From Actinomycetota bacterium (GTDB lineage: Bacteria > Actinomycetota > Acidimicrobiia > IMCC26256 > PALSA-555): a stretch of DNA of 64,000 bases. Below are positions 1 through 64,000 of this stretch, one piece after another. The position numbers and the translations under genes were made by a program. Numbering within the stretch: the stretch's first letter is position 1; each line of letters starts with the position of its first letter. Where the stretch lies: assembly GCA_016870355.1 (NCBI GenBank), contig VGBR01000001.1:314989-378988 (forward strand). Reading direction: 5' to 3'. Below the pieces are notes generated by a model that ran no database searches, was not told the DNA's origin, and saw nothing but the letters and a program-made list of their open reading frames with translations.

Positions 1-2
1 TG

Positions 3-311
3 ATGGGGCTTGATAACCACCAGACCGCCCTCGTGCTGGCCGGTGGCACCCTGTACGCCATCGACAGCACCACGAGCATGGGCGGCGAGATGACCATCGG
101 CGAGGTGCTCGGATCATGGCCCGTGGACGAGTTGGTGGTCGATGGCTCGCGCAAGAACAAGGGCAAGGCCGGTGGCTACGAGACCGTGCAGATCAACCTC
201 GACATCACGCATCCTCCCACCGGCGGTGGCGGCGAGATGGAGGCCATGACATACGAGGGCCTCGGCGACCCGACCCTCGAGTTCTACGAGGTCATCACCG
301 CGCTGGGCTGA
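3..311 (+). CDS. Hypothetical protein, possibly the C-terminal part of a longer protein
   Basis: The frame is open from the left edge and ends with TGA at 309-311. The first ATG is at base 3, but the frame may continue upstream of the window, so the real start is unknown. The 102 visible residues hold no motif I recognise; a SWPVDELVVDG stretch and a Gly-rich turn near residue 75 suggest a small beta-rich domain. It converges on the minus-strand operon that ends at 321, leaving a 9-base gap. Coding is supported mainly by GC bias at third positions and the absence of a better frame. Confidence 0.5.
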   Translation: MGLDNHQTALVLAGGTLYAIDSTTSMGGEMTIGEVLGSWPVDELVVDGSRKNKGKAGGYETVQINLDITHPPTGGGGEMEAMTYEGLGDPTLEFYEVITALG

Positions 312-320
312 CGCCCGGGA

Positions 321-686
321 TCATCCGGCTGCCTCGGCCGCCTTGACCGCGACGCGCACGGCGACGGCGAACTCCTTCGCCGCCGTGCGCTCGCGTGCGT
401 CTACCGACACCTCGAAGGCGAAGCCTCGGCCGGCCACCACGAGCACCACGGTGCCGCGCGCCACCGGCTGCCGGAAGGACCAATCAATCTGGTCGGTCGC
501 GAGGATCCTGACGGCGGCATCGGCGAGGCCGCTGGCCGTGACCTTACGCTCCGTCGTGGTCTCGTCGCGCACCAGCACGCGCACGCCGGCCAGCGGAGCG
601 TCCACCTCGCCGTATCGCAGGCGCCCATCGACGATGGACACGCCATGGAACTCCGTGGGCAGGGGTCGGGCGTTGCGCTTCCCCAT
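321..686 (-). CDS. Hypothetical protein, 121 aa
   Basis: Not recognised. The product is small, soluble and probably beta-rich; it contains a repeated pattern of hydrophobic strands (for example VRVLVRDETTTERKV) and ends in an Ala/Val-rich helix. No signal peptide or membrane segment is visible. Its ATG lies only 3 bases after the stop of the crotonase/rhodanese chimera, so it is the last gene of a minus-strand operon (HAD hydrolase, histidine phosphatase, chimera, this gene). Nothing in its context gives a function. Confidence 0.65.
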   Translation of the reverse strand: MGKRNARPLPTEFHGVSIVDGRLRYGEVDAPLAGVRVLVRDETTTERKVTASGLADAAVRILATDQIDWSFRQPVARGTVVLVVAGRGFAFEVSVDARERTAAKEFAVAVRVAVKAAEAAG

Positions 687-689
687 GGG

Positions 690-1613
690 TCAGGCCCTCG
701 CCGGACCGGTGGCAACCGGAGAGCCGGGCTGGTTGCTCCAGGCCGACCACGATCCCGGGAAGAGCCGGCCGCGCCCGAGCCCGGCGTGCTCCATCACGAG
801 CGGGCTGTGGCAGGCATTCACGCCCGAGCCGCAGTAGGCGACGGCGCCGTCGGCGGTCGTGATGCCGACGGCGGCGAACTGGTCGCGGAGGGCATCCGGA
901 GGGAGAAGCGCACCGTCGGCACCCATGTGCGCCATGCAGGGTGCGTTCACCGCACCGGGGATGTGACCGGCGCGCGGGTCGACGGGCTCGGCCTCTCCCC
1001 GAAAGCGCTCTGGCGCGCGGGCGTCGAGCAGCACGCACGACCCGCCCGGGCCGCCTTCAGCTGAGGCGCGCTCCGCTGGCGCGACGGCGGCTGCGGCGAC
1101 CTCGTCGATGGATGCCAGCCAAGCGGAGGGCCAGGGCACCGGCGTGAAGGCCGCTGCGGGCCGACCCGGCCCTGCCCCGGTATCGAGCGGCGCGCCCCAG
1201 GCGGCGAGGCCGCCGTCGAGCAGGGCGGCGTCACGGCCGATGGCACGGAGCATCCAGGCGAGCCGCGCCGCGAAGATGCCGCCCGCGACGGCGTAGCCCT
1301 CGACCGCGGCGATCAACGGCTTGCTCGTGAGCATGCGCGTCGGTCCGAGTGGCGCTTGGTCCGGCGCGAGCGTGTACCCGGGGTCGCGGTCGGGATCACT
1401 GTGGCGTTCGGACAAGGCCTTGAGGTCGGCACCTGCGCAGAAGTGACCGCCGGCGCCGGTGAGGATGGCGACGGAGGCCTTTTCGTCGGCGTCGAACGCT
1501 CGGAACGCCGCGGCCAGCTCCTTCGCGGCCTGGCCGTCGACGGCATTCCGTCGATCCGGACGATCCATGGTCACGATCGTGACGGCGCCATCACGCTCCA
1601 CACGCACGGTCAT
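690..1613 (-). CDS. Chimeric ORF: N-terminal enoyl-CoA hydratase part joined to C-terminal rhodanese (thiosulfate/mercaptopyruvate sulfurtransferase) part
   Basis: Residues 1 to about 110 are a crotonase N-terminus: DRPDRRNAVD, the oxyanion-hole segment GGHFCAGADLKAL and the SKPLIAAVEGYAVAGG segment that normally leads into the second oxyanion-hole glycine and the rest of the fold. From IFAARLAWMLRA on (about residue 113) the sequence is instead a tandem rhodanese: end of the first domain (ALLDGGLAAW), then a complete second domain with the active loop CGSGVNAC, catalytic Cys near residue 261. The missing part is the C-terminal half of the hydratase and the N-terminal half of rhodanese. Both families have Gly-rich text at the join (AVAGG and a GGGIFAARL-like loop), so a deletion through short homology or an assembly join is likely. 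A good ribosome site (GGAGGAG) precedes ATG 1613. The rhodanese half could still be active; hydratase activity is not expected. Confidence 0.75.
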   Translation of the reverse strand: MTVRVERDGAVTIVTMDRPDRRNAVDGQAAKELAAAFRAFDADEKASVAILTGAGGHFCAGADLKALSERHSDPDRDPGYTLAPDQAPLGPTRMLTSKPLIAAVEGYAVAGGIFAARLAWMLRAIGRDAALLDGGLAAWGAPLDTGAGPGRPAAAFTPVPWPSAWLASIDEVAAAAVAPAERASAEGGPGGSCVLLDARAPERFRGEAEPVDPRAGHIPGAVNAPCMAHMGADGALLPPDALRDQFAAVGITTADGAVAYCGSGVNACHSPLVMEHAGLGRGRLFPGSWSAWSNQPGSPVATGPARA

Positions 1614-1627
1614 GCCGATCTCCTCCG

Positions 1628-2233
1628 TCAGCTCCTAGTGGCGATCAAGTGTGCGGTCTCGTTGATCGTCGCGACACTGCGCGGACCGGCGCGAGAGGCA
1701 TGCACGCGGCTGATCGACGTGTACTCGGGATGGAACCACAGCAGACGATCGATGCCGAGCACGTGTGCAAGGAACACGTTGATCACTCCGCCGTGGGTCA
1801 CGACGGCGACTCGCTTGCCTGCGTGGCGTCCGATCAGGTTGTCGAGGGCAGGCACAACCTGTTGCTGAAAGACGCCAGGATCGATGCCACCGACATCGGC
1901 CCACCGGCCTTCGATGGTGGCGTACCAGCGTTCGTCCTTGGCCTCGCGCAGCTCTTCGATCGGGATGTAATGGCCGGCCGTCGCGTCGTACTCGGAGATG
2001 CCGGGATCGACCTCGGCCTCGAGTCCCAATGCAGCAACAAGCGGGGCTGCGGTCTCGCGGGCGCGCCGCAATGGGCTCGTGACGATCGCGTCGACACCTT
2101 CGGTCGCGAGCCAGGCTGCGAGCCGCTCGGCTTGTTGAACCCCTCGCGGCGTGAGGCCCGGATCGGCCGGACCTTCCACGTCACCCTCGTCGATGCGCAC
2201 CGGCTCGGCGTGCCGGACGAGCACGAGCTCCAT
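1628..2233 (-). CDS. Histidine phosphatase family protein (phosphoglycerate mutase-like)
   Basis: A 201-residue member of the histidine phosphatase superfamily, which transfers phosphate through a phospho-histidine. The signature LVRHAE is at residues 5-10 with the catalytic His at 8; LTPRGVQQAERLAAWL and SPLRRARETA follow with the conserved Arg, and the second catalytic His is in VVTHGGVINVFL near residue 150. Length is usual for the broad-specificity branch. The substrate cannot be told. The gene lies 9 bases after the HAD hydrolase stop and 14 bases before the chimeric ORF, so it is probably co-transcribed. Confidence 0.9.
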   Translation of the reverse strand: MELVLVRHAEPVRIDEGDVEGPADPGLTPRGVQQAERLAAWLATEGVDAIVTSPLRRARETAAPLVAALGLEAEVDPGISEYDATAGHYIPIEELREAKDERWYATIEGRWADVGGIDPGVFQQQVVPALDNLIGRHAGKRVAVVTHGGVINVFLAHVLGIDRLLWFHPEYTSISRVHASRAGPRSVATINETAHLIATRS

Positions 2234-2242
2234 CAGACGTGC

Positions 2243-2884
2243 TCAGGCCGACGCGAGCGGGAAGCCGAGCACGGCTTCGAGCTCCGCAATCGCCGCGCCG
2301 ATGTCGGAGACCTTGATCGTCGTCATCCCAAGCGCGCGAGCAGGTTTGAGGTTCACGCCGAGGTCGTCAAGGAAGACTGCTTCGTCGGGAGTGACATCGA
2401 GCCGCTCACAGACCAGCTCGTAGATCCGCGGGTCAGGCTTGCGCAGCCCCACGATGTACGACTCGACGATGGCGTCGAACAGCTCGCCCAGAACGGGCGC
2501 CCGGTCCGCCATTGCTCCTTCGGTGTCGGTGCCCCAGTTGTTCGTCAGCGCACCGGTCTTCACGTCATTGGCGCGGATGCGGCGGATGGCCTCGAGCATC
2601 GCGGGATGCGCTTCGCCGCTCCCTTGCAGGGTGGCCATCATGTCCGCGGCGCGCACCGTCTGACCGGCGGTCGCACACTCGGCTTCGAACGCGACGGCGA
2701 ACTCAGAGAGCGACAGCTCGCCGCGTTCGAGCTGCGACCACGCGGAGGTTTCGTCGCCGCCCACGATCACCTCACTGATGAACCGGTGGGGGAGACCCAC
2801 GCGCGCCTCGTACTCGCGAAAGGCTTGGATCGGTGACGGCATGACCACGCCACCGAGATCGAAGATGACAGCCCGGGCGCGCAT
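2243..2884 (-). CDS. HAD-family hydrolase (HAD-IA, epoxide-hydrolase/ACAD10 N-domain type)
   Basis: The 213-residue product begins with the HAD motif I, VIFDLGGVV, holding the nucleophilic Asp; motif II is ALTNNW, motif III the Lys in GLRKPDPRIYEL, and motif IV FLDDLGVNL. The DLGG form rather than DxDG is typical of the branch that includes the N-domain of soluble epoxide hydrolase and ACAD10. Such enzymes are mostly phosphatases or dehalogenases; the substrate is unknown. A longer open frame upstream is antisense to the PhoD gene and is not coding; ATG 2884 is the first start that gives a complete motif I. It heads the minus-strand operon and is divergent from the phosphatase at 2909 with only 24 bases between the start codons. 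Confidence 0.88.
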   Translation of the reverse strand: MRARAVIFDLGGVVMPSPIQAFREYEARVGLPHRFISEVIVGGDETSAWSQLERGELSLSEFAVAFEAECATAGQTVRAADMMATLQGSGEAHPAMLEAIRRIRANDVKTGALTNNWGTDTEGAMADRAPVLGELFDAIVESYIVGLRKPDPRIYELVCERLDVTPDEAVFLDDLGVNLKPARALGMTTIKVSDIGAAIAELEAVLGFPLASA

Positions 2885-2908
2885 GGGCGCGCACGCTACC
2901 GTGCGCGC

Positions 2909-4486
2909 ATGGACGGTCCTGCCGCACCGGCCATCACTCGTCGAAGCATGCTCGGCGCGTTGGCCGGCGGTGCCGCGCTCGCGGCCATGCCGAGCGTGTC
3001 GCGTGGGCCGCTGTTCGTGCCGAGCGGCGCCGGACCCACACTCGCGACCAATCCGTTCACCCTTGGCGTCGCATCCGGCGATCCGTTGTCCGACGGGATC
3101 GTGCTTTGGACGCGCCTTGTCGTCGATCCGGCCGCGCCCGCGGGTGGGATGCCGGCCGAGCCTGTGCGCGTCCAGTGGGAGCTCGCGGCCGACGAACGGT
3201 TCCGGAAGAAGGTGTCGAAAGGCGTCGTGCGCGCCCAGCCCGACGACGCGCACGCAGTGCACGTCGACGTGCGCGGGCTTGATCCCGCCCACGACTGGTT
3301 CTTCCGGTTCCGAGTCGGTGATCACGAGAGCCCGATCGGTCGTACGCGCACTGCTCCCGCCGATGGCGCAACTGCGAAACAACTCGTGTTCGCGGTCGCG
3401 TCGTGCCAGCAGTACCACCGCGGATACTTCACCGCGCATCGCCACCTCGCCGAGGAGGATCTCGACGCGGTGCTGTTCGTCGGTGACTACATGTACGAGA
3501 GCGGCTTCCAGAGCGGGGGTGTGCGCGAGCTCGAAGGACCGGAACCCACTGATCTCGACGCGTATCGAGCGCGATATGCGACGTACAAGAGCGATCCCAA
3601 CCTCCAGGCGGCACACGCGGCGTGCCCGTGGGTGGTGACCTGGGACGACCACGAGGTCGACAACAACTACGCCGACTCGGTGTCGCAGGACGCAGGCGTC
3701 TTGGAGGCGGACTTCCTCACCCGGCGTGCCGCCGCGTATCGGGTGTGGTGGGAGCACCAACCCGTCCGCCTCGATCGCCCGACTGGGCCGGATTTCCAGA
3801 TTCACCGCACCGTGGAGTTCGGACGACTTGCCCAGGTACACGTGCTCGACACGCGCCAGTACCGAACTCCGCAATGTGAGGACGTGGCGAGCGATCTGGG
3901 CCCGCGGTGTGAGGCGGCGTTCGGCGCGGACGCGACTCTCCTGGGTGACGAGCAAGAGCGTTGGCTAGAGCGTTCGTTGCGCAAGTCGGACGCGCGGTGG
4001 AACGTGCTCGCGCAGCAGGTGCTGATGGCGCAGTCCAACTTCGTGCCGACGACTCCCGAAGGGATCTTCGCGCTCGACAGCTGGGACGGGTACGTCGAAG
4101 CTCGCAAGCGACTGCTTGGCACGACAGTGAACGGCGTCGAGAACCTCGTGACGGTCACCGGTGACATCCACGCGGCGTGGGTCAACGACCTCAAAGCGGA
4201 CTACAGCGATCCCGCGTCGCCGGTCGTGGGTACCGAGCTCGTGGGCACCTCGATCACATCGCTCTTCCCGGTGGGGAACGACCTCGTGTACACCGCGATG
4301 GCCGATCAGCCTCATCTCAAGTACTTCGAAGGTCAACGGCGCGGCTATCTGCGGTGCACGTTCGAGAAGTCGGAGCTGCGCGCCGATCACCGCTTCGTCT
4401 CCACGACGCAGGCGCCCGATGCGACGATCGAGACGGGTGCGAGCTTCGTCGTCGAGGCGGGACGTCCCGGCGCGGAACCGGCGTAG
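2909..4486 (+). CDS. phoD: PhoD-like alkaline phosphatase, Tat-exported
   Basis: The 525-residue protein begins with a twin-arginine signal: RR at residues 11-12 followed by SMLGALAGGAALAA, so it should be exported folded. The body matches the PhoD family: N-terminal Fn3-like domain starting with VASGDPLSDGIVLWTRL, then the metallophosphatase core with FAVASCQQYHRGYF, FVGDYMYESG, TWDDHEVDNNY and VTGDIHAAWV, which carry the metal-binding Asp, Cys, Asn and His residues. PhoD enzymes are secreted phosphodiesterases/monoesterases that use Ca and Fe and release phosphate. No Pho box could be identified in the 24-base divergent gap. Start ATG 2909 keeps the whole Tat signal. Confidence 0.92.
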   Translation: MDGPAAPAITRRSMLGALAGGAALAAMPSVSRGPLFVPSGAGPTLATNPFTLGVASGDPLSDGIVLWTRLVVDPAAPAGGMPAEPVRVQWELAADERFRKKVSKGVVRAQPDDAHAVHVDVRGLDPAHDWFFRFRVGDHESPIGRTRTAPADGATAKQLVFAVASCQQYHRGYFTAHRHLAEEDLDAVLFVGDYMYESGFQSGGVRELEGPEPTDLDAYRARYATYKSDPNLQAAHAACPWVVTWDDHEVDNNYADSVSQDAGVLEADFLTRRAAAYRVWWEHQPVRLDRPTGPDFQIHRTVEFGRLAQVHVLDTRQYRTPQCEDVASDLGPRCEAAFGADATLLGDEQERWLERSLRKSDARWNVLAQQVLMAQSNFVPTTPEGIFALDSWDGYVEARKRLLGTTVNGVENLVTVTGDIHAAWVNDLKADYSDPASPVVGTELVGTSITSLFPVGNDLVYTAMADQPHLKYFEGQRRGYLRCTFEKSELRADHRFVSTTQAPDATIETGASFVVEAGRPGAEPA

Positions 4487-4489
4487 CCG

Positions 4490-4933
4490 ATGAGCTCTGC
4501 CGACGAAGGGGCGATCCGCGCGCTCGTCGTCGCCTACGCCGAGCTGCTGGACGCCGGCGACCTGGACAGCGTGGCCGGGCTCTTTGAGCACGGAGAGTTC
4601 CACTCTGGACATCAGGGGACGGTGCGGCGCGGCCGTGATGAGGTCCGGCGCATGTACGACGCCGTGGTCCTCTACGACGACGGCACCCCGCGCACCAAGC
4701 ATGTGCTCGGCAACCTCGTGGTCGACATCGACAGGGATTGCGCATCGGCGACGGCGAGCTGCACCTTCACCGTCATGCAGGCCGCGCCAGGCGCTGCGCT
4801 CCAGCCAGTCCTCGCCGGTCGCTACGTCGACCGTTTCGCGCGTGATCGCAGCGACGGACCGTGGCACTTCGCCGTACGGACCGTGTACCCAGAGCTCATG
4901 GGGGATCTGTCCACGCACATGGGTCGGCGGTGA
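4490..4933 (+). CDS. SnoaL-like (NTF2-fold) protein
   Basis: A 147-residue protein with the plan of the SnoaL_4 group: N-terminal helices (IRALVVAYAELLDAGDLDSVAGLF), a beta sheet and the VRRMYD helix. The family forms cone-shaped pockets and includes ketosteroid isomerase-like enzymes, lyases and non-enzymatic binders; residues alone do not settle which. It starts 3 bases after the PhoD stop and its TGA overlaps the GTG of the next gene by 4 bases, so translation with the kinase-like gene is probably coupled. Confidence 0.8.
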   Translation: MSSADEGAIRALVVAYAELLDAGDLDSVAGLFEHGEFHSGHQGTVRRGRDEVRRMYDAVVLYDDGTPRTKHVLGNLVVDIDRDCASATASCTFTVMQAAPGAALQPVLAGRYVDRFARDRSDGPWHFAVRTVYPELMGDLSTHMGRR

Positions 4934-5637
4934 CCGACGCGGCCGAGGACGTAGCCGCACTCGCGCGCTCGCGGGCGCGCGCCGATGAGACCCCCGTCGT
5001 GGTGGGCGTTGCTGGCGCGGTCGCGTCGGGCAAGTCGACGTTCGCAGCAGCGATCGCGGACGCGGTGATGGCAGATGGTGGAGCCGCCGATGTGATCAGC
5101 ACCGATGGGTTCCTGTACCCGAACGCGGAGCTCGAGACGCGGGGATTGGTCATGCAGAAGGGCTTCCCCGAGTCCTACGACGTGGAGCGGCTGCGCGGTC
5201 TCGTCCAGGAGATCCACTCGGGGGCGACCGAGGTGACCGTGCCGCAGTACTCCCACGAGGTCTACGACGTAGCCGGCGAGAAGCCGTTCAAGGTGCGCCG
5301 CGACGCGATGGTGATCTTGGAAGGCGTGAACGCGCTGGGCGCGCTGGCCGGTCGGTTGGATTTCGGCGTCTACGTCCACGCGGAGGAGGATGACCTCGAG
5401 CGCTGGTACGTCGCGCGGTTCCTGGCGCTCTGCGCGGAGGCCGAGGAGGACACCTCGTCCTTCTACCGCCGCTTCGCGGGCATGAGCGCGTCAGAGATCG
5501 AGTCGTTGGCACACCAGACCTGGCGTGGGGTCAACCTCGTGAACCTGCGCGAGCACATCGCACCGACCCGAGCGATCGCCGATTGCGTCGTCACCAAGGG
5601 GCCCGATCACGCCGTCGTCCAGGTCGAGGTGCGCTGA
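4930..5637 (+). CDS. Type I pantothenate kinase-like / nucleoside kinase-like P-loop enzyme
   Basis: The P-loop is GVAGAVASGKSTF near residues 25-37. Further type I pantothenate kinase features follow in order: VISTDGFLYPN, the KGFPESYDVERL segment, PQYSHEVYDVAGE and VILEGVNAL. Pantothenate kinase phosphorylates pantothenate as the first step of CoA synthesis. At 235 residues from GTG 4930 it is shorter than the usual ~310, lacking most of the N-terminal region, so a specialised paralogue or related kinase is possible. GTG 4930 is chosen because it overlaps the preceding TGA (GTGA). An ATG at 4861 in the same frame would overlap the upstream gene by 70 bases and adds no recognisable sequence. 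Confidence 0.8.
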   Translation: MTDAAEDVAALARSRARADETPVVVGVAGAVASGKSTFAAAIADAVMADGGAADVISTDGFLYPNAELETRGLVMQKGFPESYDVERLRGLVQEIHSGATEVTVPQYSHEVYDVAGEKPFKVRRDAMVILEGVNALGALAGRLDFGVYVHAEEDDLERWYVARFLALCAEAEEDTSSFYRRFAGMSASEIESLAHQTWRGVNLVNLREHIAPTRAIADCVVTKGPDHAVVQVEVR

Positions 5638-5645
5638 GCGCGTCG

Positions 5646-6194
5646 CTACGTGGCGAGATCTTCGGGCAGCAACGCGAACATCACGACGTCGCTCACGCCG
5701 CAGCCGATGGTGGCGTAGGAGCGCAGCAGCCCCTCACGAGTGAAGCCGGCACTCTCCGCAACCCGTTGCGAGCCGACGTTGTCGGGGTGGGTGATGAGCT
5801 CGAGGCGCACGAGCGGGAACGTCGCGAGTGCCCACCGTGATGCCAGCCTGGTGGCGCGGGTGGCGACCCCGCGCCTGCGGGCCGGTGCGGCGATCCAGTA
5901 GCCGACCTCCGCGACCTCGGGAGTGTCTCGGAGATGCAGTCCGCATGCGCCGCGCAGCACCCCGGTGATGAGGTCCTCGATGACGAAGTTGGCCGCGACG
6001 ACCCCGTCGCGCCACTGGTCCCTAGAGCGCTCGACGAATGCCACTGCGTCATCACGCGTGTACGGCGAGGGGACGCGAGTGAACCGAGGGATGTCGGGGT
6101 CCTGGCACGCGGCCGTGATGGCATCGACGTGATCGGTCGTCGGCAACCGCAGGACGATCTCGTCGTCGCGCAGATCGGGAACTTCGAACCCCAT
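5646..6194 (-). CDS. GNAT family N-acetyltransferase (RimJ/RimL type)
   Basis: A 182-residue GNAT. The sequence shows the family order: LRLPTTDHVDAITAACQDPDIPRFTRVPSP at the N-terminus, VGYWIAAPARRRGVATRATRLASRWAL giving motif A with the RRxGxA acetyl-CoA loop, and the LELITHPDNVGSQRVAESAGF motif B. This subgroup acetylates protein N-termini, antibiotics or small amines; the substrate is not evident. It is a single gene between two plus-strand genes and ends 8 bases from the kinase-like gene. Confidence 0.88.
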   Translation of the reverse strand: MGFEVPDLRDDEIVLRLPTTDHVDAITAACQDPDIPRFTRVPSPYTRDDAVAFVERSRDQWRDGVVAANFVIEDLITGVLRGACGLHLRDTPEVAEVGYWIAAPARRRGVATRATRLASRWALATFPLVRLELITHPDNVGSQRVAESAGFTREGLLRSYATIGCGVSDVVMFALLPEDLAT

Positions 6195-6254
6195 CGAGCA
6201 AGCGTGCCATCATCGATGTCGACGCAGCGAACGAGTTCTACACGGAGAGTCGAC

Positions 6255-7259
6255 ATGGCCCTGATCCACAACGTTGTCGGCACGCCCACCGCAGCGAGAG
6301 TGCTGCTGCTGGTGCACGGCCTCGGTGCCGATGAGCGCGACCTCGGCGGCCTGCTCCCGTACCTCGACCCCGAAGGGCGGTTCCTCACAGTGCTGCCCCG
6401 CGGACCCCTCGCGGCGCCGCCGGGCTTTGCGTGGTACGGCATGGCCGCGATCACCGGCCAGCCAGGCGGCGACGCCGACGCCGAGTTCAATGCCGCGCTC
6501 GACGAGCTCGACGACTTGCTCGATGAGGTGTGCGCGGAGCACGACAAGACGCGCGCGGAAGCGATCATCGCTGGGTTCTCCCAGGGTGGCGCGTTGGCGG
6601 TCGCGCTCGGCTTGCGTCGCAGCGATCGTCCTCACCCCGCAGGTGTCATCGCCATGAGCACGTATCTCCACGGCGGCGTCGACATCGACTGGGACGCGGC
6701 AGCAGAGATCCCGGTGCTCGTCCAGCACGGCACCAACGACTCCTTGCTGCCCGTCGAACGAGGTCGCGACTTGGCCAAGACGTTGGTGGAGCACGGTATG
6801 CCCGTCGTCTACAGCGAGTATCCGATGGAGCACCAGGTCGCGATGGAGAGCGTGCAACAAGCACACGAGTGGCTGCTCGCAGTGAGTGCGGGCGAACGGC
6901 CGAGTGAGGCGCTGCCGGAGCCACCGCCGCCCGCACTGGTGCAGCCGGTCACGACCGCTCAATGGGAGACGGCGGTGCTGCGCTCAGAGCTTCCGGTGAT
7001 CGTCGACTTCTGGGCGCCTTGGTGCCAACCATGCCGCATGGTCTCGCCGATCGTCGAGCAGATCGCGGCGATGCGCGAGGGCGCCTACAAGGTGGTGAAG
7101 GTCAACATCGACGAAGAACCTGCCCTCGCGCAGCAGTACGAGGTGCAGAGCATCCCGATGATCGCACTCTTCCGCAACGGCCGGTTGGAGCGCTCGGTGC
7201 TCGGCGCGAAGCCGCGTCAGCAGCTCGAAGCCGAGCTAGGGATGCTCGTCATTCCGTAG
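6255..7259 (+). CDS. Fusion protein: alpha/beta-hydrolase (phospholipase/carboxylesterase) plus thioredoxin
   Basis: Residues 1 to about 210 are a carboxylesterase/phospholipase (PF02230-like): LLLVHGLGADERDLGGLL oxyanion region, nucleophile elbow GFSQGGALAVALG, Asp in VLVQHGTNDSLLPVERG and catalytic His in YPMEHQV. After a Pro-rich linker (LPEPPPPALVQ), residues ~235-334 are a complete thioredoxin: IVDFWAPWCQPCRM with both redox cysteines, the IDEEPALAQQYEVQSIPMI cis-Pro loop and a terminal helix. I do not know this pairing as a common one. Both active sites look intact and the frame is continuous. Start ATG 6255 follows a GGAGAG site; longer upstream frames run antisense to the acetyltransferase. 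No signal peptide, so cytoplasmic. Confidence 0.85.
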   Translation: MALIHNVVGTPTAARVLLLVHGLGADERDLGGLLPYLDPEGRFLTVLPRGPLAAPPGFAWYGMAAITGQPGGDADAEFNAALDELDDLLDEVCAEHDKTRAEAIIAGFSQGGALAVALGLRRSDRPHPAGVIAMSTYLHGGVDIDWDAAAEIPVLVQHGTNDSLLPVERGRDLAKTLVEHGMPVVYSEYPMEHQVAMESVQQAHEWLLAVSAGERPSEALPEPPPPALVQPVTTAQWETAVLRSELPVIVDFWAPWCQPCRMVSPIVEQIAAMREGAYKVVKVNIDEEPALAQQYEVQSIPMIALFRNGRLERSVLGAKPRQQLEAELGMLVIP

Positions 7260-7273
7260 CTGCGATCACCGCG

Positions 7274-7437
7274 TCACCCGGCCGTCGTGCCGACCGTCAT
7301 CGTGATCGTCGTGCCACCAGGACCCGAGGTGGGTTCTACCGCTGCGGCCCGATGGTGGTTCCCGCGCTCGATGGTAAGGCCGGAATGGCAACGAGCCCTG
7401 CTGTCGCCAGTAGCACTGCGATCTTGCGCCCGCGCAA
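7274..7437 (-). pseudogene. Possible small secreted protein with a frameshift
   Basis: On the minus strand a TTG at 7437 opens a 33-residue frame that is a clear Sec signal (RGRK, then IAVLLATAGLVAIPALPSSAG) and ends at TAG 7338-7336. The next frame continues to TGA 7276-7274 with EPTSGPGGTTITMTVG, similar in composition to the GTTIG at the end of the first frame. This could be one short secreted protein broken by a shift near 7340, or a chance signal-like ORF. It lies between the esterase-thioredoxin gene and selD, 24 bases downstream of which no other gene is visible. Confidence 0.3.
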
Positions 7438-7461
7438 TTACCTCATGTCATTCCCTGCACC

Positions 7462-8556
7462 TCAACCGGAGACGCCAAGGTATCCCGTACGGTCTCGGAT
7501 CGCGTGCCCGATGACGCCGCTGGCCAGCGCCCCGTGACGTTCAAGCGCACGTACGAGGTCACCGGCGCGTGTGCTTTCGACCGCCAACAGGAGGCCGCCG
7601 CTGGTCTGCGCGTCGGCGAGCAGTAGCTGCTCGTCGAGCGGGAGCCCGTTCCACTCCACGTACTCAGTGATGAACGCGTGGTTTCGCTGCGTGCCGCCGG
7701 CGACCATGCCCTGGGCCAAGAGGTCGCGCACGCCGTCGATCACCGGCACCGCCGGTGCATCGAGCTCCGCTCCGAGGCCCGAGGCGACGAGCATCTCGCG
7801 GAGATGGCCGACCAACCCGAACCCGGTGACGTCGGTGGCGGCGTGCACCGCGTCGCCAAGCTCGAGCGCAGCGTCGCGTGCCCCAGCGTTCAACGTCGTC
7901 ATCACTCGAACTGCTTCGGCGACACGCTCGTCTGGCGCCGCGTCGCGCTTGACCGCGGTGGAGATCACGCCAAGCCCGATCGGCTTTGTGAGCACGAGCG
8001 CGTCGCCCGCTTGTGCGCCGGCGTTGGTCAGCACCCTGGCGGGGTCGACCGTGCCGACGACGGCCAGCCCGAACTTGGGCTCGGCATCGTCGATCGAGTG
8101 ACCGCCGGCAACGAGCGCGCCGGCGGTTCGTACGACGTCGGCACCGCCGTCGAGCACGCGCGCGAGGAGCTCAAATGGCAGTCCTGCTCGCGGCCATGCG
8201 ACCAGGTTCAGCGCGAGCAACGGGGTGCCGCCCATCGCGTACACGTCGGAGAGCGCGTTGGTCGCAGCGATGCGGCCCCAGTCGTAGGGGTCGTCGACAA
8301 TAGGGGTGAAGAAGTCGGTGGTCATGACGATCGCGAGGTCGTCGCGCAGGCGGTAGACGGCCGCGTCATCGGCCGTGTCGAACCCGACGAGCAGGTCAGG
8401 GTCGGTCGTGTCGCGGTCGAACCCTTGGACGAGACCCAGCACCGTGCGCAGGTCGTCGGGTGAGAGCTTGCAGGCGCAGCCAGCGCCGTGCGAGAAGCGC
8501 GTGAGGCGGATGCGCTCCTCGACGCCCGTTCCGTCGCGTGTAGGTGACGTGCTCAG
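7462..8556 (-). CDS. selD: Selenide, water dikinase (selenophosphate synthetase), cysteine form
   Basis: SelD makes selenophosphate from selenide and ATP, the selenium donor for selenocysteine or selenouridine. The frame matches the AIRS/PurM-like family throughout (MTTDFFTPIVDDPYDWGRIAATNALSDVYAMGG, TDVTGFGLVGHL, ADAQTSGGLL). The first ATG/GTG/TTG in frame is GTG 8442, but that would remove the active site. Upstream the same frame reads IRLTRFSHGAGCACKLSPDDL, matching the E. coli N-terminus with its catalytic Cys17 and Lys20. The only plausible start that keeps it is CTG 8556, overlapping the preceding TGA as CTGA. The catalytic residue is Cys, not Sec. No selA, selB, tRNA-Sec or selU-like gene is in the window. 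Confidence 0.9.
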   Translation of the reverse strand: MSTSPTRDGTGVEERIRLTRFSHGAGCACKLSPDDLRTVLGLVQGFDRDTTDPDLLVGFDTADDAAVYRLRDDLAIVMTTDFFTPIVDDPYDWGRIAATNALSDVYAMGGTPLLALNLVAWPRAGLPFELLARVLDGGADVVRTAGALVAGGHSIDDAEPKFGLAVVGTVDPARVLTNAGAQAGDALVLTKPIGLGVISTAVKRDAAPDERVAEAVRVMTTLNAGARDAALELGDAVHAATDVTGFGLVGHLREMLVASGLGAELDAPAVPVIDGVRDLLAQGMVAGGTQRNHAFITEYVEWNGLPLDEQLLLADAQTSGGLLLAVESTRAGDLVRALERHGALASGVIGHAIRDRTGYLGVSG

Positions 8557-9569
8557 ACGACTCGCGCTGCTCCGCTCGGGCTGCCCCAGATCGGCCTTTC
8601 CATGACGGCGTTCTGGCTGCTCGATGCGTCGATGATCATCCCGCCGCCGACGTAGAGCGCGACGTGGCTGGAGCCATCCGGACCCCAGAAGATGAGGTCG
8701 CCAGGCTGGACCGCGGCCAGCGGGATCTGCACGTTGCTGCTGAATTGGTTCGAAGAGTTGTTCCCGATCGAGACGCCGGCAGCACCCCAGGCCGACAACG
8801 TGAGGCCGGAGCAGTCGTAGCTCGGGCCGGTGCGTGGGCTCGTCGAGTACGGAGCACCGACCAGGCCTCGTGCGTAGGCGATGGCCTGCGCGGCGCTGCC
8901 ATTTGGCGGCCCGACGTTGGGCCCAGAGAACTTCGCCCTCGCGGCAGCGCCACGGCGCGCTTGCTCGGCGGCCACGGCGGCCGCGATCTCACCGGAGATC
9001 TGGTCGTAGAGGCGCTGCTGCTCAGCGCGGGCCGCGTTGACGGCGGCCGCAGCCGCGTCGATCGCTGCCGTCTCGGCCGCGGCGGCATCACGGAGCCGCG
9101 CGGCTTCTTGCCGGCGGACCTCGAGGTCCTGCTGTGCGGCCTTGAGCTTGCCGAGGAGGTCGTCGTCGGCCTCGGCCCGCGCGGCCGAGTACTGGTCACG
9201 CGACACCAGCTCTGACGGGTCGCCGTCCTCGAACCAGGAGGAGCCCGCGCCGCTGGAGTGCTCGCGGTAGAGCGCGGCTGCGTTCGCGCGCACCTGTGCC
9301 TTGATGCGCTTCACCTCTTCGCGGGCCGCGGTCATCATCGCCTCGGCTTCGGCGACCTGGGCCTGCGCGGCGTCGCGGCGGGCGGTCGCGGCGTTCAGGT
9401 TCTCAGCCAGTCGGCTCATCTCGACGTCGGACGCTTCGATCGCATCCGCGAGCGCGGCGGCCTGTGCTCGCTTGTCGTCGAGGCTCTGCGCGCCGACACC
9501 GCCGGCGAACACCATGCTCGTCGCCAGTGTGACTGCGACGACGGCGAACCAACGATGACAGTGACGCAT
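8553..9569 (-). CDS. Secreted NlpC/P60 peptidoglycan endopeptidase with coiled coil
   Basis: The 338-residue protein has a Sec signal (about residues 1-27, ending GGVGAQS), a long Ala/Arg/Glu-rich coiled coil (about 30-215) and a C-terminal NlpC/P60 domain. The catalytic Cys is in YDCSGLTLSAWG near residue 254 and the catalytic His in SSHVALYVGGG; PGDLIFWG precedes it. This plan is that of actinobacterial RipA/Rpf-associated hydrolases that cut peptide stems in the septum and keep themselves inhibited by the coiled coil. The stop overlaps the CTG start proposed for selD. The leader (9570-9599) is short and shows no riboswitch. Confidence 0.9.
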   Translation of the reverse strand: MRHCHRWFAVVAVTLATSMVFAGGVGAQSLDDKRAQAAALADAIEASDVEMSRLAENLNAATARRDAAQAQVAEAEAMMTAAREEVKRIKAQVRANAAALYREHSSGAGSSWFEDGDPSELVSRDQYSAARAEADDDLLGKLKAAQQDLEVRRQEAARLRDAAAAETAAIDAAAAAVNAARAEQQRLYDQISGEIAAAVAAEQARRGAAARAKFSGPNVGPPNGSAAQAIAYARGLVGAPYSTSPRTGPSYDCSGLTLSAWGAAGVSIGNNSSNQFSSNVQIPLAAVQPGDLIFWGPDGSSHVALYVGGGMIIDASSSQNAVMERPIWGSPSGAARVV

Positions 9570-9599
9570 CGCGCCTCTCCGCTCGGCAGGACGGTTCGG

Positions 9600-9634
9600 A
9601 AAAAGAACAGACCCGTACGTCTGCCGTACGGGTC
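9600..9634 (-). terminator. Rho-independent terminator for the gene at 9692
   Basis: A perfect 10-bp inverted repeat, GACCCGTACG (9610-9619) and CGTACGGGTC (9625-9634), with a 5-base loop. Read on the minus strand the stem is followed by TGTTCTTTTT (9609-9600), the T-run of an intrinsic terminator. It lies between the thioredoxin-like gene and the NlpC gene and so separates two minus-strand units. Confidence 0.75.
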
Positions 9635-9691
9635 AGAGGGCACCCTATACCGATGGTCCCGGGGCCTGTCGCATCCCGGGAAAATGGCTGT

Positions 9692-10174
9692 TCAGAGCAC
9701 TGGCCAGCCCTGGAAGGCCGGTGGGTCGCCCTCGCTGGCGACCTCGGGTGTCGTCCACGCCGTGAGCTCGGACGCCTCGCGCGTCACTCGCTGCCACTCG
9801 CGTGGATCCCATCCTTCAGCGGCCGTCACGAGTGACGTGTCCTGTCGCAACAGCACGCACGCGGGGAGTCGCTCGAGCCCGAGGCTCTTGACGAGCTCGA
9901 GATCGGGGTCCACGTAGGTGACGACCGTGGACTCCGCGTCGCCGAGCATGCGCTTGGCGACGGACTCGGGGCCGGTCACGACGAACGCGAAGCGACAGTC
10001 GGCGTCACCGAACACCTGGAAGAGGCGCATCCCGATCGGGACATAGGACGCGGCCTCGGATCGCGCCGGCAGGACGACGAGGAAGAGGTGGAACATCGTC
10101 GACCAGTCGTCGAGCGTCCGGGTGACGCCCTGGCTGGTCGTCAGCTTCAGCGCCGGATCGGGGTTCTTCGCCAC
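9692..10174 (-). CDS. Thioredoxin-fold/redoxin-like protein without an obvious CxxC
   Basis: A 160-residue soluble protein whose pattern resembles AhpC/thioredoxin-like folds: LKLTTSQGVTRTLDDW at the N-terminus, a hydrophobic strand LFLVVLPARSEA, FAFVVTGPESVAKRM, TYVDPDLELVKSLGLERLPACVLL with the family's cis-Pro-like ERLPACVLL segment. No CxxC or peroxidatic TxxC motif is visible at the expected place, so redox activity is doubtful. It is a single-gene unit followed by a strong terminator. The call is by pattern only. Confidence 0.6.
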   Translation of the reverse strand: MAKNPDPALKLTTSQGVTRTLDDWSTMFHLFLVVLPARSEAASYVPIGMRLFQVFGDADCRFAFVVTGPESVAKRMLGDAESTVVTYVDPDLELVKSLGLERLPACVLLRQDTSLVTAAEGWDPREWQRVTREASELTAWTTPEVASEGDPPAFQGWPVL

Positions 10175-10194
10175 GTCCGGAGCGTACGCGCTCG

Positions 10195-10220
10195 CTCCGC
10201 CGTAGCCCGTGACGGCGGAG
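10195..10220 (-). terminator. Hairpin downstream of the metallo-beta-lactamase-fold gene
   Basis: A 9-bp perfect stem, CTCCGCCGT (10195-10203) with ACGGCGGAG (10212-10220), and an 8-base loop, beginning 4 bases after the stop of the gene at 10224. There is no T-run on either side, so it may be a pause or factor-assisted terminator. Confidence 0.4.
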
Positions 10221-10223
10221 AGC

Positions 10224-11042
10224 TCAGCCGAGCCCGATCGCCTTCAGCATCGAAGGCGGGATCTCGTCCTTGTCTTCGCTGAGCAACGCAGCCCGCTCGA
10301 CGTTGATCGGATCGCGTTGCTCCCGATCGAGCCAGTCGTCCCACGGGCCAGCGGGGATGGCGCCCTCGACGCAGTGACGCAGGTAGGCCTGGAGCTCGCG
10401 GGCTTCCCGCTCGCCGCCGACCGGGCCGTGACCGGGGACGATCGTGTCGGCGAGCTCGACGATGGCGTCGAGCATCGTCGCCCACTCCTGCGGGTCGCCT
10501 TGGAACGCGAGCGGCGTGACGCCGAAGAAGCACAGGTCGCCCGCAAAGAGGATGTCCGCGTCGGCGACGAGGACCATCACGTCGCCAGGGGTGTGACCCG
10601 AGGCGGGTAAGACCTCGACGCGAGGAGTGAGGTTCGCGGCGCCGTCGATGAGGTGGCTGACCGGACGGGTACCCATCTCGGCGAGCTCGTCGAACTCGTC
10701 AGTGAACGCGGGCATGAACGCCTTGTACGCGTCGAGCGGCATCGGGTGATCGAGGAGCTCGCTGGTGATGCGGGACGCGTAGACCGCGGCGTTGCGGAAC
10801 TTCGCGGTCCCGCCGACGTGATCGACGTGTGCGTGCGTGAGCACGACCCGCTTCACGGTGCGATCGAGCGCCGCGACTGCGTCGGCGAACGGCTCCCATT
10901 GCGACCGCACCATCAAGGTGTCGACCAGCGTGAGCCCGTCGTCGTCGGCGATCACGCCGGCGTTGCTCACGCCCGTCTCGCCACCCGGTTGGATCCAGGC
11001 CCAGACGCCGTCTGCGAGCTCGGTGAGCTCGGGTTGGGTCAC
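10224..11042 (-). CDS. Metallo-beta-lactamase-fold hydrolase
   Basis: A 272-residue MBL-fold protein. Zinc ligands are visible in THAHVDHVGG (HxHxDH near residue 95), GHTPGDVM (His) , FAGDLCFFG (bridging Asp) and VPGHGPVGG (last His). The N-terminus DGVWAWIQPGGETGVSNAGVIADDDGLTLVDTL is typical of the glyoxalase II/quinol-like hydrolase group. The substrate is unknown. It is divergent from the lyase gene at 11179; the 136-base gap holds no clear promoter that I can assign. Confidence 0.88.
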   Translation of the reverse strand: MTQPELTELADGVWAWIQPGGETGVSNAGVIADDDGLTLVDTLMVRSQWEPFADAVAALDRTVKRVVLTHAHVDHVGGTAKFRNAAVYASRITSELLDHPMPLDAYKAFMPAFTDEFDELAEMGTRPVSHLIDGAANLTPRVEVLPASGHTPGDVMVLVADADILFAGDLCFFGVTPLAFQGDPQEWATMLDAIVELADTIVPGHGPVGGEREARELQAYLRHCVEGAIPAGPWDDWLDREQRDPINVERAALLSEDKDEIPPSMLKAIGLG

Positions 11043-11178
11043 GAATCGAGCGTACGACGACGGCTACCTGCGGCAAAGGCGGCGATGTGGCTTGGCCGCT
11101 CGTCGCCGTCGGGAGGCGCAGCTTGCGGAGCCGACCCGGGATGGCGGATACCCGAGCCGCGGTCGGTAGCCTCAGGCG

Positions 11179-12123
11179 ATGTCCGAGCGCAGCCGTCACC
11201 TTCCCCGTCGCGCCTGCCTGGCGGTTCCTGGCTCGAGCGAGAAGATGCTCGGCAAGGCACCTGGTGTCGGCGCCGACATGGTCTTCCTCGACCTCGAGGA
11301 CGCCGTCGCACCGCTCGAGAAGGAAGCGGCGCGCGACCTGATCGTGAAGGCGATCAACGAGCAGGACTGGGGCGAGACCATCGTCTGCGTCCGCGTGAAC
11401 GCGTGGGACACCGAGTGGACCTACCGCGACGTCATCCACATCGTGGAGAACGCGTCCGAGCGCCTCGACGAGCTCATGTTGCCGAAGGTGCAGAGCGCGG
11501 CCGACGTGCAGGCACTTGACATGCTCCTCACCCAGATCGAGCAGGCCACGGGTCGCCAGTCGACTGTCGGCATCGAGGCCCAGATCGAGACGGCGCGCGG
11601 GCTCATCAACGTCGACGAGATCTGCGCTGCGTCACCCCGGCTCGAGACGATCGTGTTCGGCCCCGCCGACTTCGCGGCGTCGACCGAGATGCCCGTGCTC
11701 ACCGGTGGAGTGCAGATCGACGACTATCCCGGCGACCACTTCCACTACGTGTTCGCGCGCATCCTCATGGCCGGGCGCGCAAACGGGCTCCAAGTCATCG
11801 ACGGCCCGTTCCTGAAGATCCGAGAGCTTGACGCGTTGCGCGACTATTCGATGCGCACCCGCATCCTCGGGTACGACGGCAAGTGGGCGCTGCACCCCGA
11901 CCAAGTCCCAGTGATCAACGAGGTGTTCACGCCGACCCAGGAGCAGTTCGACCACGCCTGGGACATCCTCGACGCCTACGAGAAGGCGACCACCGAGGGC
12001 GGCGCGGGTGAGCGCAAGGGCGCGGTCATGTTCGGCGACGAGATGATCGACGAGGCCAGCCGCAAGATGGCGCTGAAGTTCGTGTCCCGCGGCGAGCGCG
12101 CCGGCATGAACCGCTCGGCGTAG
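11179..12123 (+). CDS. CitE-like HpcH/HpaI aldolase, probably malyl-CoA/beta-methylmalyl-CoA lyase
   Basis: A 314-residue member of the CitE/Mcl family, TIM-barrel lyases that split (methyl)malyl-CoA or citramalyl-CoA with Mg. Family signatures: CLAVPGSSEKMLGKAP, VFLDLEDAVAP, LPKVQSAADVQALD, IEAQIETARGL (metal-binding Glu), VFGPADFAAS (metal-binding Asp), DGKWALHPDQVP and the late GDEMIDEASRKMA that is typical of actinobacterial Mcl linked to the ethylmalonyl-CoA pathway. The nearby gene at 12913 resembles methylsuccinyl-CoA dehydrogenase, which supports that pathway; a mycobacterial Rv2498c-type citramalyl-CoA lyase is the alternative. ATG 11179 was chosen as the first start before the conserved region. 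Confidence 0.85.
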   Translation: MSERSRHLPRRACLAVPGSSEKMLGKAPGVGADMVFLDLEDAVAPLEKEAARDLIVKAINEQDWGETIVCVRVNAWDTEWTYRDVIHIVENASERLDELMLPKVQSAADVQALDMLLTQIEQATGRQSTVGIEAQIETARGLINVDEICAASPRLETIVFGPADFAASTEMPVLTGGVQIDDYPGDHFHYVFARILMAGRANGLQVIDGPFLKIRELDALRDYSMRTRILGYDGKWALHPDQVPVINEVFTPTQEQFDHAWDILDAYEKATTEGGAGERKGAVMFGDEMIDEASRKMALKFVSRGERAGMNRSA

Positions 12124-12152
12124 AACGCGAACCGTCTGGGAAGACCAATCCC

Positions 12153-12434
12153 TTGACGACCGAGGTACGACGCGACGACGCTCAGAGCCGCTACGAGCTG
12201 GTGCTCGACGGACAAGTTGTCGGCATTGCCGAGTTCCGGAACAACGGCGATTGTCTCGTCTTCCCGCACACGGTGATCGACGAACCGTTGCGCGGCCGCG
12301 GACTTGGAGATGTACTCGTGAAGGGTGCACTCGACGACGTGCGTGCACGAGGCGAGCGCGTCGCACCCACCTGCTGGTTCGTCGCTGAGTACATCGACAC
12401 GCACCGCGAATACGCCGATCTCGTCGCTCGGTAG
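12153..12434 (+). CDS. Small GNAT-fold N-acetyltransferase (YjdJ/NATD1 type)
   Basis: A 93-residue protein matching the short CG-type acetyltransferase family (PF14542-like): VRRDDAQSRYELVLDGQVVGIAEFR, a central strand, then VIDEPLRGRGLGDVLVKGALDDVRARG with the acetyl-CoA-binding RGxG loop, and a terminal APTCWFVAEYI segment. Function of the family is poorly known. The frame starts at TTG 12153, 29 bases after the lyase stop; the first residues are not conserved, so the start is only probable. It is likely in one operon with the lyase. Confidence 0.8.
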   Translation: MTTEVRRDDAQSRYELVLDGQVVGIAEFRNNGDCLVFPHTVIDEPLRGRGLGDVLVKGALDDVRARGERVAPTCWFVAEYIDTHREYADLVAR

Positions 12435-12444
12435 GCTCGCGCGC

Positions 12445-12924
12445 GTGGAAGTAGTCGTCGTCCTGGCGCTGGTCGCCGGTGGCGGGCTCGCGTACCGGTG
12501 GGTTCGGCGTCGCCCCGGCGTCCCGATGAAGTGGCAGACGTCGCAGAGCGTGGCGGCCGACCTGCACCGGCGGATGCACCGGTCGCTCGACCGCACACGC
12601 GGCACGGTCAGTGAGGCGCGAAAGCGCGGGGTGCCGACCTCCGGCTACGAAGGACTGTGCGACCGGCTGGCCGCGACCGGTCGCGCCATCGATGACCAGC
12701 TCGTGCTCGCGTCACAGCTCCCGCCCGAGGCGCGCCACAAGGTGCTGCAGGAGCTGCGCTACCGAATCGCCGACGTCGAGAAGACCGGTGAGCGCATCGG
12801 CCGCGCTGCGCTCGAAGCAGCGACCCCCCTCGTGGGGAGCATCGACGACGCCCTCCACGACATCAACCAACGCCTCGACCACCACGCCGAAGCAATCAAC
12901 GAGCTCAGGGAGCTAGGAGGCTGA
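12445..12924 (+). CDS. Membrane-anchored hypothetical protein
   Basis: From GTG 12445 the product has 159 residues: an N-terminal membrane helix (VEVVVVLALVAGGGLAYRWV) followed by a charged, mostly helical cytoplasmic part with DINQRLDHHAEAINELREL at the end, which may be a short coiled coil. The family is unknown to me. The start is placed at GTG 12445, 10 bases after the acetyltransferase stop; a longer frame would overlap that gene by 110 bases. Its end overlaps the end of the convergent dehydrogenase gene by 12 bases. Confidence 0.65.
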   Translation: MEVVVVLALVAGGGLAYRWVRRRPGVPMKWQTSQSVAADLHRRMHRSLDRTRGTVSEARKRGVPTSGYEGLCDRLAATGRAIDDQLVLASQLPPEARHKVLQELRYRIADVEKTGERIGRAALEAATPLVGSIDDALHDINQRLDHHAEAINELRELGG

Positions 12925-14541
12925 GAGCGCCTGCTCCGCCAGCCGACGCGCGATGACTCTGAGACAGAGGGTCTCGTCGGCGCCTTCGAAGATCGAGAGC
13001 ACTCGGGCGTCGACGAAGTAGCGCGACACCGGGTACTCCTCGGCGTAGCCCATGCCGCCGTGGAGCTGCATCGCTTCGCGCGTCACCCACTCGGCGGCTC
13101 GGCACACGTACGCCTTGGCCATCGACGCCTCGAGCGTGCCGTCGCCTCGGCCCATGCGGCGGGCGACGTCGTACGAGAACTGCCGGCCGGCCTGGATCAG
13201 CGCCGCCATGCGGGCGAGCTTCACCTTCGAGAGCTGGTAGTCGAACACCAACTGCCCGAAGACCTTGCGCTCCTGCGCGTAGGCGAGTCCCGCGTCGAAC
13301 GCGGCCTGCATCACCCCGACGGCGCGCGCCGCGGTCTGAAGCCGACCGTTCTCGAAACCTTCCATCTGGAGGTAGAAGCCCCGGCCCTTGCCCGCGTCGC
13401 CGCCGATGAGGTTCTCGGCGGGCACGACCCAGTCGGAGAACGCGACTTCATAGGAGTGCATGCCGCGGTAGCCGATCGTGTCGATCGCACGGCCTTCGAG
13501 GGTTCCGCCACCGTCTTGGGTGAACGAGAACGAATGACCCGGTGCGGGCTCCTTCTCGACCACGAAGCACGACAGCCCTCGGTGTGACGCGCTCCGGTCG
13601 GGATCCGTGCGGGCCAACAGCATGATCACGTCAGCGCGCCCGGCGAACGTCGCCCAGGTCTTGACGCCGTTGATCGAATACCCGCCGTCGACTTCGGTGG
13701 CCATCACCTTGACGTTGGCGACGTCGGATCCGTAGTCGGGCTCGGTCACCATCACACCCACGAGCAGCTCGCCGCTCGCGATCTTGGGCAGCCATCGCTG
13801 CTTCTGCTCGTCGGTGCCGCCGCTCACGATGGCGCGGGTGAGGATCTCGGGACGCGTGATCAACGACCCGCCGATGCCGAGTGAGCCCCATGACAGCTCC
13901 TCGGTCGCAACCACCATGCCGAGATAGTCCGACTCGCCGCCGGCCGCGAAGCCGCCGAACTCCTCGGGCACCGAGAGCCCGAAGCCACCGAGCTCAGCCA
14001 GGCCCGCGATCAGCTCCTCTGGGATGTCTTCGTTCTCGCGGTGCACGTGCTCGGCGTGGGGCCGGATCTTGTCCTGAGCGAACTTCCGGAACGTCTCGCG
14101 CGCGAGCTCGAGGTCGTCGTCGAGGTGCGAGGGACCGGTCCCGTGGCGGTCGAGCTGGTCGGCGATCGCGGTCAGGAACGTCGGGGCGCGATGTGTCTCG
14201 ACGAACGGCAGCGCATCACCGAGGTCGCCGGCTTCGATGCCCCAAGCCGCCTCTCGACCGAGTACCCGGGTGCCGACGTCCCAGACGGCGTCCGCGATGA
14301 ACGCGCGCGCGAGGTGCGACTGGAAGTCGCCACGCGCGCCATAGTCGAGCATCACCCGACACGCTTGGACCGCGCTCGCTGCGTGCGCGAGGTCGTACGC
14401 CAGCACTTGATGCTCGTCGAGCCTGGCGACTGACACCCGGCCGTCGTCGGCCGCGGCGTGCGCGAGGTGTTGGCTCGCGCCGTCGACCATGTGCGCCGCC
14501 GTGTCGACCGCGGCCGCGGCGACGTCGAGCTCCTTCGTCAT
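12913..14541 (-). CDS. Acyl-CoA dehydrogenase with N-terminal extension, probably (2S)-methylsuccinyl-CoA dehydrogenase
   Basis: At 542 residues it is about 150 longer than ordinary acyl-CoA dehydrogenases. The extra N-terminal helical region (AHMVDGASQHLAHAAADDGRV, then AFIADAVWDVGTRVLG) and the total length are what is known for methylsuccinyl-CoA dehydrogenase of the ethylmalonyl-CoA pathway. The core shows VTEPDYGSDVANVKV (FAD binding), NGVKTWATFAGRAD and the C-terminal MQLHGGMGYAEEYPVSRYF, then DARVLSIFEGADETLCLRV, similar to the DARILNIFEGAAEIQ form of Mcd. It would oxidise methylsuccinyl-CoA to mesaconyl-CoA using FAD and ETF. Crotonyl-CoA carboxylase/reductase and ethylmalonyl-CoA mutase are not in the window. 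The general family is certain, the specificity is inferred. Confidence 0.82.
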   Translation of the reverse strand: MTKELDVAAAAVDTAAHMVDGASQHLAHAAADDGRVSVARLDEHQVLAYDLAHAASAVQACRVMLDYGARGDFQSHLARAFIADAVWDVGTRVLGREAAWGIEAGDLGDALPFVETHRAPTFLTAIADQLDRHGTGPSHLDDDLELARETFRKFAQDKIRPHAEHVHRENEDIPEELIAGLAELGGFGLSVPEEFGGFAAGGESDYLGMVVATEELSWGSLGIGGSLITRPEILTRAIVSGGTDEQKQRWLPKIASGELLVGVMVTEPDYGSDVANVKVMATEVDGGYSINGVKTWATFAGRADVIMLLARTDPDRSASHRGLSCFVVEKEPAPGHSFSFTQDGGGTLEGRAIDTIGYRGMHSYEVAFSDWVVPAENLIGGDAGKGRGFYLQMEGFENGRLQTAARAVGVMQAAFDAGLAYAQERKVFGQLVFDYQLSKVKLARMAALIQAGRQFSYDVARRMGRGDGTLEASMAKAYVCRAAEWVTREAMQLHGGMGYAEEYPVSRYFVDARVLSIFEGADETLCLRVIARRLAEQALSAS

Positions 14542-14585
14542 GGTCGGAGGCTAGCGATGGCGGTTGTCGCCGATCGCCTCCGAGA

Positions 14586-15635
14586 TCACAAGGAGACGAC
14601 TGGCGTCGAGAGGATCGTCGTGCTCGTCGGCGCGGTCGTGCTCGTCGTCGATGCGGTCGTGGGTGGTGTCGGCGTCGTGCTCGTCGGCTCGTCGGACCCA
14701 GGCACCTTGCCACTGCCCGGGCTCTGGCGAACCGGTTGCTCGCGGTCGGGCACCGCTTGGCCTTCCACGTCGCACTGCTCGTCGAGGTACGCATACACGT
14801 AGGCCGCGAGCAGCGCCCCACCCGCCGGAGTGAAGTGGATGCCGTCCGAGGTCCGCACCCGCTCGTCCTCGCCGTCGACTCCGGGCAGCGTCGCCGCGTA
14901 CTGGCCGTCGCCATCTGAGAACAGGCGGAACGTGTCGACAAAGGTCACATCGGTGCGCTTGAGCACCCGCTCCTTCGCCACTTCGTTCACCTGCTCGACG
15001 GCACGGTTCTTGCGGTCATCTTTCAGTGTCGGTGATCCGACCCAGTAGACGATGCGGCCGTCGCCGGTGAGGAGGTCGAGCATCTCGTCGACGAGCCCGC
15101 CGTAGTTGATGCGCCAAGCCGGGTCGTCGCGTACGACGCCGGTGTCGTTCGCGCCGATGATGAACACGACGACTTCGGGATCGACACGCGCGATCTCTTC
15201 TTGCGCGCGTTCGGGCCAGTCGAAGAATCCCGGCGACGAGAGCCCGCTCGACGTGTGGTAGTCGAACGTAGGAAGGACGACGCCGGTCTCAGCCGTGCGT
15301 GCGCCGAGCGCAGGACCGAGCGTGCCGGCCAATGAGTCGCCCCCGATCCACAGCCGCAGCGGCTCTTCGGGTGTGAGCTCAGGCCGACACGCCGGTGCGA
15401 AGTCGAAGGCCGGACGCGGGTCGAGCGTGACGTCGGGCGGCAATAGGTCGGCGCGCAGCGTTGGCGGCTCGTCGCGCAACCAGAACGCCCAGGCGCTCCC
15501 CGCGATGATGGCGAGGGAGGCCAACGAGGCAATCGTCATGACCACCGCTCGTGCTCGCTGGCGCCGCGCATCGGCGCGACGGGCGCGCTCTTGCGCGTTG
15601 AGCTCCCAGCCGAGATCAGGGGTGTTGACGGGCAC
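14586..15635 (-). CDS. Membrane-anchored SGNH/GDSL-like hydrolase (DUF459 type)
   Basis: The 349-residue protein has one membrane helix near residues 28-50 (AVVMTIASLASLAIIAGSAW), then a large extracytoplasmic SGNH domain: LWIGGDSLAGTLGPALG (block I, nucleophile Ser), VVVFIIGANDTGVV (block III Asn) and TSDGIHFTPAGGALLAAYV (block V Asp and His). This pattern fits DUF459 proteins, whose likely role is acyl-ester hydrolysis or transfer on cell-surface sugars. The C-terminal 50 residues are a Thr/Ser/Pro-rich tail (TSTTPTPPTTASTTS), probably wall-spanning. It lies 3 bases after the stop of the ABC exporter gene read in the same direction, so the two may be co-transcribed. Confidence 0.85.
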   Translation of the reverse strand: MPVNTPDLGWELNAQERARRADARRQRARAVVMTIASLASLAIIAGSAWAFWLRDEPPTLRADLLPPDVTLDPRPAFDFAPACRPELTPEEPLRLWIGGDSLAGTLGPALGARTAETGVVLPTFDYHTSSGLSSPGFFDWPERAQEEIARVDPEVVVFIIGANDTGVVRDDPAWRINYGGLVDEMLDLLTGDGRIVYWVGSPTLKDDRKNRAVEQVNEVAKERVLKRTDVTFVDTFRLFSDGDGQYAATLPGVDGEDERVRTSDGIHFTPAGGALLAAYVYAYLDEQCDVEGQAVPDREQPVRQSPGSGKVPGSDEPTSTTPTPPTTASTTSTTAPTSTTILSTPVVSL

Positions 15636-15638
15636 GGC

Positions 15639-17543
15639 TCAGGCGGGTTCAGCCGCCAGCTGCGTGCGATACAGCTCGGAGTACATGCCGCCGGCATTCA
15701 GGAGCTCTTCGTGCTTGCCTTCTTCGATCACGCGACCCTCGTCGAGCACGACGATGCGGTCGGCCGCGACGATGGTCGACAGGCGGTGTGCGATCACGAG
15801 CGCGGTTCGCCCCTTGAGCGCCGCGGCGAGCGCGCGTTGGATCGCGAGCTCGGACTCGGAGTCGAGGTGCGACGTTGCCTCGTCGAGGATCATCACAGCC
15901 GGGTCAGACAGGAGGACTCGCGCGATCGCCAGCCGTTGCTTCTCGCCACCGGACATGCGGTACCCACGCTCACCCACGAAGGTGTCATACCCATCCGGGA
16001 GCATTGCGATCAGGTCGTGGATCCGCGCGGCTCGACACGCGGCCACCAACTCGACATCGGTTGCGTCGGGCTTGGCGTAGCGGAGGTTGTCGGCGATCGA
16101 CTCGTGGAACAGGTGCGGGTCTTGCATGACCATCCCCACCGCCCCACGCAACGATTCCAACGTGAGGTCGCGGACATCGGTGCCGTCAAACCGGAGCGCT
16201 CCCTGGCTGATGTCGTGGATGCGGGGCACGAGCAACGCGGTCGTCGTCTTGCCCGCGCCGGACGGTCCGACCAAGGCGACCAGCTCGCCGGGTTCGACGG
16301 TGAAGCTGATGTCGCGCAGGATCCAGGAGTTCTCGGTCTCCTCGTTCGGACTAGCGCCTTCTTCCAGTGACGCGATCGAGCTGAGGGCGGCGGGGGGGTG
16401 CTTGAACCAGACGTGGTCGAACTCGATGCGCCCTTTCGGGGTGGGTAGATCGATCGCGCCGGGTCGGTCTTCGATGAGCGGCGGGAAGTCGAGCACCTCA
16501 AAGACGCGCTCGAACGCGACGAGCGCCGTCATCACGTCGACCCGAGCTTGGGAGAGCTGGGTGAGCGGCTGGTAGATCTGCGCGACGTAGATCACGAAAG
16601 CCGCGTAGGTGCCGATCGAGATCACGTCGTCGATCGCGAACGTGCCACCGAGCCCGTAGACGACCGCCGTCCCCACCGCGGCCACGAGCGCTAGTGCTGC
16701 GAAGAGCACCCGCTGGTACATCGCGGTGCGGATGCCGATGTCGCGGACTCGACCGGCGCGATCTGAGAAGAGGTCACGTTCGCGGTTGTGCTGTCCGAAG
16801 AGCTTCACGACGAGCGCACCGGCCACGTTGAATCTCTCCGATACGGTGTTGTTCATCGACGCGTTGAGCTGCATCGACTCGCGCGCGGCAACCTGGAGGC
16901 GCCGCCCGATTCGACGCGCCGGGATGATGAACGCTGGCAGCACGAGCAACGTGAGGATCGTGAGTCGCCACTCGAGTGCGAGCATCACCGAGAGCGTGAC
17001 GCCCAGCATGATCGTGTTCGACACGACGTTGCCGAGCGTGTTGGTGACGGCCTGTTGCGCACCGATGACGTCGTTGTTGAGGCGTGATATCAGCGCGCCC
17101 GTCTGGGTGCGGGTGAAGAACGAGATCGGCAGGCGCTGCACGTGGTCGAACAGCTTCACGCGCATGTCGAAGATGAGACCCTCACCGATCCGGGCGGAGT
17201 ACCAACGCTGAAGCAACCCCAACGCGGCGCTCAGTAGCGCGAGCGCGACGGCGCCGAGCGCGAGCCCGACGACCAGCGTCTTGTCTCCGTCGGGGACCGC
17301 GTCGTCGAGGAGCGCCCTGAACAGCAGCGGGGGAAGCGCGCCGACCGCGGACGTCGCCACGGCCATCATCACGAAGCCGATCAGCAGCTTGCGGTACGGG
17401 CGGATCAGGACCATGACCCGCCGCAACATCGCCCGCTCGAAGCCCTTGCCGCGCACCTCGTCCGGGTCGCGCCGGAAGCTCATGAGCGTCTGGTGCATCT
17501 GCATGGACATGTCTCGGTCAACGGTACCGGGGAGCGCATTCAT
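15639..17543 (-). CDS. ABC exporter, fused membrane and ATPase domains
   Basis: About 634 residues: six-helix exporter membrane domain (first helix KLLIGFVMMAVATSAVGAL; FSFF-type coupling text PISFFTRTQTGALISRLNND) followed by an ATPase domain with Walker A VGPSGAGKTTT, signature YRMSGGEKQRLAIAR, Walker B VMILDEATSHLD and H-loop VIAHRLSTI. All catalytic residues are present, so it can act as a homodimer. Substrates of such exporters range from lipids to drugs and cannot be inferred. The start is ATG 17543 or ATG 17510; neither has a strong ribosome site. A much longer frame upstream (to 18692) is antisense to an acyl-CoA dehydrogenase and is not coding. Confidence 0.9.
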   Translation of the reverse strand: MNALPGTVDRDMSMQMHQTLMSFRRDPDEVRGKGFERAMLRRVMVLIRPYRKLLIGFVMMAVATSAVGALPPLLFRALLDDAVPDGDKTLVVGLALGAVALALLSAALGLLQRWYSARIGEGLIFDMRVKLFDHVQRLPISFFTRTQTGALISRLNNDVIGAQQAVTNTLGNVVSNTIMLGVTLSVMLALEWRLTILTLLVLPAFIIPARRIGRRLQVAARESMQLNASMNNTVSERFNVAGALVVKLFGQHNRERDLFSDRAGRVRDIGIRTAMYQRVLFAALALVAAVGTAVVYGLGGTFAIDDVISIGTYAAFVIYVAQIYQPLTQLSQARVDVMTALVAFERVFEVLDFPPLIEDRPGAIDLPTPKGRIEFDHVWFKHPPAALSSIASLEEGASPNEETENSWILRDISFTVEPGELVALVGPSGAGKTTTALLVPRIHDISQGALRFDGTDVRDLTLESLRGAVGMVMQDPHLFHESIADNLRYAKPDATDVELVAACRAARIHDLIAMLPDGYDTFVGERGYRMSGGEKQRLAIARVLLSDPAVMILDEATSHLDSESELAIQRALAAALKGRTALVIAHRLSTIVAADRIVVLDEGRVIEEGKHEELLNAGGMYSELYRTQLAAEPA

Positions 17544-17582
17544 CCCTTCACGCGTACGACCCCTCCACCTAAGGTCCGGCGC

Positions 17583-18743
17583 ATGGCCACTGACCCCGCC
17601 GTTCGGGAAGAGCTCGTCGCGACGGTCCGTCGCTTCGTGGAGAAGGACGTCGTGCCGGTGGCGTCGGATCTCGAGCACGCTGACGAGTACCCGGAGTCGA
17701 TCGTCGCGACGATGCGCGACCTCGGGCTGTTCGGCGTCACCATCCCCGAGGAGTACGACGGACTCGGACTCGACCTCCTCACCTATTGCGGGGTGATCGA
17801 AGAGCTCTCGGCCGGCTGGATGACCTTGTCTGGCGTGCTCAACACCCACGTCATGTGCGCCAACCTGCTGAAGCAGAGCGGGACCGACGCGCAGAAGAAG
17901 GCGCTCCTCCCACGGCTGGCGAGCGGCGAGATCCGCGGCGCGCTCTCGCTCTCCGAGCCCGATGCCGGCAGCGACACCAGCGCGCTGCGCTGCAAGGCCA
18001 CGCGTGACGGCGACGAGTACGTGGTGAACGGCACCAAGACATGGGTCACGAACGGGCAGCGCGCCGGGCTGGTTGCGCTCGCGGCGCGCACCGACGAGGG
18101 CATCACCTGCTTCATGGTGGAGAAGGACCCCGGCGCCGAGACGTTCGGCGGCATCAGCGTGAGCAAGAACATCGGCAAGCTCGGCTACAAGGGGATCGAG
18201 ACCGTCGAGATGGCGTGGGACGGGCACCGCATCCCCGCGACTTGCGTGCTCGGTGGGGAGGCCGGTCTCGGTCGCGGGCAGCACTTCATCCTCTCTGCGC
18301 TCGAGGTGGGGCGGATCAACATCGCCGCCCGGGCGGTCGGTGTCGGGCGGGCGGCGTTCGAGGCCGCCATCCGCTACGCGCAGCAGCGCCAGACGTTCGG
18401 CAAGCCCATCGCGCAGCACCAGGCGATCCAGACGAAGCTCGCCGACATGGGCACGCAGCTCCAGGCCGCGCGCCTGCTCACGCAGCACGCCGCGGAGCGC
18501 AAGGACCGTGGCGAGCGCTGCGACGTGGAGGCAGGCATGGCCAAGCTCTTCGCGAGCGAAGCTGCGTTCGAGATCGCCACCGAGGCGATGCGCATCCATG
18601 GCGGTGTCGGCTACACGACCGAGCTGCCCGTCGAGCGCTACTACCGCGACGCGCCGCTCATGATCATCGGCGAAGGCACGAACGAGATCCAACGGCTCGT
18701 CATCGCACGGGGCCTCCTCAGCCGGTACGCCATCGATGACTGA
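17583..18743 (+). CDS. Acyl-CoA dehydrogenase
   Basis: A 386-residue dehydrogenase of standard length. Motifs in order: VTIPEEYDGLGLDLLTYC, ALSLSEPDAGSDTSALRCKA (FAD/substrate loop), NGTKTWVTNGQRAG, RQTFGKPIAQHQAIQ and RIHGGVGYTTELPVERYYRD with EGTNEIQRLVIARGLL carrying the catalytic-base Glu at the short-chain position. It removes two hydrogens from an acyl-CoA, giving electrons to ETF. It is followed after 20 bases by a MaoC-type hydratase, so both probably act in one pathway; isovaleryl-CoA or another branched short acyl-CoA is possible (as in mycobacterial fadE19-MaoC-CitE loci), but this is inference. Confidence 0.9.
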   Translation: MATDPAVREELVATVRRFVEKDVVPVASDLEHADEYPESIVATMRDLGLFGVTIPEEYDGLGLDLLTYCGVIEELSAGWMTLSGVLNTHVMCANLLKQSGTDAQKKALLPRLASGEIRGALSLSEPDAGSDTSALRCKATRDGDEYVVNGTKTWVTNGQRAGLVALAARTDEGITCFMVEKDPGAETFGGISVSKNIGKLGYKGIETVEMAWDGHRIPATCVLGGEAGLGRGQHFILSALEVGRINIAARAVGVGRAAFEAAIRYAQQRQTFGKPIAQHQAIQTKLADMGTQLQAARLLTQHAAERKDRGERCDVEAGMAKLFASEAAFEIATEAMRIHGGVGYTTELPVERYYRDAPLMIIGEGTNEIQRLVIARGLLSRYAIDD

Positions 18744-18763
18744 CGCTCAATAGAGTTCGTGAG

Positions 18764-19270
18764 GTGACTGTGCACGAGCGACCGTTCGGCCGCTACTTCG
18801 AGGACTTCGAGCCCGGCGACGTCTACAAGCACTGGCCGGGCAAGACGATCACCGAGTACGACGATCATCTCTTCTGCATGATCACGATGAACCACCATCC
18901 GTTGCACACGGACGCGTACTTCGCCGAGACCCAGACGCAGTTCGGCAAGAACGTCGTGGTGGGGAACCTCGTGTACTCACTCGTGCTTGGGATGAGCGTG
19001 CCCGACGTGAGCGGGCTCGCGATCGCCAACCTCGAGGTCGAAGAGCTCAAGCACAGCAAGCCGACCTTCCACGGCGACACCATCTATGCCGAGACCAAGG
19101 TGCTTGACAAGAAGGAGTCGTCGAGCAAGCCCGACCGCGGGGTGGTGAGCGTCGAGACGCGTGGCTTCAACCAGCGCGGTGAAGAGGTCTGCTACTTCCG
19201 GCGCAAGGTGATGGTGCCCAAGCGCGAGTCTGCAACGCCGCGCCAACGCCCCTACGAGTCCCCTGAGTAG
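18764..19270 (+). CDS. MaoC-like (R)-specific hydratase
   Basis: A 168-residue hot-dog-fold hydratase. FEDFEPGDVYKHWPGKTITEYDD and the catalytic region MITMNHHPLHTDAYFAET hold the Asp/His pair expected in MaoC enzymes, followed by GNLVYSLVLGMSVPDVSG. The single-domain form with this N-terminus is the kind found next to CitE-like lyases and acyl-CoA dehydrogenases in actinobacteria, where it hydrates mesaconyl-, itaconyl- or methylglutaconyl-CoA. Start GTG 18764 (or GTG 18770) follows an AG-rich site. The stop overlaps the proposed CTG start of the HIT gene, so the two are probably coupled. Confidence 0.85.
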   Translation: MTVHERPFGRYFEDFEPGDVYKHWPGKTITEYDDHLFCMITMNHHPLHTDAYFAETQTQFGKNVVVGNLVYSLVLGMSVPDVSGLAIANLEVEELKHSKPTFHGDTIYAETKVLDKKESSSKPDRGVVSVETRGFNQRGEEVCYFRRKVMVPKRESATPRQRPYESPE

Positions 19271-19685
19271 CGACTGCCTGTTCTGTCGCATCGCCGCGGG
19301 CACGGAGCCTGCCGCGATCGTCGCCGAGACCGAGCACACGGTCGCCTTCCTCGACCATCGTCCGATCTTCCCCGGTCACACGCTCGTCGTCCCGCGCGAC
19401 CACGTCGTCACGTTGCGCGACCTTCCCGATGAGCTGATCGATCCGTTCTTCCGCGAAGTGCGCCGGCTCGCGGCCGCGGTGCAGGACGGGATGGACGCGC
19501 AGGGCACGTTCGTCGCAGAGAACAACATCGTGAGCCAGTCGGTGGCGCACCTCCACGTGCACGTGGTGCCGCGGCGGCGCAAGGACGGCCTCCGCGGCTT
19601 CTTCTGGCCCCGCACCACCTACACCAACGACACCGAGATGCTCCACGCCGTCGCCGCGATCCAGTCCGCACTCCCCGAACCCTGA
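19263..19685 (+). CDS. HIT family hydrolase, probable CTG start
   Basis: The frame encodes a complete HIT protein: DCLFCRIAAGTEPAAIVAE, then VAFLDHRPIFPGHTLVVPRDH and the active-site triad HLHVHVVPR near residue 100. HIT proteins hydrolyse nucleotide phosphoramidates or dinucleotides. The first ATG/GTG/TTG would be at 19413, inside the domain, removing a third of it. The frame is closed by TGA at 19209-19211; between there and the CxxC region there is no usual start, only CTG at 19230 and CTG at 19263. CTG 19263 overlaps the MaoC stop (CTGAGTAG) and is the likely start, giving 140 residues. A sequence error is the other explanation. Confidence 0.85.
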   Translation: MSSDCLFCRIAAGTEPAAIVAETEHTVAFLDHRPIFPGHTLVVPRDHVVTLRDLPDELIDPFFREVRRLAAAVQDGMDAQGTFVAENNIVSQSVAHLHVHVVPRRRKDGLRGFFWPRTTYTNDTEMLHAVAAIQSALPEP

Positions 19686-19700
19686 CCCCAAACCTTGGGG
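19686..19700 (+). terminator. Weak hairpin after the HIT gene
   Basis: CCCCAA (19686-19691) pairs with TTGGGG (19695-19700) across a 3-base loop directly after the HIT stop. The following bases are G-rich rather than T-rich, so termination is uncertain. Confidence 0.3.
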
Positions 19701-19744
19701 GTGGGCTTCTGCCTGTAGAGAACCGTGACTATTCTCTTTTCGCC

Positions 19745-20638
19745 GTGAGTGGAGTCCGTCTCACCTTCTACGGCGTTCGGGGCTCCACGCCCTGCGACGC
19801 CAAGCGCTACGAGCGCTACGGCGGGAACACCTCATGCGTCGCGCTCGAAGCGCCCGGGCACGACCCGGTGATCTTCGACCTCGGCACCGGCGTCCGCGAG
19901 TACGGCGACGTGGTGATGTCGCACTTCAAGGCCGAGCTCGAGGCGAACGCGCTCGTGAGCCCGTACCGCGCCTCGGTGCTGCTCACCCATCTCCACTGGG
20001 ATCACATCATGGGGTTCCCGTTCTTCACGCCGTTGTTCCGGCCCGACGCCTGCATCGACGTCTACGGACCCCGCCAGGACGCGGTGCCGCTCGGCGAGGT
20101 GTTCGCCGGCGTCATGAGCCCGCCGTACTTCCCGATTACGCCCGCTGATGTCGGCGGCACCGTTACGTTCCACGATGTCGAGAAGGACGACTTCGCGCTC
20201 AACGGTGCGAAGGTGCGTTCTCGTTGGGTGCGGCACACCGATCCGACGCTCGGTCATCGCATCGATCTCGAGGGCGTGTCGGTTGCGTACATCTCCGACC
20301 ACGGTCCGGGCTGCAACCCCGACGATGCCGACGACCACATCCCGCAAGATGTGCTCGAGCTCTGTGACGGTGCTGACGTGCTCATGCACGACGCGCAGCA
20401 CACGACTCACGAATACGAGACCAAGCGCCACTTCGGGCACTCGACCATCGAGTACGCCGTGCACATCGCGCGCGAAGCGGGCGTCCGCCACCTGATGCTG
20501 TTCCACCATTGCCCGACGCATGGCGACGACGCGATCGACGAGATCCTCCTGCACGCGCAGGAGCTCGCCGCTGCCGCACCCGATCTCGAGGTGAGTGCCG
20601 CAGCCGAAGGGCTCGTGCTCGACGTCCCCCGCAAGTGA
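19745..20638 (+). CDS. MBL-fold metallo-hydrolase (RNase Z/PhnP-like)
   Basis: A 297-residue metallo-beta-lactamase-fold protein. VRGSTPCDAKRYERYGGNTSCV and the metal site LLTHLHWDHIMGFPFF (HxHxDH near residue 83) are typical of the PhnP/RNase-Z-like group; later ligands are in YISDHGP, LMHDAQHTTHEY and LFHHCPTHGDD. Members cut cyclic phosphodiesters or RNA; the exact substrate is not shown. GTG 19745 starts it; its TGA overlaps the GTG of the flavin reductase (GTGA), beginning a chain of four coupled genes. Confidence 0.87.
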   Translation: MSGVRLTFYGVRGSTPCDAKRYERYGGNTSCVALEAPGHDPVIFDLGTGVREYGDVVMSHFKAELEANALVSPYRASVLLTHLHWDHIMGFPFFTPLFRPDACIDVYGPRQDAVPLGEVFAGVMSPPYFPITPADVGGTVTFHDVEKDDFALNGAKVRSRWVRHTDPTLGHRIDLEGVSVAYISDHGPGCNPDDADDHIPQDVLELCDGADVLMHDAQHTTHEYETKRHFGHSTIEYAVHIAREAGVRHLMLFHHCPTHGDDAIDEILLHAQELAAAAPDLEVSAAAEGLVLDVPRK

Positions 20639-21156
20639 GCAAAGGCGGCGGGTCCGGCAACGAAGACTTCTTTCGGCCCGACGCTGCAGAGTTCCGCCAG
20701 GTCCTGGGCCAGTTCGCCACCGGCGTCACCATCATCACTGCGATCGACGACGGCGAGCCCGCGGGTGTCGCCGCGAACTCGTTCACCTCGGTGTCATTGG
20801 ACCCACCCCTCGTGCTGTTTTGCGTCGCGCACACATCCAGCACCTGGCCCCGCATCGAGCGGGCCGGGAAGTTCGCCGTCAACATCCTCGGCGAACACCA
20901 AGAAGAGGTGTGCCGTCTCTTCGCGGCGAAGGGTGCCGACCGGTTCGCGCAGGTCAAGTGGCGTGTCGGCGTAGGTGGCTCACCGGTGCTCGACGACTGC
21001 ATCGCGTATCTCGACTGCGAGTTCTGGGCTGAGTACGACGGCGGCGATCACATCATCGTCGTGGGGCGCGTGCTCGACCTCGGGATCAACCACGACGCGG
21101 GGCCGCTCGTCTTCTACCAAGGCCAGTACGGCCGCGTGGTCGTCAGCGAGTCGTGA
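20635..21156 (+). CDS. Flavin reductase-like FMN-binding protein
   Basis: A 173-residue protein of the HpaC/flavin reductase family, which supplies reduced FMN or FAD to two-component monooxygenases. Signatures: FRQVLGQFATGVTIITA, GVAANSFTSVSLDPPLVLFCVA with the flavin-binding SF-TSVSLDPP segment, WPRIERAGKFAVNIL and a terminal GPLVFYQGQYGRV. GTG 20635 overlaps the preceding stop and is chosen over an upstream in-frame start inside the previous gene. No partner oxygenase is adjacent. Confidence 0.88.
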   Translation: MSKGGGSGNEDFFRPDAAEFRQVLGQFATGVTIITAIDDGEPAGVAANSFTSVSLDPPLVLFCVAHTSSTWPRIERAGKFAVNILGEHQEEVCRLFAAKGADRFAQVKWRVGVGGSPVLDDCIAYLDCEFWAEYDGGDHIIVVGRVLDLGINHDAGPLVFYQGQYGRVVVSES

Positions 21157-21335
21157 CCAACGCGGCGGAGCCCACCGCCGTGGTGATCGGCACCGACCCC
21201 ACTCGGGTCGGAGAGATCGTGGCCGACCTCGAAGCGCGTGGGCTTCGAGCCGCGGCGTTCGTCGGCGATCCGGCCGAGGACACCGACGCGGTCGCCGAGA
21301 TGCTCGCGGAGCTCTTCGGCCGACGCGGTGAGTGA
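21153..21335 (+). CDS. Small hypothetical protein, 60 aa
   Basis: The GTG at 21153 overlaps the flavin reductase stop as GTGA. The product is an acidic, Rossmann-like half unit: TAVVIGTDPTRVGEIVADLEARGLRAAAFVGDP. It may be a tiny nucleotide- or partner-binding protein; no family is recognised. Its own stop overlaps the next small gene by the same GTGA arrangement. Confidence 0.6.
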   Translation: MTNAAEPTAVVIGTDPTRVGEIVADLEARGLRAAAFVGDPAEDTDAVAEMLAELFGRRGE

Positions 21336-21445
21336 TCCAACCCAGCGAGCGCGTCAGCGCGGTGATCACCGGTCTCGTGCTGGTGCCGCTGTTTCATGGA
21401 CTCGTCGCGCACAACCCGCTGAGTCGCTCCGAACCAGCTTCGTAG
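21332..21445 (+). CDS. Small single-span membrane peptide, 37 aa
   Basis: GTG 21332 overlaps the TGA at 21333-21335, continuing the GTGA chain of the upstream genes. The predicted peptide is VIQPSERVSAVITGLVLVPL at its start and has one hydrophobic helix (about residues 9-25), then a short polar tail ending at TAG 21443-21445. The stop touches the first base of a strong hairpin, which is what the last gene of an operon should look like. No homologue is recognised; support is from gene order only. Confidence 0.5.
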   Translation: MIQPSERVSAVITGLVLVPLFHGLVAHNPLSRSEPAS

Positions 21446-21468
21446 ACCCTGACGCCGCCGTCAGGGTC
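21445..21468 (+). terminator. Strong hairpin closing the 19745-21445 operon
   Basis: A perfect 10-bp stem, GACCCTGACG (21445-21454) and CGTCAGGGTC (21459-21468), with a 4-base loop. No T-run follows on the plus strand. It begins at the stop of the 37-residue ORF. Confidence 0.55.
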
Positions 21469-21506
21469 GCTGGTAGCGTGCGGCTCGGAGGAGCCACGCG
21501 CGAGAG

Positions 21507-23393
21507 GTGAGCGATCGCGCCGCAGGTACCCTGCGGCGTAGCGAGCCGTGGCCCAAGCGGCCCGGCGCGCAGCGCCAAGGAGCGGGAAGAGTGGATCGGG
21601 ACAAGGAGCTGCGCCGAGCGGGGTGGCGGCTCATGGCCTCGACCCTGCGGCCGCAGCGCGGTTGGGTGATCACCGGGGTGCTCGCAGGCGCGGTGTGGAC
21701 GGCAGCCAAGATCATCATCCCTGCCTTCGCGGGCGCGGCGATCGACGACGGCATCACGCCAGGCAAGAGCGATGTCGTCGTGAAGTTCGTCGTGCTGATC
21801 CTCGTGGTTGGCATCGTCCAGGCCAGCGGCACCGCGCTCCGCCGCTACTGCGCGTTCCGCATCTCGTATGCGGCGGAGACCGACCTGCGCCAACGTCTGT
21901 TCGCGCACCTCCAACGCCTGCATTTCGCGTTCCACGACCACGCGCAGACCGGCCAGCTCATGGCCCGTGCGAACTCCGACATCCAGCAAGTGAACCAAGT
22001 GATCATCCTGCTGCCACTCACGATCTCGAACATCCTCGTGCTGATCGCCACCGTTGTGGTGATGCTGCTCAAGAGCGTCACGCTCGCGTTCGTCGCGCTG
22101 GGCGCGATCCCGTTCCTCGGCTACTTCGCGACCCGCTTCTCGCGTCGCATCGCACCCGTGGCGCTCGAGCTCCAGGAGGAGCTCGGCGACCTCTCGGGTG
22201 TGGTGGAGGAGAGCGTTGCCGGGGTGCGTGTGGTCAAGGGCTTCGGTGCCGAGCGCCGCCAGACGCAGCGGCTCGAGGCGGAAGCCGACTCGGTGCTCAA
22301 CCGCGCACTGGCGGCGGCGAAGCTGCGCGCCAACTTCTTGCCCCTCGTCGACTTCTTGCCCGCGCTCGCGCTCGTCGCCATCCTCTGGTACGGGGGACAC
22401 CTCGTGCTGGACGGCGAGCTCCAGGTTGGCGACCTTCTTCAGTTCAACTCGTACATCTTCATGCTCATCTGGCCGCTGCGACTCGGCGGGCTGCTCGTCG
22501 CGCAGTCGGCGCGATCCGCCGCCGCGGCCGGGCGCATCTTCGAGATCCTCGAGACCGACACCGCCGTCACCGACCCCGCGCGCCCGAAGCCGCTCCCCCC
22601 AGATGCGCCGGGTGAGCTGCGCTTCGACGACGTGCGCTTCGCGTACGCGCCTGGGCAGCCGGTGCTCGACGGCTTCGACCTCGTGATCCGCGGCGGGGAA
22701 GCGGTCGCGATCGTCGGCCCGACCGGGAGCGGGAAGACGACCGTGGCGCGGCTGCTCCCACGGTTCTACGACGTCGCTCGCGGGCGCGTGCTCGTGGACG
22801 GCGTCGATGTTCGCGACGTGCGGCTCGAGGAACTGCGCAAGAGCATCGGCATCGTGTTCGAGGACACGTTCCTCTTCTCCGACTCCGTCGCGACGAACAT
22901 CGCCTTTGCCGATCCGGAAGCACCGATGGAGACCGTCGAAGAGGCGGCTCGTCTTGCCAGCGCGCATGAGTTCATCATCGAGCTTCCCGATGGCTACGAC
23001 ACCGTGATCGGCGAGCACGGGTACTCGCTGTCGGGCGGGCAGCGTCAGCGTGTCGCCATTGCGCGTGCGGTGCTCGCCGATCCGCGCGTGCTGATCCTCG
23101 ACGACGCCACGTCGTCGGTCGACCCGACGAAGGAGCACGAGATCCGCGCCGCGCTTCAACAGGTGATGCGGGGGCGCACCACGCTGATCATCGCCCACCG
23201 CGCCGCCACCATCGCGCTCGCTGACCGCGTCGTGCTCATCGATGGAGGCCGCATCGTGGCCGCGGGCACGCACCGTGAGCTCCTCGACACCTCGGAGCGC
23301 TACCGCGAGGTGCTCGCGCAGGCCGAGATGCGAATGGTCGCCGCCGCGGTCGAAGACATCGAGGCGCTTGCCGACGGGGAGGTGTCCGAGTGA
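21507..23393 (+). CDS. ABC exporter subunit with degenerate catalytic site (heterodimer partner 1)
   Basis: A 628-residue fused exporter: six membrane helices (from WVITGVLAGAVWTAAKIIIP) and an ATPase domain with Walker A VGPTGSGKTTVARLLP, signature SLSGGQRQRVAIARA and Walker B VLILDDATSSVD, where the catalytic Glu is replaced by Asp. The next gene has the normal Glu but an altered signature, so the two form an asymmetric heterodimer with one weak and one active ATP site, as in BmrCD or TM287/288. GTG 21507 starts the longest frame; GTG 21591 has a better ribosome site (AAGGAG) and may be the real start, giving 600 residues. The stop overlaps the next start (GTGA). Confidence 0.92.
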   Translation: MSDRAAGTLRRSEPWPKRPGAQRQGAGRVDRDKELRRAGWRLMASTLRPQRGWVITGVLAGAVWTAAKIIIPAFAGAAIDDGITPGKSDVVVKFVVLILVVGIVQASGTALRRYCAFRISYAAETDLRQRLFAHLQRLHFAFHDHAQTGQLMARANSDIQQVNQVIILLPLTISNILVLIATVVVMLLKSVTLAFVALGAIPFLGYFATRFSRRIAPVALELQEELGDLSGVVEESVAGVRVVKGFGAERRQTQRLEAEADSVLNRALAAAKLRANFLPLVDFLPALALVAILWYGGHLVLDGELQVGDLLQFNSYIFMLIWPLRLGGLLVAQSARSAAAAGRIFEILETDTAVTDPARPKPLPPDAPGELRFDDVRFAYAPGQPVLDGFDLVIRGGEAVAIVGPTGSGKTTVARLLPRFYDVARGRVLVDGVDVRDVRLEELRKSIGIVFEDTFLFSDSVATNIAFADPEAPMETVEEAARLASAHEFIIELPDGYDTVIGEHGYSLSGGQRQRVAIARAVLADPRVLILDDATSSVDPTKEHEIRAALQQVMRGRTTLIIAHRAATIALADRVVLIDGGRIVAAGTHRELLDTSERYREVLAQAEMRMVAAAVEDIEALADGEVSE

Positions 23394-25198
23394 AGCGCGG
23401 CGGTGGGGGTGGACCCTGGGGGCAGACCGTCGTCGACGAGCCGCTGACCCGGGGCGAGGCCGAGCGGGTGATGCGGCGGCTCTGGCGGATGCTTCGGCCC
23501 TGGCGACGGCGGATCTTCGGCGCCACGTTGCTCATCGTCGGCCAGACCGTCTGCCTGCTTGCCGGCCCCGCGCTCGTCAAGCACGGCATCGACGCGGGCA
23601 TCGACAAGGGCGACGCGGGTGAGCTCAACCTCTCGGCCGGCCTCTACCTGGTGGTTGCGTTCGTTGCGCTGCTGTTTGGCCGCTGGGCGATCCGAGTTGT
23701 CGCTGGCATCGGCGAGTCGTTCCTGCGTGAGCTGCGGGTGCGCGTCTTCCATCACCTTGTGTCGCTCGGACTCGATTTCTTCGAGCGCGAGAAGGCAGGT
23801 CGGCTCGTCGCCCGGATGACCTCCGATGTGGACGCGATGCAGGAGCTCGTGCAGACCGGGCTCACGATGTTCGTGCAGAACATCCTCGTCTTCATCGGAG
23901 CGCTCGCTGCGATCTTCATCATCAGCTGGCAGCTTGCGCTCTTCACCTTCTTGGTCGTGCCACCGGTGTTCTTCATCAGCCGTTGGTTCCGACGGGAATC
24001 CAACCGTGCCTATCTGGAGGTGCGCGAGCGCATCGGCACGAACCTGGCGACCCTGCAAGAAGGCCTCGCCGGGGTGCGCGTGGTGCAGGCTTTCGGACGC
24101 GAGCGGGCGTTCACGCGCCGGTTCCGTGAGACCAACGATGCGCTCTACGACGCCAACCTCGAGACCGTGCGCATCGCGACCCGCTACTTCCCGGTGGTTG
24201 AGTACTCGGGCGTGCTCGGCACCGCGATCATCGTCGGTGTCGGCGCTTGGTTCGTCGACGACGACGTCATCACGATCGGCACAGTGGTGTCGTTCATGCT
24301 CTACCTCCAGAACTTGTTCGAGCCCGTCCAGCAGCTGAGTCAGCTCTACAACGTGCTGCAATCAGCGGCGGCCGCGTTGCACAAGCTGTTCGGGCTGCTC
24401 GACACACGAGCGACGATCAACGAGCGGCCGGGCGCGGTTGACCTCCCCGTCACGGGCGCGCTCGAGGTCGACGACGTCTCCTTCGGGTACGGCGAGGCTC
24501 CCGACGTGCTCCACTCGGTCTTGCTGACCGTCGCGCCGGGTGAACGCGTGGCATTGGTCGGCCCAACGGGCGCGGGGAAGTCGACGCTGGCGAAGCTCAT
24601 CGCCCGCTTCTACGACCCGCGCAACGGTGAAGTCCGCTACGGCGGCGTGAGCCTGCGGGGCGCCACGATGCGATCGCTTCGCGAGCGGATCGTCGTCGTT
24701 CCGCAAGAGGGGTACCTGTTCTCGGGGACGATCCGCGACAACGTGCGCGTCGCGCGCGCCGATGCGTCCGATGCCGACATCGACGCCGCGCTCGACGCAC
24801 TCGGTGTCCGTGACCGGTTCTTGCTGCTTCCCGAAGGGCTCGACACCGAGGTGCGGGAACGGGGAAGCCGCTTGTCAGCCGGGGAGCGGCAGCTGGTGTC
24901 GCTCGCGCGGGCCGCACTCGCCGACCCGGCGGTGCTGATCCTCGACGAGGCCACGTCGAACCTCGATCCCGGCACCGAGAACGCCGTCGAGCGCGCACTC
25001 GAGGCACTCACCGCCGAGCGGACGGTGATCGTTGTTGCACACCGGCTCTCGACCGCGGCCCGCGCCGACCGCATCGCGGTCATCGATCACGGCAACCTCG
25101 CCGAGCTCGGTACCCACGACGAGCTCCTCGCTGGCGAGGGTCGCTACGCCAGCCTCTGGGCTTCCTGGAACGCGGCCCAGTCGACCCGCGCGTCGTGA
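23390..25198 (+). CDS. ABC exporter subunit (heterodimer partner 2)
   Basis: A 602-residue exporter half starting with GTG that overlaps the preceding stop. Membrane part: VGQTVCLLAGPALVKHGID, FFEREKAGRLVARMTSDVD. ATPase part: Walker A VGPTGAGKSTLAKLI, Q-loop VVPQEGYLFSGTIRDN, signature RLSAGERQLVSLARA (LSAGE instead of LSGGQ), Walker B VLILDEATSNLD with the catalytic Glu, and H-loop VVAHRLSTA. Together with the upstream gene it makes a heterodimeric exporter; substrate unknown. Confidence 0.92.
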   Translation: MKRGGGGGPWGQTVVDEPLTRGEAERVMRRLWRMLRPWRRRIFGATLLIVGQTVCLLAGPALVKHGIDAGIDKGDAGELNLSAGLYLVVAFVALLFGRWAIRVVAGIGESFLRELRVRVFHHLVSLGLDFFEREKAGRLVARMTSDVDAMQELVQTGLTMFVQNILVFIGALAAIFIISWQLALFTFLVVPPVFFISRWFRRESNRAYLEVRERIGTNLATLQEGLAGVRVVQAFGRERAFTRRFRETNDALYDANLETVRIATRYFPVVEYSGVLGTAIIVGVGAWFVDDDVITIGTVVSFMLYLQNLFEPVQQLSQLYNVLQSAAAALHKLFGLLDTRATINERPGAVDLPVTGALEVDDVSFGYGEAPDVLHSVLLTVAPGERVALVGPTGAGKSTLAKLIARFYDPRNGEVRYGGVSLRGATMRSLRERIVVVPQEGYLFSGTIRDNVRVARADASDADIDAALDALGVRDRFLLLPEGLDTEVRERGSRLSAGERQLVSLARAALADPAVLILDEATSNLDPGTENAVERALEALTAERTVIVVAHRLSTAARADRIAVIDHGNLAELGTHDELLAGEGRYASLWASWNAAQSTRAS

Positions 25199-25209
25199 CT
25201 TAGAGCGGG

Positions 25210-26253
25210 TTACTGGGTCGTCAGGTCGACGTAGTCGTCGTCGATCATCGACTCGTCGAACAGCACCCAGCTGTTCCCGCCAGCTTGTTTGGCGCGGTAC
25301 ATCGCGGTGTCGGCGTCGCGGAGCAGACCCTCAGGTGTTGGCGTGCCGCTGTTGATGCACGCGATGCCGATCGAAGCGCTCACCTGCACTGCTTGTTGGG
25401 CAGCTTGCACGGGTTCGAAAAAGACCGACCGGATGCGCTCGGTGAAGGACTTGACCCGTTCCTTGTCCTGGTTGTGCTCGACGACGACCACGAACTCGTC
25501 ACCGCCGTAGCGCGCCACGGTGTCTTGCGCGCGAGCGACAGACGCGAGCCGGCGGCCGATGCCGGTGAGGACGTCATCGCCGGCGCCGTGCCCCAAGGTG
25601 TCGTTGATCTCCTTGAAGCCGTCGAGGTCGAGGAAGAACAGCGCAACCTCTCGCCCGTCGCGGCCGGTGCGCCCGATCGCGCCACGGAGGCGGTCGAGGA
25701 GCAGCGTGCGGTTGGGCAAGCCGGTCAAGGTGTCGTGCAGTGCCCGATGGCGCAGGTCGTCTTCGTGGGCCCGTCGTTCGCTGACGTCGCGCATGTTCCA
25801 GAGGATTCCGCTGATGTCGGGATCATCGAGGAGGTTCGTGGCCTGCGCTTCGAACCAGCGCCACGAGCCGTCGCCGTGCTCGGCGCGGAACTCGAGCACC
25901 ATCGCCCCCGCGTTGCGACTCCTCAGCGTGGCGAGCGCGCCGCGGATCGCACCCACGTCCTCGGGGTGAACGAGTTGGAGCGCGTCGGTGCCGACGAGGG
26001 CGTCATGGCGACCGAGCATCTGTTGGAGGTCGGGGCTCGCGTAGTTGACGGTGCCGTCCTGGTCGAGCACGAGGACGCCGTCGAGCACCTTCGCGAGCAA
26101 GGCGTGGATGCTGTCGACGCCGGGCCTGGCCTGCGTCGGCACCGCCGTCGGCCGCTCGCGCGGCTGACCGCCCACCTGCTCCTCGAGTGCGATCGCGAGC
26201 TCGGCGACCCGTTCCGTCACCGTCACGAGCACCCGGAGCACGCCCCGTACCAC
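25210..26253 (-). CDS. Diguanylate cyclase with PAS sensor domain
   Basis: A 347-residue protein. A PAS domain (about residues 50-160: LLAKVLDGVLVLDQDGTVNYASPDLQ, then WRWFEAQATNLLDDPDISG, PAC-like) is followed by a GGDEF domain (about 175-335) starting LHDTLTGLPNRTLLLDRL. The active loop is RYGGDEF, and an RxxD product-inhibition site (RAQD) lies five residues before GGDEF. It should make c-di-GMP from GTP with feedback control. No membrane helix or signal is seen, so the sensed cue is probably cytoplasmic. No EAL domain is present. It is a single gene, convergent with the ABC exporter operon and divergent from cobO. Confidence 0.92.
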   Translation of the reverse strand: MVRGVLRVLVTVTERVAELAIALEEQVGGQPRERPTAVPTQARPGVDSIHALLAKVLDGVLVLDQDGTVNYASPDLQQMLGRHDALVGTDALQLVHPEDVGAIRGALATLRSRNAGAMVLEFRAEHGDGSWRWFEAQATNLLDDPDISGILWNMRDVSERRAHEDDLRHRALHDTLTGLPNRTLLLDRLRGAIGRTGRDGREVALFFLDLDGFKEINDTLGHGAGDDVLTGIGRRLASVARAQDTVARYGGDEFVVVVEHNQDKERVKSFTERIRSVFFEPVQAAQQAVQVSASIGIACINSGTPTPEGLLRDADTAMYRAKQAGGNSWVLFDESMIDDDYVDLTTQ

Positions 26254-26315
26254 TGCCCCAGCCTCGATGGCCCGTACGGTACCGCGACCACGGAGAGTGG
26301 TGCTAAGGCCCCTGA

Positions 26316-26332
26316 TGGCACTGGGAGTGCCA
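26316..26332. promoter_or_regulatory. Inverted repeat upstream of cobO
   Basis: TGGCACT (26316-26322) and AGTGCCA (26326-26332) form a perfect 7-bp inverted repeat with 3-base spacer, 34 bases before the cobO start and in the 113-base divergent gap with the diguanylate cyclase. It could be an operator or an RNA hairpin. No cobalamin riboswitch features are visible. Confidence 0.35.
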
Positions 26333-26366
26333 GCGTCGGGACCCTTGGTGGGAGGATGAGCGCGGC

Positions 26367-26942
26367 ATGGCCACCGATCGCGAGCAGCCGCTGACCGAGG
26401 ACCCCCGGCCCGAGGGGGCGCAGACGGTGCCGTCGCTGGTCCTGGTGAACACCGGCGACGGCAAGGGCAAGTCGACCGCTGCGTTCGGTGTGGTGATGCG
26501 GGCCGTCGCCCAGGGATGGCGGGTGGCGGTTGTGCAGTTCCTGAAGTCAGGGGAGTGGCACGTCGGCGAAGAGGACACGGCGCGCAAGCTCGGGGTCGAG
26601 TGGTCGGCGCTTGGTGAGGGCTTCACATGGGACTCCGACAACCTCGGCGAGGACGAAGCCGTCGCCCAGGACGCGTGGAAGCGCGCCGCCGAGATCATCC
26701 AGGCGGGTGAGCACCGCCTCGTCGTGCTCGACGAGATCACGTACCCGATGACATGGGGCTGGATCAGCACCGACGAGGTCGTCGAGACCATCCGCACACG
26801 GCCAGAGAAGGTGAACGTGATCGCGACCGGGCGGGACGCGCCCGCCGCGCTCATCGAGATCGCCGACACCGTGACCGAGATGCGCAGCATCAAGCACGCC
26901 TACGACAAGGGCATCGTCGCCAAGAAGGGCATCGACTACTGA
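26367..26942 (+). CDS. cobO: Cob(I)yrinic acid a,c-diamide adenosyltransferase
   Basis: A 191-residue CobO/BtuR enzyme that transfers the adenosyl group of ATP to cob(I)alamin-type corrinoids. The P-loop is NTGDGKGKSTAAFGVVMRA; VAVVQFLKSGEWHVGEE, LVVLDEITYPMTWGWI (Walker B) and the C-terminal VTEMRSIKHAYDKGI, then AKKGIDY are all diagnostic. Adenosylcobalamin is needed for methylmalonyl- and ethylmalonyl-CoA mutases, which fits the acyl-CoA enzymes elsewhere in the window. Start ATG 26367 follows GGGAGG. Confidence 0.95.
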   Translation: MATDREQPLTEDPRPEGAQTVPSLVLVNTGDGKGKSTAAFGVVMRAVAQGWRVAVVQFLKSGEWHVGEEDTARKLGVEWSALGEGFTWDSDNLGEDEAVAQDAWKRAAEIIQAGEHRLVVLDEITYPMTWGWISTDEVVETIRTRPEKVNVIATGRDAPAALIEIADTVTEMRSIKHAYDKGIVAKKGIDY

Positions 26943-27006
26943 CGGTGGCGGGACCGTCAGGTCACGCGCGTACCGCCGAGGTCATTCGAGGCAGCACGCT
27001 CAATCC

Positions 27007-28545
27007 GTGTGGCTACTTAGGGGTCCCAGAGCCGTCGTACCCACGGCGGATGATGGCAAGATCGCCAAGGTGAAGGAACCCGTGGGGAAGCGGCGCGGTA
27101 CTGAGACGTCAAGCTTCGGAGTCGGTCGGCGCGAGAGCCACGACGCCTCGAAGTTCTACGCGCGCTTCTCGCCCCCTGAGCTCTCCGACGCCGACATCAT
27201 CAACCCACCGGTTGTCCGGGATCAGATCTTCGTCGGCAACGCAGCGGAGATGACGCGGGCCCAGGTCGAGGATGCATCCGTAGCGCTCGTAGTCACGTCG
27301 CCTCCCTACTTCGCAGGCAAGGAGTACGAAGAGGCCCTCGGCCAGGGGCATGTACCTGCGACGTACTTCGAGTACCTCTCGATGCTCGAAAGCGTCTTCG
27401 CGACATGCGTGGAAAAGCTGGAACCCGGGGGCCGGATCGCCATCAACGTCGCGAATCTTGGCCGGCGCCCGTATCGATCCTTGTCTTCCGATGTCATCAC
27501 GATGATGCAGGACCTAGGACTTCTCCTCCGGGGAGAGATCATCTGGCAGAAGGCGCATGGGGCTTCCGGCTCGTGCGCGTGGGGGTCGTTCCAGAGCCCA
27601 ACCAACCCGGTGTTTCGCGATCTCACTGAACGCGTGGTCGTGGCCAGCAAGGGTCGCTTCGGTCGAGCGAAGAGCCTCCGCGAACGCAGGCGCGACCCCG
27701 AGCTCACCAGCGAGATCTCCCTCTTCAAGGACGAGTTCATGGAAGCGACGACAGACCTATGGGAGATCCCACCTGAGATGGCGACACGGGTCGGTCATCC
27801 CGCACCATTCCCAGTGGAACTGCCGCAGCGGCTCATCGAGCTCTACACCTTCCGGGAAGATCTTGTGCTCGACCCGTTCATGGGATCGGGGACGACGGCA
27901 GTTGCAGCGATTCGCACGAGTCGTTCGTACGTGGGATTCGATACCGAAGAGGAGTACGTGAAGGCCGCTCTCCAACGTTGCGCGGACGAACGTGCTCGCG
28001 ATGACTCAACTCGACCATGGTCGTCGATGATCGATCTGTCGGGCTCTCCCGGCGCCGAAGAGGGAGAGGTGTTTCAACAACGAGCAGTTCGCGAAGGGCA
28101 TCAAGCCCAAGAGATCGCGCGGCGCGTGTTGGTGCATTGCGGCTTCACGATCGTCGAGGAGAATCGCCGAACCCGAACCGGCGCAGAAGTGGACTTCGTC
28201 GCGAAGGATGCCGACGGCGCTGAGTGGTTCGTAGACGTCTCCGGAGCATTCACCAGCATTCGGGGCGGCTTGAGGCGGACGGACACGCTCTGGAAGTCAC
28301 TCGGAAAAGCAGCCGTACTTCGAAGCGAGATGGGAAACACGCAGCCGATCCTGCTTCTCACGACGGACCTTCCCCTTCGCGGCAGCGCGGGCGATGCCGC
28401 GTTGCGGAGCACGCGTGCCGGTCAGCTCATCCATGACGCAATCGAGATGTTGAGCCACGCGGGTCAGTTGCGACTGAAGACGTATGCGAGTGGCGGGTGG
28501 ACAGCCAGGTCTGACGGTGAGCTCCTGGCCCCTGAGCGACCGTGA
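27007..28545 (+). CDS. DNA methyltransferase (beta class) fused to a PD-(D/E)xK-like nuclease domain
   Basis: 512 residues from GTG 27007 (GTG 27070 is an alternative start that loses 21 non-conserved residues). The catalytic motif IV VTSPPYFAGKEY near residue 97 comes before the AdoMet motif I LDPFMGSGTTAVAAI near 290, the order of beta-class N4-cytosine/N6-adenine methyltransferases. After about residue 355 an additional domain begins: ARRVLVHCGFTIVEENRRTRTG, AEVDFVAKDADGAEWFVDVSG and RGGLRRTDTLWKSLGKAAVL. This looks like a restriction-endonuclease-like fold; the position of the usual ExK holds VDVS, so the Lys is missing. The domain may bind DNA or be inactive. Base composition is lower in GC than the flanks. 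The stop overlaps the next start (GTGA). Confidence 0.85.
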   Translation: MWLLRGPRAVVPTADDGKIAKVKEPVGKRRGTETSSFGVGRRESHDASKFYARFSPPELSDADIINPPVVRDQIFVGNAAEMTRAQVEDASVALVVTSPPYFAGKEYEEALGQGHVPATYFEYLSMLESVFATCVEKLEPGGRIAINVANLGRRPYRSLSSDVITMMQDLGLLLRGEIIWQKAHGASGSCAWGSFQSPTNPVFRDLTERVVVASKGRFGRAKSLRERRRDPELTSEISLFKDEFMEATTDLWEIPPEMATRVGHPAPFPVELPQRLIELYTFREDLVLDPFMGSGTTAVAAIRTSRSYVGFDTEEEYVKAALQRCADERARDDSTRPWSSMIDLSGSPGAEEGEVFQQRAVREGHQAQEIARRVLVHCGFTIVEENRRTRTGAEVDFVAKDADGAEWFVDVSGAFTSIRGGLRRTDTLWKSLGKAAVLRSEMGNTQPILLLTTDLPLRGSAGDAALRSTRAGQLIHDAIEMLSHAGQLRLKTYASGGWTARSDGELLAPERP

Positions 28546-28889
28546 GCGCTACTCATGGTGCGACGCGCCCAGGGCGAGTTGCGTTCGCGGTCGTACATCA
28601 CGATCCACCCGAGGTCTTCATCGCCGAGGATGAGCACGTGCTTTCGCGACTTGTTGCATTGCGCGTTGTAGCGCGCACTCGACCTGAAGACATGCCGTCG
28701 GCCGAAGCGGTGAGCGAACTTCGAAAGTGTCTCCTTGAGGAACGCTGGGCCGATGCGATCTTCGCTTGGCTCGACTACTCCGACGTGGTGGTCGACGCGT
28801 ATCCGGACGAGATCGTGTGGACCGAGCGCGCGCTCGACGCGGAGCGGGCGGCGCTCGAGATCAGAATGTCACCCTTGTTCAGTGACTGA
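28542..28889 (+). CDS. Hypothetical protein coupled to the DNA methyltransferase
   Basis: A 115-residue acidic protein starting with GTG that overlaps the methyltransferase stop. Visible pieces are VHHDPPEVFIAEDEHVLSRL, a helix with KCLLEERWADAIFAWLDYSD and a terminal WTERALDAERAALEIRMSP. No family is recognised. Position between the methyltransferase and a decayed endonuclease-like gene suggests a part of the same restriction-modification-type unit, for example a specificity or control subunit, but the sequence does not show this. Confidence 0.7.
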   Translation: MSATHGATRPGRVAFAVVHHDPPEVFIAEDEHVLSRLVALRVVARTRPEDMPSAEAVSELRKCLLEERWADAIFAWLDYSDVVVDAYPDEIVWTERALDAERAALEIRMSPLFSD

Positions 28890-29177
28890 TCTGTCGGGCG
28901 GAGAGCCGCTCGACTTTCAATCTCTTGCCGGTCGGCAAGGCCGGCAGTTTTCGGATCAGTGAGATGTCGTCCTTCAGAGCGAGGGGTTCGTCCTTGAGGG
29001 GCGACTGCGATTGTCAGATATCGGGATCGAGATCGACCGCGTCGCTCGAACCCGTAACGGCCGAGAAGTCTGGTTCGAATACAAGGGCAGATGAACGCCG
29101 CGCTTTCACTCGGCTACTTCGCCGATGTCATCTGTATCAATGATCCATCGGCGGTTCGCAGGCTGCGCGAACTCTGA
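28882..29177 (+). pseudogene. Decayed restriction-endonuclease-like gene
   Basis: GTG 28882 overlaps the upstream stop and reads MTDLSGGEPLDFQSLAGRQG then RQFSDQ before an in-frame TGA (28960-28962). The same frame continues with DVVLQSEGFVLEGRLRLSD, IGIEIDRVARTRNGR and EVWFEYKG, an intact D-x(n)-ExK nuclease core. It ends at TGA 29092-29094, but the -1 frame (ATG 29091) goes on with NAALSLGYFADVICINDP and SAVRRLREL, the expected last part of the domain, to TGA 29175-29177. The region between the ExK strand and this tail (about 20-30 residues, cf. the RRTDT segment in the upstream gene) is missing. So one stop and one internal deletion or shift inactivate the gene. A sequencing error could explain the first but hardly the second. 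Confidence 0.65.
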
Positions 29178-29181
29178 CTGG

Positions 29182-29670
29182 CTAGTTCGGCAGCGCTGCT
29201 TCGAGGGCGGTGACGAGCTCGGGTGCTTCGGGCTCGACCTGCGGTGCGAAGCGAGCGAGCACCTTGCCGTCGGGCGACACGAGGAACTTCTCGAAGTTCC
29301 AGCGGATGTCGCCGGTGTGGCCCTCGGCGTCGGCGACCGCCTCGAGCTCCGCATAGAGAGGATGCTTGTCGTCGCCGTTCACGTCGATCTTCTCCGACAG
29401 CGGGAAGGTCACCCCGTACGTGGTGGAGCAGAACTCCTGGATCTCCTCCGCGGTGCCCGGCTCCTGGCCCAGGAACTGGTTGCAGGGGAACCCGACGACC
29501 GAGAAGCCCTTGCCCGCGTACTTCTCGTGGATGCGCTCCAGCCCTTCGTACTGCGGCGTGAGCCCGCACTTCGACGCCACGTTCACCATCAGGGTCGTGT
29601 TGCCCTTCTGGCCGGCAAGCAGATCCGGCTTGCCGTCGAGCGTCGAGATCGAGATGTCGTAGACGGACAC
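29182..29670 (-). CDS. Glutathione peroxidase-family thiol peroxidase (cysteine form)
   Basis: A 162-residue protein of the Gpx/BtuE family: VNVASKCGLTPQYEGLERIHEKY with the peroxidatic Cys, VVGFPCNQFLGQEPGT with the second Cys and Gln, and IRWNFEKFLVSPDGKV with the Trp and Asn of the catalytic tetrad. The active residue is Cys, encoded by TGC, not selenocysteine. It reduces peroxides with thioredoxin or a low-molecular thiol. It ends 5 bases from the decayed endonuclease gene. Confidence 0.92.
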   Translation of the reverse strand: MSVYDISISTLDGKPDLLAGQKGNTTLMVNVASKCGLTPQYEGLERIHEKYAGKGFSVVGFPCNQFLGQEPGTAEEIQEFCSTTYGVTFPLSEKIDVNGDDKHPLYAELEAVADAEGHTGDIRWNFEKFLVSPDGKVLARFAPQVEPEAPELVTALEAALPN

Positions 29671-29707
29671 GTGAACCTCCTCCGGAGCGACGCGTCGCTC
29701 GAACGGG

Positions 29708-30003
29708 TCAGGCGGACTCGTCGAAGAAGAAGTCGCCGACGTGGCTCTCCTCGAGCTTGATGACGTCAGCCATGTTCTCCTTCACGAAGCTCGCCGCGGC
29801 CTTGACCGCAGCTTCGGCCTCGTCGTGGGTCTCCCAGCAGCTCACCGACGCGAGCTTGCCGTTGTCGAGCAACGCGACGCCGTAGCGGATGAAGCCGGGC
29901 TGGTCCTTGAAGATCGGATCATCCCGTTCTTGGCCAGCTCCGCGGCCTCCTCGGCCGTGCCCTGGGTGAGCTCGTACGTGGCGATCCGAACGTGGTCTTC
30001 CAT
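29708..30003 (-). pseudogene. Antibiotic-biosynthesis-monooxygenase-like small protein, frameshifted
   Basis: ATG 30003, with a strong AGGAGGG ribosome site, opens MEDHVRIATYELTQGTAEEA and AELAKNG, a ferredoxin-like dimeric barrel start. At the CCC run 29923-29925 (GGG in the message) the reading frame must shift by one to continue as DDPIFKDQPGFIRYGVALLD, NGKLASVSCWETHDEAE to the stop at 29708. One extra G would restore an ordinary ~98-residue protein. So this is either a homopolymer sequencing error or a recent inactivation. The family is a guess from pattern (ABM/EthD-like). Confidence 0.65.
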
Positions 30004-30084
30004 GGCCCCGTCCCTCCTGATCCAAGAGTCCACTGGGACTCCGCATGTTGGCGGGACGGTACCCCGCTCTAGCCTCGCGGCGCC

Positions 30085-30870
30085 ATGACAGCGACCGTGT
30101 TCGGCGCGGCGAGGGACGCCGCGGGCGACTTCTACGTCGTCACCGCATTCTTTGGCGGGATCATCTCGTTCCTCTCGCCGTGCGTGCTGCCGATCGTGCC
30201 TGCGTACCTCAGCTTCATCACGGGACTCACAGTGGGAGAGATCGAAGATGCCCGGCCCAACGTGCTGAGGCGCATCGCCATCGACACCGGCATGTTCGTG
30301 TTGGGCTTCACCGTCGTCTTCGTGATCCTCGGCCTGACCACCACCGCGATCAGCGACACTCTGTTCGACAACCAGAACACGCTCACCCGGGTGTCGGGAG
30401 GGATCGTCCTTCTCATGGCGATCTACCTCGCTGGCTCGCAGCTCCTGACGACGCCGCGCCTGTACCAGGAGTTCCGCTTCCATCCACACCTCGAGCGCTT
30501 CGGCCCCGCGGCGGCGCCGTTCGCCGGCGCGGCATTCGGGCTCGGCTGGACCCCGTGCTTCGGCCCAGTGCTCGGCACGATCCTCACGTTCGCAGGGCAG
30601 GGGCAAGACGTCGGACGAGCGGCCGTGCTGCTGACCGCCTATTCACTCGGTCTCGGTGTGGCGTTCCTCGCGGTCGGGCTGCTGTTCGGTCGGCTGGCGA
30701 CGCCGCTGGCGTGGGTGAAGCGGCACTCGCGCGCGATCACGTTGGTGAGTGCGGCGGTCCTCGGGGTGTTCGGCATCCTCTTGATCCTGGACCTGTTCGA
30801 GGACATGGCCGCCGAGCTGTCGAGCTTCATGGAGTCGATCGGCTTGCGCTTCCTCGTCGAGATCGGCTGA
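30085..30870 (+). CDS. ccdA: CcdA/DsbD-type membrane thiol-electron transporter
   Basis: A 261-residue protein with six membrane helices. Two conserved Cys motifs mark the family: ISFLSPCVLPIVPAYLSF near residue 30 and GLGWTPCFGPVLGTIL near residue 155, which form the disulfide shuttle that brings electrons from cytoplasmic thioredoxin to the outside for cytochrome c maturation or disulfide isomerisation. The charged loop ...TVGEIEDARPNVLRR lies after helix 1. No resB/ccmG-type partner follows here; the next gene is a TetR regulator. Start ATG 30085. Confidence 0.92.
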   Translation: MTATVFGAARDAAGDFYVVTAFFGGIISFLSPCVLPIVPAYLSFITGLTVGEIEDARPNVLRRIAIDTGMFVLGFTVVFVILGLTTTAISDTLFDNQNTLTRVSGGIVLLMAIYLAGSQLLTTPRLYQEFRFHPHLERFGPAAAPFAGAAFGLGWTPCFGPVLGTILTFAGQGQDVGRAAVLLTAYSLGLGVAFLAVGLLFGRLATPLAWVKRHSRAITLVSAAVLGVFGILLILDLFEDMAAELSSFMESIGLRFLVEIG

Positions 30871-30928
30871 TCCGACCCACGGCCAGGGCTAGTCCTTCTC
30901 GCCCGCAGAGCACGGGTGTGGGTAGGGT

Positions 30929-30945
30929 GGAGAACGATGTTCTCC
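30929..30945. promoter_or_regulatory. Palindrome over the start of the TetR gene, candidate operator
   Basis: GGAGAAC (30929-30935) and GTTCTCC (30939-30945) form a perfect 7-bp inverted repeat with a 3-base spacer that contains the ATG 30937. The AAC-N3-GTT core is similar to operators of TetR regulators of lipid degradation, so self-regulation is possible. It could also fold over the ribosome site. Confidence 0.4.
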
Positions 30946-31605
30946 GCGGCGGAAAACGAGGCATCCTGGCGCGACCGGGCGTTGGGGCGCTCGCTCGAGC
31001 CGGCGCGAGCGCGGTCAGCGGAGCGTCTCGAGCGGCTCATCGGTGCCGCCCGTGACCTCGCCAACGAGACGGGCAGCGCCGCGTTCACGGTGGCGCAGGT
31101 GACGACCCGCGCCGGGCTCTCACTGAAGAGCTTCTACCGGTGCTTCGCCGGCAAGGACGATCTGCTCGTCGCGCTGCTCGAAGAGGACAGCCGCATCGGC
31201 GCGATGTTGCTGGCCGAGGCGATCGGGGGTCATCGCGATCCTGCGCAGCGGCTGCGCGCGTACGTGACCGGGTTGTTCGATCTCCTTCGACACCCGGGCG
31301 CGATGGGCTACGCCGGGATGCTCGTGCGCGAGCACCGGAGGTTGTCCGAAGTGCGCCCCGATGACCTTGATCGCGCGTTGGCGCCGATGATCGCGGTGCT
31401 CGAGGCCGAGCTCGCGGCGGCGAGCACGCCGCGCACGGGATTTGATGCCTCACGCGACGCGCGCCGTGTCTTCGCGTTGTTGCTCGAAGGAATCCACAAC
31501 GTCACGCTCGGCCGCGTCGACCCATGCGACGAAGCCGACGCGGCGTGGTCCTTCCTGTGGGCTGGCCTGTCCCGATCTTTCTCCGACCAAGGAGCACACG
31601 TCTGA
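30937..31605 (+). CDS. TetR family transcriptional regulator
   Basis: A 222-residue regulator (from ATG 30937; GTG 30916 is an alternative). The N-terminal HTH is LERLIGAARDLANETGSAAF, TVAQVTTRAGLSLKSFYRCF, then AGKDDLLVALLEED, the usual TetR DNA-binding order. The C-terminal ligand domain is variable. The stop overlaps the ATG of the P450 gene by one base (TGATG), so the regulator and the P450 are one unit and the P450 substrate may be the effector. Confidence 0.9.
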   Translation: MFSAAENEASWRDRALGRSLEPARARSAERLERLIGAARDLANETGSAAFTVAQVTTRAGLSLKSFYRCFAGKDDLLVALLEEDSRIGAMLLAEAIGGHRDPAQRLRAYVTGLFDLLRHPGAMGYAGMLVREHRRLSEVRPDDLDRALAPMIAVLEAELAAASTPRTGFDASRDARRVFALLLEGIHNVTLGRVDPCDEADAAWSFLWAGLSRSFSDQGAHV

Positions 31606-32825
31606 TGAGCTACGGAACCACGGAAGCACCCAGGGCCGCGACCGAAGAGCTCCACGTCGGCATGCGCTTGTTCACGCCCGACACCGCGACCAGCCCGCAC
31701 GAGGTCTACGCACAGCTGCGCTCCGAGTGTCCCGTCCTGCGCGGCGATGGTTGGGACGGCAAGCCGCAGGTGATCGTGTCGCGCTACGAGGACGTCATCT
31801 GGTCGCTGAAGCACCCCGAGCACTTCTCGTCCGCACCCGAAGCCGTCAACATCGGCCAGGAGCAGAAGCTCATCCCGCTCCAGGTCGACCCGCCGGAGCA
31901 CGCGCCCTACCGCCGCTTGCTCGACCCCGAGTTCGCGCCGAAGCGAATGAAGCCGCTCGAGCCCGAGGTCCGCGCGCTTGTGAACCAGCTCATTGACCGC
32001 TTCATCGATCGCGGTGAGTGCGACGTGCATGAAGAGCTCGCGACGCCCCTGCCGTCAGGCGTGTTCCTCGCGCTCATGGGCCTGCCGCAGTCCGACCTGC
32101 CGATGTTCTTGCAGTGGCGGGACGACACCATCCGTCCCGACGTGGCGCCGGGCGACATGGAAGCGGCAGCCGCAGTGCGCGAGCGAGTGGGCCATGAGCT
32201 CTCCGAGTACTTCGAGCGCATGGTGGAGGAGAAGCGCAAGAACCCCGAGGACACGCTGCTGACGCGCATCGCGCACGGTGAGGTCGACGGTCGACCGTTG
32301 ACCCGCGAGGAGACGCTCGGGATCTGCCATCTCTTGCTGCTCGGCGGGCTCGACACCGTGACCGCGACGCTCGACTGCGCGCTCGCGTACCTCGCGCAGC
32401 ATCCGGACCGGCGGCAGGCAATCGTCGACAACCCGGCGCTCGCGCCCGTTGCGGTGGAAGAGCTGCTCCGGCACCAGACGCCGGTGATGATGGTGCTCCG
32501 CGTCGTCAAGGAGGACTGCGAGCTCGCGGGTCAGGAGCTCAAGCAGGGGGACGGGATGATGGTGATCCTCGGATCGGCGAACAGCGACGACTCCGAGTTC
32601 GACGCCGCGAGCGAGTGCGACTTCACGCGAGAGGCAAACCGCCACCTGGCGTTCGGCGCCGGCCCGCACCGTTGCCTCGGGTCGAACCTGGCGCGCATGG
32701 AGCTCGTCATCGCGCTCGAGGAGTGGCACCGCCGGATCCCCGACTACCGGATCAAAGAGGGAACCGAGCTCCTCTACTCACCGGGCATCCGTCAGACCGC
32801 CGAGCTCCCCCTCGTCTGGACCTGA
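31605..32825 (+). CDS. Cytochrome P450
   Basis: A 406-residue soluble bacterial P450. I-helix LLLLGGLDTVTATLD (GGxDT oxygen-binding), K-helix VEELLRHQTPV (ExxR) and the heme loop FGAGPHRCLGSNLARMEL with the Cys ligand near residue 356. ATG 31605 has AAGGAG 10 bases before. It needs ferredoxin and reductase partners, none of which are adjacent. The upstream TetR gene probably controls it; the sequence does not tell the substrate. Confidence 0.93.
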   Translation: MSYGTTEAPRAATEELHVGMRLFTPDTATSPHEVYAQLRSECPVLRGDGWDGKPQVIVSRYEDVIWSLKHPEHFSSAPEAVNIGQEQKLIPLQVDPPEHAPYRRLLDPEFAPKRMKPLEPEVRALVNQLIDRFIDRGECDVHEELATPLPSGVFLALMGLPQSDLPMFLQWRDDTIRPDVAPGDMEAAAAVRERVGHELSEYFERMVEEKRKNPEDTLLTRIAHGEVDGRPLTREETLGICHLLLLGGLDTVTATLDCALAYLAQHPDRRQAIVDNPALAPVAVEELLRHQTPVMMVLRVVKEDCELAGQELKQGDGMMVILGSANSDDSEFDAASECDFTREANRHLAFGAGPHRCLGSNLARMELVIALEEWHRRIPDYRIKEGTELLYSPGIRQTAELPLVWT

Positions 32826-32838
32826 CCCCAGGCGTCGC

Positions 32839-33363
32839 TCAGGGCGCGCCTTCGGCGGTGCGCACCTCCTCGGACGCGGTCGCCTCGAGTGCCTCGCGCG
32901 CGGGCAGAGACTCGTCGAAGAGCAACAGCCAGATTGACCCGTCGGGCACGTCCTGGAGCGTGAGCGTCCACGCTTCCGAGAAGCCGACGTGGCGCTCGAC
33001 CTGGAAGAAGGCGCCGAGCAGCGCGCCCATTCCTGACAGGAAGAACGCGCTGACCGCGATGATCAGCCACCAGCTGTCGGACGTGTCGGGCCAGACGGCG
33101 GCGGCGATCGCACCGACGGCTGCACCTACCAACGCGCCGGCGATCGCACCGATGGTGATGCCGCGCAGCGCTTTCCGGCCCGACGTAGTGCACCATCCGG
33201 CCATCGGCACCGGTGCGCCGTCGGCGCCGTCGTCGACGGCGATCGCCTCCACCACCTGCAGGGCGTCGGGGACTCCGTCGCCGTCGAGGTCGAGATATCG
33301 GGTCTCCACGATTCCTTCGTGCTGCGGGGGATCGGGCTGTGGATGGGTTGCCTTCGTCGTCAT
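32839..33363 (-). CDS. Membrane protein with EF-hand-like loop, hypothetical
   Basis: About 174 residues from ATG 33363 (ATG 33381 possible). Near the N-terminus DLDGDGVPDALQVVEA is a dockerin/EF-hand-like Ca-binding loop. Two membrane helices follow: GITIGAIAGALVGAAVGAIA with a glycine-zipper pattern and LIIAVSAFFLSGMGALLGAF. The C-terminal part WTLTLQDVPDGSIWLLLFDE resembles the DUF1269/TM-protein group that senses or buffers, but the family is not certain. It converges with the P450 gene, 13 bases apart. Confidence 0.65.
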   Translation of the reverse strand: MTTKATHPQPDPPQHEGIVETRYLDLDGDGVPDALQVVEAIAVDDGADGAPVPMAGWCTTSGRKALRGITIGAIAGALVGAAVGAIAAAVWPDTSDSWWLIIAVSAFFLSGMGALLGAFFQVERHVGFSEAWTLTLQDVPDGSIWLLLFDESLPAREALEATASEEVRTAEGAP

Positions 33364-33474
33364 GCCGACTGCCCTACCCATGCCACGCCGTCGTCACGCC
33401 CCTCTCTGACCTGCGGGTTCTCACCTTGCGAACGTGGGTGGACCGCGATCGCACGCCATTCCTGAGAAGGACCG

Positions 33475-33645
33475 ATGTTCCGGATCATCAAGCGGGCAGC
33501 GTGGATCGTCTTGGGTGGCGCGGCGGTGTGGTTCTTCGATCCCGAGAAGGGCCCGCAACGTCGTGCCGAGCTCAAGCTAGAGCTCGACCAGAAAGACGAG
33601 CTCGGCACGAGCACCACGTCGAGAGGCGAGATCGTCGCCGCGTAG
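33475..33645 (+). CDS. Small membrane protein, 56 aa
   Basis: ATG 33475 with AAGGA 6 bases before it opens a 56-residue frame: an N-terminal basic stretch and membrane helix (MFRIIKRAAWIVLGGAAVWF) followed by a charged tail with ELKLELDQKDELG. The plan resembles small YtxH-like actinobacterial proteins. The ORF is short but has a good start site and typical codon use, and lies between a convergent membrane protein and a tRNA gene. Confidence 0.6.
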   Translation: MFRIIKRAAWIVLGGAAVWFFDPEKGPQRRAELKLELDQKDELGTSTTSRGEIVAA

Positions 33646-33696
33646 CGCGTTCGCTGAAAGCGTTGCGCACCAGCACTGGTAACCTCGTAGGTACGC

Positions 33697-33773
<77 letters not shown>

Positions 33774-33786
33774 TCGCACCAGGTCA

Positions 33787-33815
33787 GAGGCCCCGAACCA
33801 GGAGTTCGGGGCCTC
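33787..33815 (+). terminator. Terminator hairpin after the initiator tRNA
   Basis: A perfect 12-bp stem, GAGGCCCCGAAC (33787-33798) and GTTCGGGGCCTC (33804-33815), with a 5-base loop, 13 bases after the tRNA. No T-run follows, as is common in high-GC genomes. Confidence 0.7.
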
Positions 33816-34205
33816 GCGGCGTCAGGCCTTGACACTCGCGCGGCGCGCACTTCGACGATGCCGTGTCCCGAGGCCCGTCGCTTCATTGGCGTGAGCCGTT
33901 CCGTCTGATGGCCAGTTTCGCGGGTCATGAGGGTCACGATCTGTACTTCATCCGCGAACTGATTAGACGTCTTCTGTCGGTAGACCAACCTCTTGCGTCG
34001 AATCAGCTCGGTGCCGAGATGCTGGCGGAAATCGGAGCGGGGTTCACGTGGGGCTTCGAAGACGAGCTGCGCGAGGCATCCGCCGGCGACGAGGGTGGTC
34101 TTTGGGGTCCGCGGTGCGGCACCGCACTGCTGAACGTCGGCATCCCCTGAACGCGTTCGAACGGCCCCGTCGGGTCGTTGTGGGTGTGTGGGGGTCCAGT
34201 CCCTG
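33816..34205. other. 390 bases without a confident gene
   Basis: Between the tRNA terminator and the GH79 gene. Frames are open on both strands (a 95-residue plus-strand frame, 33863-34150, with EGHDLYFIRELIRRLLSVDQ, and a longer minus-strand frame), but none has a ribosome site or recognisable domain, and third-position GC is no better than in the shadows. It may be a remnant of DNA integrated beside the tRNA gene. No copy of the tRNA 3' end was seen by eye further along the window. Confidence 0.4.
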
Positions 34206-35771
34206 TCAGCAGCCGGGGGCGTCGGGGTCGACGACGTAGGCGACGCTCGTCGGCGGCACCTCGACGACACCGTCGACCTGCTCGCCGACGAGGTCGGGCA
34301 GCGTGCCGTCGTCGTTGGCGACGAGCTCGGTGCCGTTGAGCTGGATGGACGTACCGTCGAGATCGTCGCTGGTGAGCAGGTAGACCTCGGCGGCCCCGCT
34401 GGTGGTCGCGACCGTCCGGCTCTGCTCGGTGGACGCGTTGACGACGGCATAGGTGACGCCGGGCCCGTCGCCGACCCGGCAGCGGGCGTAGACGGTGAGA
34501 TCCTCGAGGCTGGTGGTGTCGGCGGCGGCGAGGACCAGGGGGCCCATGAGGCGTGCCCACAGGACCGCAGCCCAGTAGGCGGGGCGGGGTTCGAGGCCGT
34601 CCTCGTCGATCAGTCCGTAGTCGCTGGCCGCGAGGGTGTTGTGGAACACGGCGTCACCGTCGCCGGTGGAGAGGCGGCCGAGGGTGTCGACGTAGCGGAT
34701 GACATCGCGGTAGGTGGCGGCCCAGCGGTCGCCGCCGCAGGCCGCCTGGGCGGTCTCGGTGATCCACATCGGCGCGCCGGGCGCGGTGCGGTCGCGGAGG
34801 TCTTCGTAGAAGGCCTTGGACTCGTCGATGCGCGCCAGGTACTCGGCGGTCAGTGCGATCTCGGGGCCCTCCGCGGAGCCGCAGCGCTCGGAGACCTTCG
34901 GGTAGAAGTGGTAGCTGAACGCATCGAGCCGAGGCGCGGCGCCGTCGGCGAGCGCCTCAGCGGTGATCGAGGGGCTGATCACGAGCGGGACGACATCAGC
35001 GATCGCGCCCGGCCCGGCGATGCGCAGCTCGGGCATCACGTCGTCGACCATGTCGAGGAAGGTCTCCACGTCGCGGGAATAGGCGGCGCCGTCGTAGCCG
35101 GCTGGCACGCCGACGGGCATCCCCGGCTCGTTGAACAGTTCCGCGGCGACGAGCGGCACATCGTGTTCCAGGGAGAACTCCAACAGCGCTCGGGCCTGGT
35201 CGCTCTGCCAGGCACCCGAAGGGTCGCGCACCGCATCGTTCGACGCGAACGAGGTGGTCACCTCGCCGTCGACCGCTCTTGCGAACTCGCCGACGCCGAT
35301 CCACTGCTCTCCGGTCAAGAGACCGCCGAACCCCTCCGGCGGCGCGTCCCCGGCGGCTCCGTCGGGGTCGAAGTAGGTCGAGTTCGCCCACGACCCGCTC
35401 ACCCGGATGTACGCGGGGCCGAGCGCACGGGCGAGGTTGCGGAGCCGCTCGGATCCGAGATCGAGGGGCGGTCGCACGACTCTGCCCGTCCCGGCGTCGT
35501 AGGGCCGCCAGAACTCCCCGCCGGTCACCTCGACCATCTCGACGTTGTAGGACTGGAACCGGTCGTCGACGGTCGCGAGGACCTCGCCGTCGGTGGCGAG
35601 CACCACGTCGGCATCGAGCGCGGTCGAAGACGCGGTGGAGTCGATCGTGCTGTCCGATCCCGCCGACGAGCCTTCGTCACCGCCACTGCACCCGGCGGTG
35701 CCCATCAGGACGAGGACCGCGACCGCCGGAGCAGCGAGACGACCGCCACGGCGTTGCTGAGGATGCACCAT
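34206..35771 (-). CDS. Lipoprotein, GH79-like (heparanase/beta-glucuronidase-type) glycoside hydrolase
   Basis: About 521 residues from ATG 35771. The lipobox is VLMGTAGC with a Ser/Gly/Asp-rich spacer, so it is a surface lipoprotein. The catalytic barrel is heparanase-like: FQSYNVEMVEVTGGEFW, ALGPAYIRVSGSWANSTYF, acid/base Glu in AAELFNEPG and nucleophile Glu in MWITETAQAACGG, in the right order and distance. A beta domain (VTYAVVNASTEQSRTVATTS) closes it. It should split a uronic-acid-containing polysaccharide or glycoside at the cell surface; the substrate is unknown. Divergent TetR gene and a palindrome in the gap suggest substrate-controlled expression. The start could also be at 35795. 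Confidence 0.82.
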   Translation of the reverse strand: MVHPQQRRGGRLAAPAVAVLVLMGTAGCSGGDEGSSAGSDSTIDSTASSTALDADVVLATDGEVLATVDDRFQSYNVEMVEVTGGEFWRPYDAGTGRVVRPPLDLGSERLRNLARALGPAYIRVSGSWANSTYFDPDGAAGDAPPEGFGGLLTGEQWIGVGEFARAVDGEVTTSFASNDAVRDPSGAWQSDQARALLEFSLEHDVPLVAAELFNEPGMPVGVPAGYDGAAYSRDVETFLDMVDDVMPELRIAGPGAIADVVPLVISPSITAEALADGAAPRLDAFSYHFYPKVSERCGSAEGPEIALTAEYLARIDESKAFYEDLRDRTAPGAPMWITETAQAACGGDRWAATYRDVIRYVDTLGRLSTGDGDAVFHNTLAASDYGLIDEDGLEPRPAYWAAVLWARLMGPLVLAAADTTSLEDLTVYARCRVGDGPGVTYAVVNASTEQSRTVATTSGAAEVYLLTSDDLDGTSIQLNGTELVANDDGTLPDLVGEQVDGVVEVPPTSVAYVVDPDAPGC

Positions 35772-35788
35772 GTCCGTGACCGTACCAA

Positions 35789-35811
35789 AAACCATTCGGT
35801 TGACATGGTTT
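35789..35811. promoter_or_regulatory. Operator-like inverted repeat between GH79 and TetR genes
   Basis: AAACCAT (35789-35795) and ATGGTTT (35805-35811) form a perfect inverted repeat with a 9-base spacer, in the divergent gap between the lipoprotein and the TetR gene. It is AT-richer than its surroundings. Binding by the TetR at 35831 is likely by position. Confidence 0.5.
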
Positions 35812-35830
35812 GAACTGTACTGTCGACGCC

Positions 35831-36493
35831 GTGGCTGCGGCGAGGAACGGGACGCGACGGGGGCCCTATGCCAAGTCGTCGCACCAACGCGACCGCATCA
35901 TCGAGCTGGCCCTCGACTACTTCGGGCAGCAGGGCTACCACGGCACCTCGATGCGCGAGATCGCTCGAGGCACCGGCCTGAGCCAGGCCGGTCTGCTGTA
36001 CCACTTCCCGACGAAGACCGACCTCCTGACGGCTGTTCTCGAGAGCCGCGACACGCTGCCGGAGGTCGCGGCCCGGTCGGCGGTCGAGCGGGCGCAGGAC
36101 CCCCTCGCCGGCATGACCGCCGTGATCGTGGACAACGCATCGAACCGCCAACTCGTCCAGATGTTCACGGTCGTCTCCGCGGAAGCGACCGACGAGCGCC
36201 ATCCAGCCCACGGCTACTTCCGGCAGCGGTCACAGATCGTCATCGCGCTGATGCGCGCCGGTCTGGAACAGGCGGTCGAGCAGGGGCTCGTCAGGCGCGA
36301 CCTCAACGTCGACTACGCGGCGAGGCAATGCCAGGCGTTGATGTACGGCTTGCAGGTGCAGTGGCTGTTCGATCCCTCCACCGACATGGTCGGGCTCTTC
36401 CAACACCTGCTCGACGGCTTCGCGGTGCCGACACCGCGTCCCCCACCGGATGCGAAGGACTCCCGTCGCGCGGCCGACGCGAGCGGGCAATGA
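35831..36493 (+). CDS. TetR family regulator, divergent from the GH79 lipoprotein
   Basis: A 220-residue protein from GTG 35831 (TTG 35810 is upstream in frame). The HTH is IIELALDYFGQQGYHGTSMR, EIARGTGLSQAGLLYHFPTK, a standard TetR N-domain. The C-terminal domain is predicted helical. It probably represses the divergent glycosidase lipoprotein and itself through the palindrome at 35789-35811. Its stop overlaps the ATG of a 35-residue scrap ORF (ATGA). Confidence 0.9.
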   Translation: MAAARNGTRRGPYAKSSHQRDRIIELALDYFGQQGYHGTSMREIARGTGLSQAGLLYHFPTKTDLLTAVLESRDTLPEVAARSAVERAQDPLAGMTAVIVDNASNRQLVQMFTVVSAEATDERHPAHGYFRQRSQIVIALMRAGLEQAVEQGLVRRDLNVDYAARQCQALMYGLQVQWLFDPSTDMVGLFQHLLDGFAVPTPRPPPDAKDSRRAADASGQ

Positions 36494-36597
36494 CGCCTGC
36501 CGGGGATCACACGGTCAGCGCGACCGCCCCGTCGGGTCAGAGCGGGTCTGCGCCGGTCACCCTCACCGCGCGCATCACACCCAAGTTCACCGGCTGA
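36490..36597 (+). pseudogene. Remnant of a secreted-protein C-terminal beta domain (NEW3/Ig-like)
   Basis: A 35-residue frame, MTPAGDHTVSATAPSGQSGS then APVTLTARITPKFTG, ends at TGA 36595-36597. The pattern PAGDHTVSATA...VTLTARI is the last two strands of NEW3/Ig-like domains at the ends of secreted glycosidases. There is no upstream part of such a gene; the frame begins inside the TetR stop codon (ATGA). It looks like the tail of a lost glycosidase gene, left by a deletion that joined it to the TetR gene. The 103 bases after it to 36700 hold no gene. Confidence 0.45.
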
Positions 36598-36700
36598 ACC
36601 CGCGACCCGGGCCGGTCGAACCGGGGCTCGGCCTCGACCGGCGCCAGCGAACGCCTCGCGGCTCGCCTCGCACGGCACAGCGCCCGTGCCCACGGTCCCC

Positions 36701-37975
36701 CTACGTCGGCTTGGGCGTGAACTCCAGGTCGAGGCGCTTGAGGCCGCGCAGGATGAAGCTCGGCTCGTAGGCGAAGTCGTTGCCGGGCGCGTACCGCAGA
36801 TCCGGCAGTCGGTCGATGATCCGATCCAGCGCGACGGTCGCCTCGGCGCGCGCCAGCGAAGCTCCGATGCAGAAATGGATGCCCCGCCCGAACGCGAGGT
36901 GCTCCTTGGCGTTCGAGCGCTCGGGTTGGAGCTCATCGGGCACGGGGAACATCGCCTCGTCGCGATTGGCCGACGCGTACATCAGCACGCACATCGAGCC
37001 CGCGGGGATCGAGACGCCAGCGAGCTCGGTGTCGCGGGTCACCTTCCTGAACATGCCCTGGGTCGGGGTTGCGAGCCGCAGCGCCTCCTCCACCAGGTTC
37101 GGAACGAGCTCTCGGTTCTCTCGGACGCGCGCGGCGGCCTCGGGGTTCTCGATGAGCATGCGGCAGGCCTCCGTGACCAGCTTCGTCGTGGTCTCGTTGC
37201 CCGCGACGAGGAGCTGTTGGAGGATGCTGAGCATCTCGGGCATCGACAGCGGGGCGGTGTCCTCGTCGCCGTCGGGATCGTCGATCCGCGCGTGCACGAG
37301 ATCGGAGAGCATGTCGTCTCGCGGCTCGCTACGGCGCCGCTCGAGCTCGGCCGCGAAGTACTGCTGGAACTCGACGACCCCTCGGGCCATCTCCAGGGCG
37401 CGGTCTCGCGAGACCACGGCACCGATGCCGGCGATCGAGTCGTCCGACCAGCGCTTGAAGTCGGCTTCTCGGTCCGCGGGCACCCCGAGCGCGAACGCGA
37501 TCACCCGAACGGGGAGCGGGACCGCGAACTGCGAGACGATCTCGACACGACCGTCCGCGACGAAGGAGTCCACGAGCTCGTCGGCGATGTGCTCGATGCG
37601 GGGGATCAAGCCCTGCACCCGTCGCGGCGTGAACGCACGGCCCACGAGCTTGCGGTAGCGCGTGTGGGCCGGCGGATCGGCGACGAGGAGGGTGGCGACC
37701 GGCGGGTAGCCCCGCGCGGCGATCTCGGCGAGCTCGGGGTCGTCGCGCGCCCCGCCGAGCGTTCCGGGCGTCCCGGGCCCCCCGAACGAGCTCGAGAAGA
37801 CGTCGGGGTGACGGAGCGCGTCCATGCAGTCGGCGTGGCGGGTGATCACGTAGAGCCCGTTGCCGGCGCGGAACACGGGCTGCTCGGCGCGCATGAGGGC
37901 GTAGTAGGGCTGCGGCTCCTGCTGGACGTGCGGGTCGAACGGGTTGAAGTCCTCGAGCGTGAGCGGCGTCGCCAT
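36701..37975 (-). CDS. Cytochrome P450
   Basis: A 424-residue P450 from ATG 37975. I-helix QQLLVAGNETTTKLVTEA (AGxET form), K-helix EEALRLATPTQGMFRKV (ExxR) and heme loop FGRGIHFCIGASLARAEA with the Cys ligand near residue 370. A longer frame to 38122 adds 49 low-complexity residues and runs into the divergent nitroreductase leader, so ATG 37975 is preferred. AGNET instead of AGxDT is common in many actinobacterial P450s. It stands alone at the left end of the catabolic cluster, divergent from the nitroreductase gene. Confidence 0.92.
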   Translation of the reverse strand: MATPLTLEDFNPFDPHVQQEPQPYYALMRAEQPVFRAGNGLYVITRHADCMDALRHPDVFSSSFGGPGTPGTLGGARDDPELAEIAARGYPPVATLLVADPPAHTRYRKLVGRAFTPRRVQGLIPRIEHIADELVDSFVADGRVEIVSQFAVPLPVRVIAFALGVPADREADFKRWSDDSIAGIGAVVSRDRALEMARGVVEFQQYFAAELERRRSEPRDDMLSDLVHARIDDPDGDEDTAPLSMPEMLSILQQLLVAGNETTTKLVTEACRMLIENPEAAARVRENRELVPNLVEEALRLATPTQGMFRKVTRDTELAGVSIPAGSMCVLMYASANRDEAMFPVPDELQPERSNAKEHLAFGRGIHFCIGASLARAEATVALDRIIDRLPDLRYAPGNDFAYEPSFILRGLKRLDLEFTPKPT

Positions 37976-38054
37976 GGTCCCCCGCGTCTGTTCCGATCCC
38001 GGTGCCTGGTCGCGCGCGCGGCGTGTCCCGGCCGACCCCGCGCCGCCGGAGGAT

Positions 38055-38068
38055 ACTGTCCGGTCAGT
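38055..38068. promoter_or_regulatory. Imperfect palindrome in the P450/nitroreductase gap
   Basis: ACTGTCC-GGTCAGT (38055-38068): two 7-base arms without spacer, one mismatch pair. It is similar to CGGACCGGTCAATT at 47302-47315 and may be an operator of the same regulator type, shared by the divergent P450 and nitroreductase genes. Confidence 0.35.
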
Positions 38069-38136
38069 TGATTTCGCCATCACCGGTCGCCGCGCGGCTG
38101 CTGCGGTGGGGGATGGGGGCACGAAGGAGGTGCACC

Positions 38137-38775
38137 ATGGACGCCGACCACGTGCTCTGCACCACCCGGGCGGTCCGCCGTCGCCTCGACCTCGAGCGTC
38201 CGGTGCCCGAGGAGCTGGTCCGCCAGTGCCTCGAGATCGCGCTCCAGGCGCCCAGCGGGTCGAACGCGCAGGGCTGGCACTTCGTGGTCGTCACCGATGC
38301 CGAGCGTCGTGCCGCGCTCGCCGACTGCTATCGGCGGGCGTTCGCGATCTACCGCGAGCTGCCCATCGCGGCCGCGAACCTGCCGGTGAGCGACGAGCGC
38401 CGCGCCGCGCAGCAGCAGCGCGTCATGACCTCGGCGGAGTTCCTGACCGAGCACCTGCACGAGGTGCCGGTCCACGTGATCCCGTGCATCGAGGGACGCG
38501 TGGACGGCCAACCCTCGGTGATGCAGGCGGCAGTGTGGGGATCGATCCTGCCTGCGGTGTGGAGCTTCATGCTCGCCGCTCGGGCGCGAGGCCTCGGGAC
38601 CAGCTGGACCACCTTGCACCTCATGTTCGAGGAGGAGGCTGCGGGGATCCTCGGGATCCCCTTCGCGGAGGTCACGCAAGCGGCGCTGATCCCGCTCGCG
38701 TACACGATCGGCGCCGAGCTCCGGCCCGCCACCCGTGAGCCGCTCGATCGCGTCGTCCACTGGAACTCCTGGTGA
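38137..38775 (+). CDS. Nitroreductase-family FMN oxidoreductase
   Basis: A 212-residue protein with a perfect AAGGAGGT ribosome site 6 bases before ATG 38137. N-terminal TTRAVRRRLDLERPVPEELV and EIALQAPSGSNAQGWHFVVV are FMN-binding signatures (RRxxR and SGSN-QGW); SFMLAARARGLGTSWTTLHL, then GIPFAEVTQAALIPLAY complete the fold. The family reduces nitro groups, quinones or enones and includes dehalogenases and ring-cleaving reductases. Role inside the catabolic cluster unknown. Confidence 0.88.
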   Translation: MDADHVLCTTRAVRRRLDLERPVPEELVRQCLEIALQAPSGSNAQGWHFVVVTDAERRAALADCYRRAFAIYRELPIAAANLPVSDERRAAQQQRVMTSAEFLTEHLHEVPVHVIPCIEGRVDGQPSVMQAAVWGSILPAVWSFMLAARARGLGTSWTTLHLMFEEEAAGILGIPFAEVTQAALIPLAYTIGAELRPATREPLDRVVHWNSW

Positions 38776-38806
38776 GACGGCCCGGATCACCCGTGGCCCT
38801 GGGTGC

Positions 38807-40378
38807 TCACCGGCGCCGGTCGCGGCTCCCCCAATAGGGGGCCCGCAGGATCTCCTTCTTGATCTTGCCGGTCGGCGTGCGAGGGATCTCGGCCACGTAC
38901 TCGAAGCTGCGGGGCCTCTTGTAGCCCGCCAGGTGCGCGCGGCTCAGCGCAACGAGCTCGTCTTCGAGCGAGGACCCGTCCTCGGAGCCCTCGGCGAGCT
39001 CGATCGCCGCGTGCACCGACTCGCCCCATTCGTCATCGGGGACCCCGATGACCGCGACGTCGGCGACCGCCGGGTGCGCGGCGAGGATCCCCTCGATCTC
39101 GGCGGGGTAGATGTTCACGCCTCCCGAGATGATCATGTCGATCTTGCGGTCCGAGAGCCACAGGTATCCCTCGTCGTCGAGGTGGCCGACGTCGCCGGTC
39201 GTGAAGAGGCCGGGTTCGAGGTGCGCGTCGGCGGTCTTGGTGGGCTCGCCGTGGTACTCGAAGTCCATCCCGAGCGAGTTGCGGAAGTAGAGGGCTCCAT
39301 CCTCGCCGGGCCCGAGGCGCGTCCCGTCGTCGCCGACCACCACCACCTCCGTCGTGGCTCCCGGGCGACCGACGCTCCCGCCCTTGCGCAGCCAGTCCTC
39401 TGACGAGATCGTCGAGATGATCGCGCCCTCGGTGGAGCCGTAGTACTCCCAGATCCGCGGCCCCCACCACTCGATCATCCGCTGCTTGACGTCCGGCGGG
39501 CACGGTGCGGCGCCGTGCCAGACCGCGTGCAGGCTCGACCCGTCGAACGCCGCGCGCACGTCGTCGGGCAGGGCGAGGAGACGCTGCATCTGGGTCGGCA
39601 CGAGGTGCAGGTTCGTGATGCGGTGCCGGTCGATGAGCTCGAGGACCCCGGCGGCGTCGAACTTGTGTTGCATCACCACCGGGAGCCCGTTGACGAACGG
39701 GAGGAACGAGAACGCCCATTGCGCGGAGTGGTAGATGGGGCCGCAGAGCAGCGTGCGGCCGCCCGGGGGCAGGAGCTCGCCGACGCCGGCCGCGACGAGT
39801 GCGAGCACCTCGGTCGGAGTGTCGGTGGCGCCGGTGAGCGCGCTGCGAACCCCCTTGGGCTTCCCGGTCGTGCCGGAGGTGTAGAACATCGGGCCACCGA
39901 GGAGCGGCACGGTCGGCGCCACGACGTCGCCGGTCGCGAGGAACGCCTCGTAGCCGACGAGCGCGTCGGACGAGGACGACCCCGGCCCGATCTCCACCCC
40001 CACCTGCAGGTGCGGGACACCCGGCACCTCGAGCGCCTGGCTCACCACGTCGGTGTACCGCTGATCGACGACGACCCCGCGCACCTCCGCGTCGCGGAGC
40101 ACATACGCGACTTCTTCGGCGACCCAGTGCCAGTTGACCGGGACGTAGGTGATGCCGAGGTGCGAGCACGCAAGCATCAGCTCGAAGTACTCGCGCTGGT
40201 TCCCGGCGACGAGCGCGATCGTGTCACCGGCCGCGAGCCCCGCTTTGCGCAAGGCATCCGCCAGTCGCGTCGCGCGCTCGGCCAGCTCCGCGAAGGTCTC
40301 GTGCCCGCGGTCGTCGGTGAGCGCGACCTCGTCGCCGCGCGTGCTCGCAAGCCCATCGAGGAGCTGCAGCCTCGTCAT
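38807..40378 (-). CDS. Acyl-CoA synthetase (adenylate-forming, FadD/ACS type)
   Basis: A 523-residue ANL-superfamily ligase that activates a carboxylic acid with ATP and CoA. Motifs: MFYTSGTTGKPKGVRSAL (P-loop A3), YYGSTEGAIIS (A5), GLFTTGDVGHLDDEGYLWLS (A7), DRKIDMIISGGVNIYPAEIE (A8) and the catalytic Lys in PRTPTGKIKKEILRAPYW (A10). No membrane segment. It lies 25 bases after the Rieske oxygenase stop in the same direction and is likely co-transcribed with it. Chain or ring specificity is not visible. Confidence 0.93.
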   Translation of the reverse strand: MTRLQLLDGLASTRGDEVALTDDRGHETFAELAERATRLADALRKAGLAAGDTIALVAGNQREYFELMLACSHLGITYVPVNWHWVAEEVAYVLRDAEVRGVVVDQRYTDVVSQALEVPGVPHLQVGVEIGPGSSSSDALVGYEAFLATGDVVAPTVPLLGGPMFYTSGTTGKPKGVRSALTGATDTPTEVLALVAAGVGELLPPGGRTLLCGPIYHSAQWAFSFLPFVNGLPVVMQHKFDAAGVLELIDRHRITNLHLVPTQMQRLLALPDDVRAAFDGSSLHAVWHGAAPCPPDVKQRMIEWWGPRIWEYYGSTEGAIISTISSEDWLRKGGSVGRPGATTEVVVVGDDGTRLGPGEDGALYFRNSLGMDFEYHGEPTKTADAHLEPGLFTTGDVGHLDDEGYLWLSDRKIDMIISGGVNIYPAEIEGILAAHPAVADVAVIGVPDDEWGESVHAAIELAEGSEDGSSLEDELVALSRAHLAGYKRPRSFEYVAEIPRTPTGKIKKEILRAPYWGSRDRRR

Positions 40379-40403
40379 CGTCGTCGGATGGAATCGACGC
40401 CGG

Positions 40404-41549
40404 TCACACGCGCTCGGAGGTCAGGAGACGCGCGACCGTCTGGTGGAATCGGTGCAGCCCGAGCTCGTTGCGGCCGAAGACGAACTCGGTGTTCGCCCCC
40501 GACGACAGCGCGCGCTGGATCCCGGCCCCGGTGGCGTAGTCCTCGTCGCGCACCACACCGAACAGCATCTCGGCGATCCCCTCGATGTCCGTCTGCTCCG
40601 GCTCGGATGGCTCGTGGTCCCAGAAGATCGACTGGACCGTGCGGGAGCGGTCGGGGGTCGGACCGGGGAACAGCTGCGACATGAGCACGCCGGCGGGCAG
40701 GAACGCGAACGAGACGCTGGGGAACACCGTGCACACCAGGCCGATCCCCTCCTGGTCGCCCCATTCGGACTCCGGCTTGTCGCGGAGACGCTCGATGCCG
40801 TGACGCGCGAACCCGACGCGCTGGTGGGGACCCCAGGCGTCGTACGCCATCACGTTGCTCATGAACGCCCCGAACAGCGTGTCGCGGTGCAGCGAGCCGA
40901 AGTGGTAGCCCTCGAGGTAGCCGTCGTAGACGATCTTCCAGTTGGCGCCGTCGACCTCACGGCGCGAGACGAGGTGCCAGCGCCCCATACCGAACGGCTC
41001 GAGCACCTCGTCGTAGCCCGACAGCCACTCGTCGAGGTCGATCGCGACGCCGGGGGTGATGCACGCGAACACGAGCCCGGCGCGCTCGCCGCACGCGAGG
41101 GGAACGAGCCCGTGCGACGCGACGTCGAGTTCGTGGAACCCTTCGCGTCCTGGGATGCCGACCAAGGCGCCGTTCGTGTCGTAGGTCCAGCCGTGGTACG
41201 GGCAGGTGTGACGGCGCGCCCGACCGCAGCCCTCGGGCGTGACCACGGCACCGCGATGGCGGCACACGTCGACGAACGCGCGTGCGGCCCCGTCGTCCCC
41301 GCGTGTGAGCAGCACGGGCGTGCCCAGGACCCAGGTGACCTTGTACGACCCCGGCTCGGGCAGCTCGCCGGCCAGGGCGAGCACGAGCGGGACCCGCCGG
41401 AAGATCCGATCCATCTCCGCCTGCCAGCGGTCGGGATCGGCGTAGTCGGCGACCGACACCGAATAGGTGGTCGCGGCGAGGTCGGTGGTGCCCGCAGTGG
41501 CGTGCGCAAGCAGCCGTCGGCTGAGCTCCACGAACGCCTGGCGCTGCAC
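40404..41549 (-). CDS. Rieske non-heme iron oxygenase, alpha subunit
   Basis: A 381-residue ring-hydroxylating oxygenase subunit. The Rieske cluster is bound by CRHRG near residue 93 and CPYHGWTYD near 113; the mononuclear iron site is in IVYDGYLEGYHFGSLHRDT (His, His) with a later acidic ligand. Electrons must come from a separate ferredoxin and reductase, not found nearby. A perfect AACTAACC-N4-GGTTAGTT palindrome lies 8 bases before the start codon, so expression is regulated by a TetR-type protein. It probably makes an operon with the acyl-CoA synthetase. Confidence 0.92.
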   Translation of the reverse strand: MQRQAFVELSRRLLAHATAGTTDLAATTYSVSVADYADPDRWQAEMDRIFRRVPLVLALAGELPEPGSYKVTWVLGTPVLLTRGDDGAARAFVDVCRHRGAVVTPEGCGRARRHTCPYHGWTYDTNGALVGIPGREGFHELDVASHGLVPLACGERAGLVFACITPGVAIDLDEWLSGYDEVLEPFGMGRWHLVSRREVDGANWKIVYDGYLEGYHFGSLHRDTLFGAFMSNVMAYDAWGPHQRVGFARHGIERLRDKPESEWGDQEGIGLVCTVFPSVSFAFLPAGVLMSQLFPGPTPDRSRTVQSIFWDHEPSEPEQTDIEGIAEMLFGVVRDEDYATGAGIQRALSSGANTEFVFGRNELGLHRFHQTVARLLTSERV

Positions 41550-41556
41550 GGGCGGA

Positions 41557-41576
41557 AACTAACCCAGCGGTTAGTT
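41557..41576. promoter_or_regulatory. Operator AACTAACC-N4-GGTTAGTT in front of the Rieske oxygenase
   Basis: A perfect 8-4-8 palindrome (41557-41576), 7 bases before the ATG at 41549. The same core is found at 58382 and 60278, always upstream of catabolic genes. It is a candidate TetR operator overlapping promoter or ribosome site. Confidence 0.7.
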
Positions 41577-41650
41577 CTCTCGCACGCGCCAGGAGCGCTG
41601 GCGCACTCGGGGACGGGCCGATGCCGCCGCGCCGGCCCGGGCCGGCAGGC

Positions 41651-42412
41651 TCAGGCGTCGTGACCGAGCACCCAGCGGATGCCGCGGCGCACCAGCTCCA
41701 CGAACTGCGACGTGTCCCACGAGCAGCGCTCGACTGCCGGGTACCAGTCGACGAGCGGGGTCATGTCGTAGTGGCCCCGGCAGTGGCCGAGCATGTTGTA
41801 GAGCACCGCGCCGCGACCGAGCTCCCGGAGGTACACCACGAGATGCTCGGGGTCGGCGGCCGACCAGTCGGACTCGGCGAATCCGACCGCGTCCCCCTGC
41901 CAGTGGGTGTGGGCGAGCACGTGCAGGTCGGCCCGTCCGTAATACTCGCAGAGGTACAGCTCGTCGTCGGTCTCGAACCCCTCCACGCCCGCGACCAGCC
42001 AGTGCTCGGGATCCGCGATCTTGACCTCGTAGGGTTGGATCGGCGGGTGGGCGACGAACTGGCTGCCGAGCGTCTCGGCCCACACCGGGAACGCGCGGGG
42101 GGCCTCGACCCCGTTCGGACGGGGAAGGTCGAGGGCTGCGTTCGTGCCATGCAGCGCGAGCCAGCGACCACCACCCTCGACCCACGCGCGGATGGCCTGC
42201 TGCGCCTCGATCGAGGGGCGCACGTCGCACGTGTAGCTCACCAGGAACGCCCCGCCCGCGATCGCTTCTGCATCCTCGTAGTCGGCGACGACGCGGACGC
42301 GCGCATGCTCGTGCTCGGCAAGGAGATCGAGCAGACGCAAGCGGGCGAAGTCGATGTCGTGGTACTTCCCGCCGGCGACCAGTGTGCCGCCGATGCGCGC
42401 GGGGTGCGTCAT
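41651..42412 (-). CDS. ThuA-like (trehalose utilisation-type, class I glutamine-amidotransferase fold) protein
   Basis: 253 residues from ATG 42412. VAGGKYHDIDFARLRLLDLL at the start, LVSYTCDVRPSIEAQQAIRA, WVEGGGRWLALHGTNAALD, PIQPYEVKIADPEHWLVAGV and GRGAVLYNMLGHCRGHYDM follow the ThuA domain order. The enzymic role of ThuA-like proteins is poorly known; some act on sugars. A longer frame from 42889 is antisense to the acyl-CoA dehydrogenase. It is divergent from the leader ORF at 42681 with a 268-base gap that holds a GGTTAG half-site near 42595 and no further gene. Confidence 0.82.
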   Translation of the reverse strand: MTHPARIGGTLVAGGKYHDIDFARLRLLDLLAEHEHARVRVVADYEDAEAIAGGAFLVSYTCDVRPSIEAQQAIRAWVEGGGRWLALHGTNAALDLPRPNGVEAPRAFPVWAETLGSQFVAHPPIQPYEVKIADPEHWLVAGVEGFETDDELYLCEYYGRADLHVLAHTHWQGDAVGFAESDWSAADPEHLVVYLRELGRGAVLYNMLGHCRGHYDMTPLVDWYPAVERCSWDTSQFVELVRRGIRWVLGHDA

Positions 42413-42680
42413 GCCGAAGCCCCCTTCTCCCAAGCCCTCCGTGCTCTTCCGACATCGGTACGGGCCCAGCCGAGCACGCTGGCGGGGAGGCTCCGCGAGT
42501 ACGGGCTCGCGCACGCGGAGGATCCGTCGCCGAGCGCGCGCACGGGCGGACGGTACGGGGAGCGGCCGTCGATTGTAAAGCAGGCGACCTTCGTGGTTAG
42601 GTTCCGAGCCGTCAGTGGCGTCGGCGCATGCGCGAGCACGCGACCGTCCGCGGCGCGCGGCGAGAGAGAGCAGGAGCCTG

Positions 42681-42764
42681 ATGGTGATCGTGATCGGCCG
42701 GACCCTCACCGGGATGGACATCCTCGGGCACCAGATCGCATCGTCGGGGCCGATGTTCGGGTGA
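42681..42764 (+). CDS. Short leader ORF (27 aa) coupled to the acyl-CoA dehydrogenase
   Basis: ATG 42681 follows AGGAG (42672-42676) with 4 bases between, and opens MVIVIGRTLTGMDILGHQIA then SSGPMFG, ending at TGA 42762-42764, which overlaps the GTG start of the dehydrogenase (GTGA). The strong site and the exact coupling suggest that the peptide is translated and hands ribosomes on. It may have no function of its own. It was not recognised as part of a larger gene. Confidence 0.45.
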   Translation: MVIVIGRTLTGMDILGHQIASSGPMFG

Positions 42765-44014
42765 CTCCCTCGGTCGAGGTGTACGCCGCGGAGGCACGAC
42801 GCTGGCTCGAGGCGAACGCGCGCCGGAAGGCGGAGGCCCGCGCCGAGACGGTCTGGGGTGAGGGTTCGGACAGCACGGCCGTGTTCCACAACCTGAGCGA
42901 TGCGGAAGAGGCCGAGCTCCTCGATGCGCTACGGGAATGGCAGCGGCGCAAGTACGACGCGGGGTATGGGGCCATCGCGTGGCCCACTGAGCTCGGCGGC
43001 GCGGGGTTGAGCCGCGCGTACGAGCGCGCGTTCGCGCGCGAGGAGGCGGCGTTCGAGACGCCGCGCTCACACGAGGTGCTCGGCGTGACGGTCGGGCTTG
43101 TCGCCCCCACGGTGCGCGCCTACGGAACGCACGAGCAACAGGCGCGGTTCTGCCCGATGCTGCTGCGCAGCGACGCGCTGGCCTGCCAGCTGTTCTCCGA
43201 GCCCGGGGCGGGATCCGACCTCGCGTCGCTGGCGACCCGGGCGGTGCGGGACGGCGACGAGTGGGTGATCACCGGACAGAAGGTCTGGACGAGCGGTGCC
43301 CGGCACTGCGCCTGGGGTGAGCTCATCGCGCGCACCGACCTCGACGTCCCCAAGCACAAGGGGATGACCGCGTTCCTCGTGCCGCTGGACCTGCCGGGTG
43401 TCGAGATCCGCCCGATCCGGCAGATGAGCGGGGGATCGTCGTTCAACGAGGTGTTCCTGAGCGAGGTCCGCGTGCCCGACACGCTGCGGCTCGGCGACGT
43501 CGGCGAGGGCTGGAAGGTCGCGCTCACCACGCTCGGCTTCGAGCGGGCTGCGAGCGGGGGTGGCGGGGGCGGCGGCCGGGTCGGGGGGTCGTGGACCCAG
43601 CTGCTCGGGCTGGCGGAGCACCTCGCACGCACCGACGATCCCCGCGTCCGTCAGGACCTCGCAAGGTCCTTCATCGGGTATCGGCTCCTCGTGCTCAACG
43701 CCCAGCGGGCGCAGGCGCTCGCCCGCAGCGGCACCCCTGGTGCCGAGGGATCGATCGGCAAGCTCTTCTGGACCGAGCACATGCGCGAGGTCTCGGGGGT
43801 GGCCAGCCGGCTGCTCGGCCCGCGTCTGGCTGCCGACACCGGCGAGTGGGGGACCTTCGCGTGGACCGAGCACCTCCTCGGCGCGCCCGGCTACCGGATC
43901 GCGGGAGGCTCCGACGAGGTGCAGCGCAACATCATCGGCGAACGGGTGCTGGGTCTTCCCGGAGAGCCACGGGTCGACCGCGACGTGACGTTCCGGGAGC
44001 AGCTCCGCAGCTAG
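42761..44014 (+). CDS. Acyl-CoA dehydrogenase
   Basis: A 417-residue flavoenzyme from GTG 42761. Motifs: AIAWPTELGGAGLSRAYERA, CQLFSEPGAGSDLASLATRA, TGQKVWTSGARHCAWGELIA, SGGSSFNEVFLSEVRVPDTL and the C-terminal LLGAPGYRIAGGSDEVQRNI with the IAGGSDEVQ region typical of the FadE28/FadE-type actinobacterial dehydrogenases. A glycine run (ASGGGGGGGRVGG) sits in the middle, an unusual flexible insertion. The catalytic Glu of standard enzymes is not obvious at the canonical place, so it may belong to the alpha/beta heteromeric kind used in sterol side-chain degradation. It overlaps the next, convergent gene by 4 bases. Confidence 0.88.
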   Translation: MTPSVEVYAAEARRWLEANARRKAEARAETVWGEGSDSTAVFHNLSDAEEAELLDALREWQRRKYDAGYGAIAWPTELGGAGLSRAYERAFAREEAAFETPRSHEVLGVTVGLVAPTVRAYGTHEQQARFCPMLLRSDALACQLFSEPGAGSDLASLATRAVRDGDEWVITGQKVWTSGARHCAWGELIARTDLDVPKHKGMTAFLVPLDLPGVEIRPIRQMSGGSSFNEVFLSEVRVPDTLRLGDVGEGWKVALTTLGFERAASGGGGGGGRVGGSWTQLLGLAEHLARTDDPRVRQDLARSFIGYRLLVLNAQRAQALARSGTPGAEGSIGKLFWTEHMREVSGVASRLLGPRLAADTGEWGTFAWTEHLLGAPGYRIAGGSDEVQRNIIGERVLGLPGEPRVDRDVTFREQLRS

Positions 44015-45636
44015 GGGCGCGTCGCAGCGTCGACGAGCTCGCGAGCCGCGCGGTAGTCGGCCTTCGCGCTGGGGGTGCGCGGCACCGTCTCGACGAAGAC
44101 GACCTGCGTCGGCGCCTTGTAGTGCGCGAGTCCCTGCTTCACGAACGCGATGACCTCGTCCTCGTCGGTGGTGGCACCGGGCGCGAACGACGCGACCGCG
44201 ACGAGTCGCTGGCCGAGCCGCTCGTCGGGGATGCCGACGACCAGGCAGTCCTCGATCGCCGCGTGGCGCTTGACGGCCTCCTCCACCTCCTCGGGGTACA
44301 CCTTCTCGCCACCCGTGTTCACGCAGCTCGAGCCCCGCCCGAGCAGGGTGATGGTCCCGTCGGCCTCGACCGTGGCCCAGTCTCCGGGAAACGAGTAGCG
44401 CACGCCGTCGATCTCGCGGAAGGTGCGCGCCGACTTCTCGGGATCCTTCCAGTAGCCGATCGGGATCGCCCCGGTGACCCCCAGCATCCCCGACTGGCCT
44501 GAGCCGGGCGCCACCTCGCGATCGTCCTCGGTGAACACCTTGGCTCCCGGCGTCATCGAGAAGCCGCCGGTGCGTGTGGGCATGCCCTTCATCGTGACGG
44601 CCGTGCCCGCGGAGCCCTCCGTCGAGCCCATCGCGTCGAGGAGCATGAGGTGCTCCACGTGCCCGAGGAGCGCCTGCTTCATCTCGGCCGAGAGCGTCGC
44701 GCCGCTCGAGAGCACGATGGCCAGCTTCGACAGGTCGTACTGGGCGCCGCGGTCGCGGGCCTCGTCGAGCGCGCGGACCAGGGGACGCGCGAACGCGTCA
44801 CCCACGATCACCAGCAGGGACACGCCCTCGCGCGCGATGGTCTCCAAGAGTGCCGAGCCGTCGAGCGAGCGCTCCGCGGCGAGGACGCTGGTCGCGCCGA
44901 GAAGGTGCGGCGCCATCACACCGAGCCATCCCCCCACGCCGTGCATGAGTGGGCACGCGGGCATGGCGACCATCCCGCGCCCCTCGCGGTCGAGCCGAGC
45001 CGCCTGCGTCGCCGCGTCCGACGGGCCCGCGAGGGGCTCGAGACCGAGGAACGGCGGCATCATCGTGAGGAAGCTGTTCGTGAAGATGCCGACCTCGTAC
45101 ATCACGCCCTTGGGCATGCCGGTCGTGCCGCCCGTGTAGAGCATGTAGATGTCGGTCGTCTCGCGCTCGATGCGGGGCGCGGGGTCGTGCGCGGCGAGGA
45201 CCTCCTCGTAGGCGAGCGCACCGTCGACATGCTCGCCACCGTCGTCGACCTCGATCCACTGCCGTACGAGTGGGAGCCGGTCGCGGATGCGCTCGATCCG
45301 CTCACCCAGGCTCGAGTGGAAGACGCACGCCTTCGCGTCGGCGTCGTCGAGGAGGTACACGAGCTCGTCGTCGAGGTACCGGTAGTTGACGTTCACCGGG
45401 ACGAAGCGCGACTTGAGCGCCGCGAAGTTCGTCTCGCAGTACTCCGGCGAGTTGTAGAGGTACATCCCGACGTGGTCGCCCGGCGCGAGCCCCGCGCTCG
45501 TCAAGGCGGCGGCCAGCCGGGCGCTCCGCTCCTCGTACTCTCGCCAGCTGACCCGGCGAGCTCCCTGGACGATGGCGGGCCGGTCGGGGACGGCGTCGGC
45601 GACCGACTCCCAGACGGTGGCGAAGTGCGGCTCCAT
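44011..45636 (-). CDS. Acyl-CoA synthetase
   Basis: A 541-residue ANL ligase from ATG 45636, which has AGGAGGA just before. Motifs: IYMLYTGGTTGMPKGVMYEV (A3), LLDAMGSTEGSAGTAV (A5), YSFPGDWATVEADGTITLLG (A7), GRGSSCVNTGGEKVYPEEVE (A8) and PRTPSAKADYRAARELVD with the terminal Lys (A10). The TGGTTGMPKGVM form is typical of FadD3/FadD19-like actinobacterial synthetases that act on steroid-type substrates; that resemblance is from memory. It lies 22 bases after the second synthetase (45659-47206) and is co-transcribed. Confidence 0.92.
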   Translation of the reverse strand: MEPHFATVWESVADAVPDRPAIVQGARRVSWREYEERSARLAAALTSAGLAPGDHVGMYLYNSPEYCETNFAALKSRFVPVNVNYRYLDDELVYLLDDADAKACVFHSSLGERIERIRDRLPLVRQWIEVDDGGEHVDGALAYEEVLAAHDPAPRIERETTDIYMLYTGGTTGMPKGVMYEVGIFTNSFLTMMPPFLGLEPLAGPSDAATQAARLDREGRGMVAMPACPLMHGVGGWLGVMAPHLLGATSVLAAERSLDGSALLETIAREGVSLLVIVGDAFARPLVRALDEARDRGAQYDLSKLAIVLSSGATLSAEMKQALLGHVEHLMLLDAMGSTEGSAGTAVTMKGMPTRTGGFSMTPGAKVFTEDDREVAPGSGQSGMLGVTGAIPIGYWKDPEKSARTFREIDGVRYSFPGDWATVEADGTITLLGRGSSCVNTGGEKVYPEEVEEAVKRHAAIEDCLVVGIPDERLGQRLVAVASFAPGATTDEDEVIAFVKQGLAHYKAPTQVVFVETVPRTPSAKADYRAARELVDAATRP

Positions 45637-45658
45637 GGTTCCTCCTCGAGATCGGCGT

Positions 45659-47206
45659 TCAGGTGAGCTCGCCAGCCAGGAACCGGTCTCGAAGCCGGCG
45701 CTTGACGAGCTTGCCCATCGCGGTGCGGTCGAGGCTCTCCACCACGACGATCCGCGCTGGGCACTTGTAGTGGGTGAGTCGGTCGCGCAGCCAGCTCCGC
45801 AACGCCTCGGGGTCCGGCGGCGACGCGTGGTCACGGGGCACCACCAGCATCATGAACGCCTCGCCCATGACGTCGTCGGGCACGCCGAATCCCGCGGCGT
45901 CGGCGACCTCCGGATGCGTGACGAGTCGCTGCTCGGCCTCCGCGGGGTACACGTTGACCCCACCGGACACGACCATGTCGGACGCGCGGTCGGTGATGTA
46001 CACGTAGCCGTCGTCGTCCACGTAGCCGACCTCGCCGAGGGTGAACAGCCCGGTCTCGTCGACCGCGGCTCGGTGGGCCCCCGGCGCGCACGCCTCGTGC
46101 CCGTCGTGGTACACGATCCCCCGCCCGGTGGGGTCGCGGAAGTACAGGTTCCCCTCGGTACCCGGCGGGAGCTCGGTCCCGGCGTCGTCGAGCACGGTCG
46201 CGGTCAACGGTGGGTTCGGGCGCCCAACCGACCCGGGGTGCGCGCGCCACTCGTCGGGCCCGATGAGACACGTCGTGCCGACCTCGGTCGCCCCGTAGGC
46301 CTCGTACAGCACCGGGCCCCACCAGTCGAGCATGGCCGCCTTCACATCGATCGGGCAGGCGGCCCCGGTGTGCACGACGAAGCGGAGGCTCGACACGTCG
46401 TAGGAATCCCGCACGTGCTCGGGGAGCGCGAGCAGACGCGCGAAGTGGGTCGGCACCAAAACCGACGTCTCGATGCGGAAGCGCTCGATCGCGGCGAGCG
46501 TCGCCGCGGCGTCGAAGCGGCCGAGCACGACCACGGGGATGCCGGCGCCGAGGAGGCGCACGGCCTGGAGCGGACCGGTGTGGTACAGGGGCCCGACCAC
46601 GAGGTGGGTGCCGTGCGCCGCGAACGGGTGCGCCCGCAGGCGCTCGAGGTGCTCACGGAGGGTCGCGCCGCCGGCGAACATCGTCGGGGGGAGCTCGGTG
46701 CCCTTGGGTTGCCCGGTCGTGCCGGACGTATAGAGGAGGTTCGGTCGCGGGGGATCCTCGAGGGTCAGGGGCGCCGTCGGGCCCCGGTCGCACCAGTCGT
46801 CGAGCGTCGTCACCCCGGCGTCGTCGGTGTGCCAGCCCACCACCTGCTCGACGCCGGCCTCGCGGGCCGCGGCCACGGCCCGCGCCGCGGTCTCGGGGCC
46901 GCACAGCACGAGGCGGGCGCCGGAGTCCGCCAGCAGGTAGGCCGCTTCGGGGGCCGTGAGGTGGAAGTTGACCGGCACGACCGAGGTGGAGGCGACGAGC
47001 CCGGCCACGTGCGCCAGCACGCAGTCTGCGGAGTTCTCCGCGAAGACGGCGATGCGTCGGTGCGCCCCGAGGTCGCTCGCCAAGAGACGGGAAGCGACCC
47101 GGTCGACCCATGCGCCCACCTGCTCCCAGGTCAGCTCGACGTGCGCGTCGCGCAGCGCGATCTCGTGCGGCCGTTCCTCGGCGGCATCACGAGCGAAGGT
47201 GGGCAC
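45659..47206 (-). CDS. Acyl-CoA synthetase
   Basis: A 515-residue ANL ligase from GTG 47206, with GGAGGAC 4-10 bases before. Motifs: LLYTSGTTGQPKGTELPPTM (A3), YEAYGATEVGTTCLIG (A5), GLFTLGEVGYVDDDGYVYIT (A7: L-G-E instead of T-G-D), DRASDMVVSGGVNVYPAEAE (A8), DRTAMGKLVKRRLRDRF (A10 Lys). The A7 Asp is Glu here, a mild variation. First gene of a two-synthetase minus-strand operon. The gap to the divergent SDR (47207-47338) holds an operator-like site. Confidence 0.92.
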   Translation of the reverse strand: MPTFARDAAEERPHEIALRDAHVELTWEQVGAWVDRVASRLLASDLGAHRRIAVFAENSADCVLAHVAGLVASTSVVPVNFHLTAPEAAYLLADSGARLVLCGPETAARAVAAAREAGVEQVVGWHTDDAGVTTLDDWCDRGPTAPLTLEDPPRPNLLYTSGTTGQPKGTELPPTMFAGGATLREHLERLRAHPFAAHGTHLVVGPLYHTGPLQAVRLLGAGIPVVVLGRFDAAATLAAIERFRIETSVLVPTHFARLLALPEHVRDSYDVSSLRFVVHTGAACPIDVKAAMLDWWGPVLYEAYGATEVGTTCLIGPDEWRAHPGSVGRPNPPLTATVLDDAGTELPPGTEGNLYFRDPTGRGIVYHDGHEACAPGAHRAAVDETGLFTLGEVGYVDDDGYVYITDRASDMVVSGGVNVYPAEAEQRLVTHPEVADAAGFGVPDDVMGEAFMMLVVPRDHASPPDPEALRSWLRDRLTHYKCPARIVVVESLDRTAMGKLVKRRLRDRFLAGELT

Positions 47207-47295
47207 GACGTCCTCCGGACGCGACGTCCGCCGGCGCACGCTCGGCCCGAGTGCCGGAGCGCCGGGTTCGTTGCGGGGCCCTGACGATAGGTGGT

Positions 47296-47315
47296 AACTA
47301 ACGGACCGGTCAATT
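47296..47315. promoter_or_regulatory. Operator-like site between synthetase and SDR genes
   Basis: AACTAACG-GACC-GGTCAATT (47296-47315): the left arm equals the AACTAAC of the perfect operators; the right arm has two changes. Read without spacer it also forms CGGACC/GGTCAATT, like 38055-38068. It lies 24 bases before the SDR start and about 90 before the synthetase start. Confidence 0.4.
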
Positions 47316-47338
47316 CTCTCTGGTGTGCGGGGGGTGCG

Positions 47339-48085
47339 ATGGATCTGGGGCTCGCGGGACGCAAGGTCGCCGTCACGGGCGGGAGTCGCGGCATCGGACG
47401 CGCGATCACCGAGCGGCTGCTCGACGAGGGCGCAGCGGTGGCGATCTGCGCGCGGAACACCGCTGGCGTCGCCGAGGCCGTCGAGGCGCTGGGCGCCAAG
47501 GGGACGGTCGTGGGTGATCAGGTCGACTGTGCCGACGCCGAGGCGCTCGCCGGCTGGGTCGACGCCGCGGCCGGGGGCCTCGGCGGCCTCGACGCGTTCA
47601 TCCACTGCGCGAGCCCTGGGCCCGCGGCCTGGGAAGCGAACTTCGCGGTCGACCTGATGGCGCTCGTACGCGGTGTCGAAGCGGCGCTTCCTCACCTGGA
47701 GCAGTCCGACGCGGGCGCGATCGTCGACATCTCGACCACGGCCGCGATCGAGGCGTTCGGCCCGGGCCCGAACGGGTACAGCACCCTCAAGGCGGCCGCG
47801 GTCAACTACATCGGCGGCCTCGCCCAGCAGATCGCCGCGAAGGGGGTCCGCGCCAACGCCGTCTCGCCCGGCCCGATCATGATCGAGGGCGGCTCCTGGG
47901 ACTTCATCCGCGAGCACATGGGCGCGTTCTACGAGCAGACCCTGGCGCAGATCCCGTTCGGGCGGATGGGCACGGCCGAAGAGGTCGCCAACGTGGTCGC
48001 GTTCCTCGTGAGCCCCGCGGCGAGCTGGATCACGGGGCAGAACGTCGTCGTCGACGGCGGGTTCACCAAGCGGATCGCGTTCTGA
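47339..48085 (+). CDS. Short-chain dehydrogenase/reductase (SDR)
   Basis: A 248-residue classical SDR. Cofactor loop TGGSRGIGRAITE (TGxxxGxG), DISTTAAIEAFG with the catalytic Ser region and YSTLKAAAVNYIG (YxxxK) are intact; the C-terminus has WITGQNVVVDGGF. It is the first gene of a five-gene run with the E1 alpha, E1 beta, E2 and E3 genes. It oxidises or reduces a hydroxyl/ketone in the pathway, possibly making the 2-oxo or 1,2-diketone substrate of the complex (inference). Confidence 0.92.
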   Translation: MDLGLAGRKVAVTGGSRGIGRAITERLLDEGAAVAICARNTAGVAEAVEALGAKGTVVGDQVDCADAEALAGWVDAAAGGLGGLDAFIHCASPGPAAWEANFAVDLMALVRGVEAALPHLEQSDAGAIVDISTTAAIEAFGPGPNGYSTLKAAAVNYIGGLAQQIAAKGVRANAVSPGPIMIEGGSWDFIREHMGAFYEQTLAQIPFGRMGTAEEVANVVAFLVSPAASWITGQNVVVDGGFTKRIAF

Positions 48086-48087
48086 GC

Positions 48088-49131
48088 GTGGCTCCCAGCC
48101 CGGCTCGGACCGGCTCGACCCGCACCCGCGCCCGGGGCACGCGGTCGACACCGCCCGCGGCCGGGGCCGAGGTGCTCGCGGATCTGCACCGGCGCATGGT
48201 GCGGATCCGGCGATTCGAGGAGGCGGCCGGGCGGCTCATGGAGGCGGGATCGATCCCCGGCTTCCTGCACCTGTACGTCGGTCAGGAGGCGGTGGCGGCC
48301 GGGGTGATCGCCCACCTCAGCGAGCGCGACCAGATCACCAGCACGCACCGCGGCCACGGTCACCTCGTCGCCAAGGGTGGTGATCTCGCGCGGATGTACG
48401 CCGAGCTGTTCGGGCGAGCGACGGGGTACTGCAGGGGCAAGGGCGGGAGCATGCACGTGTGCGACCTCGCGCTCGGCATGCTCGGCGCGAACGGGATCGT
48501 GGGCGGGGGGGTCCCGATCGCGGTGGGTGCGGGCTTCGCCGACTGGTATCGCGGCGAGGGGAACGTCTCGGTGGCGTTCTTCGGCGACGGGGCGAGCAAC
48601 ATCGGCTCGTTCCACGAGGCGGCCAACATGGCCGCGGCGCTGAAGCTGCCCGTCGTGCTGGTGTGCGAGAACAACCTCTACGGTGAGTTCACGCCCCAGG
48701 CGCGCCACCAGGCGATCCGCGACGTCGCCGCGCGCGCCGGGGCGTACGGGATGCCCGGCGAGGTCGTCGACGGGATGGACGCGGTGGCGGTGTGGCAGGC
48801 CGCCGGCTCCGCGATCGCCCGCGCTCGTGCGGGCGAGGGCCCCTCGATGCTCGAGGCCAAGACGTACCGCTACTACGACCACCAAGGCGTCTCGGGCCTG
48901 CGCATCTCCTATCGCTCCGACGAGGAAGTCGAGGAGTGGAAGGCCCGCGACGCGATCGCCGCGATCGAGGTCCGCATGATGGAGGGAGGCGTCGCCACCC
49001 GGGAGCAGGTCGAGGCGGTGCACGACGAGATCAGGGCCGAGATCGACGCGGCCATCGCCCTCGCCGAGGCGGCACCGTTCCCCACGCCGGACGACCTGCT
49101 CGACGACGTCTACACGGAGCCGAGCCGGTGA
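48088..49131 (+). CDS. 2-oxoacid/acetoin dehydrogenase-type E1 component, alpha subunit
   Basis: A 347-residue TPP enzyme subunit, start GTG 48088, two bases after the SDR stop. The TPP-binding motif is FFGDGASNIGSFHEAANMAA (GDG-N), preceded by GYCRGKGGSMHVCD and GANGIVGGGVPIAVGAGFA and followed by VCENNLYGEF and KTYRYYDHQGVSG, all as in AcoA/PdhA. It decarboxylates a 2-oxo acid or cleaves acetoin and reductively acylates E2. The closeness to acetoin-type E1 is from text; the true substrate in this cluster is unknown. Confidence 0.9.
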   Translation: MAPSPARTGSTRTRARGTRSTPPAAGAEVLADLHRRMVRIRRFEEAAGRLMEAGSIPGFLHLYVGQEAVAAGVIAHLSERDQITSTHRGHGHLVAKGGDLARMYAELFGRATGYCRGKGGSMHVCDLALGMLGANGIVGGGVPIAVGAGFADWYRGEGNVSVAFFGDGASNIGSFHEAANMAAALKLPVVLVCENNLYGEFTPQARHQAIRDVAARAGAYGMPGEVVDGMDAVAVWQAAGSAIARARAGEGPSMLEAKTYRYYDHQGVSGLRISYRSDEEVEEWKARDAIAAIEVRMMEGGVATREQVEAVHDEIRAEIDAAIALAEAAPFPTPDDLLDDVYTEPSR

Positions 49132-50159
49132 GCACGACGCTCGAAGTGCCCACCGATCCGGTCACCGCGCGCGAGCTGCCGTACCTGACGGCGGTGAACG
49201 AGGCGCTCGCGCAGTCGATGCGCGCGGACCCCGACGTCTTCGTGGCGGGCGAGGACATCGCCGCGTACGGCGGCGTGTTCGGGACCCACCGCGGGCTGCT
49301 CGAGGAGTTCGGGGCGCGTCGCGTGGTCGACACGCCGATCTCGGAGGCCGCGATCATCGGGCTCGCGACCGGCGCGGCGGTGTGCGGGCTGCGACCCGTC
49401 GTCGACATCATGTTCATGGACTTCCTCGGCGTCGCGATGGACCAGATCGCCAACCAGGCAGCCAAGTTGAAGTACATGTTCGGTGGCGAGGCCACGTTGC
49501 CGATGACCGTCACCACCTGGGCCGGCGCCGGGCTGTCGGCGGCCGCGCAGCACAGCCAGAGCCTCGAGGCGTGGCTGTGCCACGTTCCCGGACTCAAGGT
49601 CGCGATGCCCGCGACCCCCTACGACGCGAAGGGTCTGCTGGTCGCGGCGATCCGTGACGACAACCCGACCTTCGTGGTGGGCAACAAGCTGCTCCTCGGC
49701 GCGACCGGCCCGGTACCCGAGGAGCTCTACGAGGTCCCGCTCGGGGTCGCACGCACGGCGCGCGACGGTGACGCGCTGACGATCGTCGCGCTGGGTCGGA
49801 TGGTGCCCGAGGCACTTGCCGCCGCGGAACGGATGGCGGCCGACGGGATCGAGGTGGCCGTGCTGGATCCCCGGACGTTGAGCCCGCTCGACGTCGACAC
49901 GATCGTCTCGTCGGTGCGAGCGACGAACCGGGTGCTCGTCGTGCACGAAGCCGTGCGCTTCGGCGGGTTCGGCGCGGAGATCGCCGCGCAGGTCCAGGAG
50001 CACGCATTCGACCACCTCGACGCGCCCGTGGCGCGCGTCGGCGCGCCGTTCGCCCCGGTTCCTTTCAGCCCTGCGCTCGAGCGCGAGTACGTGCCCGACT
50101 CGGCGCGCATCGAGGCTGCCGCGCGAGAGCTGGTGACGCGTCGGTTGCCGGGAGCCTGA
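49128..50159 (+). CDS. 2-oxoacid/acetoin dehydrogenase-type E1 component, beta subunit
   Basis: A 343-residue subunit starting with GTG that overlaps the alpha stop (GTGA). Signatures: YLTAVNEALAQSMRADPDVF, GEDIAAYGGVFGTHRGLLEE, DTPISEAAIIGLATGAAVCG (catalytic Glu region), DFLGVAMDQIANQAAKLKYM and LVVHEAVRFGGFGAEIAAQV. It pairs with E1 alpha to hold TPP and the lipoyl domain. Confidence 0.92.
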   Translation: MSTTLEVPTDPVTARELPYLTAVNEALAQSMRADPDVFVAGEDIAAYGGVFGTHRGLLEEFGARRVVDTPISEAAIIGLATGAAVCGLRPVVDIMFMDFLGVAMDQIANQAAKLKYMFGGEATLPMTVTTWAGAGLSAAAQHSQSLEAWLCHVPGLKVAMPATPYDAKGLLVAAIRDDNPTFVVGNKLLLGATGPVPEELYEVPLGVARTARDGDALTIVALGRMVPEALAAAERMAADGIEVAVLDPRTLSPLDVDTIVSSVRATNRVLVVHEAVRFGGFGAEIAAQVQEHAFDHLDAPVARVGAPFAPVPFSPALEREYVPDSARIEAAARELVTRRLPGA

Positions 50160-50162
50160 TCC

Positions 50163-51527
50163 GTGGTGGTGCCGGTCGTGATGCCCAAGCTCGGGCTCAC
50201 CATGCAAGAGGGCACGGTCACGCGCTGGCACGTGTCGTCGGGAACCACGGTGCGCGCGGGCAGCGCCGCGTTCGACATCTCGACCGACAAGATCGAGACC
50301 GAGATCGAGATCGAGGGCGACGGTGTCCTGCACCACGCCGTGCCCGAGGGCGCGGTGGTCGGATGCGGGCAGGTGGTGGGCTGGCTGTGCGCGGAGGGAG
50401 AAGCGCCCCCCGTGTCCGTGGCACCCGGGTCGCCGGAGGGCCGGGAGGCGGTGACGGCGGCCGTGGCACCCGAGGTCGCCCGTGTGGACGCGGCGCCCGG
50501 CAACGGCGCCGGCCGGCTGCGGGCGTCGCCCAACGCTCGGCGGATCGCGTCCGAGCTCGGTGTCGATCTCGGATCGCTCACGGGGACGGGACCCGGCGGG
50601 CGCATCGTCTCGGAGGACGTCGAGGAGGCCGCCGCCGCGGGCGGGGCCGTGGCGGTGCCGAGCGGGACGCGGGGGCTCATGACCCCCGTCGCTCGCCGGC
50701 TCGCGAGCCGTCTCGGCATCGACCCGGGCGCGGTCGCGGGTTCGGGCCCCGGGGGGCGTGTCGTGCTCGACGACGTGATCGCGGCCGCGGGCGCTGCGCC
50801 CGGTAGAGCCTCCGTGCGTGCCGAGGAGCGCGCGCCCGTGCACACGGTGGTGCCGATGACGGGCAAGCGGGCGATCATCGCCGATCGCATGCACGCGTCG
50901 CTGCGCGACATGGCACAGCTCACGCTCACGACCGATGCCACCGTCAATCGGCTCGTGAGGCTGCGCCGCGCGCTGCGCGAGGAATGGGGAGAGGCCGCAC
51001 CTGGGTACACCGACTTCGTGCTGCTCGCGGTGGCGCGCGCCTTGCGAGCGCATCCACAGTGCAACGCGACCATCCGCGATGGAGCGATCCACCTCATCGA
51101 TGCCATCCACCTCGGCCTCGCGGTGGCACTGGACGACGGGCTCGTGGTCCCGGTCGTGCGCGATGCCGACCAACGGTCGCTCGTCGAGCTCGCCGCTGAG
51201 ACCGCGCGCCTCGCCGCGGCAGCGCGGGCCGGAAAGCTGAACCTGGACGAGCTCGAGGGGGCCACGTTCTCGGTGACCTCGCTCGGCGCGCACGGCATCG
51301 ACGCGTTCACGCCGGTCGTCAACCCGCCGAACGTGGCGATCCTCGGGGTGGGCCGCATCCGCGACGACGTCCGTTGGTCCCGTCGCAACAAGCCGCGCCG
51401 GCGGCGCGCCCTCACGCTGTCGCTGACCATCGACCACCGCGCGCTCGACGGCGTGCCGGCGGCGGAGTTCCTCGCCACGGTCCGCAGCGCCTTGGAGTCG
51501 CCCCACCAGCTGCTCCTCGGCGCCTGA
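50163..51527 (+). CDS. 2-oxoacid dehydrogenase-type E2 acyltransferase with two E3/E1-binding domains
   Basis: A 454-residue E2. Residues 1-80: one lipoyl domain with the lipoylated Lys near 43 in DISTDKIETEIEIEG. Residues ~119-155: peripheral-subunit-binding domain (LRASPNARRIASELGVDLGS, then GPGGRIVSEDV). Residues ~172-207: a second such domain (MTPVARRLASRLGIDPGAVA, then GPGGRVVLDDVI). From ~230 the catalytic domain: MTGKRAIIADRMHASLRDMA, ending with TIDHRALDGVPAAEF that has the HxxxDG active site. Most bacterial E2s carry one binding domain; two in tandem is unusual. Gap of 3 bases after E1 beta. Confidence 0.92.
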   Translation: MVVPVVMPKLGLTMQEGTVTRWHVSSGTTVRAGSAAFDISTDKIETEIEIEGDGVLHHAVPEGAVVGCGQVVGWLCAEGEAPPVSVAPGSPEGREAVTAAVAPEVARVDAAPGNGAGRLRASPNARRIASELGVDLGSLTGTGPGGRIVSEDVEEAAAAGGAVAVPSGTRGLMTPVARRLASRLGIDPGAVAGSGPGGRVVLDDVIAAAGAAPGRASVRAEERAPVHTVVPMTGKRAIIADRMHASLRDMAQLTLTTDATVNRLVRLRRALREEWGEAAPGYTDFVLLAVARALRAHPQCNATIRDGAIHLIDAIHLGLAVALDDGLVVPVVRDADQRSLVELAAETARLAAAARAGKLNLDELEGATFSVTSLGAHGIDAFTPVVNPPNVAILGVGRIRDDVRWSRRNKPRRRRALTLSLTIDHRALDGVPAAEFLATVRSALESPHQLLLGA

Positions 51528-51539
51528 TCGCGGGCCGCG

Positions 51540-52883
51540 ATGCCGGACTGCGACCTGCTCGTGCTCGGCGCCGGGCCGGGCGGTCACGCGGCCGCGCTGG
51601 AGGGCGCAACCCGGGGCGCGCGAGTCATCGTGCTCGAGCCTGATCGGGTCGGCGGGCAGTGCGTGCAGCACACCTGCATCCCGACCCAGGCGATGCTCTC
51701 GGCCATCGCGCCCTTCGTGACGGCACAGGAGCTGGCGATCGCGGGAGTCGTCGACATCGGCGACACGATCTCGCTCGGTCGCGCCACGGCGCGCAAGGAC
51801 GCGCTCGTCGGCGTCGTCGCCCGGGGCGCGGCTCTCTCGCTGGAGGCCGCGGGGGTGGAGGTGATCGCGGGCACGGGCTCCCTCGACGGTCGTGACCGTG
51901 TGGTCGTCCGGCACCCCGACGGCTCGACCGAGCAGCTGGGGGCGCAGGCGATCGTGATCGCGACCGGCGCGCGGTGGGAGCCCGCCCGCATCGACGGTGT
52001 CCCCGATGCGCGCGTCGTCACGCTCGACGCGATCAACGCACTCGAGAAGGCGCCGAGGACCGCTGCGGTGCTCGGCGGTGGGCCCGCAGGCACGGCGTTC
52101 GCGCTGGAGCACGCGTTCCTCCTCGCGGCCACCGGGGTTGCCGTCAGCTTCGTTCCCGAGGGCGACGCGCTCGTCCCCGGTCTCGACCAGGACCTCGACC
52201 CCGTGCTGCGAGAGGCCCTGGGCGCGCTCGGCGTGACCATCACGGCTCCGGGCGACCACGACGCGGTGCTCGAGGCCGAGGTCGTCGCCGGCCCCGATAC
52301 CCGGCGACCTCACATCGACGGACTCGCGCTCGACGGCTTCGGGATCGAGCGGGATCCCGCGACCGGCGGGGTGCGAGTCGACGGCTCCGCCCGGACCTCG
52401 ACCGAGGGCATCTACGCGGTCGGGGACGTCACCGGTGACGTCATGCTGTCATCGGCGGCTGCGCACGCGGGGCGTGTCGCGGCGGTGGGCGCGACCGGCG
52501 GGAGCGCGCGACTCGCCTTCGGATCCATCCCGCGCGTCCTGCACATCGATCCGCCCGTGGGCTGGGTCGGGCGCGACGAGGCCGGCGCACGTCGTGAGGG
52601 GTACGACCCCGCGTGCTCCATCGTGGACCTCGGCCGGACCCCGCGCGGCGTCGTGCTGGGCGGCCGCGGTGGCGCGATGAAGCTGGTGACCGACCGGGAG
52701 CTCGGTCAGGTGCTCGGAGTGCACGCGGTGGGACCCGACGCGCCCGAGATCGTCGCTCTCGGAGCGATCGCGCTGGCTGCCGAGCTCACGGTGCACGACC
52801 TCGCCGCAACCGTGCACTGGCACCCGAGCGGGGCCGAGACGATCGGGGAGGCCGCGCGGGACTGCGTCCGCCGGATCGGCTGA
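51540..52883 (+). CDS. Dihydrolipoamide dehydrogenase-like E3 flavoprotein
   Basis: A 447-residue FAD/NAD oxidoreductase. FAD loop LLVLGAGPGGHAAALEGAT; active disulfide in GGQCVQHTCIPTQAML (C-x4-C, but with CIPTQ where most enzymes have CIPSK); NAD loop AVLGGGPAGTAFALEHAF; second FAD segment GIYAVGDVTG; catalytic VHWHPSGAETIGEA with the His-x4-Glu pair. It reoxidises the lipoyl groups of the E2 in the same operon. The changes near the disulfide suggest a specialised E3. Twelve bases after the E2 stop. Confidence 0.9.
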   Translation: MPDCDLLVLGAGPGGHAAALEGATRGARVIVLEPDRVGGQCVQHTCIPTQAMLSAIAPFVTAQELAIAGVVDIGDTISLGRATARKDALVGVVARGAALSLEAAGVEVIAGTGSLDGRDRVVVRHPDGSTEQLGAQAIVIATGARWEPARIDGVPDARVVTLDAINALEKAPRTAAVLGGGPAGTAFALEHAFLLAATGVAVSFVPEGDALVPGLDQDLDPVLREALGALGVTITAPGDHDAVLEAEVVAGPDTRRPHIDGLALDGFGIERDPATGGVRVDGSARTSTEGIYAVGDVTGDVMLSSAAAHAGRVAAVGATGGSARLAFGSIPRVLHIDPPVGWVGRDEAGARREGYDPACSIVDLGRTPRGVVLGGRGGAMKLVTDRELGQVLGVHAVGPDAPEIVALGAIALAAELTVHDLAATVHWHPSGAETIGEAARDCVRRIG

Positions 52884-52903
52884 CCAGCCGCCGGTCGCCG
52901 TGC

Positions 52904-53368
52904 TCAGCCGCGCCCGACGAACGCGAACTCGCCCATGATCTCGAGCTCGTGTGCCTGGCGGGTCGCAAAGACCTCGGCGAGCCGGGCCCGGAGCTGGGGG
53001 TGGTCGTCGGAGCGTGCCAGCGCCTCGGCCGTGCACGAGAGCGCTTCGCCGGCCCGGTCGTAGTCGCGTTGCACGTCGGCCACGTGCAGGCTCGTGGTGC
53101 GGCCGTCGCGGTAGGCGGCGAGAGCGTCGCGCACCGCGGCGTCGTCGAGCGCCTCGGCGACCGCGGTGGCGAGCGCCTCGATGGCGTCGCACTCCTCTCG
53201 CATCCAGGCGATCTCATGCTCTGCGCGCACCGCGAGGTTGCGCAGGCAGTTCTCGATCATCTCGAGGCTCACACGCGCGCGCTCCGACGTGAGCTCCGGG
53301 CCGATCTGCTCGAGCAGCTCGCGTCGGATCTCGAGCGCGACCTGCGACGCGGACGGGAGGGTGATCAT
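52904..53368 (-). CDS. Small helical protein next to an APH-like kinase (DUF6285-like)
   Basis: 154 residues from ATG 53368, which overlaps the APH stop as ATGA. All-helical: VALEIRRELLEQIGPELTSE, RARVSLEMIENCLRNLAVRA and DDAAVRDALAAYRDGR. It is similar in plan to the small DUF6285-type proteins that accompany acyl-CoA dehydrogenase/APH-type loci in actinobacteria; I am not sure of the family number. Role unknown, probably a partner of the kinase-like protein. Confidence 0.7.
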   Translation of the reverse strand: MITLPSASQVALEIRRELLEQIGPELTSERARVSLEMIENCLRNLAVRAEHEIAWMREECDAIEALATAVAEALDDAAVRDALAAYRDGRTTSLHVADVQRDYDRAGEALSCTAEALARSDDHPQLRARLAEVFATRQAHELEIMGEFAFVGRG

Positions 53369-54426
53369 GGCCTGGGCGCTCCGATCGCTTCGAGACCTCC
53401 GATCGCGGCGATCCACACGTTGTGCGCGAACGCCGCGGCATTCACGTTGTAGGGCACCGTGATCGACGCGGTGTCACCGCGGACGAACGCTGCGTTCGCG
53501 GCGATGAGGTTGGCGAAGATGCGGATCGCGCCGAGCACGACGAAGTAGCCGAGTGACCACGGGTTCACGACCCCTTCGCTGATCCCCGTGAGCTCCCGGT
53601 AGCGGGCGCAGAAGGCGTCGAGGTCGTACGAGATCGGATCGGGAGGAGCCGCCATCGCGACCGCCATGAACCAGCCGAGGTCCTCGCGAGGGTCGCCGAT
53701 GTGCGCGAACTCCCAGTCGACGAGGAGCAGCGCGTCGTCGCCGACGAGGAGGTTGGCGCTCTGGAAGTCGCCGTGCACCAGCGTCAGCGGCGACGGGGGC
53801 GGACGGTGCGCGTCGAGCCAGGCGCCGACGTGGCGCATGAAGGGGTCGCGCTCGACGTGGGCACGCTCCGCATCGCCCCACTGCGCGATCAGTGCGTCGA
53901 GGTACGTGGACCAGTCGGGAGGCCGGGGGGCGCCGGGCGGCAGCACGTCGAGGTCGACGGCATGGATCGCGGCCGCCACCTCGGCGATCTGGATGCCGAC
54001 CGGGCCGAGGTCGACGCCGGAGGCGAGGTGCGCGAGCAGGGACGGTCCCGGCACGTGGTCGAGCACGATGGTCTTGGCGCCGAGTGCCGACCCCGCCGCG
54101 TCGTAGTAGCGCGCGGCCGGCATCGGGACCCGTCCGTTCAGCGCGGAGAGGATGGACCACTCGAGGTCGCGGTCGGTCTCGAACGCGGCCTGGCCCGGAG
54201 GTGGATCCCCCCGCAGCACCAGCGTCTCGACGCGGCGTTCGCCGGGGTGCGACCACTCGACCTCGGCCCGCATCATCACGCGGCTGTACCCGCCTCCGAT
54301 GGGCGCCATCGAGAGCACCTTGACGGTGTCGACGTCGTCGGCGACCGAGCGAAGGAAGGCCTCGAGTGCCGCGGCACCTTCGGTCGTCACGCGCATCGCC
54401 TCCCGCACCTCGACACGCGCTGTCAC
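53365..54426 (-). CDS. APH-like phosphotransferase (ACAD10/11-type kinase)
   Basis: A 353-residue protein with the aminoglycoside phosphotransferase/choline kinase fold: VKVLSMAPIGGGYSRVMMRA (Gly loop), VLRGDPPPG, catalytic LTLVHGDFQSANLLV (Brenner HGDxxxxN) near residue 215 and LLLVDWEFAHIGDP (metal Asp). Such kinases occur with acyl-CoA catabolism genes and are thought to phosphorylate hydroxyacyl groups so that they can be removed; not an antibiotic resistance gene by context. Followed by the ATGA-coupled small gene. Confidence 0.88.
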   Translation of the reverse strand: MTARVEVREAMRVTTEGAAALEAFLRSVADDVDTVKVLSMAPIGGGYSRVMMRAEVEWSHPGERRVETLVLRGDPPPGQAAFETDRDLEWSILSALNGRVPMPAARYYDAAGSALGAKTIVLDHVPGPSLLAHLASGVDLGPVGIQIAEVAAAIHAVDLDVLPPGAPRPPDWSTYLDALIAQWGDAERAHVERDPFMRHVGAWLDAHRPPPSPLTLVHGDFQSANLLVGDDALLLVDWEFAHIGDPREDLGWFMAVAMAAPPDPISYDLDAFCARYRELTGISEGVVNPWSLGYFVVLGAIRIFANLIAANAAFVRGDTASITVPYNVNAAAFAHNVWIAAIGGLEAIGAPRP

Positions 54427-54459
54427 GCGCGCCGCCCGCTGCCCGCTGCCGAGTGGATA

Positions 54460-54472
54460 TCACCGTGGGTGA
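54460..54472. promoter_or_regulatory. Small palindrome upstream of the APH gene
   Basis: TCACC (54460-54464) and GGTGA (54468-54472) with a 3-base spacer, 34 bases before the APH start, in the 151-base gap after the SDR gene. A possible operator, since this is the longest gap in the minus-strand run from 58331 to 52904. Confidence 0.25.
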
Positions 54473-54577
54473 ATCAGCCGCAATCCCGATGGCAGCGGCT
54501 GATGACGCGCGGACCGAGCGTGACCGGGCCCCAGGGCGAGTGCCGCCGCACCGCCGGACGGGCGTTCGCCCGGGCCG

Positions 54578-55495
54578 TCAGGCGTCGGGCATCGGGTAGT
54601 GGAGTCCCGGGATGCCTGCTTCGAGGGCTTGGAGCCACGCGGGCCGCGGGGTCAGCCCCTCGTACCAGCCGGGCACGCGGGGCGCCGTGTCCTTGTTCCA
54701 CTCGTAGTGGATCGGCATGACCTGCGCGTAGCCCCGTGACGCGTTGGTGCCGCCGTCGACGAGCAGGTCGACGCCGGTGATGTAGCTCGCGAGGTCCGAG
54801 GCGAGGAACAGCACCGGCGCCACGATCTCGTGGACCTCTCCCACCCGGCGCATCGGCGTGCGGCTGGCGATGTAGCTGGTCATCCCCATCATCTCGAGTG
54901 GGGCGCGCGTCATCTCCGTGACGATGAAGCCGGGCGAGACCGAGTTCACGCGCACGCCGCGGTCGGCCCACTCGACGCCGAGCTGGCGGGTGAGCGTGAG
55001 CAGACCACCCTTGGCCGCGGCGTAGGCGGGGATGTTGAGGTCGTTGCCACCGCTGGCCATGATCGAGCAGATGTTGACGATTGACCCCGAGCCGCGCTCC
55101 AGCATGTGGTACCCGACTTCGCGCGCGTATCGGAACGCTCCCACGAGGTCGACCTGGATCACCTGCTCGAAGGTCTCGGTGTCGTAGACCTCGGCCGCGA
55201 GGCCGCGCAGGTCGGCGATCCCGGCGTTGTTGACGAGCACGTCGATCGCACCGTGCTCCTCGATGCCGCGCGCGACGACCCGCCTGACATCGTCCTCGAC
55301 GGTCACGTCGCCAGGCTCCGCCGTCACGGTCGCGCCGACCTCACGGCACGAGGTCGCGACGGCCTCGAGCAGCTCGGTCGTTCGGGCCGTGAGCACGAGG
55401 GATGCGCCCGCGGCCGCGAACGCACGTGCGAAGGCGTCGCCGAGCCCGTACGAGGCGCCGGTGATCAGCACGGTCTTGCCGTCGAAGTCGAACAT
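54578..55495 (-). CDS. Short-chain dehydrogenase/reductase with C-terminal extension
   Basis: 305 residues from ATG 55495, with GGAGGG before it. Cofactor loop LITGASYGLGDAFARAFAAA, VLVNNAGIADLRG, catalytic region VNICSIMASGG and YAAAKGGLLTLTRQLG (YxxxK), then DLLVDGGTNASRG. About 40 extra residues (WNKDTAPRVPGWYEGLTPRP) extend beyond the usual end. It lies 28 bases after the luciferase-family gene in the same direction. Confidence 0.9.
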   Translation of the reverse strand: MFDFDGKTVLITGASYGLGDAFARAFAAAGASLVLTARTTELLEAVATSCREVGATVTAEPGDVTVEDDVRRVVARGIEEHGAIDVLVNNAGIADLRGLAAEVYDTETFEQVIQVDLVGAFRYAREVGYHMLERGSGSIVNICSIMASGGNDLNIPAYAAAKGGLLTLTRQLGVEWADRGVRVNSVSPGFIVTEMTRAPLEMMGMTSYIASRTPMRRVGEVHEIVAPVLFLASDLASYITGVDLLVDGGTNASRGYAQVMPIHYEWNKDTAPRVPGWYEGLTPRPAWLQALEAGIPGLHYPMPDA

Positions 55496-55523
55496 CAGTG
55501 ACCCTCCAGGGGATTGGCGCTGC

Positions 55524-56492
55524 TCAGGTGCCTGCGAGCCGGGCGACCACGGGCGCGAAGGCCTCGACGGCCTCGACCCCGACCGTGACGTAGCTGATGC
55601 CGAGCCGCTCGCGGCGCTCGACGATCGCATCGGCGATCTCGTCGACGCTGCCGACCAGGGCGTGACCATGGCCCGCAAGCTCCTCGGGCGACAGTGCGAA
55701 CATCGGGGCCATGGAGGTGAGCACGCCCTCGCGGTCGTCGGTGACGACGACGAAGTACGCGGCGATCTCGAGCTCCAGGTCGCTGAAGCGGGCTCCGGCA
55801 CCCTGCTTGACCCACTCGATCTTCTCGGCGCTGCGCTCGGCCGTGCCCGACGCGAACCCCTCGGTCCCGATGCGCCCCGACCGGTTGTCGAAGTTCAAGC
55901 TCACGATGTCGGCGCGCTCGCCGGCGAGCCGGAGGACGCGAGGGGATCCGCCGCCGATCATGATGCGCCCGGGACCCGGGGGCGGCGGCAGCGCGGCGAA
56001 GTCGTGGGCCCGCACGTGCTCGCCGCGCACGTCGACGGATCCCCCGGCGAAGCACGCGCGGATGAGGTCGGTCGTCTCGGCGAGTCGCTCGATGCGGGTG
56101 GCGTGCGCCGCGAACGGGATGCCCATCGCGTCGTACTCGGCCTCGAGCCAGCCGGCCCCGAGACCGATCTCGAGGCGCCCGCCCGCGAACCAGTCGATGG
56201 TGGCGAGCTCCTTGGCGAGCACCACGGGCTGGTGGTAGTCGACGCAGAGCACACGGCAGCCGATCCGGATCGAGCTGGTCACCTCGGCCGCCACGGCCAT
56301 CGCCGGGATCGCCGCGACGACCTGGACGGGGTGGTTCGTCGGGTCGAGGGCGGGACCCGGGCCGATGTAGTGGTCGGCGAGGTGCAGGGCGGAGTACCCC
56401 AGGTCCTCGGCGCGGCGGGCCAGCGCCCGCCACTCGTCGGGTGATCCTGGTGCAAAGGCCTGCACGGCGAAACGCAGCGGGTGGCGGCTCAC
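55524..56492 (-). CDS. Luciferase-like (LLM) oxidoreductase, probably F420-dependent
   Basis: A 322-residue TIM-barrel flavin/F420 enzyme. FAVQAFAPGSPDEWRALARR, YSALHLADHYIGPGP, IRIGCRVLCVDYHQPVVLAK, ELATIDWFAGGRLEIGLGAG, WLEAEYDAMGI and PGRIMIGGGSPRVLRLAGER match the actinobacterial F420 LLM class. Reaction types in this group include reduction of C=C or oxidation of alcohols. GTG 56492 overlaps the stop of the SnoaL gene (GTGA). Longer frames upstream belong to another frame of that gene. Confidence 0.9.
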   Translation of the reverse strand: MSRHPLRFAVQAFAPGSPDEWRALARRAEDLGYSALHLADHYIGPGPALDPTNHPVQVVAAIPAMAVAAEVTSSIRIGCRVLCVDYHQPVVLAKELATIDWFAGGRLEIGLGAGWLEAEYDAMGIPFAAHATRIERLAETTDLIRACFAGGSVDVRGEHVRAHDFAALPPPPGPGRIMIGGGSPRVLRLAGERADIVSLNFDNRSGRIGTEGFASGTAERSAEKIEWVKQGAGARFSDLELEIAAYFVVVTDDREGVLTSMAPMFALSPEELAGHGHALVGSVDEIADAIVERRERLGISYVTVGVEAVEAFAPVVARLAGT

Positions 56493-56920
56493 GAAGGCTC
56501 GGGCGGTGGCCCGGCGAAGTGCCCGGACAGGTCGGGCGCGCCGAGGTAGAGGAGCGTCATCAGGCGCGACGAGAAGCGCCAGCCGTCGGGCTCGCGCCGG
56601 TACTCGTCGTCGTAGTAGGCCAGCAGCAACACTGGCGACGATCCCTCCGGGACGGCGTGCTCCTGGAAGTACCAGCGGCCGGTCCCGGTGTCGGTGTCGA
56701 GGGTCGCGGTGCCGTTGAGCACCATGTGCACGACGGCGCGCATCCCCTGCATCGCCGCCACCCAGCTGCCGACCACCTGGTCGCGGCCTTGCTGTCTGCC
56801 GCCGCCGATGTCCCAGACCGCGTCGTCGGTCCAGTTGCCGGCCCACTGATCGGTGGCGCGTCGGCACACCGCGTCCGCGTAGGAGTGCACGAGCGCCCGG
56901 ATCGGCTCCACGTCGCTCAC
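56489..56920 (-). CDS. SnoaL-like (NTF2-fold) protein
   Basis: A 143-residue protein: IRALVHSYADAVCRRATDQW, WTDDAVWDIGGGRQQGRDQV and RSDMTL-like end RFSSRLMTLLYLGAPDL. The fold is that of small cyclase/dehydratase/isomerase-type proteins often found with Rieske oxygenases and LLM enzymes. Start GTG 56920; stop overlaps the LLM start. Probably acts on a pathway intermediate. Confidence 0.82.
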   Translation of the reverse strand: MSDVEPIRALVHSYADAVCRRATDQWAGNWTDDAVWDIGGGRQQGRDQVVGSWVAAMQGMRAVVHMVLNGTATLDTDTGTGRWYFQEHAVPEGSSPVLLLAYYDDEYRREPDGWRFSSRLMTLLYLGAPDLSGHFAGPPPEPS

Positions 56921-56954
56921 CCGGGGATCCGGAGCCCGCGCCGTCTCGCCCGCC

Positions 56955-58331
56955 TCATGCGGGGTCCGGGATCCAGCCGCCGTGGAACCCGGTCGGGACC
57001 CGCCGGGGGAGGTGGATCTCGGCGACCGGGGCGCCCGCGAAGTCGGAGCCGTCGAGGAGGGCGAGGTAGCTGGTGTCGGTGCCGGCGTCGTGGACGAAGG
57101 TCATCAGCCAGCCGTCATCGGGGTTGCCCGCCTCGGCGGCCGCGACGAACGAAGGCTCACCGGGGGTGTGACCCTCGGGGAAGTGGTGCGACTCGCTCGT
57201 AGCCGTCTCCAGGTCGTGCTTGATGAGCTCCGGTCGGTGCATGTCGAAGGAGAGCACGTAGCCGTAGCGCTCGCGGGCGCCGACGTCGCCGTCGGCGACC
57301 CTCGGGAAGTCACACGGGCGATCGTCGAGGAAGCGCTCGGAGACGGAGCCGGATGCGAGGTCGAGCGTCCACTCGTAGAGCCGCGGGCCTGCCGACGGAT
57401 CGGGCGCCTCGCCCATCTCCATCGCGCTCGTGTCACGCCACAGCTCGGGGAGCCGGCAGCCGCGCACGATGACGCGGTCGCCATCGTCGTGCGCGTTGAG
57501 CGTGTGGAACACGTAGCAGGGTTCGACGTCGAACCACTGCACGGCGGCGTCGTCGCCGTCGCGGGGCAGCACGCCGAAGCGCGAGGGGTAGTCGTCGTCC
57601 CACCGGATCGGCATGCCCCCGTTCATCGCGGCCTCGAGGTCGAAGACCGCGGGGAGGTCCATGAAGATGGTGCGGGTGCGGGTGACCGAGAAGTCGTGGA
57701 TCATGGTCGAGCCGTTGACCGTGATCGGGCTGGACTGCACGAGGCGGCCGCTCGCGTCGGCGCGGTGGTAGGTGAGGTAGGGCGGCGCGAGGTTCGCGTA
57801 CCCGAAGAACAGCAGCTCACCGGTCACCGGGCACACCTTGGGATGCGCGGTCATCGCGCCCTCGAGCGCGCCGTCGAAGTTCCACGGTCCGACCGTGTCG
57901 AGCTCGGGGGTCATGACGTACGGGAACGATCCCTCCTCGAGGGCGAGGATGCGCCCACCGTGCGAGATCACGTGGGTGTTGGCGACCGAGACGTTGTGGT
58001 CCATCTGACCCGTGGCCGGATCGATCATCATCGCGACGCGGTCGGACTCGGGGTGCTCGTAGCAGGGGGTGCGCACGTAGCGGTTCCGGTACCAGGTGGC
58101 CGAGCCGCCTGCGAGCTCGATGCCGTGGATCATGCCGTCGCCGAGGAACCAGTGAGCCGAGGTGCCGCTCCGGGGATTCGCGCCGTTGCGGAAGTAGCGG
58201 CCGCGCAGCTCGGGCGGGATCGCGCCCGTGACCTCGAGGTCCTCGATGGTGACCTCGTCGAAGACCGGGGCGTTGTTGCCCGAGAGGTGCCAGGGCACCG
58301 CGTCGGTCTTTGGCGTGTCGGTGGTGGTCAT
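56955..58331 (-). CDS. Carotenoid-cleavage-type oxygenase (RPE65/CCD family)
   Basis: A 458-residue seven-bladed-propeller iron(II) oxygenase. The four His ligands are visible in order: AMTAHPKVCPVTGELLF, STMIHDFSVTRTRTIFMD, CYVFHTLNAHDDGDRVIV and VPTGFHGGWIPDPA at the C-terminus; GRYFRNGANPRSG marks the N-terminus. The family splits a C=C bond of carotenoids, apocarotenoids, stilbenes or related phenylpropanoids with O2. It is divergent from the (truncated) Rieske gene across a perfect operator and is first in a minus-strand run that includes SnoaL, LLM, SDR and APH genes. Substrate not deducible. Confidence 0.92.
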   Translation of the reverse strand: MTTTDTPKTDAVPWHLSGNNAPVFDEVTIEDLEVTGAIPPELRGRYFRNGANPRSGTSAHWFLGDGMIHGIELAGGSATWYRNRYVRTPCYEHPESDRVAMMIDPATGQMDHNVSVANTHVISHGGRILALEEGSFPYVMTPELDTVGPWNFDGALEGAMTAHPKVCPVTGELLFFGYANLAPPYLTYHRADASGRLVQSSPITVNGSTMIHDFSVTRTRTIFMDLPAVFDLEAAMNGGMPIRWDDDYPSRFGVLPRDGDDAAVQWFDVEPCYVFHTLNAHDDGDRVIVRGCRLPELWRDTSAMEMGEAPDPSAGPRLYEWTLDLASGSVSERFLDDRPCDFPRVADGDVGARERYGYVLSFDMHRPELIKHDLETATSESHHFPEGHTPGEPSFVAAAEAGNPDDGWLMTFVHDAGTDTSYLALLDGSDFAGAPVAEIHLPRRVPTGFHGGWIPDPA

Positions 58332-58381
58332 GGCTGCTCCCCTGGCTCCTCGCGTCCCCGCGCGGTCGTGTGGTGGTGGCG

Positions 58382-58409
58382 CTCAAACTAACCGAGTGGT
58401 TAGTTTGAG
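58382..58409. promoter_or_regulatory. Operator CTCAAACTAACC-N4-GGTTAGTTTGAG (copy A)
   Basis: Perfect 12-4-12 palindrome centred 50 bases before the carotenoid oxygenase start and about 55 before the Rieske start. It contains the AACTAACC-N4-GGTTAGTT core found at 41557. Position between divergent genes suits a TetR repressor for both. Confidence 0.75.
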
Positions 58410-58463
58410 GAAAGATCCCCTGACGCTGCCCCATCCACGGCCCACCGACGAGGTCACCCCGCG

Positions 58464-58760
58464 ATGCCCCACACCGACGCCCAGCTGCCGGTCACGCCCC
58501 CGGGCCCCTCGGTCCAGGAGCTGCTCGATCGCGAGCAGCGGCCCGTCCCGGAAGCCTTGCGCGACGTGGCGTTCGCGCCGTTGGGCTCCGCGCCGATCAC
58601 CCGCGAGCGCTACTTCTCCTACGGGTTCCATCGACGGGAAGTCGAGCGGCTCTGGCGCCGCGTGTGGCAGATGGCCTGCGCCGAGGAGGAGATCCCCGAG
58701 GTCGGCGATTACTTCGTCTACGACATCGTCGACGACTCCCTGATCGTGGTGCGCACCGCA
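58464..58760 (+). pseudogene. Truncated Rieske oxygenase gene, 5' part only (copy A)
   Basis: ATG 58464 encodes the same first 99 residues as the intact gene at 60360 (one difference: MACAEEE versus MACREEE). Sequence similarity stops after DSLIVVRTA, just before the Rieske CxH motif, and the frame runs on through unrelated DNA. The product, if made, has no iron-sulfur or iron site. It is a relic of the duplication. Confidence 0.85.
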
Positions 58761-58767
58761 TCCACCG

Positions 58768-58990
58768 GATCCCGAGACGGTCTTCGTGTTGATCGGCGTG
58801 CCGGCCTGGGGCTGGCGATCGTTGCCGCGGTCGCCCGGGCTCACGGCGGCCACCGCGGAGGCTGCCAATGGCGGCGGAGGCGGCGCCGTGGTCACCTTCA
58901 CCATGACCGACGAGGAGATTCAGGAACCTCTCAGACTGGCGCGCCAGACTTCGGGTGATGCGCGTGTTGCTGGTCGACGACCCCTTCGAG
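58768..58990 (+). pseudogene. Decayed histidine kinase end and response regulator start
   Basis: In three frames the DNA still shows kinase motifs in proper order: DPETVF (F box, 58768), RRAGLGLAIVAAVARAHGG (G2 box) and, after a one-base shift, TAEAANGGGGGAVVTFTM with the C-terminal end near 58950. Immediately after, ATG 58958 reads MRVLLVDD, the typical first residues of a response regulator, which then breaks off. So a former kinase-regulator pair was cut to less than 250 bases and frameshifted. Confidence 0.6.
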
Positions 58991-58999
58991 CATGCCGGG

Positions 59000-59032
59000 G
59001 ACGCTCAGGGTCGCTCTGGCGACCTGAGCGTC
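59000..59032. terminator. Strong hairpin in the insert
   Basis: GACGCTCAGG-G-TCGC (59000-59014) pairs with GCGACCTGAGCGTC (59019-59032) across a TCTG loop, 14 bp with one bulged G. It lies after the two-component scraps and before the lipoprotein gene; no T-run. Likely a terminator left from a former operon. Confidence 0.5.
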
Positions 59033-59113
59033 ACAGAACGAGTGTCGCTTCGCGCTCCGCTCATGGGCATGTGTTCAGTCGGACTTCGATCCTGTCGATA
59101 CCGATGGTCCCTC

Positions 59114-60091
59114 ATGTGTCGACTGCGTTGGATTCCTCACCGCTCGTTGTTCGCCGCGGCGCTCATGGTCGTCGTGTCGGCGTGCGTCCCGCTGCCGCCG
59201 CAACCTCCTCCTACGTCGACGAGTACGACGACCACAGCCAGTCCAACGCCAGCCAACGTGTTCGAGGCGGCGTGCGCGGAGTCGCTCGTCGCGTTGACGT
59301 CGGGGGTTGTGGCGTCGGGCGCGATCACCGAGCTCTCAGGCCTCGCCGTGAGTCGGAGGCAGGACGGGGTGCAGTGGGCCCACAACGACTCTGGCGACTC
59401 GGCGCGCGTGTTCGCGCTCGGTGCGGACGGGCGCGATCTGGGTCAGTACTCGTTGTCGGGTGCGAGCGCCGTCGATTGGGAGGATCTCGCGGTTGGCCCG
59501 GGTCCGAGCGCGGCGGTGTCCTATCTGTACGTCGGAGACATCGGTGACAACGCCGCCGCTCGCGCCTCGGTCCAGGTGTATCGAGTGCCCGAACCGGACG
59601 TCGATCCGGCGGCTGGGACACCCGCGCCGCAAGCGCTGACGGACGTAGCGAGGCTCACGCTGACGTATCCCGATACGCCGCACAACGCGGAGACCATGCT
59701 GGTCGATCCCGTGTCGGGTGAGCTCTACATCGTGACCAAGTCCTCCAGCGGGATCGCGCAGGTGTTCCGTGCGCCGGCGAACCTTGCCGACGGGACCACG
59801 ACCACCTTGGTTCAGGTCGGTGCTGTGTCACTCGGCTCCTCGGTGCTGGTGACGGCCGGTGACGTGACGGCATCGGGCGACGTGGTCGCGCTCCGCACCT
59901 ACTCGTCGGTCGTTCTCTTCCCGCGCCCGTCCGGCGCGTCGCTCGCTGACGCGTTCACCCAGACCCCATGCAGCGGAGCGGTCGTTCCCGAAGCACAGGG
60001 CGAGGCGCTCGCCTTCACCAGTGATGGCCGCGGTTACATCACCGCAAGCGAGGGTGCATTCCCTGAGCTCCACCGCTTCACCATGCCCTAA
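59114..60091 (+). CDS. Secreted lipoprotein, beta-propeller-like hypothetical
   Basis: A 325-residue protein from ATG 59114. Signal with lipobox MVVVSAC and a Pro/Thr-rich spacer (PPQPPPTSTSTTTTASPTP). The mature part has repeated beta motifs (ELSGLAVSRRQDGVQWAHND, DWEDLAVGPG, YLYVGDIGDNAAARASVQVY, ETMLVDPVSGELYIVTKSSS), suggesting a propeller that scans or binds. Not recognised as an enzyme. It is the only intact gene in the 1.35-kb insert between the direct repeats. An in-frame GTG at 58955 would add RR-scrap sequence and is rejected. Confidence 0.8.
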   Translation: MCRLRWIPHRSLFAAALMVVVSACVPLPPQPPPTSTSTTTTASPTPANVFEAACAESLVALTSGVVASGAITELSGLAVSRRQDGVQWAHNDSGDSARVFALGADGRDLGQYSLSGASAVDWEDLAVGPGPSAAVSYLYVGDIGDNAAARASVQVYRVPEPDVDPAAGTPAPQALTDVARLTLTYPDTPHNAETMLVDPVSGELYIVTKSSSGIAQVFRAPANLADGTTTTLVQVGAVSLGSSVLVTAGDVTASGDVVALRTYSSVVLFPRPSGASLADAFTQTPCSGAVVPEAQGEALAFTSDGRGYITASEGAFPELHRFTMP

Positions 60092-60109
60092 GCGGACTCG
60101 CTGAGCTGC

Positions 60110-60228
60110 GCTCGGGTGGGATCGCGCCCGTGACCTCGAGGTCCTCGATGGTGACCTCGTCGAAGACCGGGGCGTTGTTGCCCGAGAGGTGCCAGGGCAC
60201 CGCGTCGGTCTTTGGCGTGTCGGTGGTG
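60110..60228 (-). pseudogene. Carotenoid oxygenase gene fragment, 5' end without start codon (copy B)
   Basis: The minus strand matches codons 2 to about 40 of the gene at 56955-58331 (VPWHLSGNNAPVFDEVTIED, then LEVTGAIPPEL) but the 6-base gap has removed the ATG, and the coding sequence ends at the repeat border. It cannot be translated as an oxygenase. Confidence 0.8.
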
Positions 60229-60277
60229 GCTGCTCCCCTGGCTCCTCGCGTCCCCGCGCGGTCGTGCGGTGGTGGCG

Positions 60278-60305
60278 CTCAAACTAACCGAGTGGTTAGT
60301 TTGAG
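60278..60305. promoter_or_regulatory. Operator CTCAAACTAACC-N4-GGTTAGTTTGAG (copy B)
   Basis: Identical to the site at 58382-58409, 54 bases before the intact Rieske oxygenase start. It should control the Rieske-TetR operon, and the TetR at 61723 may bind it. Confidence 0.75.
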
Positions 60306-60359
60306 GAAAGATCCCCTGACGCTGCCCCATCCACGGCCCACCGACGAGGTCACCCCGCG

Positions 60360-61730
60360 ATGCCCCACACCGACGCCCAGCTGCCGGTCACGCCCCCGGG
60401 CCCCTCGGTCCAGGAGCTGCTCGATCGCGAGCAGCGGCCCGTCCCGGAAGCCTTGCGCGACGTGGCGTTCGCGCCGTTGGGCTCCGCGCCGATCACCCGC
60501 GAGCGCTACTTCTCCTACGGGTTCCATCGACGGGAAGTCGAGCGGCTCTGGCGCCGCGTGTGGCAGATGGCCTGCCGCGAGGAGGAGATCCCCGAGGTCG
60601 GCGATTACTTCGTCTACGACATCGTCGACGACTCCCTGATCGTGGTGCGCACCGCACCCAACGAGATCCGGGCATTCCACAACTCCTGTCTGCACCGCGG
60701 CACGAGGTTGTGTGACGGCGAGGGCCGCGCGCGCTCGTTCCGTTGCTCGTTCCATGGATGGACATGGGACCTCGATGGCCGACTGCTGCGAATGCCGTCC
60801 GAGTGGGACTTCCCACATGTCGAGCAGCGCGACCTCTGCCTTCCGGAGGCTCGCGTGGCGTGCTGGGGCGGCTTCGTGTTCGTGAACCTCGATCCGGAGT
60901 GCGAGCCCTTCGACTCGTTCCTGGAGATCCTGCCCGAGCAGTTCCGCGCCTGGCCGATGGCCGAACGTTGGAAGGCGCTGCACGTCTGCAAGGCCTTCCG
61001 CTGCAACTGGAAGGTCGCGCTGGAAGCCTTCATCGAGTCGTACCACGTGATCACGACCCACCCGCAGATCATGGGGTCGACGGGCGACACCAACACCCAG
61101 TACGACACGTGGCCCGGAGTGCGCCACGTGAACCGCATGATCACCCCGTTCGCGGTCGCGAGCCCGACGATTGCGAGCACGATGACCGAGCAGGAGATCG
61201 CCGAGTCGATGGTGCGCACCGGTGGTCGCGACGACGCGGTCGACCTGCCCGAGGGTATGAGCGCGCGCGCGTTCATGGGTGAGCAGATGCGGACCCTGGT
61301 GAAGAGCGCCCTCGGGGTCGATGCATCGGAGCGAACCGACTCCGAGATGCTCGACGCGATCGAGTACTACTTGTTCCCGAACCTGGCTCCGTGGGCGGGG
61401 GTGCTCAACTCGCTCGTCTACCGCTTCCGGCCCAACGGTGACGATCCCGACTCGTGCCTCATGGACATCATGCGCCTTCACCCGGTGCCGGACTTGGGTG
61501 AGCGACCGCCGCCGGTCGCCGTGCACCATCTGGGGCTCGACGACCCCTTCGACCTGGCCCCCGAGCTCGGCGGGCTGGTCGAGATCTTCCGCCAGGACTC
61601 GATGAACCTCCCGAAGGTGCAACGAGGCCTCAAGAGCTCGGGCGCGTCCACGGTGAACTTCGGGTTGTACCAGGAGAGCCGGCTCCGCCACTACCACGCG
61701 ACCCTCGACGAGTACCTCGCCCGTGACTGA
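60360..61730 (+). CDS. Rieske non-heme iron oxygenase, alpha subunit (intact copy)
   Basis: A 456-residue oxygenase. Rieske ligands: CLHRGTRLCDGEGRARSFRC, SFHGWTWDLDGRL (CxH near 111, CxxH near 130). Mononuclear iron: VALEAFIESYHVITTHPQIM with two His. Longer than the other Rieske subunit of the window (381) by a 60-70-residue N-terminal part. Regulated by the palindrome at 60278; the TetR gene at 61723 overlaps its 3' end by 8 bases. Needs separate electron-transfer proteins. The substrate is likely an aromatic or alicyclic compound of the cluster. Confidence 0.93.
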   Translation: MPHTDAQLPVTPPGPSVQELLDREQRPVPEALRDVAFAPLGSAPITRERYFSYGFHRREVERLWRRVWQMACREEEIPEVGDYFVYDIVDDSLIVVRTAPNEIRAFHNSCLHRGTRLCDGEGRARSFRCSFHGWTWDLDGRLLRMPSEWDFPHVEQRDLCLPEARVACWGGFVFVNLDPECEPFDSFLEILPEQFRAWPMAERWKALHVCKAFRCNWKVALEAFIESYHVITTHPQIMGSTGDTNTQYDTWPGVRHVNRMITPFAVASPTIASTMTEQEIAESMVRTGGRDDAVDLPEGMSARAFMGEQMRTLVKSALGVDASERTDSEMLDAIEYYLFPNLAPWAGVLNSLVYRFRPNGDDPDSCLMDIMRLHPVPDLGERPPPVAVHHLGLDDPFDLAPELGGLVEIFRQDSMNLPKVQRGLKSSGASTVNFGLYQESRLRHYHATLDEYLARD

Positions 61731-62397
61731 AGACCGTGCCGCGACGAGCGGCACGCGGCGCCGCCTGGGTCGACCACCGGCGTCACGCGCCGCGGCGACG
61801 CGGGCGCGCATTCTGAACGCGGCGCGCGTGTGCTTCGCGGAGCAGGGCTACGGCGCGACCACGAACCGCGCTATCGCCGAGGGTGCGGGGATCACCACCG
61901 GCGCGATCTACCACTACTTCGCGTCCAAGCAGGAGCTCTACGAGAGCGTCTTGGTCGAGGTCGAGGACATAGTGAGCGCGCAGCTGGAGGCAGTTCGTGA
62001 CGCCGCGGTGCCGACGACCACGGCACAAGTGCGCGCCGTGCTCGAGCAGTCCGTGGCGCTGAACCGCGAGGACTCGTCGCTGGCTCGCTTCCTCGTGACC
62101 GTGCCGACCGACGTCCGCCGCCACGCGGAGCTCTCGCCACTGCTCGGCCAGCTGGCGCGCTACAACGAGCGGCTCCTCGGACCGATCGTCGACGGCGCCC
62201 TGCGGCGCGAAGAGGTAGCAGCCGGGGTGTCGCGCGCCACGTTGCTCGGCATGCTCGGGGTCATCCTCGCGGGACTGGTGGAGGTCTCCGCGAACCTCAC
62301 CACACCCGACCAGCACGCGCGCAACACCGAAGCCGTGCTCGCGCTGCTCGAGGGCCACTTGTTCGAGCCGGTGGGCGCGCCGAGTGCCGGGGCCTGA
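61723..62397 (+). CDS. TetR family regulator, candidate for the AACTAACC palindrome
   Basis: A 224-residue regulator starting with GTG that overlaps the Rieske gene by 8 bases. HTH: RILNAARVCFAEQGYGATTN, RAIAEGAGITTGAIYHYFAS, KQELYESVL. The C-terminal half is helical (LARFLVTVPTDVRRHAELSP). Being in the same transcript as the Rieske gene, it may control itself and the catabolic genes through the palindromes at 41557, 58382 and 60278; this is inference from position and TetR biology. Confidence 0.92.
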   Translation: MTEDRAATSGTRRRLGRPPASRAAATRARILNAARVCFAEQGYGATTNRAIAEGAGITTGAIYHYFASKQELYESVLVEVEDIVSAQLEAVRDAAVPTTTAQVRAVLEQSVALNREDSSLARFLVTVPTDVRRHAELSPLLGQLARYNERLLGPIVDGALRREEVAAGVSRATLLGMLGVILAGLVEVSANLTTPDQHARNTEAVLALLEGHLFEPVGAPSAGA

Positions 62398-62449
62398 CAG
62401 CGGTCGCGCCGGCCGCGGTCCCACCAACCAACCGGAACAGGAGCAGCCG

Positions 62450-63208
62450 ATGCCAGAGCAGGTTCGCACCGCGGTGGTGACGGGCGCCGGGCGAGGGATC
62501 GGCGAGTCCATCTCCCGCCGGCTCGCCGCCGACGGCTTCTCGGTCATCGCCACCGACGTCGACGAGGCCACGGCCGCGGCCACTGGCGAGGCGATCGGTG
62601 GGGTCGGGCGGCGCCTTGACGTGAAGGATCCCGACGACGTCGCCGCGTTCGCGGCCGACGTCGAGCGCTGCGACGTGCTCGTGAACAACGCCGGGGTCTG
62701 GCGCTTCACACCTCTTCTCGGGACGAGCCCCGACGACTTCCGCCACGTGATGGAGACCAACGTGCTGGGGACGCTTCTGTGCACCCAGGCGCTGGCGCCC
62801 ATCATGGCGCGCGGTGGTGGAGGGTCGATCGTGAACCTCACCTCGCTGACCGCGCGGGCCATCACGCCGTTCGTCGGCGTGTACTCGGCCTCGAAGGCGG
62901 CGATCATCGCCCTCACGATCCAGACCGCACTCGAGCTCGCCTCCGATGGGATCCGTGCCAACGCCGTTGGTCCCGGCTTCATCCCCACACCCGGCACCCT
63001 CGACACGTACGGGGCCGACGAGGAGACCCAGCGGGCGCGCGGCAAGATCGTCCCGCTCGGTCGCTACGGGACGTCCGCCGAGGTCGCCGACGCGGTCGCC
63101 TGGTTCGCGTCTCACGAATCGCGCTACGTCACCGGCCAGGTGCTCTTCGTCGACGGTGGTGTGTCCGAGGCCACGGTGCCGTTCCTCTTCCAGGCCCAGA
63201 GCAGGTGA
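62450..63208 (+). CDS. Short-chain dehydrogenase/reductase
   Basis: A 252-residue classical SDR with AGGAG before ATG 62450. AVVTGAGRGIGESISRRLAA (cofactor), CDVLVNNAGVWRFTPLLGTS, IVNLTSLTARAITPFVGVYS (Ser), then YSASKAAIIALT (YxxxK) and VTGQVLFVDGGVSEA. Its stop overlaps the next SDR start (GTGA). Likely acts on a hydroxyl or keto intermediate of the same pathway as the Rieske oxygenase. Confidence 0.92.
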   Translation: MPEQVRTAVVTGAGRGIGESISRRLAADGFSVIATDVDEATAAATGEAIGGVGRRLDVKDPDDVAAFAADVERCDVLVNNAGVWRFTPLLGTSPDDFRHVMETNVLGTLLCTQALAPIMARGGGGSIVNLTSLTARAITPFVGVYSASKAAIIALTIQTALELASDGIRANAVGPGFIPTPGTLDTYGADEETQRARGKIVPLGRYGTSAEVADAVAWFASHESRYVTGQVLFVDGGVSEATVPFLFQAQSR

Positions 63209-64000
63209 GCGGACCCCGGCTCGACGGCAGGGTCGCGCTCGTCACCGGTGCCGCGAGCGGCATCGGTGCCGAGACCGTCCGTCGCTTCGTGGCGGAAGGC
63301 GCGGCATGCGTCGGCATCGACCTCCAAGAGGAGCCGGGGCGTGCGCTCGCGGCGAGCCTCGGCGAGGTGGTGCGCTTCGTCCCGGGAGACGTGACCGTCG
63401 AAGCGGAGGTCGCCGCCGCGGTCGATCGTGCCGTCGCCGACTTCGGTCGGCTCGATGTGGTGTTCAACAACGCCGGGATCATCGGCGCGGTCGGCCCGCT
63501 CGTGACGACCGACGTCGAGGCTTGGGACGCCACGATGGCCGTCCTGCTGCGCGCGGTCTTCCTCGGCATGAAGCACGGCGCGCGGATCATGATCCCCCAG
63601 CGATCGGGCGTGATCCTGAGCATGGCGAGCACAGCCGGACTCGTCGGCGGTCTCGGTCCGCACGCGTACACCGCAGCGAAGCACGCCGTGATCGGTCTCA
63701 CGCGGTCGGCCGCGTCGGAGCTGGGCCAGCACGGGATCCGGGTGAACGCCATCGCCGCGGGCAACATCGCGACCCCCATGACCGCGACCGTGATCGCCGG
63801 TGACGCGGACGCGGTGCCGACCGCGCACGAATTCATCGAGGCCACGTCGCCGCTCGGACGCGGCGGCGTCCCGGCCGACATCGCCGCCGCGGCGGCCTTT
63901 CTCGCGAGCGACGACGCCGCGTACATCTCGGGGCACTGCCTCGTGGCCGACGCCGGTCAGACCAGTGGCGGCGGACCGGGGACGTTCTCGGGAGTCGAGG
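63205..64000 (+). CDS. Short-chain dehydrogenase/reductase, cut by the window end
   Basis: GTG 63205 overlaps the stop of the preceding SDR. 265 residues are visible: VALVTGAASGIGAETVRRFV (cofactor), LDVVFNNAGIIGAVGPLVTT, LSMASTAGLVGGLGPHAYTA (Ser) and YTAAKHAVIGLT (YxxxK), with YISGHCLVADAGQTSGG near the visible end, so nearly the whole enzyme is present. The stop lies beyond 64000. Fifth gene of the plus-strand run from 60360. Confidence 0.88.
   Translation, partial: MSGPRLDGRVALVTGAASGIGAETVRRFVAEGAACVGIDLQEEPGRALAASLGEVVRFVPGDVTVEAEVAAAVDRAVADFGRLDVVFNNAGIIGAVGPLVTTDVEAWDATMAVLLRAVFLGMKHGARIMIPQRSGVILSMASTAGLVGGLGPHAYTAAKHAVIGLTRSAASELGQHGIRVNAIAAGNIATPMTATVIAGDADAVPTAHEFIEATSPLGRGGVPADIAAAAAFLASDDAAYISGHCLVADAGQTSGGGPGTFSGVE

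Follow-up and report, generated by a model that had tools for sequence, protein, structure and literature searches.

What would a cell gain from building a serine esterase and a thioredoxin as one polypeptide, and is the polypeptide real? Both questions are raised by an open reading frame (ORF) in the stretch of DNA analyzed here, 64,000 nucleotides from an acidimicrobial member of the Actinomycetota (order IMCC26256), which we call the window. The gene and its parts are laid out as follows.

6255..7259, + strand: esterase-thioredoxin fusion gene, a single ORF of 334 amino acids plus stop, with orthologues
6244..6247, + strand: GGAG, a likely ribosome-binding site 7 nt 5' of the ATG at 6255, read from the sequence
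6291..6875, + strand: PF02230 esterase domain, residues 13 to 207 (Pfam)
6579..6581, + strand: catalytic Ser109 (GFSQGG), in 51/51 fused and 9/9 unfused esterases, aligned to the GFSQGG of 3cn7
6738..6740, + strand: catalytic Asp162, in 51/51 fused and 9/9 unfused esterases
6831..6833, + strand: catalytic His193, in 51/51 fused and 9/9 unfused esterases
6879..6941, + strand: Pro-rich linker, about residues 209 to 229, with G213 in 50/51 and P216 in 51/51 fusions
6942..7235, + strand: PF00085 thioredoxin domain, residues 230 to 327 (Pfam)
7020..7034, + strand: WCQPC active site (C257, C260), both cysteines in 51/51 fusions
7203..7256, + strand: fusion-specific C-terminal segment GAKPRQQLEAELGMLVIP, residues 317 to 334, mean pairwise identity 0.896

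The first-pass annotation had described a phospholipase/carboxylesterase-like domain with a Ser-Asp-His triad, connected through a Pro-rich linker with a full WCQPC thioredoxin, and the coordinates, the domains and both active sites are as it claimed. A domain search placed both families above their Pfam cutoffs within the one ORF, PF02230 (Abhydrolase_2) with 62.1 bits against a gathering cutoff of 23 and PF00085 with 90 bits against 23.5. The thioredoxin part also passed the TIGR01068 thioredoxin equivalog (106.9 against a cutoff of 96.8, and 109.9 in the genome-wide search). The esterase part fell short of the esterase PRK11460 equivalog (NF008525; 28.4 bits against 191) and is the sole PF02230 match in the window genome. 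The position of the start codon is common to the relatives, and inspection of the window protein by eye revealed no apparent signal peptide.

A frameshift or an assembly error that joins two genes can mimic such an architecture, and the earlier annotation had named this as the finding that would undo its claim. The distribution of the gene makes this origin exceedingly improbable. Of the 58 genomes in the source order, 49 gave a match at an E value of ≤1e-30, and 46 carry the fusion in one piece (the match in G034 begins at residue 42). Only G048 has it divided between two contig ends, and G012 and G014 have the esterase alone. The remaining nine (G009, G013, G020, G035 to G037, G049, G053, and G056) gave no match, and five of these are only 64 to 77% complete. 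Across the class (395 genomes), matches outside the order covered one domain only, esterase or thioredoxin, or, in G337, contained stop codons. A fusion profile run against 396 genomes of the phylum matched five, namely the window genome, G019, G400, G414, and G428, the last three of which belong to another class in which all three sampled genomes carry the fusion. Inheritance and transfer are both possible explanations for its presence there. Reach beyond the phylum was covered by a plasmid scan and by a contig scan of close relatives, in which 84,980 species yielded 311 relatives; among the best 80 of these 311, 32 are full-length fusions (L004 to L035), and one of them, L029 (IMCC26256), lies in a complete genome. 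In none of 72,556 plasmid records did a match span 80% of the query, and a narrow pattern for the C-terminal tail gave no match in viral contigs. That the fused thioredoxins share a private tail, described below, is a further point against an artifact. Three of the contig records (L004, L031, and L032) are labeled as Bifidobacterium breve metagenome-assembled genomes; the gene in them is of the Acidimicrobiia type, and the labels are probably wrong. One genome (G041) holds two fusion paralogues (L014, 3876-6065, and L022, 5001-6020), one of which has a long linker (about 54 residues, counted from one reference column to the other).

Both halves of the protein appear to be held by selection. 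The 68 fused ORFs reduced to 48 distinct sequences, and three from the other class brought the alignment to 51. S109, D162, H193, C257, and C260 are unchanged in all 51, as are D251, W253, W256, and the cis-proline P301 of the thioredoxin. The residue following the first active-site cysteine varies (G in 28, Q in 16, others in 7), so that WCQPC is a minority form of the motif. Among the fusions, the esterase has a mean pairwise identity of 0.540 and the thioredoxin one of 0.770; as listed above, residues 317 to 334 have the highest. NG86 dN/dS ratios were 0.08 to 0.25 for both domains in four comparisons with the window gene; across seven pairs they were 0.09 to 0.33 for the esterase and 0.01 to 0.21 for the thioredoxin, some dS values being near saturation. 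Ratios this low in both domains indicate purifying selection on both. With the esterase by far the less conserved half, the thioredoxin could be the main enzyme of the two, a point against reading it as an arm in the service of the esterase.

A structure model built from 33 aligned fusions (mean pLDDT, 93.2; pTM, 0.82) bore out the two-domain layout, with residues 1 to 213 matching PF02230 esterases and residues 227 to 334 matching thioredoxins (Z about 20 to 21). The fold of the esterase is that of Pseudomonas aeruginosa PA3859 (3cn7), Pseudomonas fluorescens esterase II (1auo), PE8 (5dwd), and human APT1 and APT2. VIA-align comparisons with these and with 4fhz gave Z scores of 25.6 to 27.2 and root mean square deviations of 2.2 to 2.6 over 203 to 208 residues. 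The GFSQG nucleophile motif and the positions of the Asp and His, aligned with 3cn7 and 1auo, are those of the PF02230 LPCE family. Unlike the fusion, the chains of PA3859, esterase II, PE8, and APT1/APT2 carry no thioredoxin. The nearest solved relatives are the bacterial carboxylesterases PA3859 and P. fluorescens esterase II; the human acyl-protein thioesterases have the fold in common at about 20% identity, and a depalmitoylase-like activity, suggested by the annotation from sequence, is possible. To our knowledge, physiological substrates are not established for most bacterial PF02230 members. In phmmer alignments, the P48-W60 loop of the fusion is 3 to 6 residues shorter than in PA3859, FTT258, esterase II, and PE8. 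Its counterpart, the β3 loop, is thought to determine substrate specificity in the PF02230 family (PMC5493697), and PMC5438404 describes PA3859 as a protein of unknown function that lacks BioH activity.

The thioredoxin half has the marks of canonical TrxA, including WCxPC, the equivalents of D251 and cis-Pro P301, and the TIGR01068 match, and it superimposes on Mycobacterium tuberculosis TrxC with a Z score of 21.1 and a root mean square deviation of 1.5 over 107 residues. Canonical TrxA stands as a separate protein, whereas the thioredoxin of the fusion is bound to the esterase and has a K.R.Q motif and an LVIP end. Natural thioredoxin fusions include NTRC (thioredoxin reductase-thioredoxin) and Msr-thioredoxin proteins, in which, as here, a thioredoxin is tethered to an enzyme. 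The partners in NTRC and the Msr proteins are redox enzymes, whereas the partner here is a serine hydrolase that has no redox chemistry of its own.

Could the thioredoxin act on the esterase to which it is attached? The first-pass annotation had imagined a redox-controlled esterase, which would mean a thioredoxin that controls the esterase by reducing a disulfide. The window protein has three cysteines, and C93 is the only one in the esterase, so that no disulfide can form within that domain and control through an internal disulfide is unlikely. The presence of C93 in 47 of 51 fusions would allow a mixed disulfide with mycothiol or with the thioredoxin arm, but the residue is missing from the other four and occurs in six of nine unfused esterases. 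We regard redox control of the esterase as poorly supported and very unlikely.

The thioredoxin domain ends in a near-invariant sequence, KPR.QLE.ELGMLVIP followed by the stop codon, which the first-pass annotation had overlooked. All 48 fusions have the K.R.Q motif and a tail ending in [LI]V[IL]P (44 LVIP, 3 LVLP, and 1 IVIP), and among the 63 separate thioredoxin ORFs none has the K.R.Q motif or a [VIL][VIL]P end. To trace the tail at the DNA level, the degenerate pattern GANYTNGGNMTGNTNGTNHTNCCNTRR was searched over the 395 genomes of the class with the reversed pattern as a control. It was found at 48 places in 47 genomes, and a comparison of coordinates showed that all 48 are the ends of fusion genes. 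The 337 class genomes of other orders contained no match, and the reversed pattern matched in none of the genomes listed. A Val-Val-Pro also occurs near the end of M. tuberculosis TrxC, which the structural aligner extends as far as residue 334 of the model. For the last four residues of the fusion, pLDDT was 64 when the whole protein was modeled and 61 when the thioredoxin was modeled by itself; confidence this low in both means that the model does not firmly dock the tail on the esterase, and docking of the tail on its own esterase is thus unsupported by the predicted models. A tail that is conserved, although the models neither fold it nor dock it on the esterase, suggests a role in binding a partner.

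Such conservation outside the active site bears on whether the thioredoxin acts without redox chemistry, as a scaffold or chaperone arm that stabilizes or recruits the esterase. Surface and tail residues vary no more than those of the active site, and the linker is predicted to be well ordered (block means for pLDDT of 97 for residues 211 to 220 and 88 for residues 221 to 230), both as a scaffold would have it. A pure scaffold would have no need of C257, C260, D251, W253, W256, and P301, every one of them present in 51 of 51 fusions, and we consider this explanation unlikely.

How the two halves came together, and came apart again, is recorded in part by unfused relatives. A tree of 60 esterase domains groups two unfused esterases of the f2 family (L137 and L138) together with two fusions at an SH-aLRT of 90 (not starred) and thus places them within the fused group, the branch separating that group from the outgroup being weak (58). 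Both retain the start of the linker, and their loci retain the selD neighbor at 71 to 76% identity. Between esterase and selD at these two loci, a search that detected its positive control found no thioredoxin remnant. The nesting among fusions, the linker start and the selD neighbor, together with the missing remnant, make it most likely that the f2 family kept the esterase and lost the thioredoxin, as judged from the sequences of two genomes of one family. Relocation of the f2 thioredoxin was considered and set aside, since 11 genomes without a full fusion hold no separate thioredoxin of the fusion type (best, 46% identity); the same 11 gave no match to the tail. In a thioredoxin tree of 89 rows, which includes 26 of the 51 fused sequences and has few columns and some long branches, the fused thioredoxins occupy one side of a branch (SH-aLRT 94). 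The simplest reading of this one tree is a single origin of the thioredoxin arm. An ancestral operon with esterase and thioredoxin as neighbors, suggested by the G337 match over query residues 5 to 305 with stops, was dropped because inspection by eye found no thioredoxin in any frame behind the unfused esterase L131.

The genome around the fusion was also considered. In the window genome, a canonical trxA adjoins trxB (406 bits) on contig C3; the cell therefore has a thioredoxin reductase, and the thioredoxin in the fusion comes in addition to the canonical one. Upstream of the fusion lie genes for a PhoD-like phosphatase, a SnoaL-like protein, a uridine-kinase-like protein, and a GNAT acetyltransferase (- strand). 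Downstream of the fusion (+ strand) follow a selD-like gene (- strand), an NlpC/P60 gene (- strand), a gene for a 160-amino-acid protein, and one for a metallo-beta-lactamase-fold protein. Two of these recur near other fusions.

7462-8550, - strand: selD-like gene with AIRS domains, whose active motif (GAGCACK) is of the Cys form
9692-10174, - strand: 160-amino-acid protein without a Pfam match, whose cluster occurs in 21 of 48 fusion loci

The first of these we take to be selD from its sequence and from recall, Pfam giving AIRS domains only; it is present in 29 of 48 clustered fusion loci. The GTG listed as its start, at 8442, probably lies too far downstream, as conserved sequence continues upstream in frame. 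The 160-amino-acid protein is, by eye, a candidate for a thioredoxin fold. Among the 48 fusion loci, with neighboring genes called by ORF conservation and not by a gene finder, 38 of the 42 genes called next downstream and 30 of the 45 called next upstream lie on the opposite strand. With its neighbors mostly on the opposite strand, the fusion looks monocistronic, and its context names no pathway. The Cys-form selD and NlpC/P60 genes are frequent neighbors, though in the opposite orientation, and we did not retain them as clues to function.

A gene standing alone, outside any pathway operon, would suit a defense against thiol or electrophile stress. In this explanation, the esterase, an enzyme like MhqD, YahD, or an S-formylthiol hydrolase, clears toxic esters and quinone or aldehyde adducts, and the thioredoxin repairs oxidized thiols. 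The two activities run side by side, and the fusion does no more than secure their joint production. Weak scores link the esterase to MhqD and to the copper-inducible hydrolase YahD, and an MshC-like ligase gene (L191, G000:C8:32046-33212; 425.1 bits, below the cutoff of 485.1, with a second match of 287.5 bits elsewhere) suggests that the organism may make mycothiol. The score for MhqD, the methylhydroquinone degradation carboxylesterase (NF047577), is only 35.3 bits, far from its equivalog cutoff of 325. Parallel action also leaves unexplained both the strict conservation of the tail and linker start and the fact that the tailed type of thioredoxin never stands alone. A stress defense is conceivable on this evidence but somewhat doubtful.

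We tentatively prefer to see the thioredoxin as a redox-active arm that captures clients for the esterase or targets it to them. The esterase exists without the arm in the f2 family, and the tailed arm was never seen without the esterase in 395 genomes, which argues that the arm serves the esterase. This one-way dependence, in which the loss is drawn from the two f2 genomes, is our main reason for favoring a capturing or targeting arm, and the invariance of both catalytic sites in 51 of 51 fusions is in its favor. An arm that works through a tight interface with the esterase is harder to reconcile with the data, since none of the 31 esterase positions on which at least 49 of 51 fusions agree has changed in the two f2 esterases. 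The protein would be cytosolic and made of two parts, both of them catalytic: a serine esterase or thioesterase of the PF02230 type and, covalently attached to it, a thioredoxin that the cell's ordinary thioredoxin reductase (TrxB) probably recharges. The WCxPC arm would grip or reduce cysteine-bearing client proteins, or thiol compounds, and so bring the esterase to them, and the esterase would then cleave a neighboring acyl ester or thioester. The near-invariant LVIP tail, predicted to be disordered, would most likely be a docking peptide for a third partner. Delivery of the thioredoxin or of the esterase to a target, which the annotation had also imagined, is possible. One elaboration strikes us as improbable: a redox-armed serine thioesterase whose arm captures S-acylated or blocked cysteine proteins, perhaps as a transient mixed disulfide, and passes the acyl-thiol to the esterase, leaving the client thiol free and reduced, with the exposed LVIP tail recruiting the enzyme to a dedicated partner.

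The first-pass annotation did not recall this architecture as described, and we likewise found no esterase-thioredoxin or hydrolase-thioredoxin fusion in the open-access literature; passages of PMC5962788 make no mention of a thioredoxin, a hydrolase, an esterase, or a fusion. InterPro or UniProt may already list the combination without a paper. It is a real and conserved pairing, new and apparently undescribed, of two known families. Dozens of genera keep it, and strict selection acts on both active sites and on the private tail, which indicates that ester or thioester cleavage and thiol redox chemistry are linked in these little-studied bacteria. Should the redox-armed thioesterase prove true, it would amount to a cysteine-restoring machine in a single protein and would speak for reversible S-acylation of proteins in these organisms. 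For the PF02230 family, a CxxC trap together with the LVIP tail offers a direct handle for finding the clients of one of its esterases.

Follow-up and report, generated by a model that had tools for sequence, protein, structure and literature searches.

Type IIC/IIG restriction enzymes (MmeI, BpuSI; BtgZI) carry a methyltransferase and a PD-(D/E)xK domain in one chain, as does the protein described here. The majority have an N-terminal nuclease, which is active, and a gamma-class methyltransferase; BtgZI has a C-terminal nuclease and an alpha-class methyltransferase (PMC4081073). Real restriction enzymes exist in which the Lys of the ExK motif is replaced by E, Q or N (PMC4081073). Inactivated PD-(D/E)xK domains are exemplified by the second domain of COG1395/PAB2104, in which the fold is kept, the active site is lost and DNA binding is presumed (PMC1189080). 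From one draft genome of the actinobacterial class treated here, Acidimicrobiia, no methylated motif and no methyltransferase were reported (PMC6329791).

The window, our name for the whole 64 000-nucleotide stretch of DNA that was analysed, contains on its + strand a 512-aa ORF at 27007-28545 (listed start GTG 27007) that encodes a beta-class DNA amino-methyltransferase. Its catalytic domain (residues 92-321, 27280..27969, +) matches Pfam N6_N4_Mtase with E 3e-39, and has the motif order that defines the beta class, motif IV (SPPY/DPPY) preceding a FxGxG-type motif I inside one such domain: TSPPY lies near residue 97 and DPFMGSGT near residue 289. The PADLOC Type II MTase model also matches (E 8.7e-86), the nearest solved structure is TTHA0409 (PDB 2zie, E 1.4e-30), and a Klebsiella plasmid methyltransferase that adjoins a CfrBI-family endonuclease is 36% identical over 275 columns of the catalytic part. 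None of 22 plasmid records matching the window protein covers most of it, and the best of them match the methyltransferase part only. The SPPY motif, together with relatives of the m4C type, suggests m4C as the product. Alignments with homologs begin at residue ~20-28 of the ORF, and the alignment with a 76%-identical relative (locus L002) indicates that the true start is probably GTG 27070, for a probable gene span of 27070..28545. The surroundings of the methyltransferase locus, near an ABC transporter, are broadly conserved; a cobO-like gene lies upstream in the window (26367-26942), and L002 has vitamin B12 uptake genes (773-3554, btuFCD-like), all named from sequence inspection.

The initial annotation saw a nuclease-like domain at the C-terminus, and this reading holds. 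The C-terminal domain (CTD; residues 356-495, 28072..28491, +) gave only a weak UPF0102/YraN match in single-sequence searches (E 1.5e-4, below the Pfam cut-off), and neither it nor the neighbouring nuclease described below matched anything in plasmid and PDB sequence searches. The structure prediction that had been proposed as a check, an AlphaFold model built from a 73-row alignment (pLDDT 88.9), has the element order H-E-E-E-H-E-H-E-H, which includes the alpha-beta-beta-beta-alpha-beta core of the PD-(D/E)xK fold. Foldseek found NucS/EndoMS, PspGI, SfsA and Card1 as the best solved-structure matches (probability 0.92-1.00, E 1.6e-3 to 5e-2); nearly all of the first nine matches belong to the PD-(D/E)xK superfamily, with E-values that are modest, 1.6e-3 at best. 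The alternative raised in advance, that the domain is a known methyltransferase target-recognition domain, was rejected after no match to one was found in Pfam, NCBIfam, PADLOC or PHROGs.

An active PD-(D/E)xK nuclease has an Asp plus (D/E)-x-K residues. As the initial annotation had read it, VDVS (residues 409-412, 28231-28242, +) stands in place of ExK, aligned to the (F)EYK of the active nuclease family. Among 104 aligned CTDs the Lys position holds S in 59, A in 18, T in 13, G in 6 and C, P, V or I in others, and never K; judged from this alignment, loss of the catalytic Lys is a trait of the family. The upstream metal-binding Asp (position 396) is kept in 19 of the 104 and lost in 85. The window copy retains D396, D410 and K430, the Lys alone missing, and nuclease activity is unlikely for it on the same sequence grounds. 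Other positions are conserved across the family: D or E at 410 in 97/104, an invariant G421, near-invariant R424 and D426 (or E), K or R at 430 in nearly all (Arg in 29), and, more generally, near-invariant G, R, D, W and L positions. All eight aligned separate nucleases retain both E-x-K and the Asp.

The small separate ExK nuclease belongs to a family we call N139, and the proposal that methyltransferase and neighbouring nuclease share one domain was borne out. At L002 a 115-aa ORF comes next after the methyltransferase, and then an intact 139-aa N139 protein (GVEID...WFEYKG...PGLLRTDTVKKA). CTD and N139 profiles aligned with 99.7% probability (hhalign, E 1.1e-25, 135 columns); the two align end to end, with 17 invariant columns in nine sequences and a common GLxRTDT helix region, and are thus of one family over the whole domain. 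A direct tblastn comparison of the CTD with the intact relative of the window's neighbouring nuclease gave 32% identity (E 4.5e-11; the database was small). The suggestion that the CTD might be a copy of that nuclease survives only as common ancestry, and a recent duplication was rejected: the 32 CTDs of a 45-row tree group together in a single clade (support 99/95, recovered in 100% of 200 bootstrap trees), and the active ExK nucleases of bacteria and phages fall outside it, the order of these outside groups being unsure owing to the long branches of L203_X96 and L254. By this tree the CTD is a single ancient lineage, common to several families of the phylum, and not a copy of its present neighbour. 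A strongly diverged relative of the CTD domain is encoded by a gene of its own in family f96 (L203:2551-2955, +, with counterparts in L204-L206); it reads ARG at the ExK position and looks like a second copy that has been inactivated. Where a contig carries both genes, this one is on the strand opposite to the methyltransferase.

In the window itself, the nuclease had been described as a separate gene (28882-29177) that still shows ExK. The motif is there, E-Y-K at 29077-29085, and the gene is a pseudogene (28912..29171, +). Compared with the intact L002 protein, it retains 79.7% identity to residues 3-61 and 53.6% identity to residues 111-138 in two segments that lie in different frames; a TGA stop occurs at 28960-28962, and an internal deletion has removed ~49 codons. 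No intact N139 or N330 (a second, candidate nuclease family, below) was found in the window genome, which is 96% complete. Judged by this search, which was aimed at N139 and N330, the intact cognate endonuclease of a Type II restriction-modification system is missing and the methyltransferase is solitary.

Between the methyltransferase and the pseudogene lies a conserved ORF for a putative 115-aa protein (28542..28886, +), overlooked in the initial annotation; its start codon and the methyltransferase stop share a 4-base overlap (GTGA). Pfam, PADLOC and NCBIfam searches gave no match for it. Among loci sampled by methyltransferase, its homologs occur at 19 of ~100, every one beside a CTD-bearing methyltransferase, with or without a nuclease.

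A commoner partner than N139 is N330, a protein of ~330 aa unrelated to the CTD and N139, which is present in 73/395 genomes of the class, often immediately 3' of the methyltransferase and elsewhere in about a dozen genomes (examples are L032:4375-5361, -, and L040:4488-5489, +). Its conserved motifs are EWKG, PADLRxDHVYxVSCK and WSHGRF..PEAKVYLDTP, and 20 of 24 members weakly match a PADLOC Type II endonuclease model (best 4.6e-4). Assignment to PD-(D/E)xK was tried and rejected, the AlphaFold model, though confident (pLDDT 91.5), having no credible solved-structure or Pfam match, and N330 showed no relatedness to the CfrBI endonuclease. We regard N330 as a candidate new restriction endonuclease family. 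ExK relatives of N139 also occur in phages (L251:4001-4387, L252:4001-4321 and L253:3995-4435, IMG/VR contigs, and L254:3986-4384, Synechococcus phage Sf-FR1), where they adjoin, or are one small gene from, DNA methyltransferase or ParB-methyltransferase genes of differing methyltransferase classes; a phage-borne pair for marking and cutting is possible.

The methyltransferase was found in 313 of the 395 genomes of the class (about four fifths), and the CTD also occurs outside the class, elsewhere in the phylum. Even genomes of ~1 Mb (for example G061, G066 and G071, genus g36 of family f22) retain a protein related to the methyltransferase domain (E ~1e-60), which argues for a housekeeping role. 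At 26 of the 123 loci, including some from the genus and family to which the window belongs, the CTD is absent, and since such close relatives do without it, it is not needed for methylation. At 64 of 97 CTD-bearing loci no recognised nuclease adjoins. On a 123-row methyltransferase tree, a quick tree with many open forks, the CTD label changes 5 times and the adjacent-nuclease label 24 times, the CTD is lost several times, and the changes of the two do not coincide.

The reading towards which we lean, if only slightly, is that the CTD, a pseudonuclease of long standing, has been retained as an accessory module with which the near-universal methyltransferase of the class engages DNA, a role for which inactivated PD-(D/E)xK domains presumed to keep nucleic-acid binding offer a precedent (PMC1189080). 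Computation shows the fold, the homology, the lost catalytic residues, the single clade, the steadiness relative to the nucleases and the pseudogene; the binding of DNA by the CTD, the m4C product and the part in methylation are what we infer. A beta-class amino-methyltransferase, probably making m4C, would have gained a C-terminal PD-(D/E)xK domain once, long ago. This domain would then have shed its catalytic residues and retained the fold and a GLxRTDxxW(K/R) surface, and would most likely help the methyltransferase to hold or select its target, with no cutting. Nuclease genes, either the small ExK relative N139 or the unrelated N330, would enter and leave the locus, and in the window genome decay of the nuclease would have left the solitary methyltransferase. 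Because the CTD stays while nucleases come and go, it most likely serves the methyltransferase, by making contact with DNA or by keeping the enzyme stably on its target; that some lineages have lost it marks it as an accessory. Selection in CTD pairs without a nuclease can be estimated roughly: dN is low relative to dS (e.g. w 0.32 for L035/L045, with 0.13 for the methyltransferase), dS being near saturation or biased in these GC-rich genes and the L040 CTD having been taken in the wrong frame.

A different reading, which we think unlikely, is that the CTD forms the inactive side of a mixed pair, docking the small N139 nuclease, with the methyltransferase supplying the specificity for cutting. 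CTD and N139 are homologous over their whole length, including the GLxRTDT helix region, and N139 is a bare 139-aa PD-(D/E)xK core; in six genomes, which belong to several families, its gene is the immediate 3' neighbour of a CTD-bearing methyltransferase. For the N139 subset docking is attractive because this core has no evident recognition part of its own; that an inactive nuclease twin on the methyltransferase docks the 139-aa core, with marking and cutting both guided by a single recognition module, is in our estimate a rather doubtful proposition. In the sample chosen by methyltransferase an adjacent nuclease was found at 29 of 80 CTD-bearing loci and 0 of 19 CTD-less ones (Fisher p 0.0013, relatedness not taken into account), a hint that the CTD is linked with cleavage. 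The strict dependence of nuclease on CTD that this sample suggested is contradicted by loci chosen by N330, among which five CTD-less methyltransferases adjoin N330 (L256, L257, L259-L261); two further CTD-less enzymes (L220, L221) adjoin ExK relatives. Docking also has to contend with the 64 CTD loci that have no recognised nuclease, with a commoner partner that is unrelated to the CTD, and with CTD and nuclease states that do not change together on the tree. The accessory-module and docking readings are compatible and not exclusive.

That the CTD is instead a decaying passenger, a now functionless leftover of an ancient bifunctional restriction-modification enzyme, seems improbable to us. 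Its evolution is ~2-2.5 times faster than that of the methyltransferase domain (dN 0.27 versus 0.12 between the window and L002), and the several losses fit such decay, but several families of the phylum retain it, with a confidently predicted fold and with its near-invariant G, R, D, W and L residues. As N139's own domain without the catalytic residues, the CTD might conceivably act in dominant-negative fashion, pairing with the cognate nuclease to restrain or inhibit it and so shield the host; its retention where no nuclease is recognised, and its absence from some nuclease-bearing loci, make this highly unlikely. Continued cutting by the CTD through a different lysine (K430 of the next helix, for example), as in a Type IIC-like bifunctional enzyme, is barely plausible: the ExK Lys is replaceable in the enzymes cited above, and D396, D410 and K430 are present in the window copy, but across the family Asp 396 is mostly lost, the Lys site holds S, A, T, G, C, P, V or I, and position 430 is Arg in 29.

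The locus offers a clear evolutionary case of a nuclease domain that was taken over by the enzyme opposing the nuclease in a restriction-modification pair, lost its activity there and has been kept. Its natural variants form matched sets, with and without the CTD and with and without either nuclease, in which to test how a methyltransferase comes by an accessory part for engaging DNA or docking a nuclease. Two partner nuclease families without a significant Pfam match, N139 and N330, also come to light here.

Beta-class N6/N4 Type II methyltransferases (TTHA0409/2zie, the Klebsiella plasmid enzyme, M.PvuII) have the same catalytic domain and motif order; those shown have no C-terminal PD-(D/E)xK domain, unlike the window enzyme. 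A beta-class enzyme whose C-terminus carries an inactive copy of its partner's domain was not described in the papers searched, which were drawn from a limited open-access collection. Type IIC/IIG enzymes join an active nuclease to a methyltransferase in one chain, whereas the window protein is of the beta class and its C-terminal nuclease fold is dead, the catalytic residues being missing family-wide. The best sequence and fold matches of the CTD lie in the YraN/UPF0102, SfsA and NucS/EndoMS branch, and its links to YraN, SfsA and DUF91/NucS fit the published superfamily grouping (PMC1189080); unlike these proteins, it is without the typical E-D-ExK residues. COG1395/PAB2104 joins an active and an inactive nuclease domain via an HTH, whereas the partner of the inactive domain in the window is a DNA methyltransferase.
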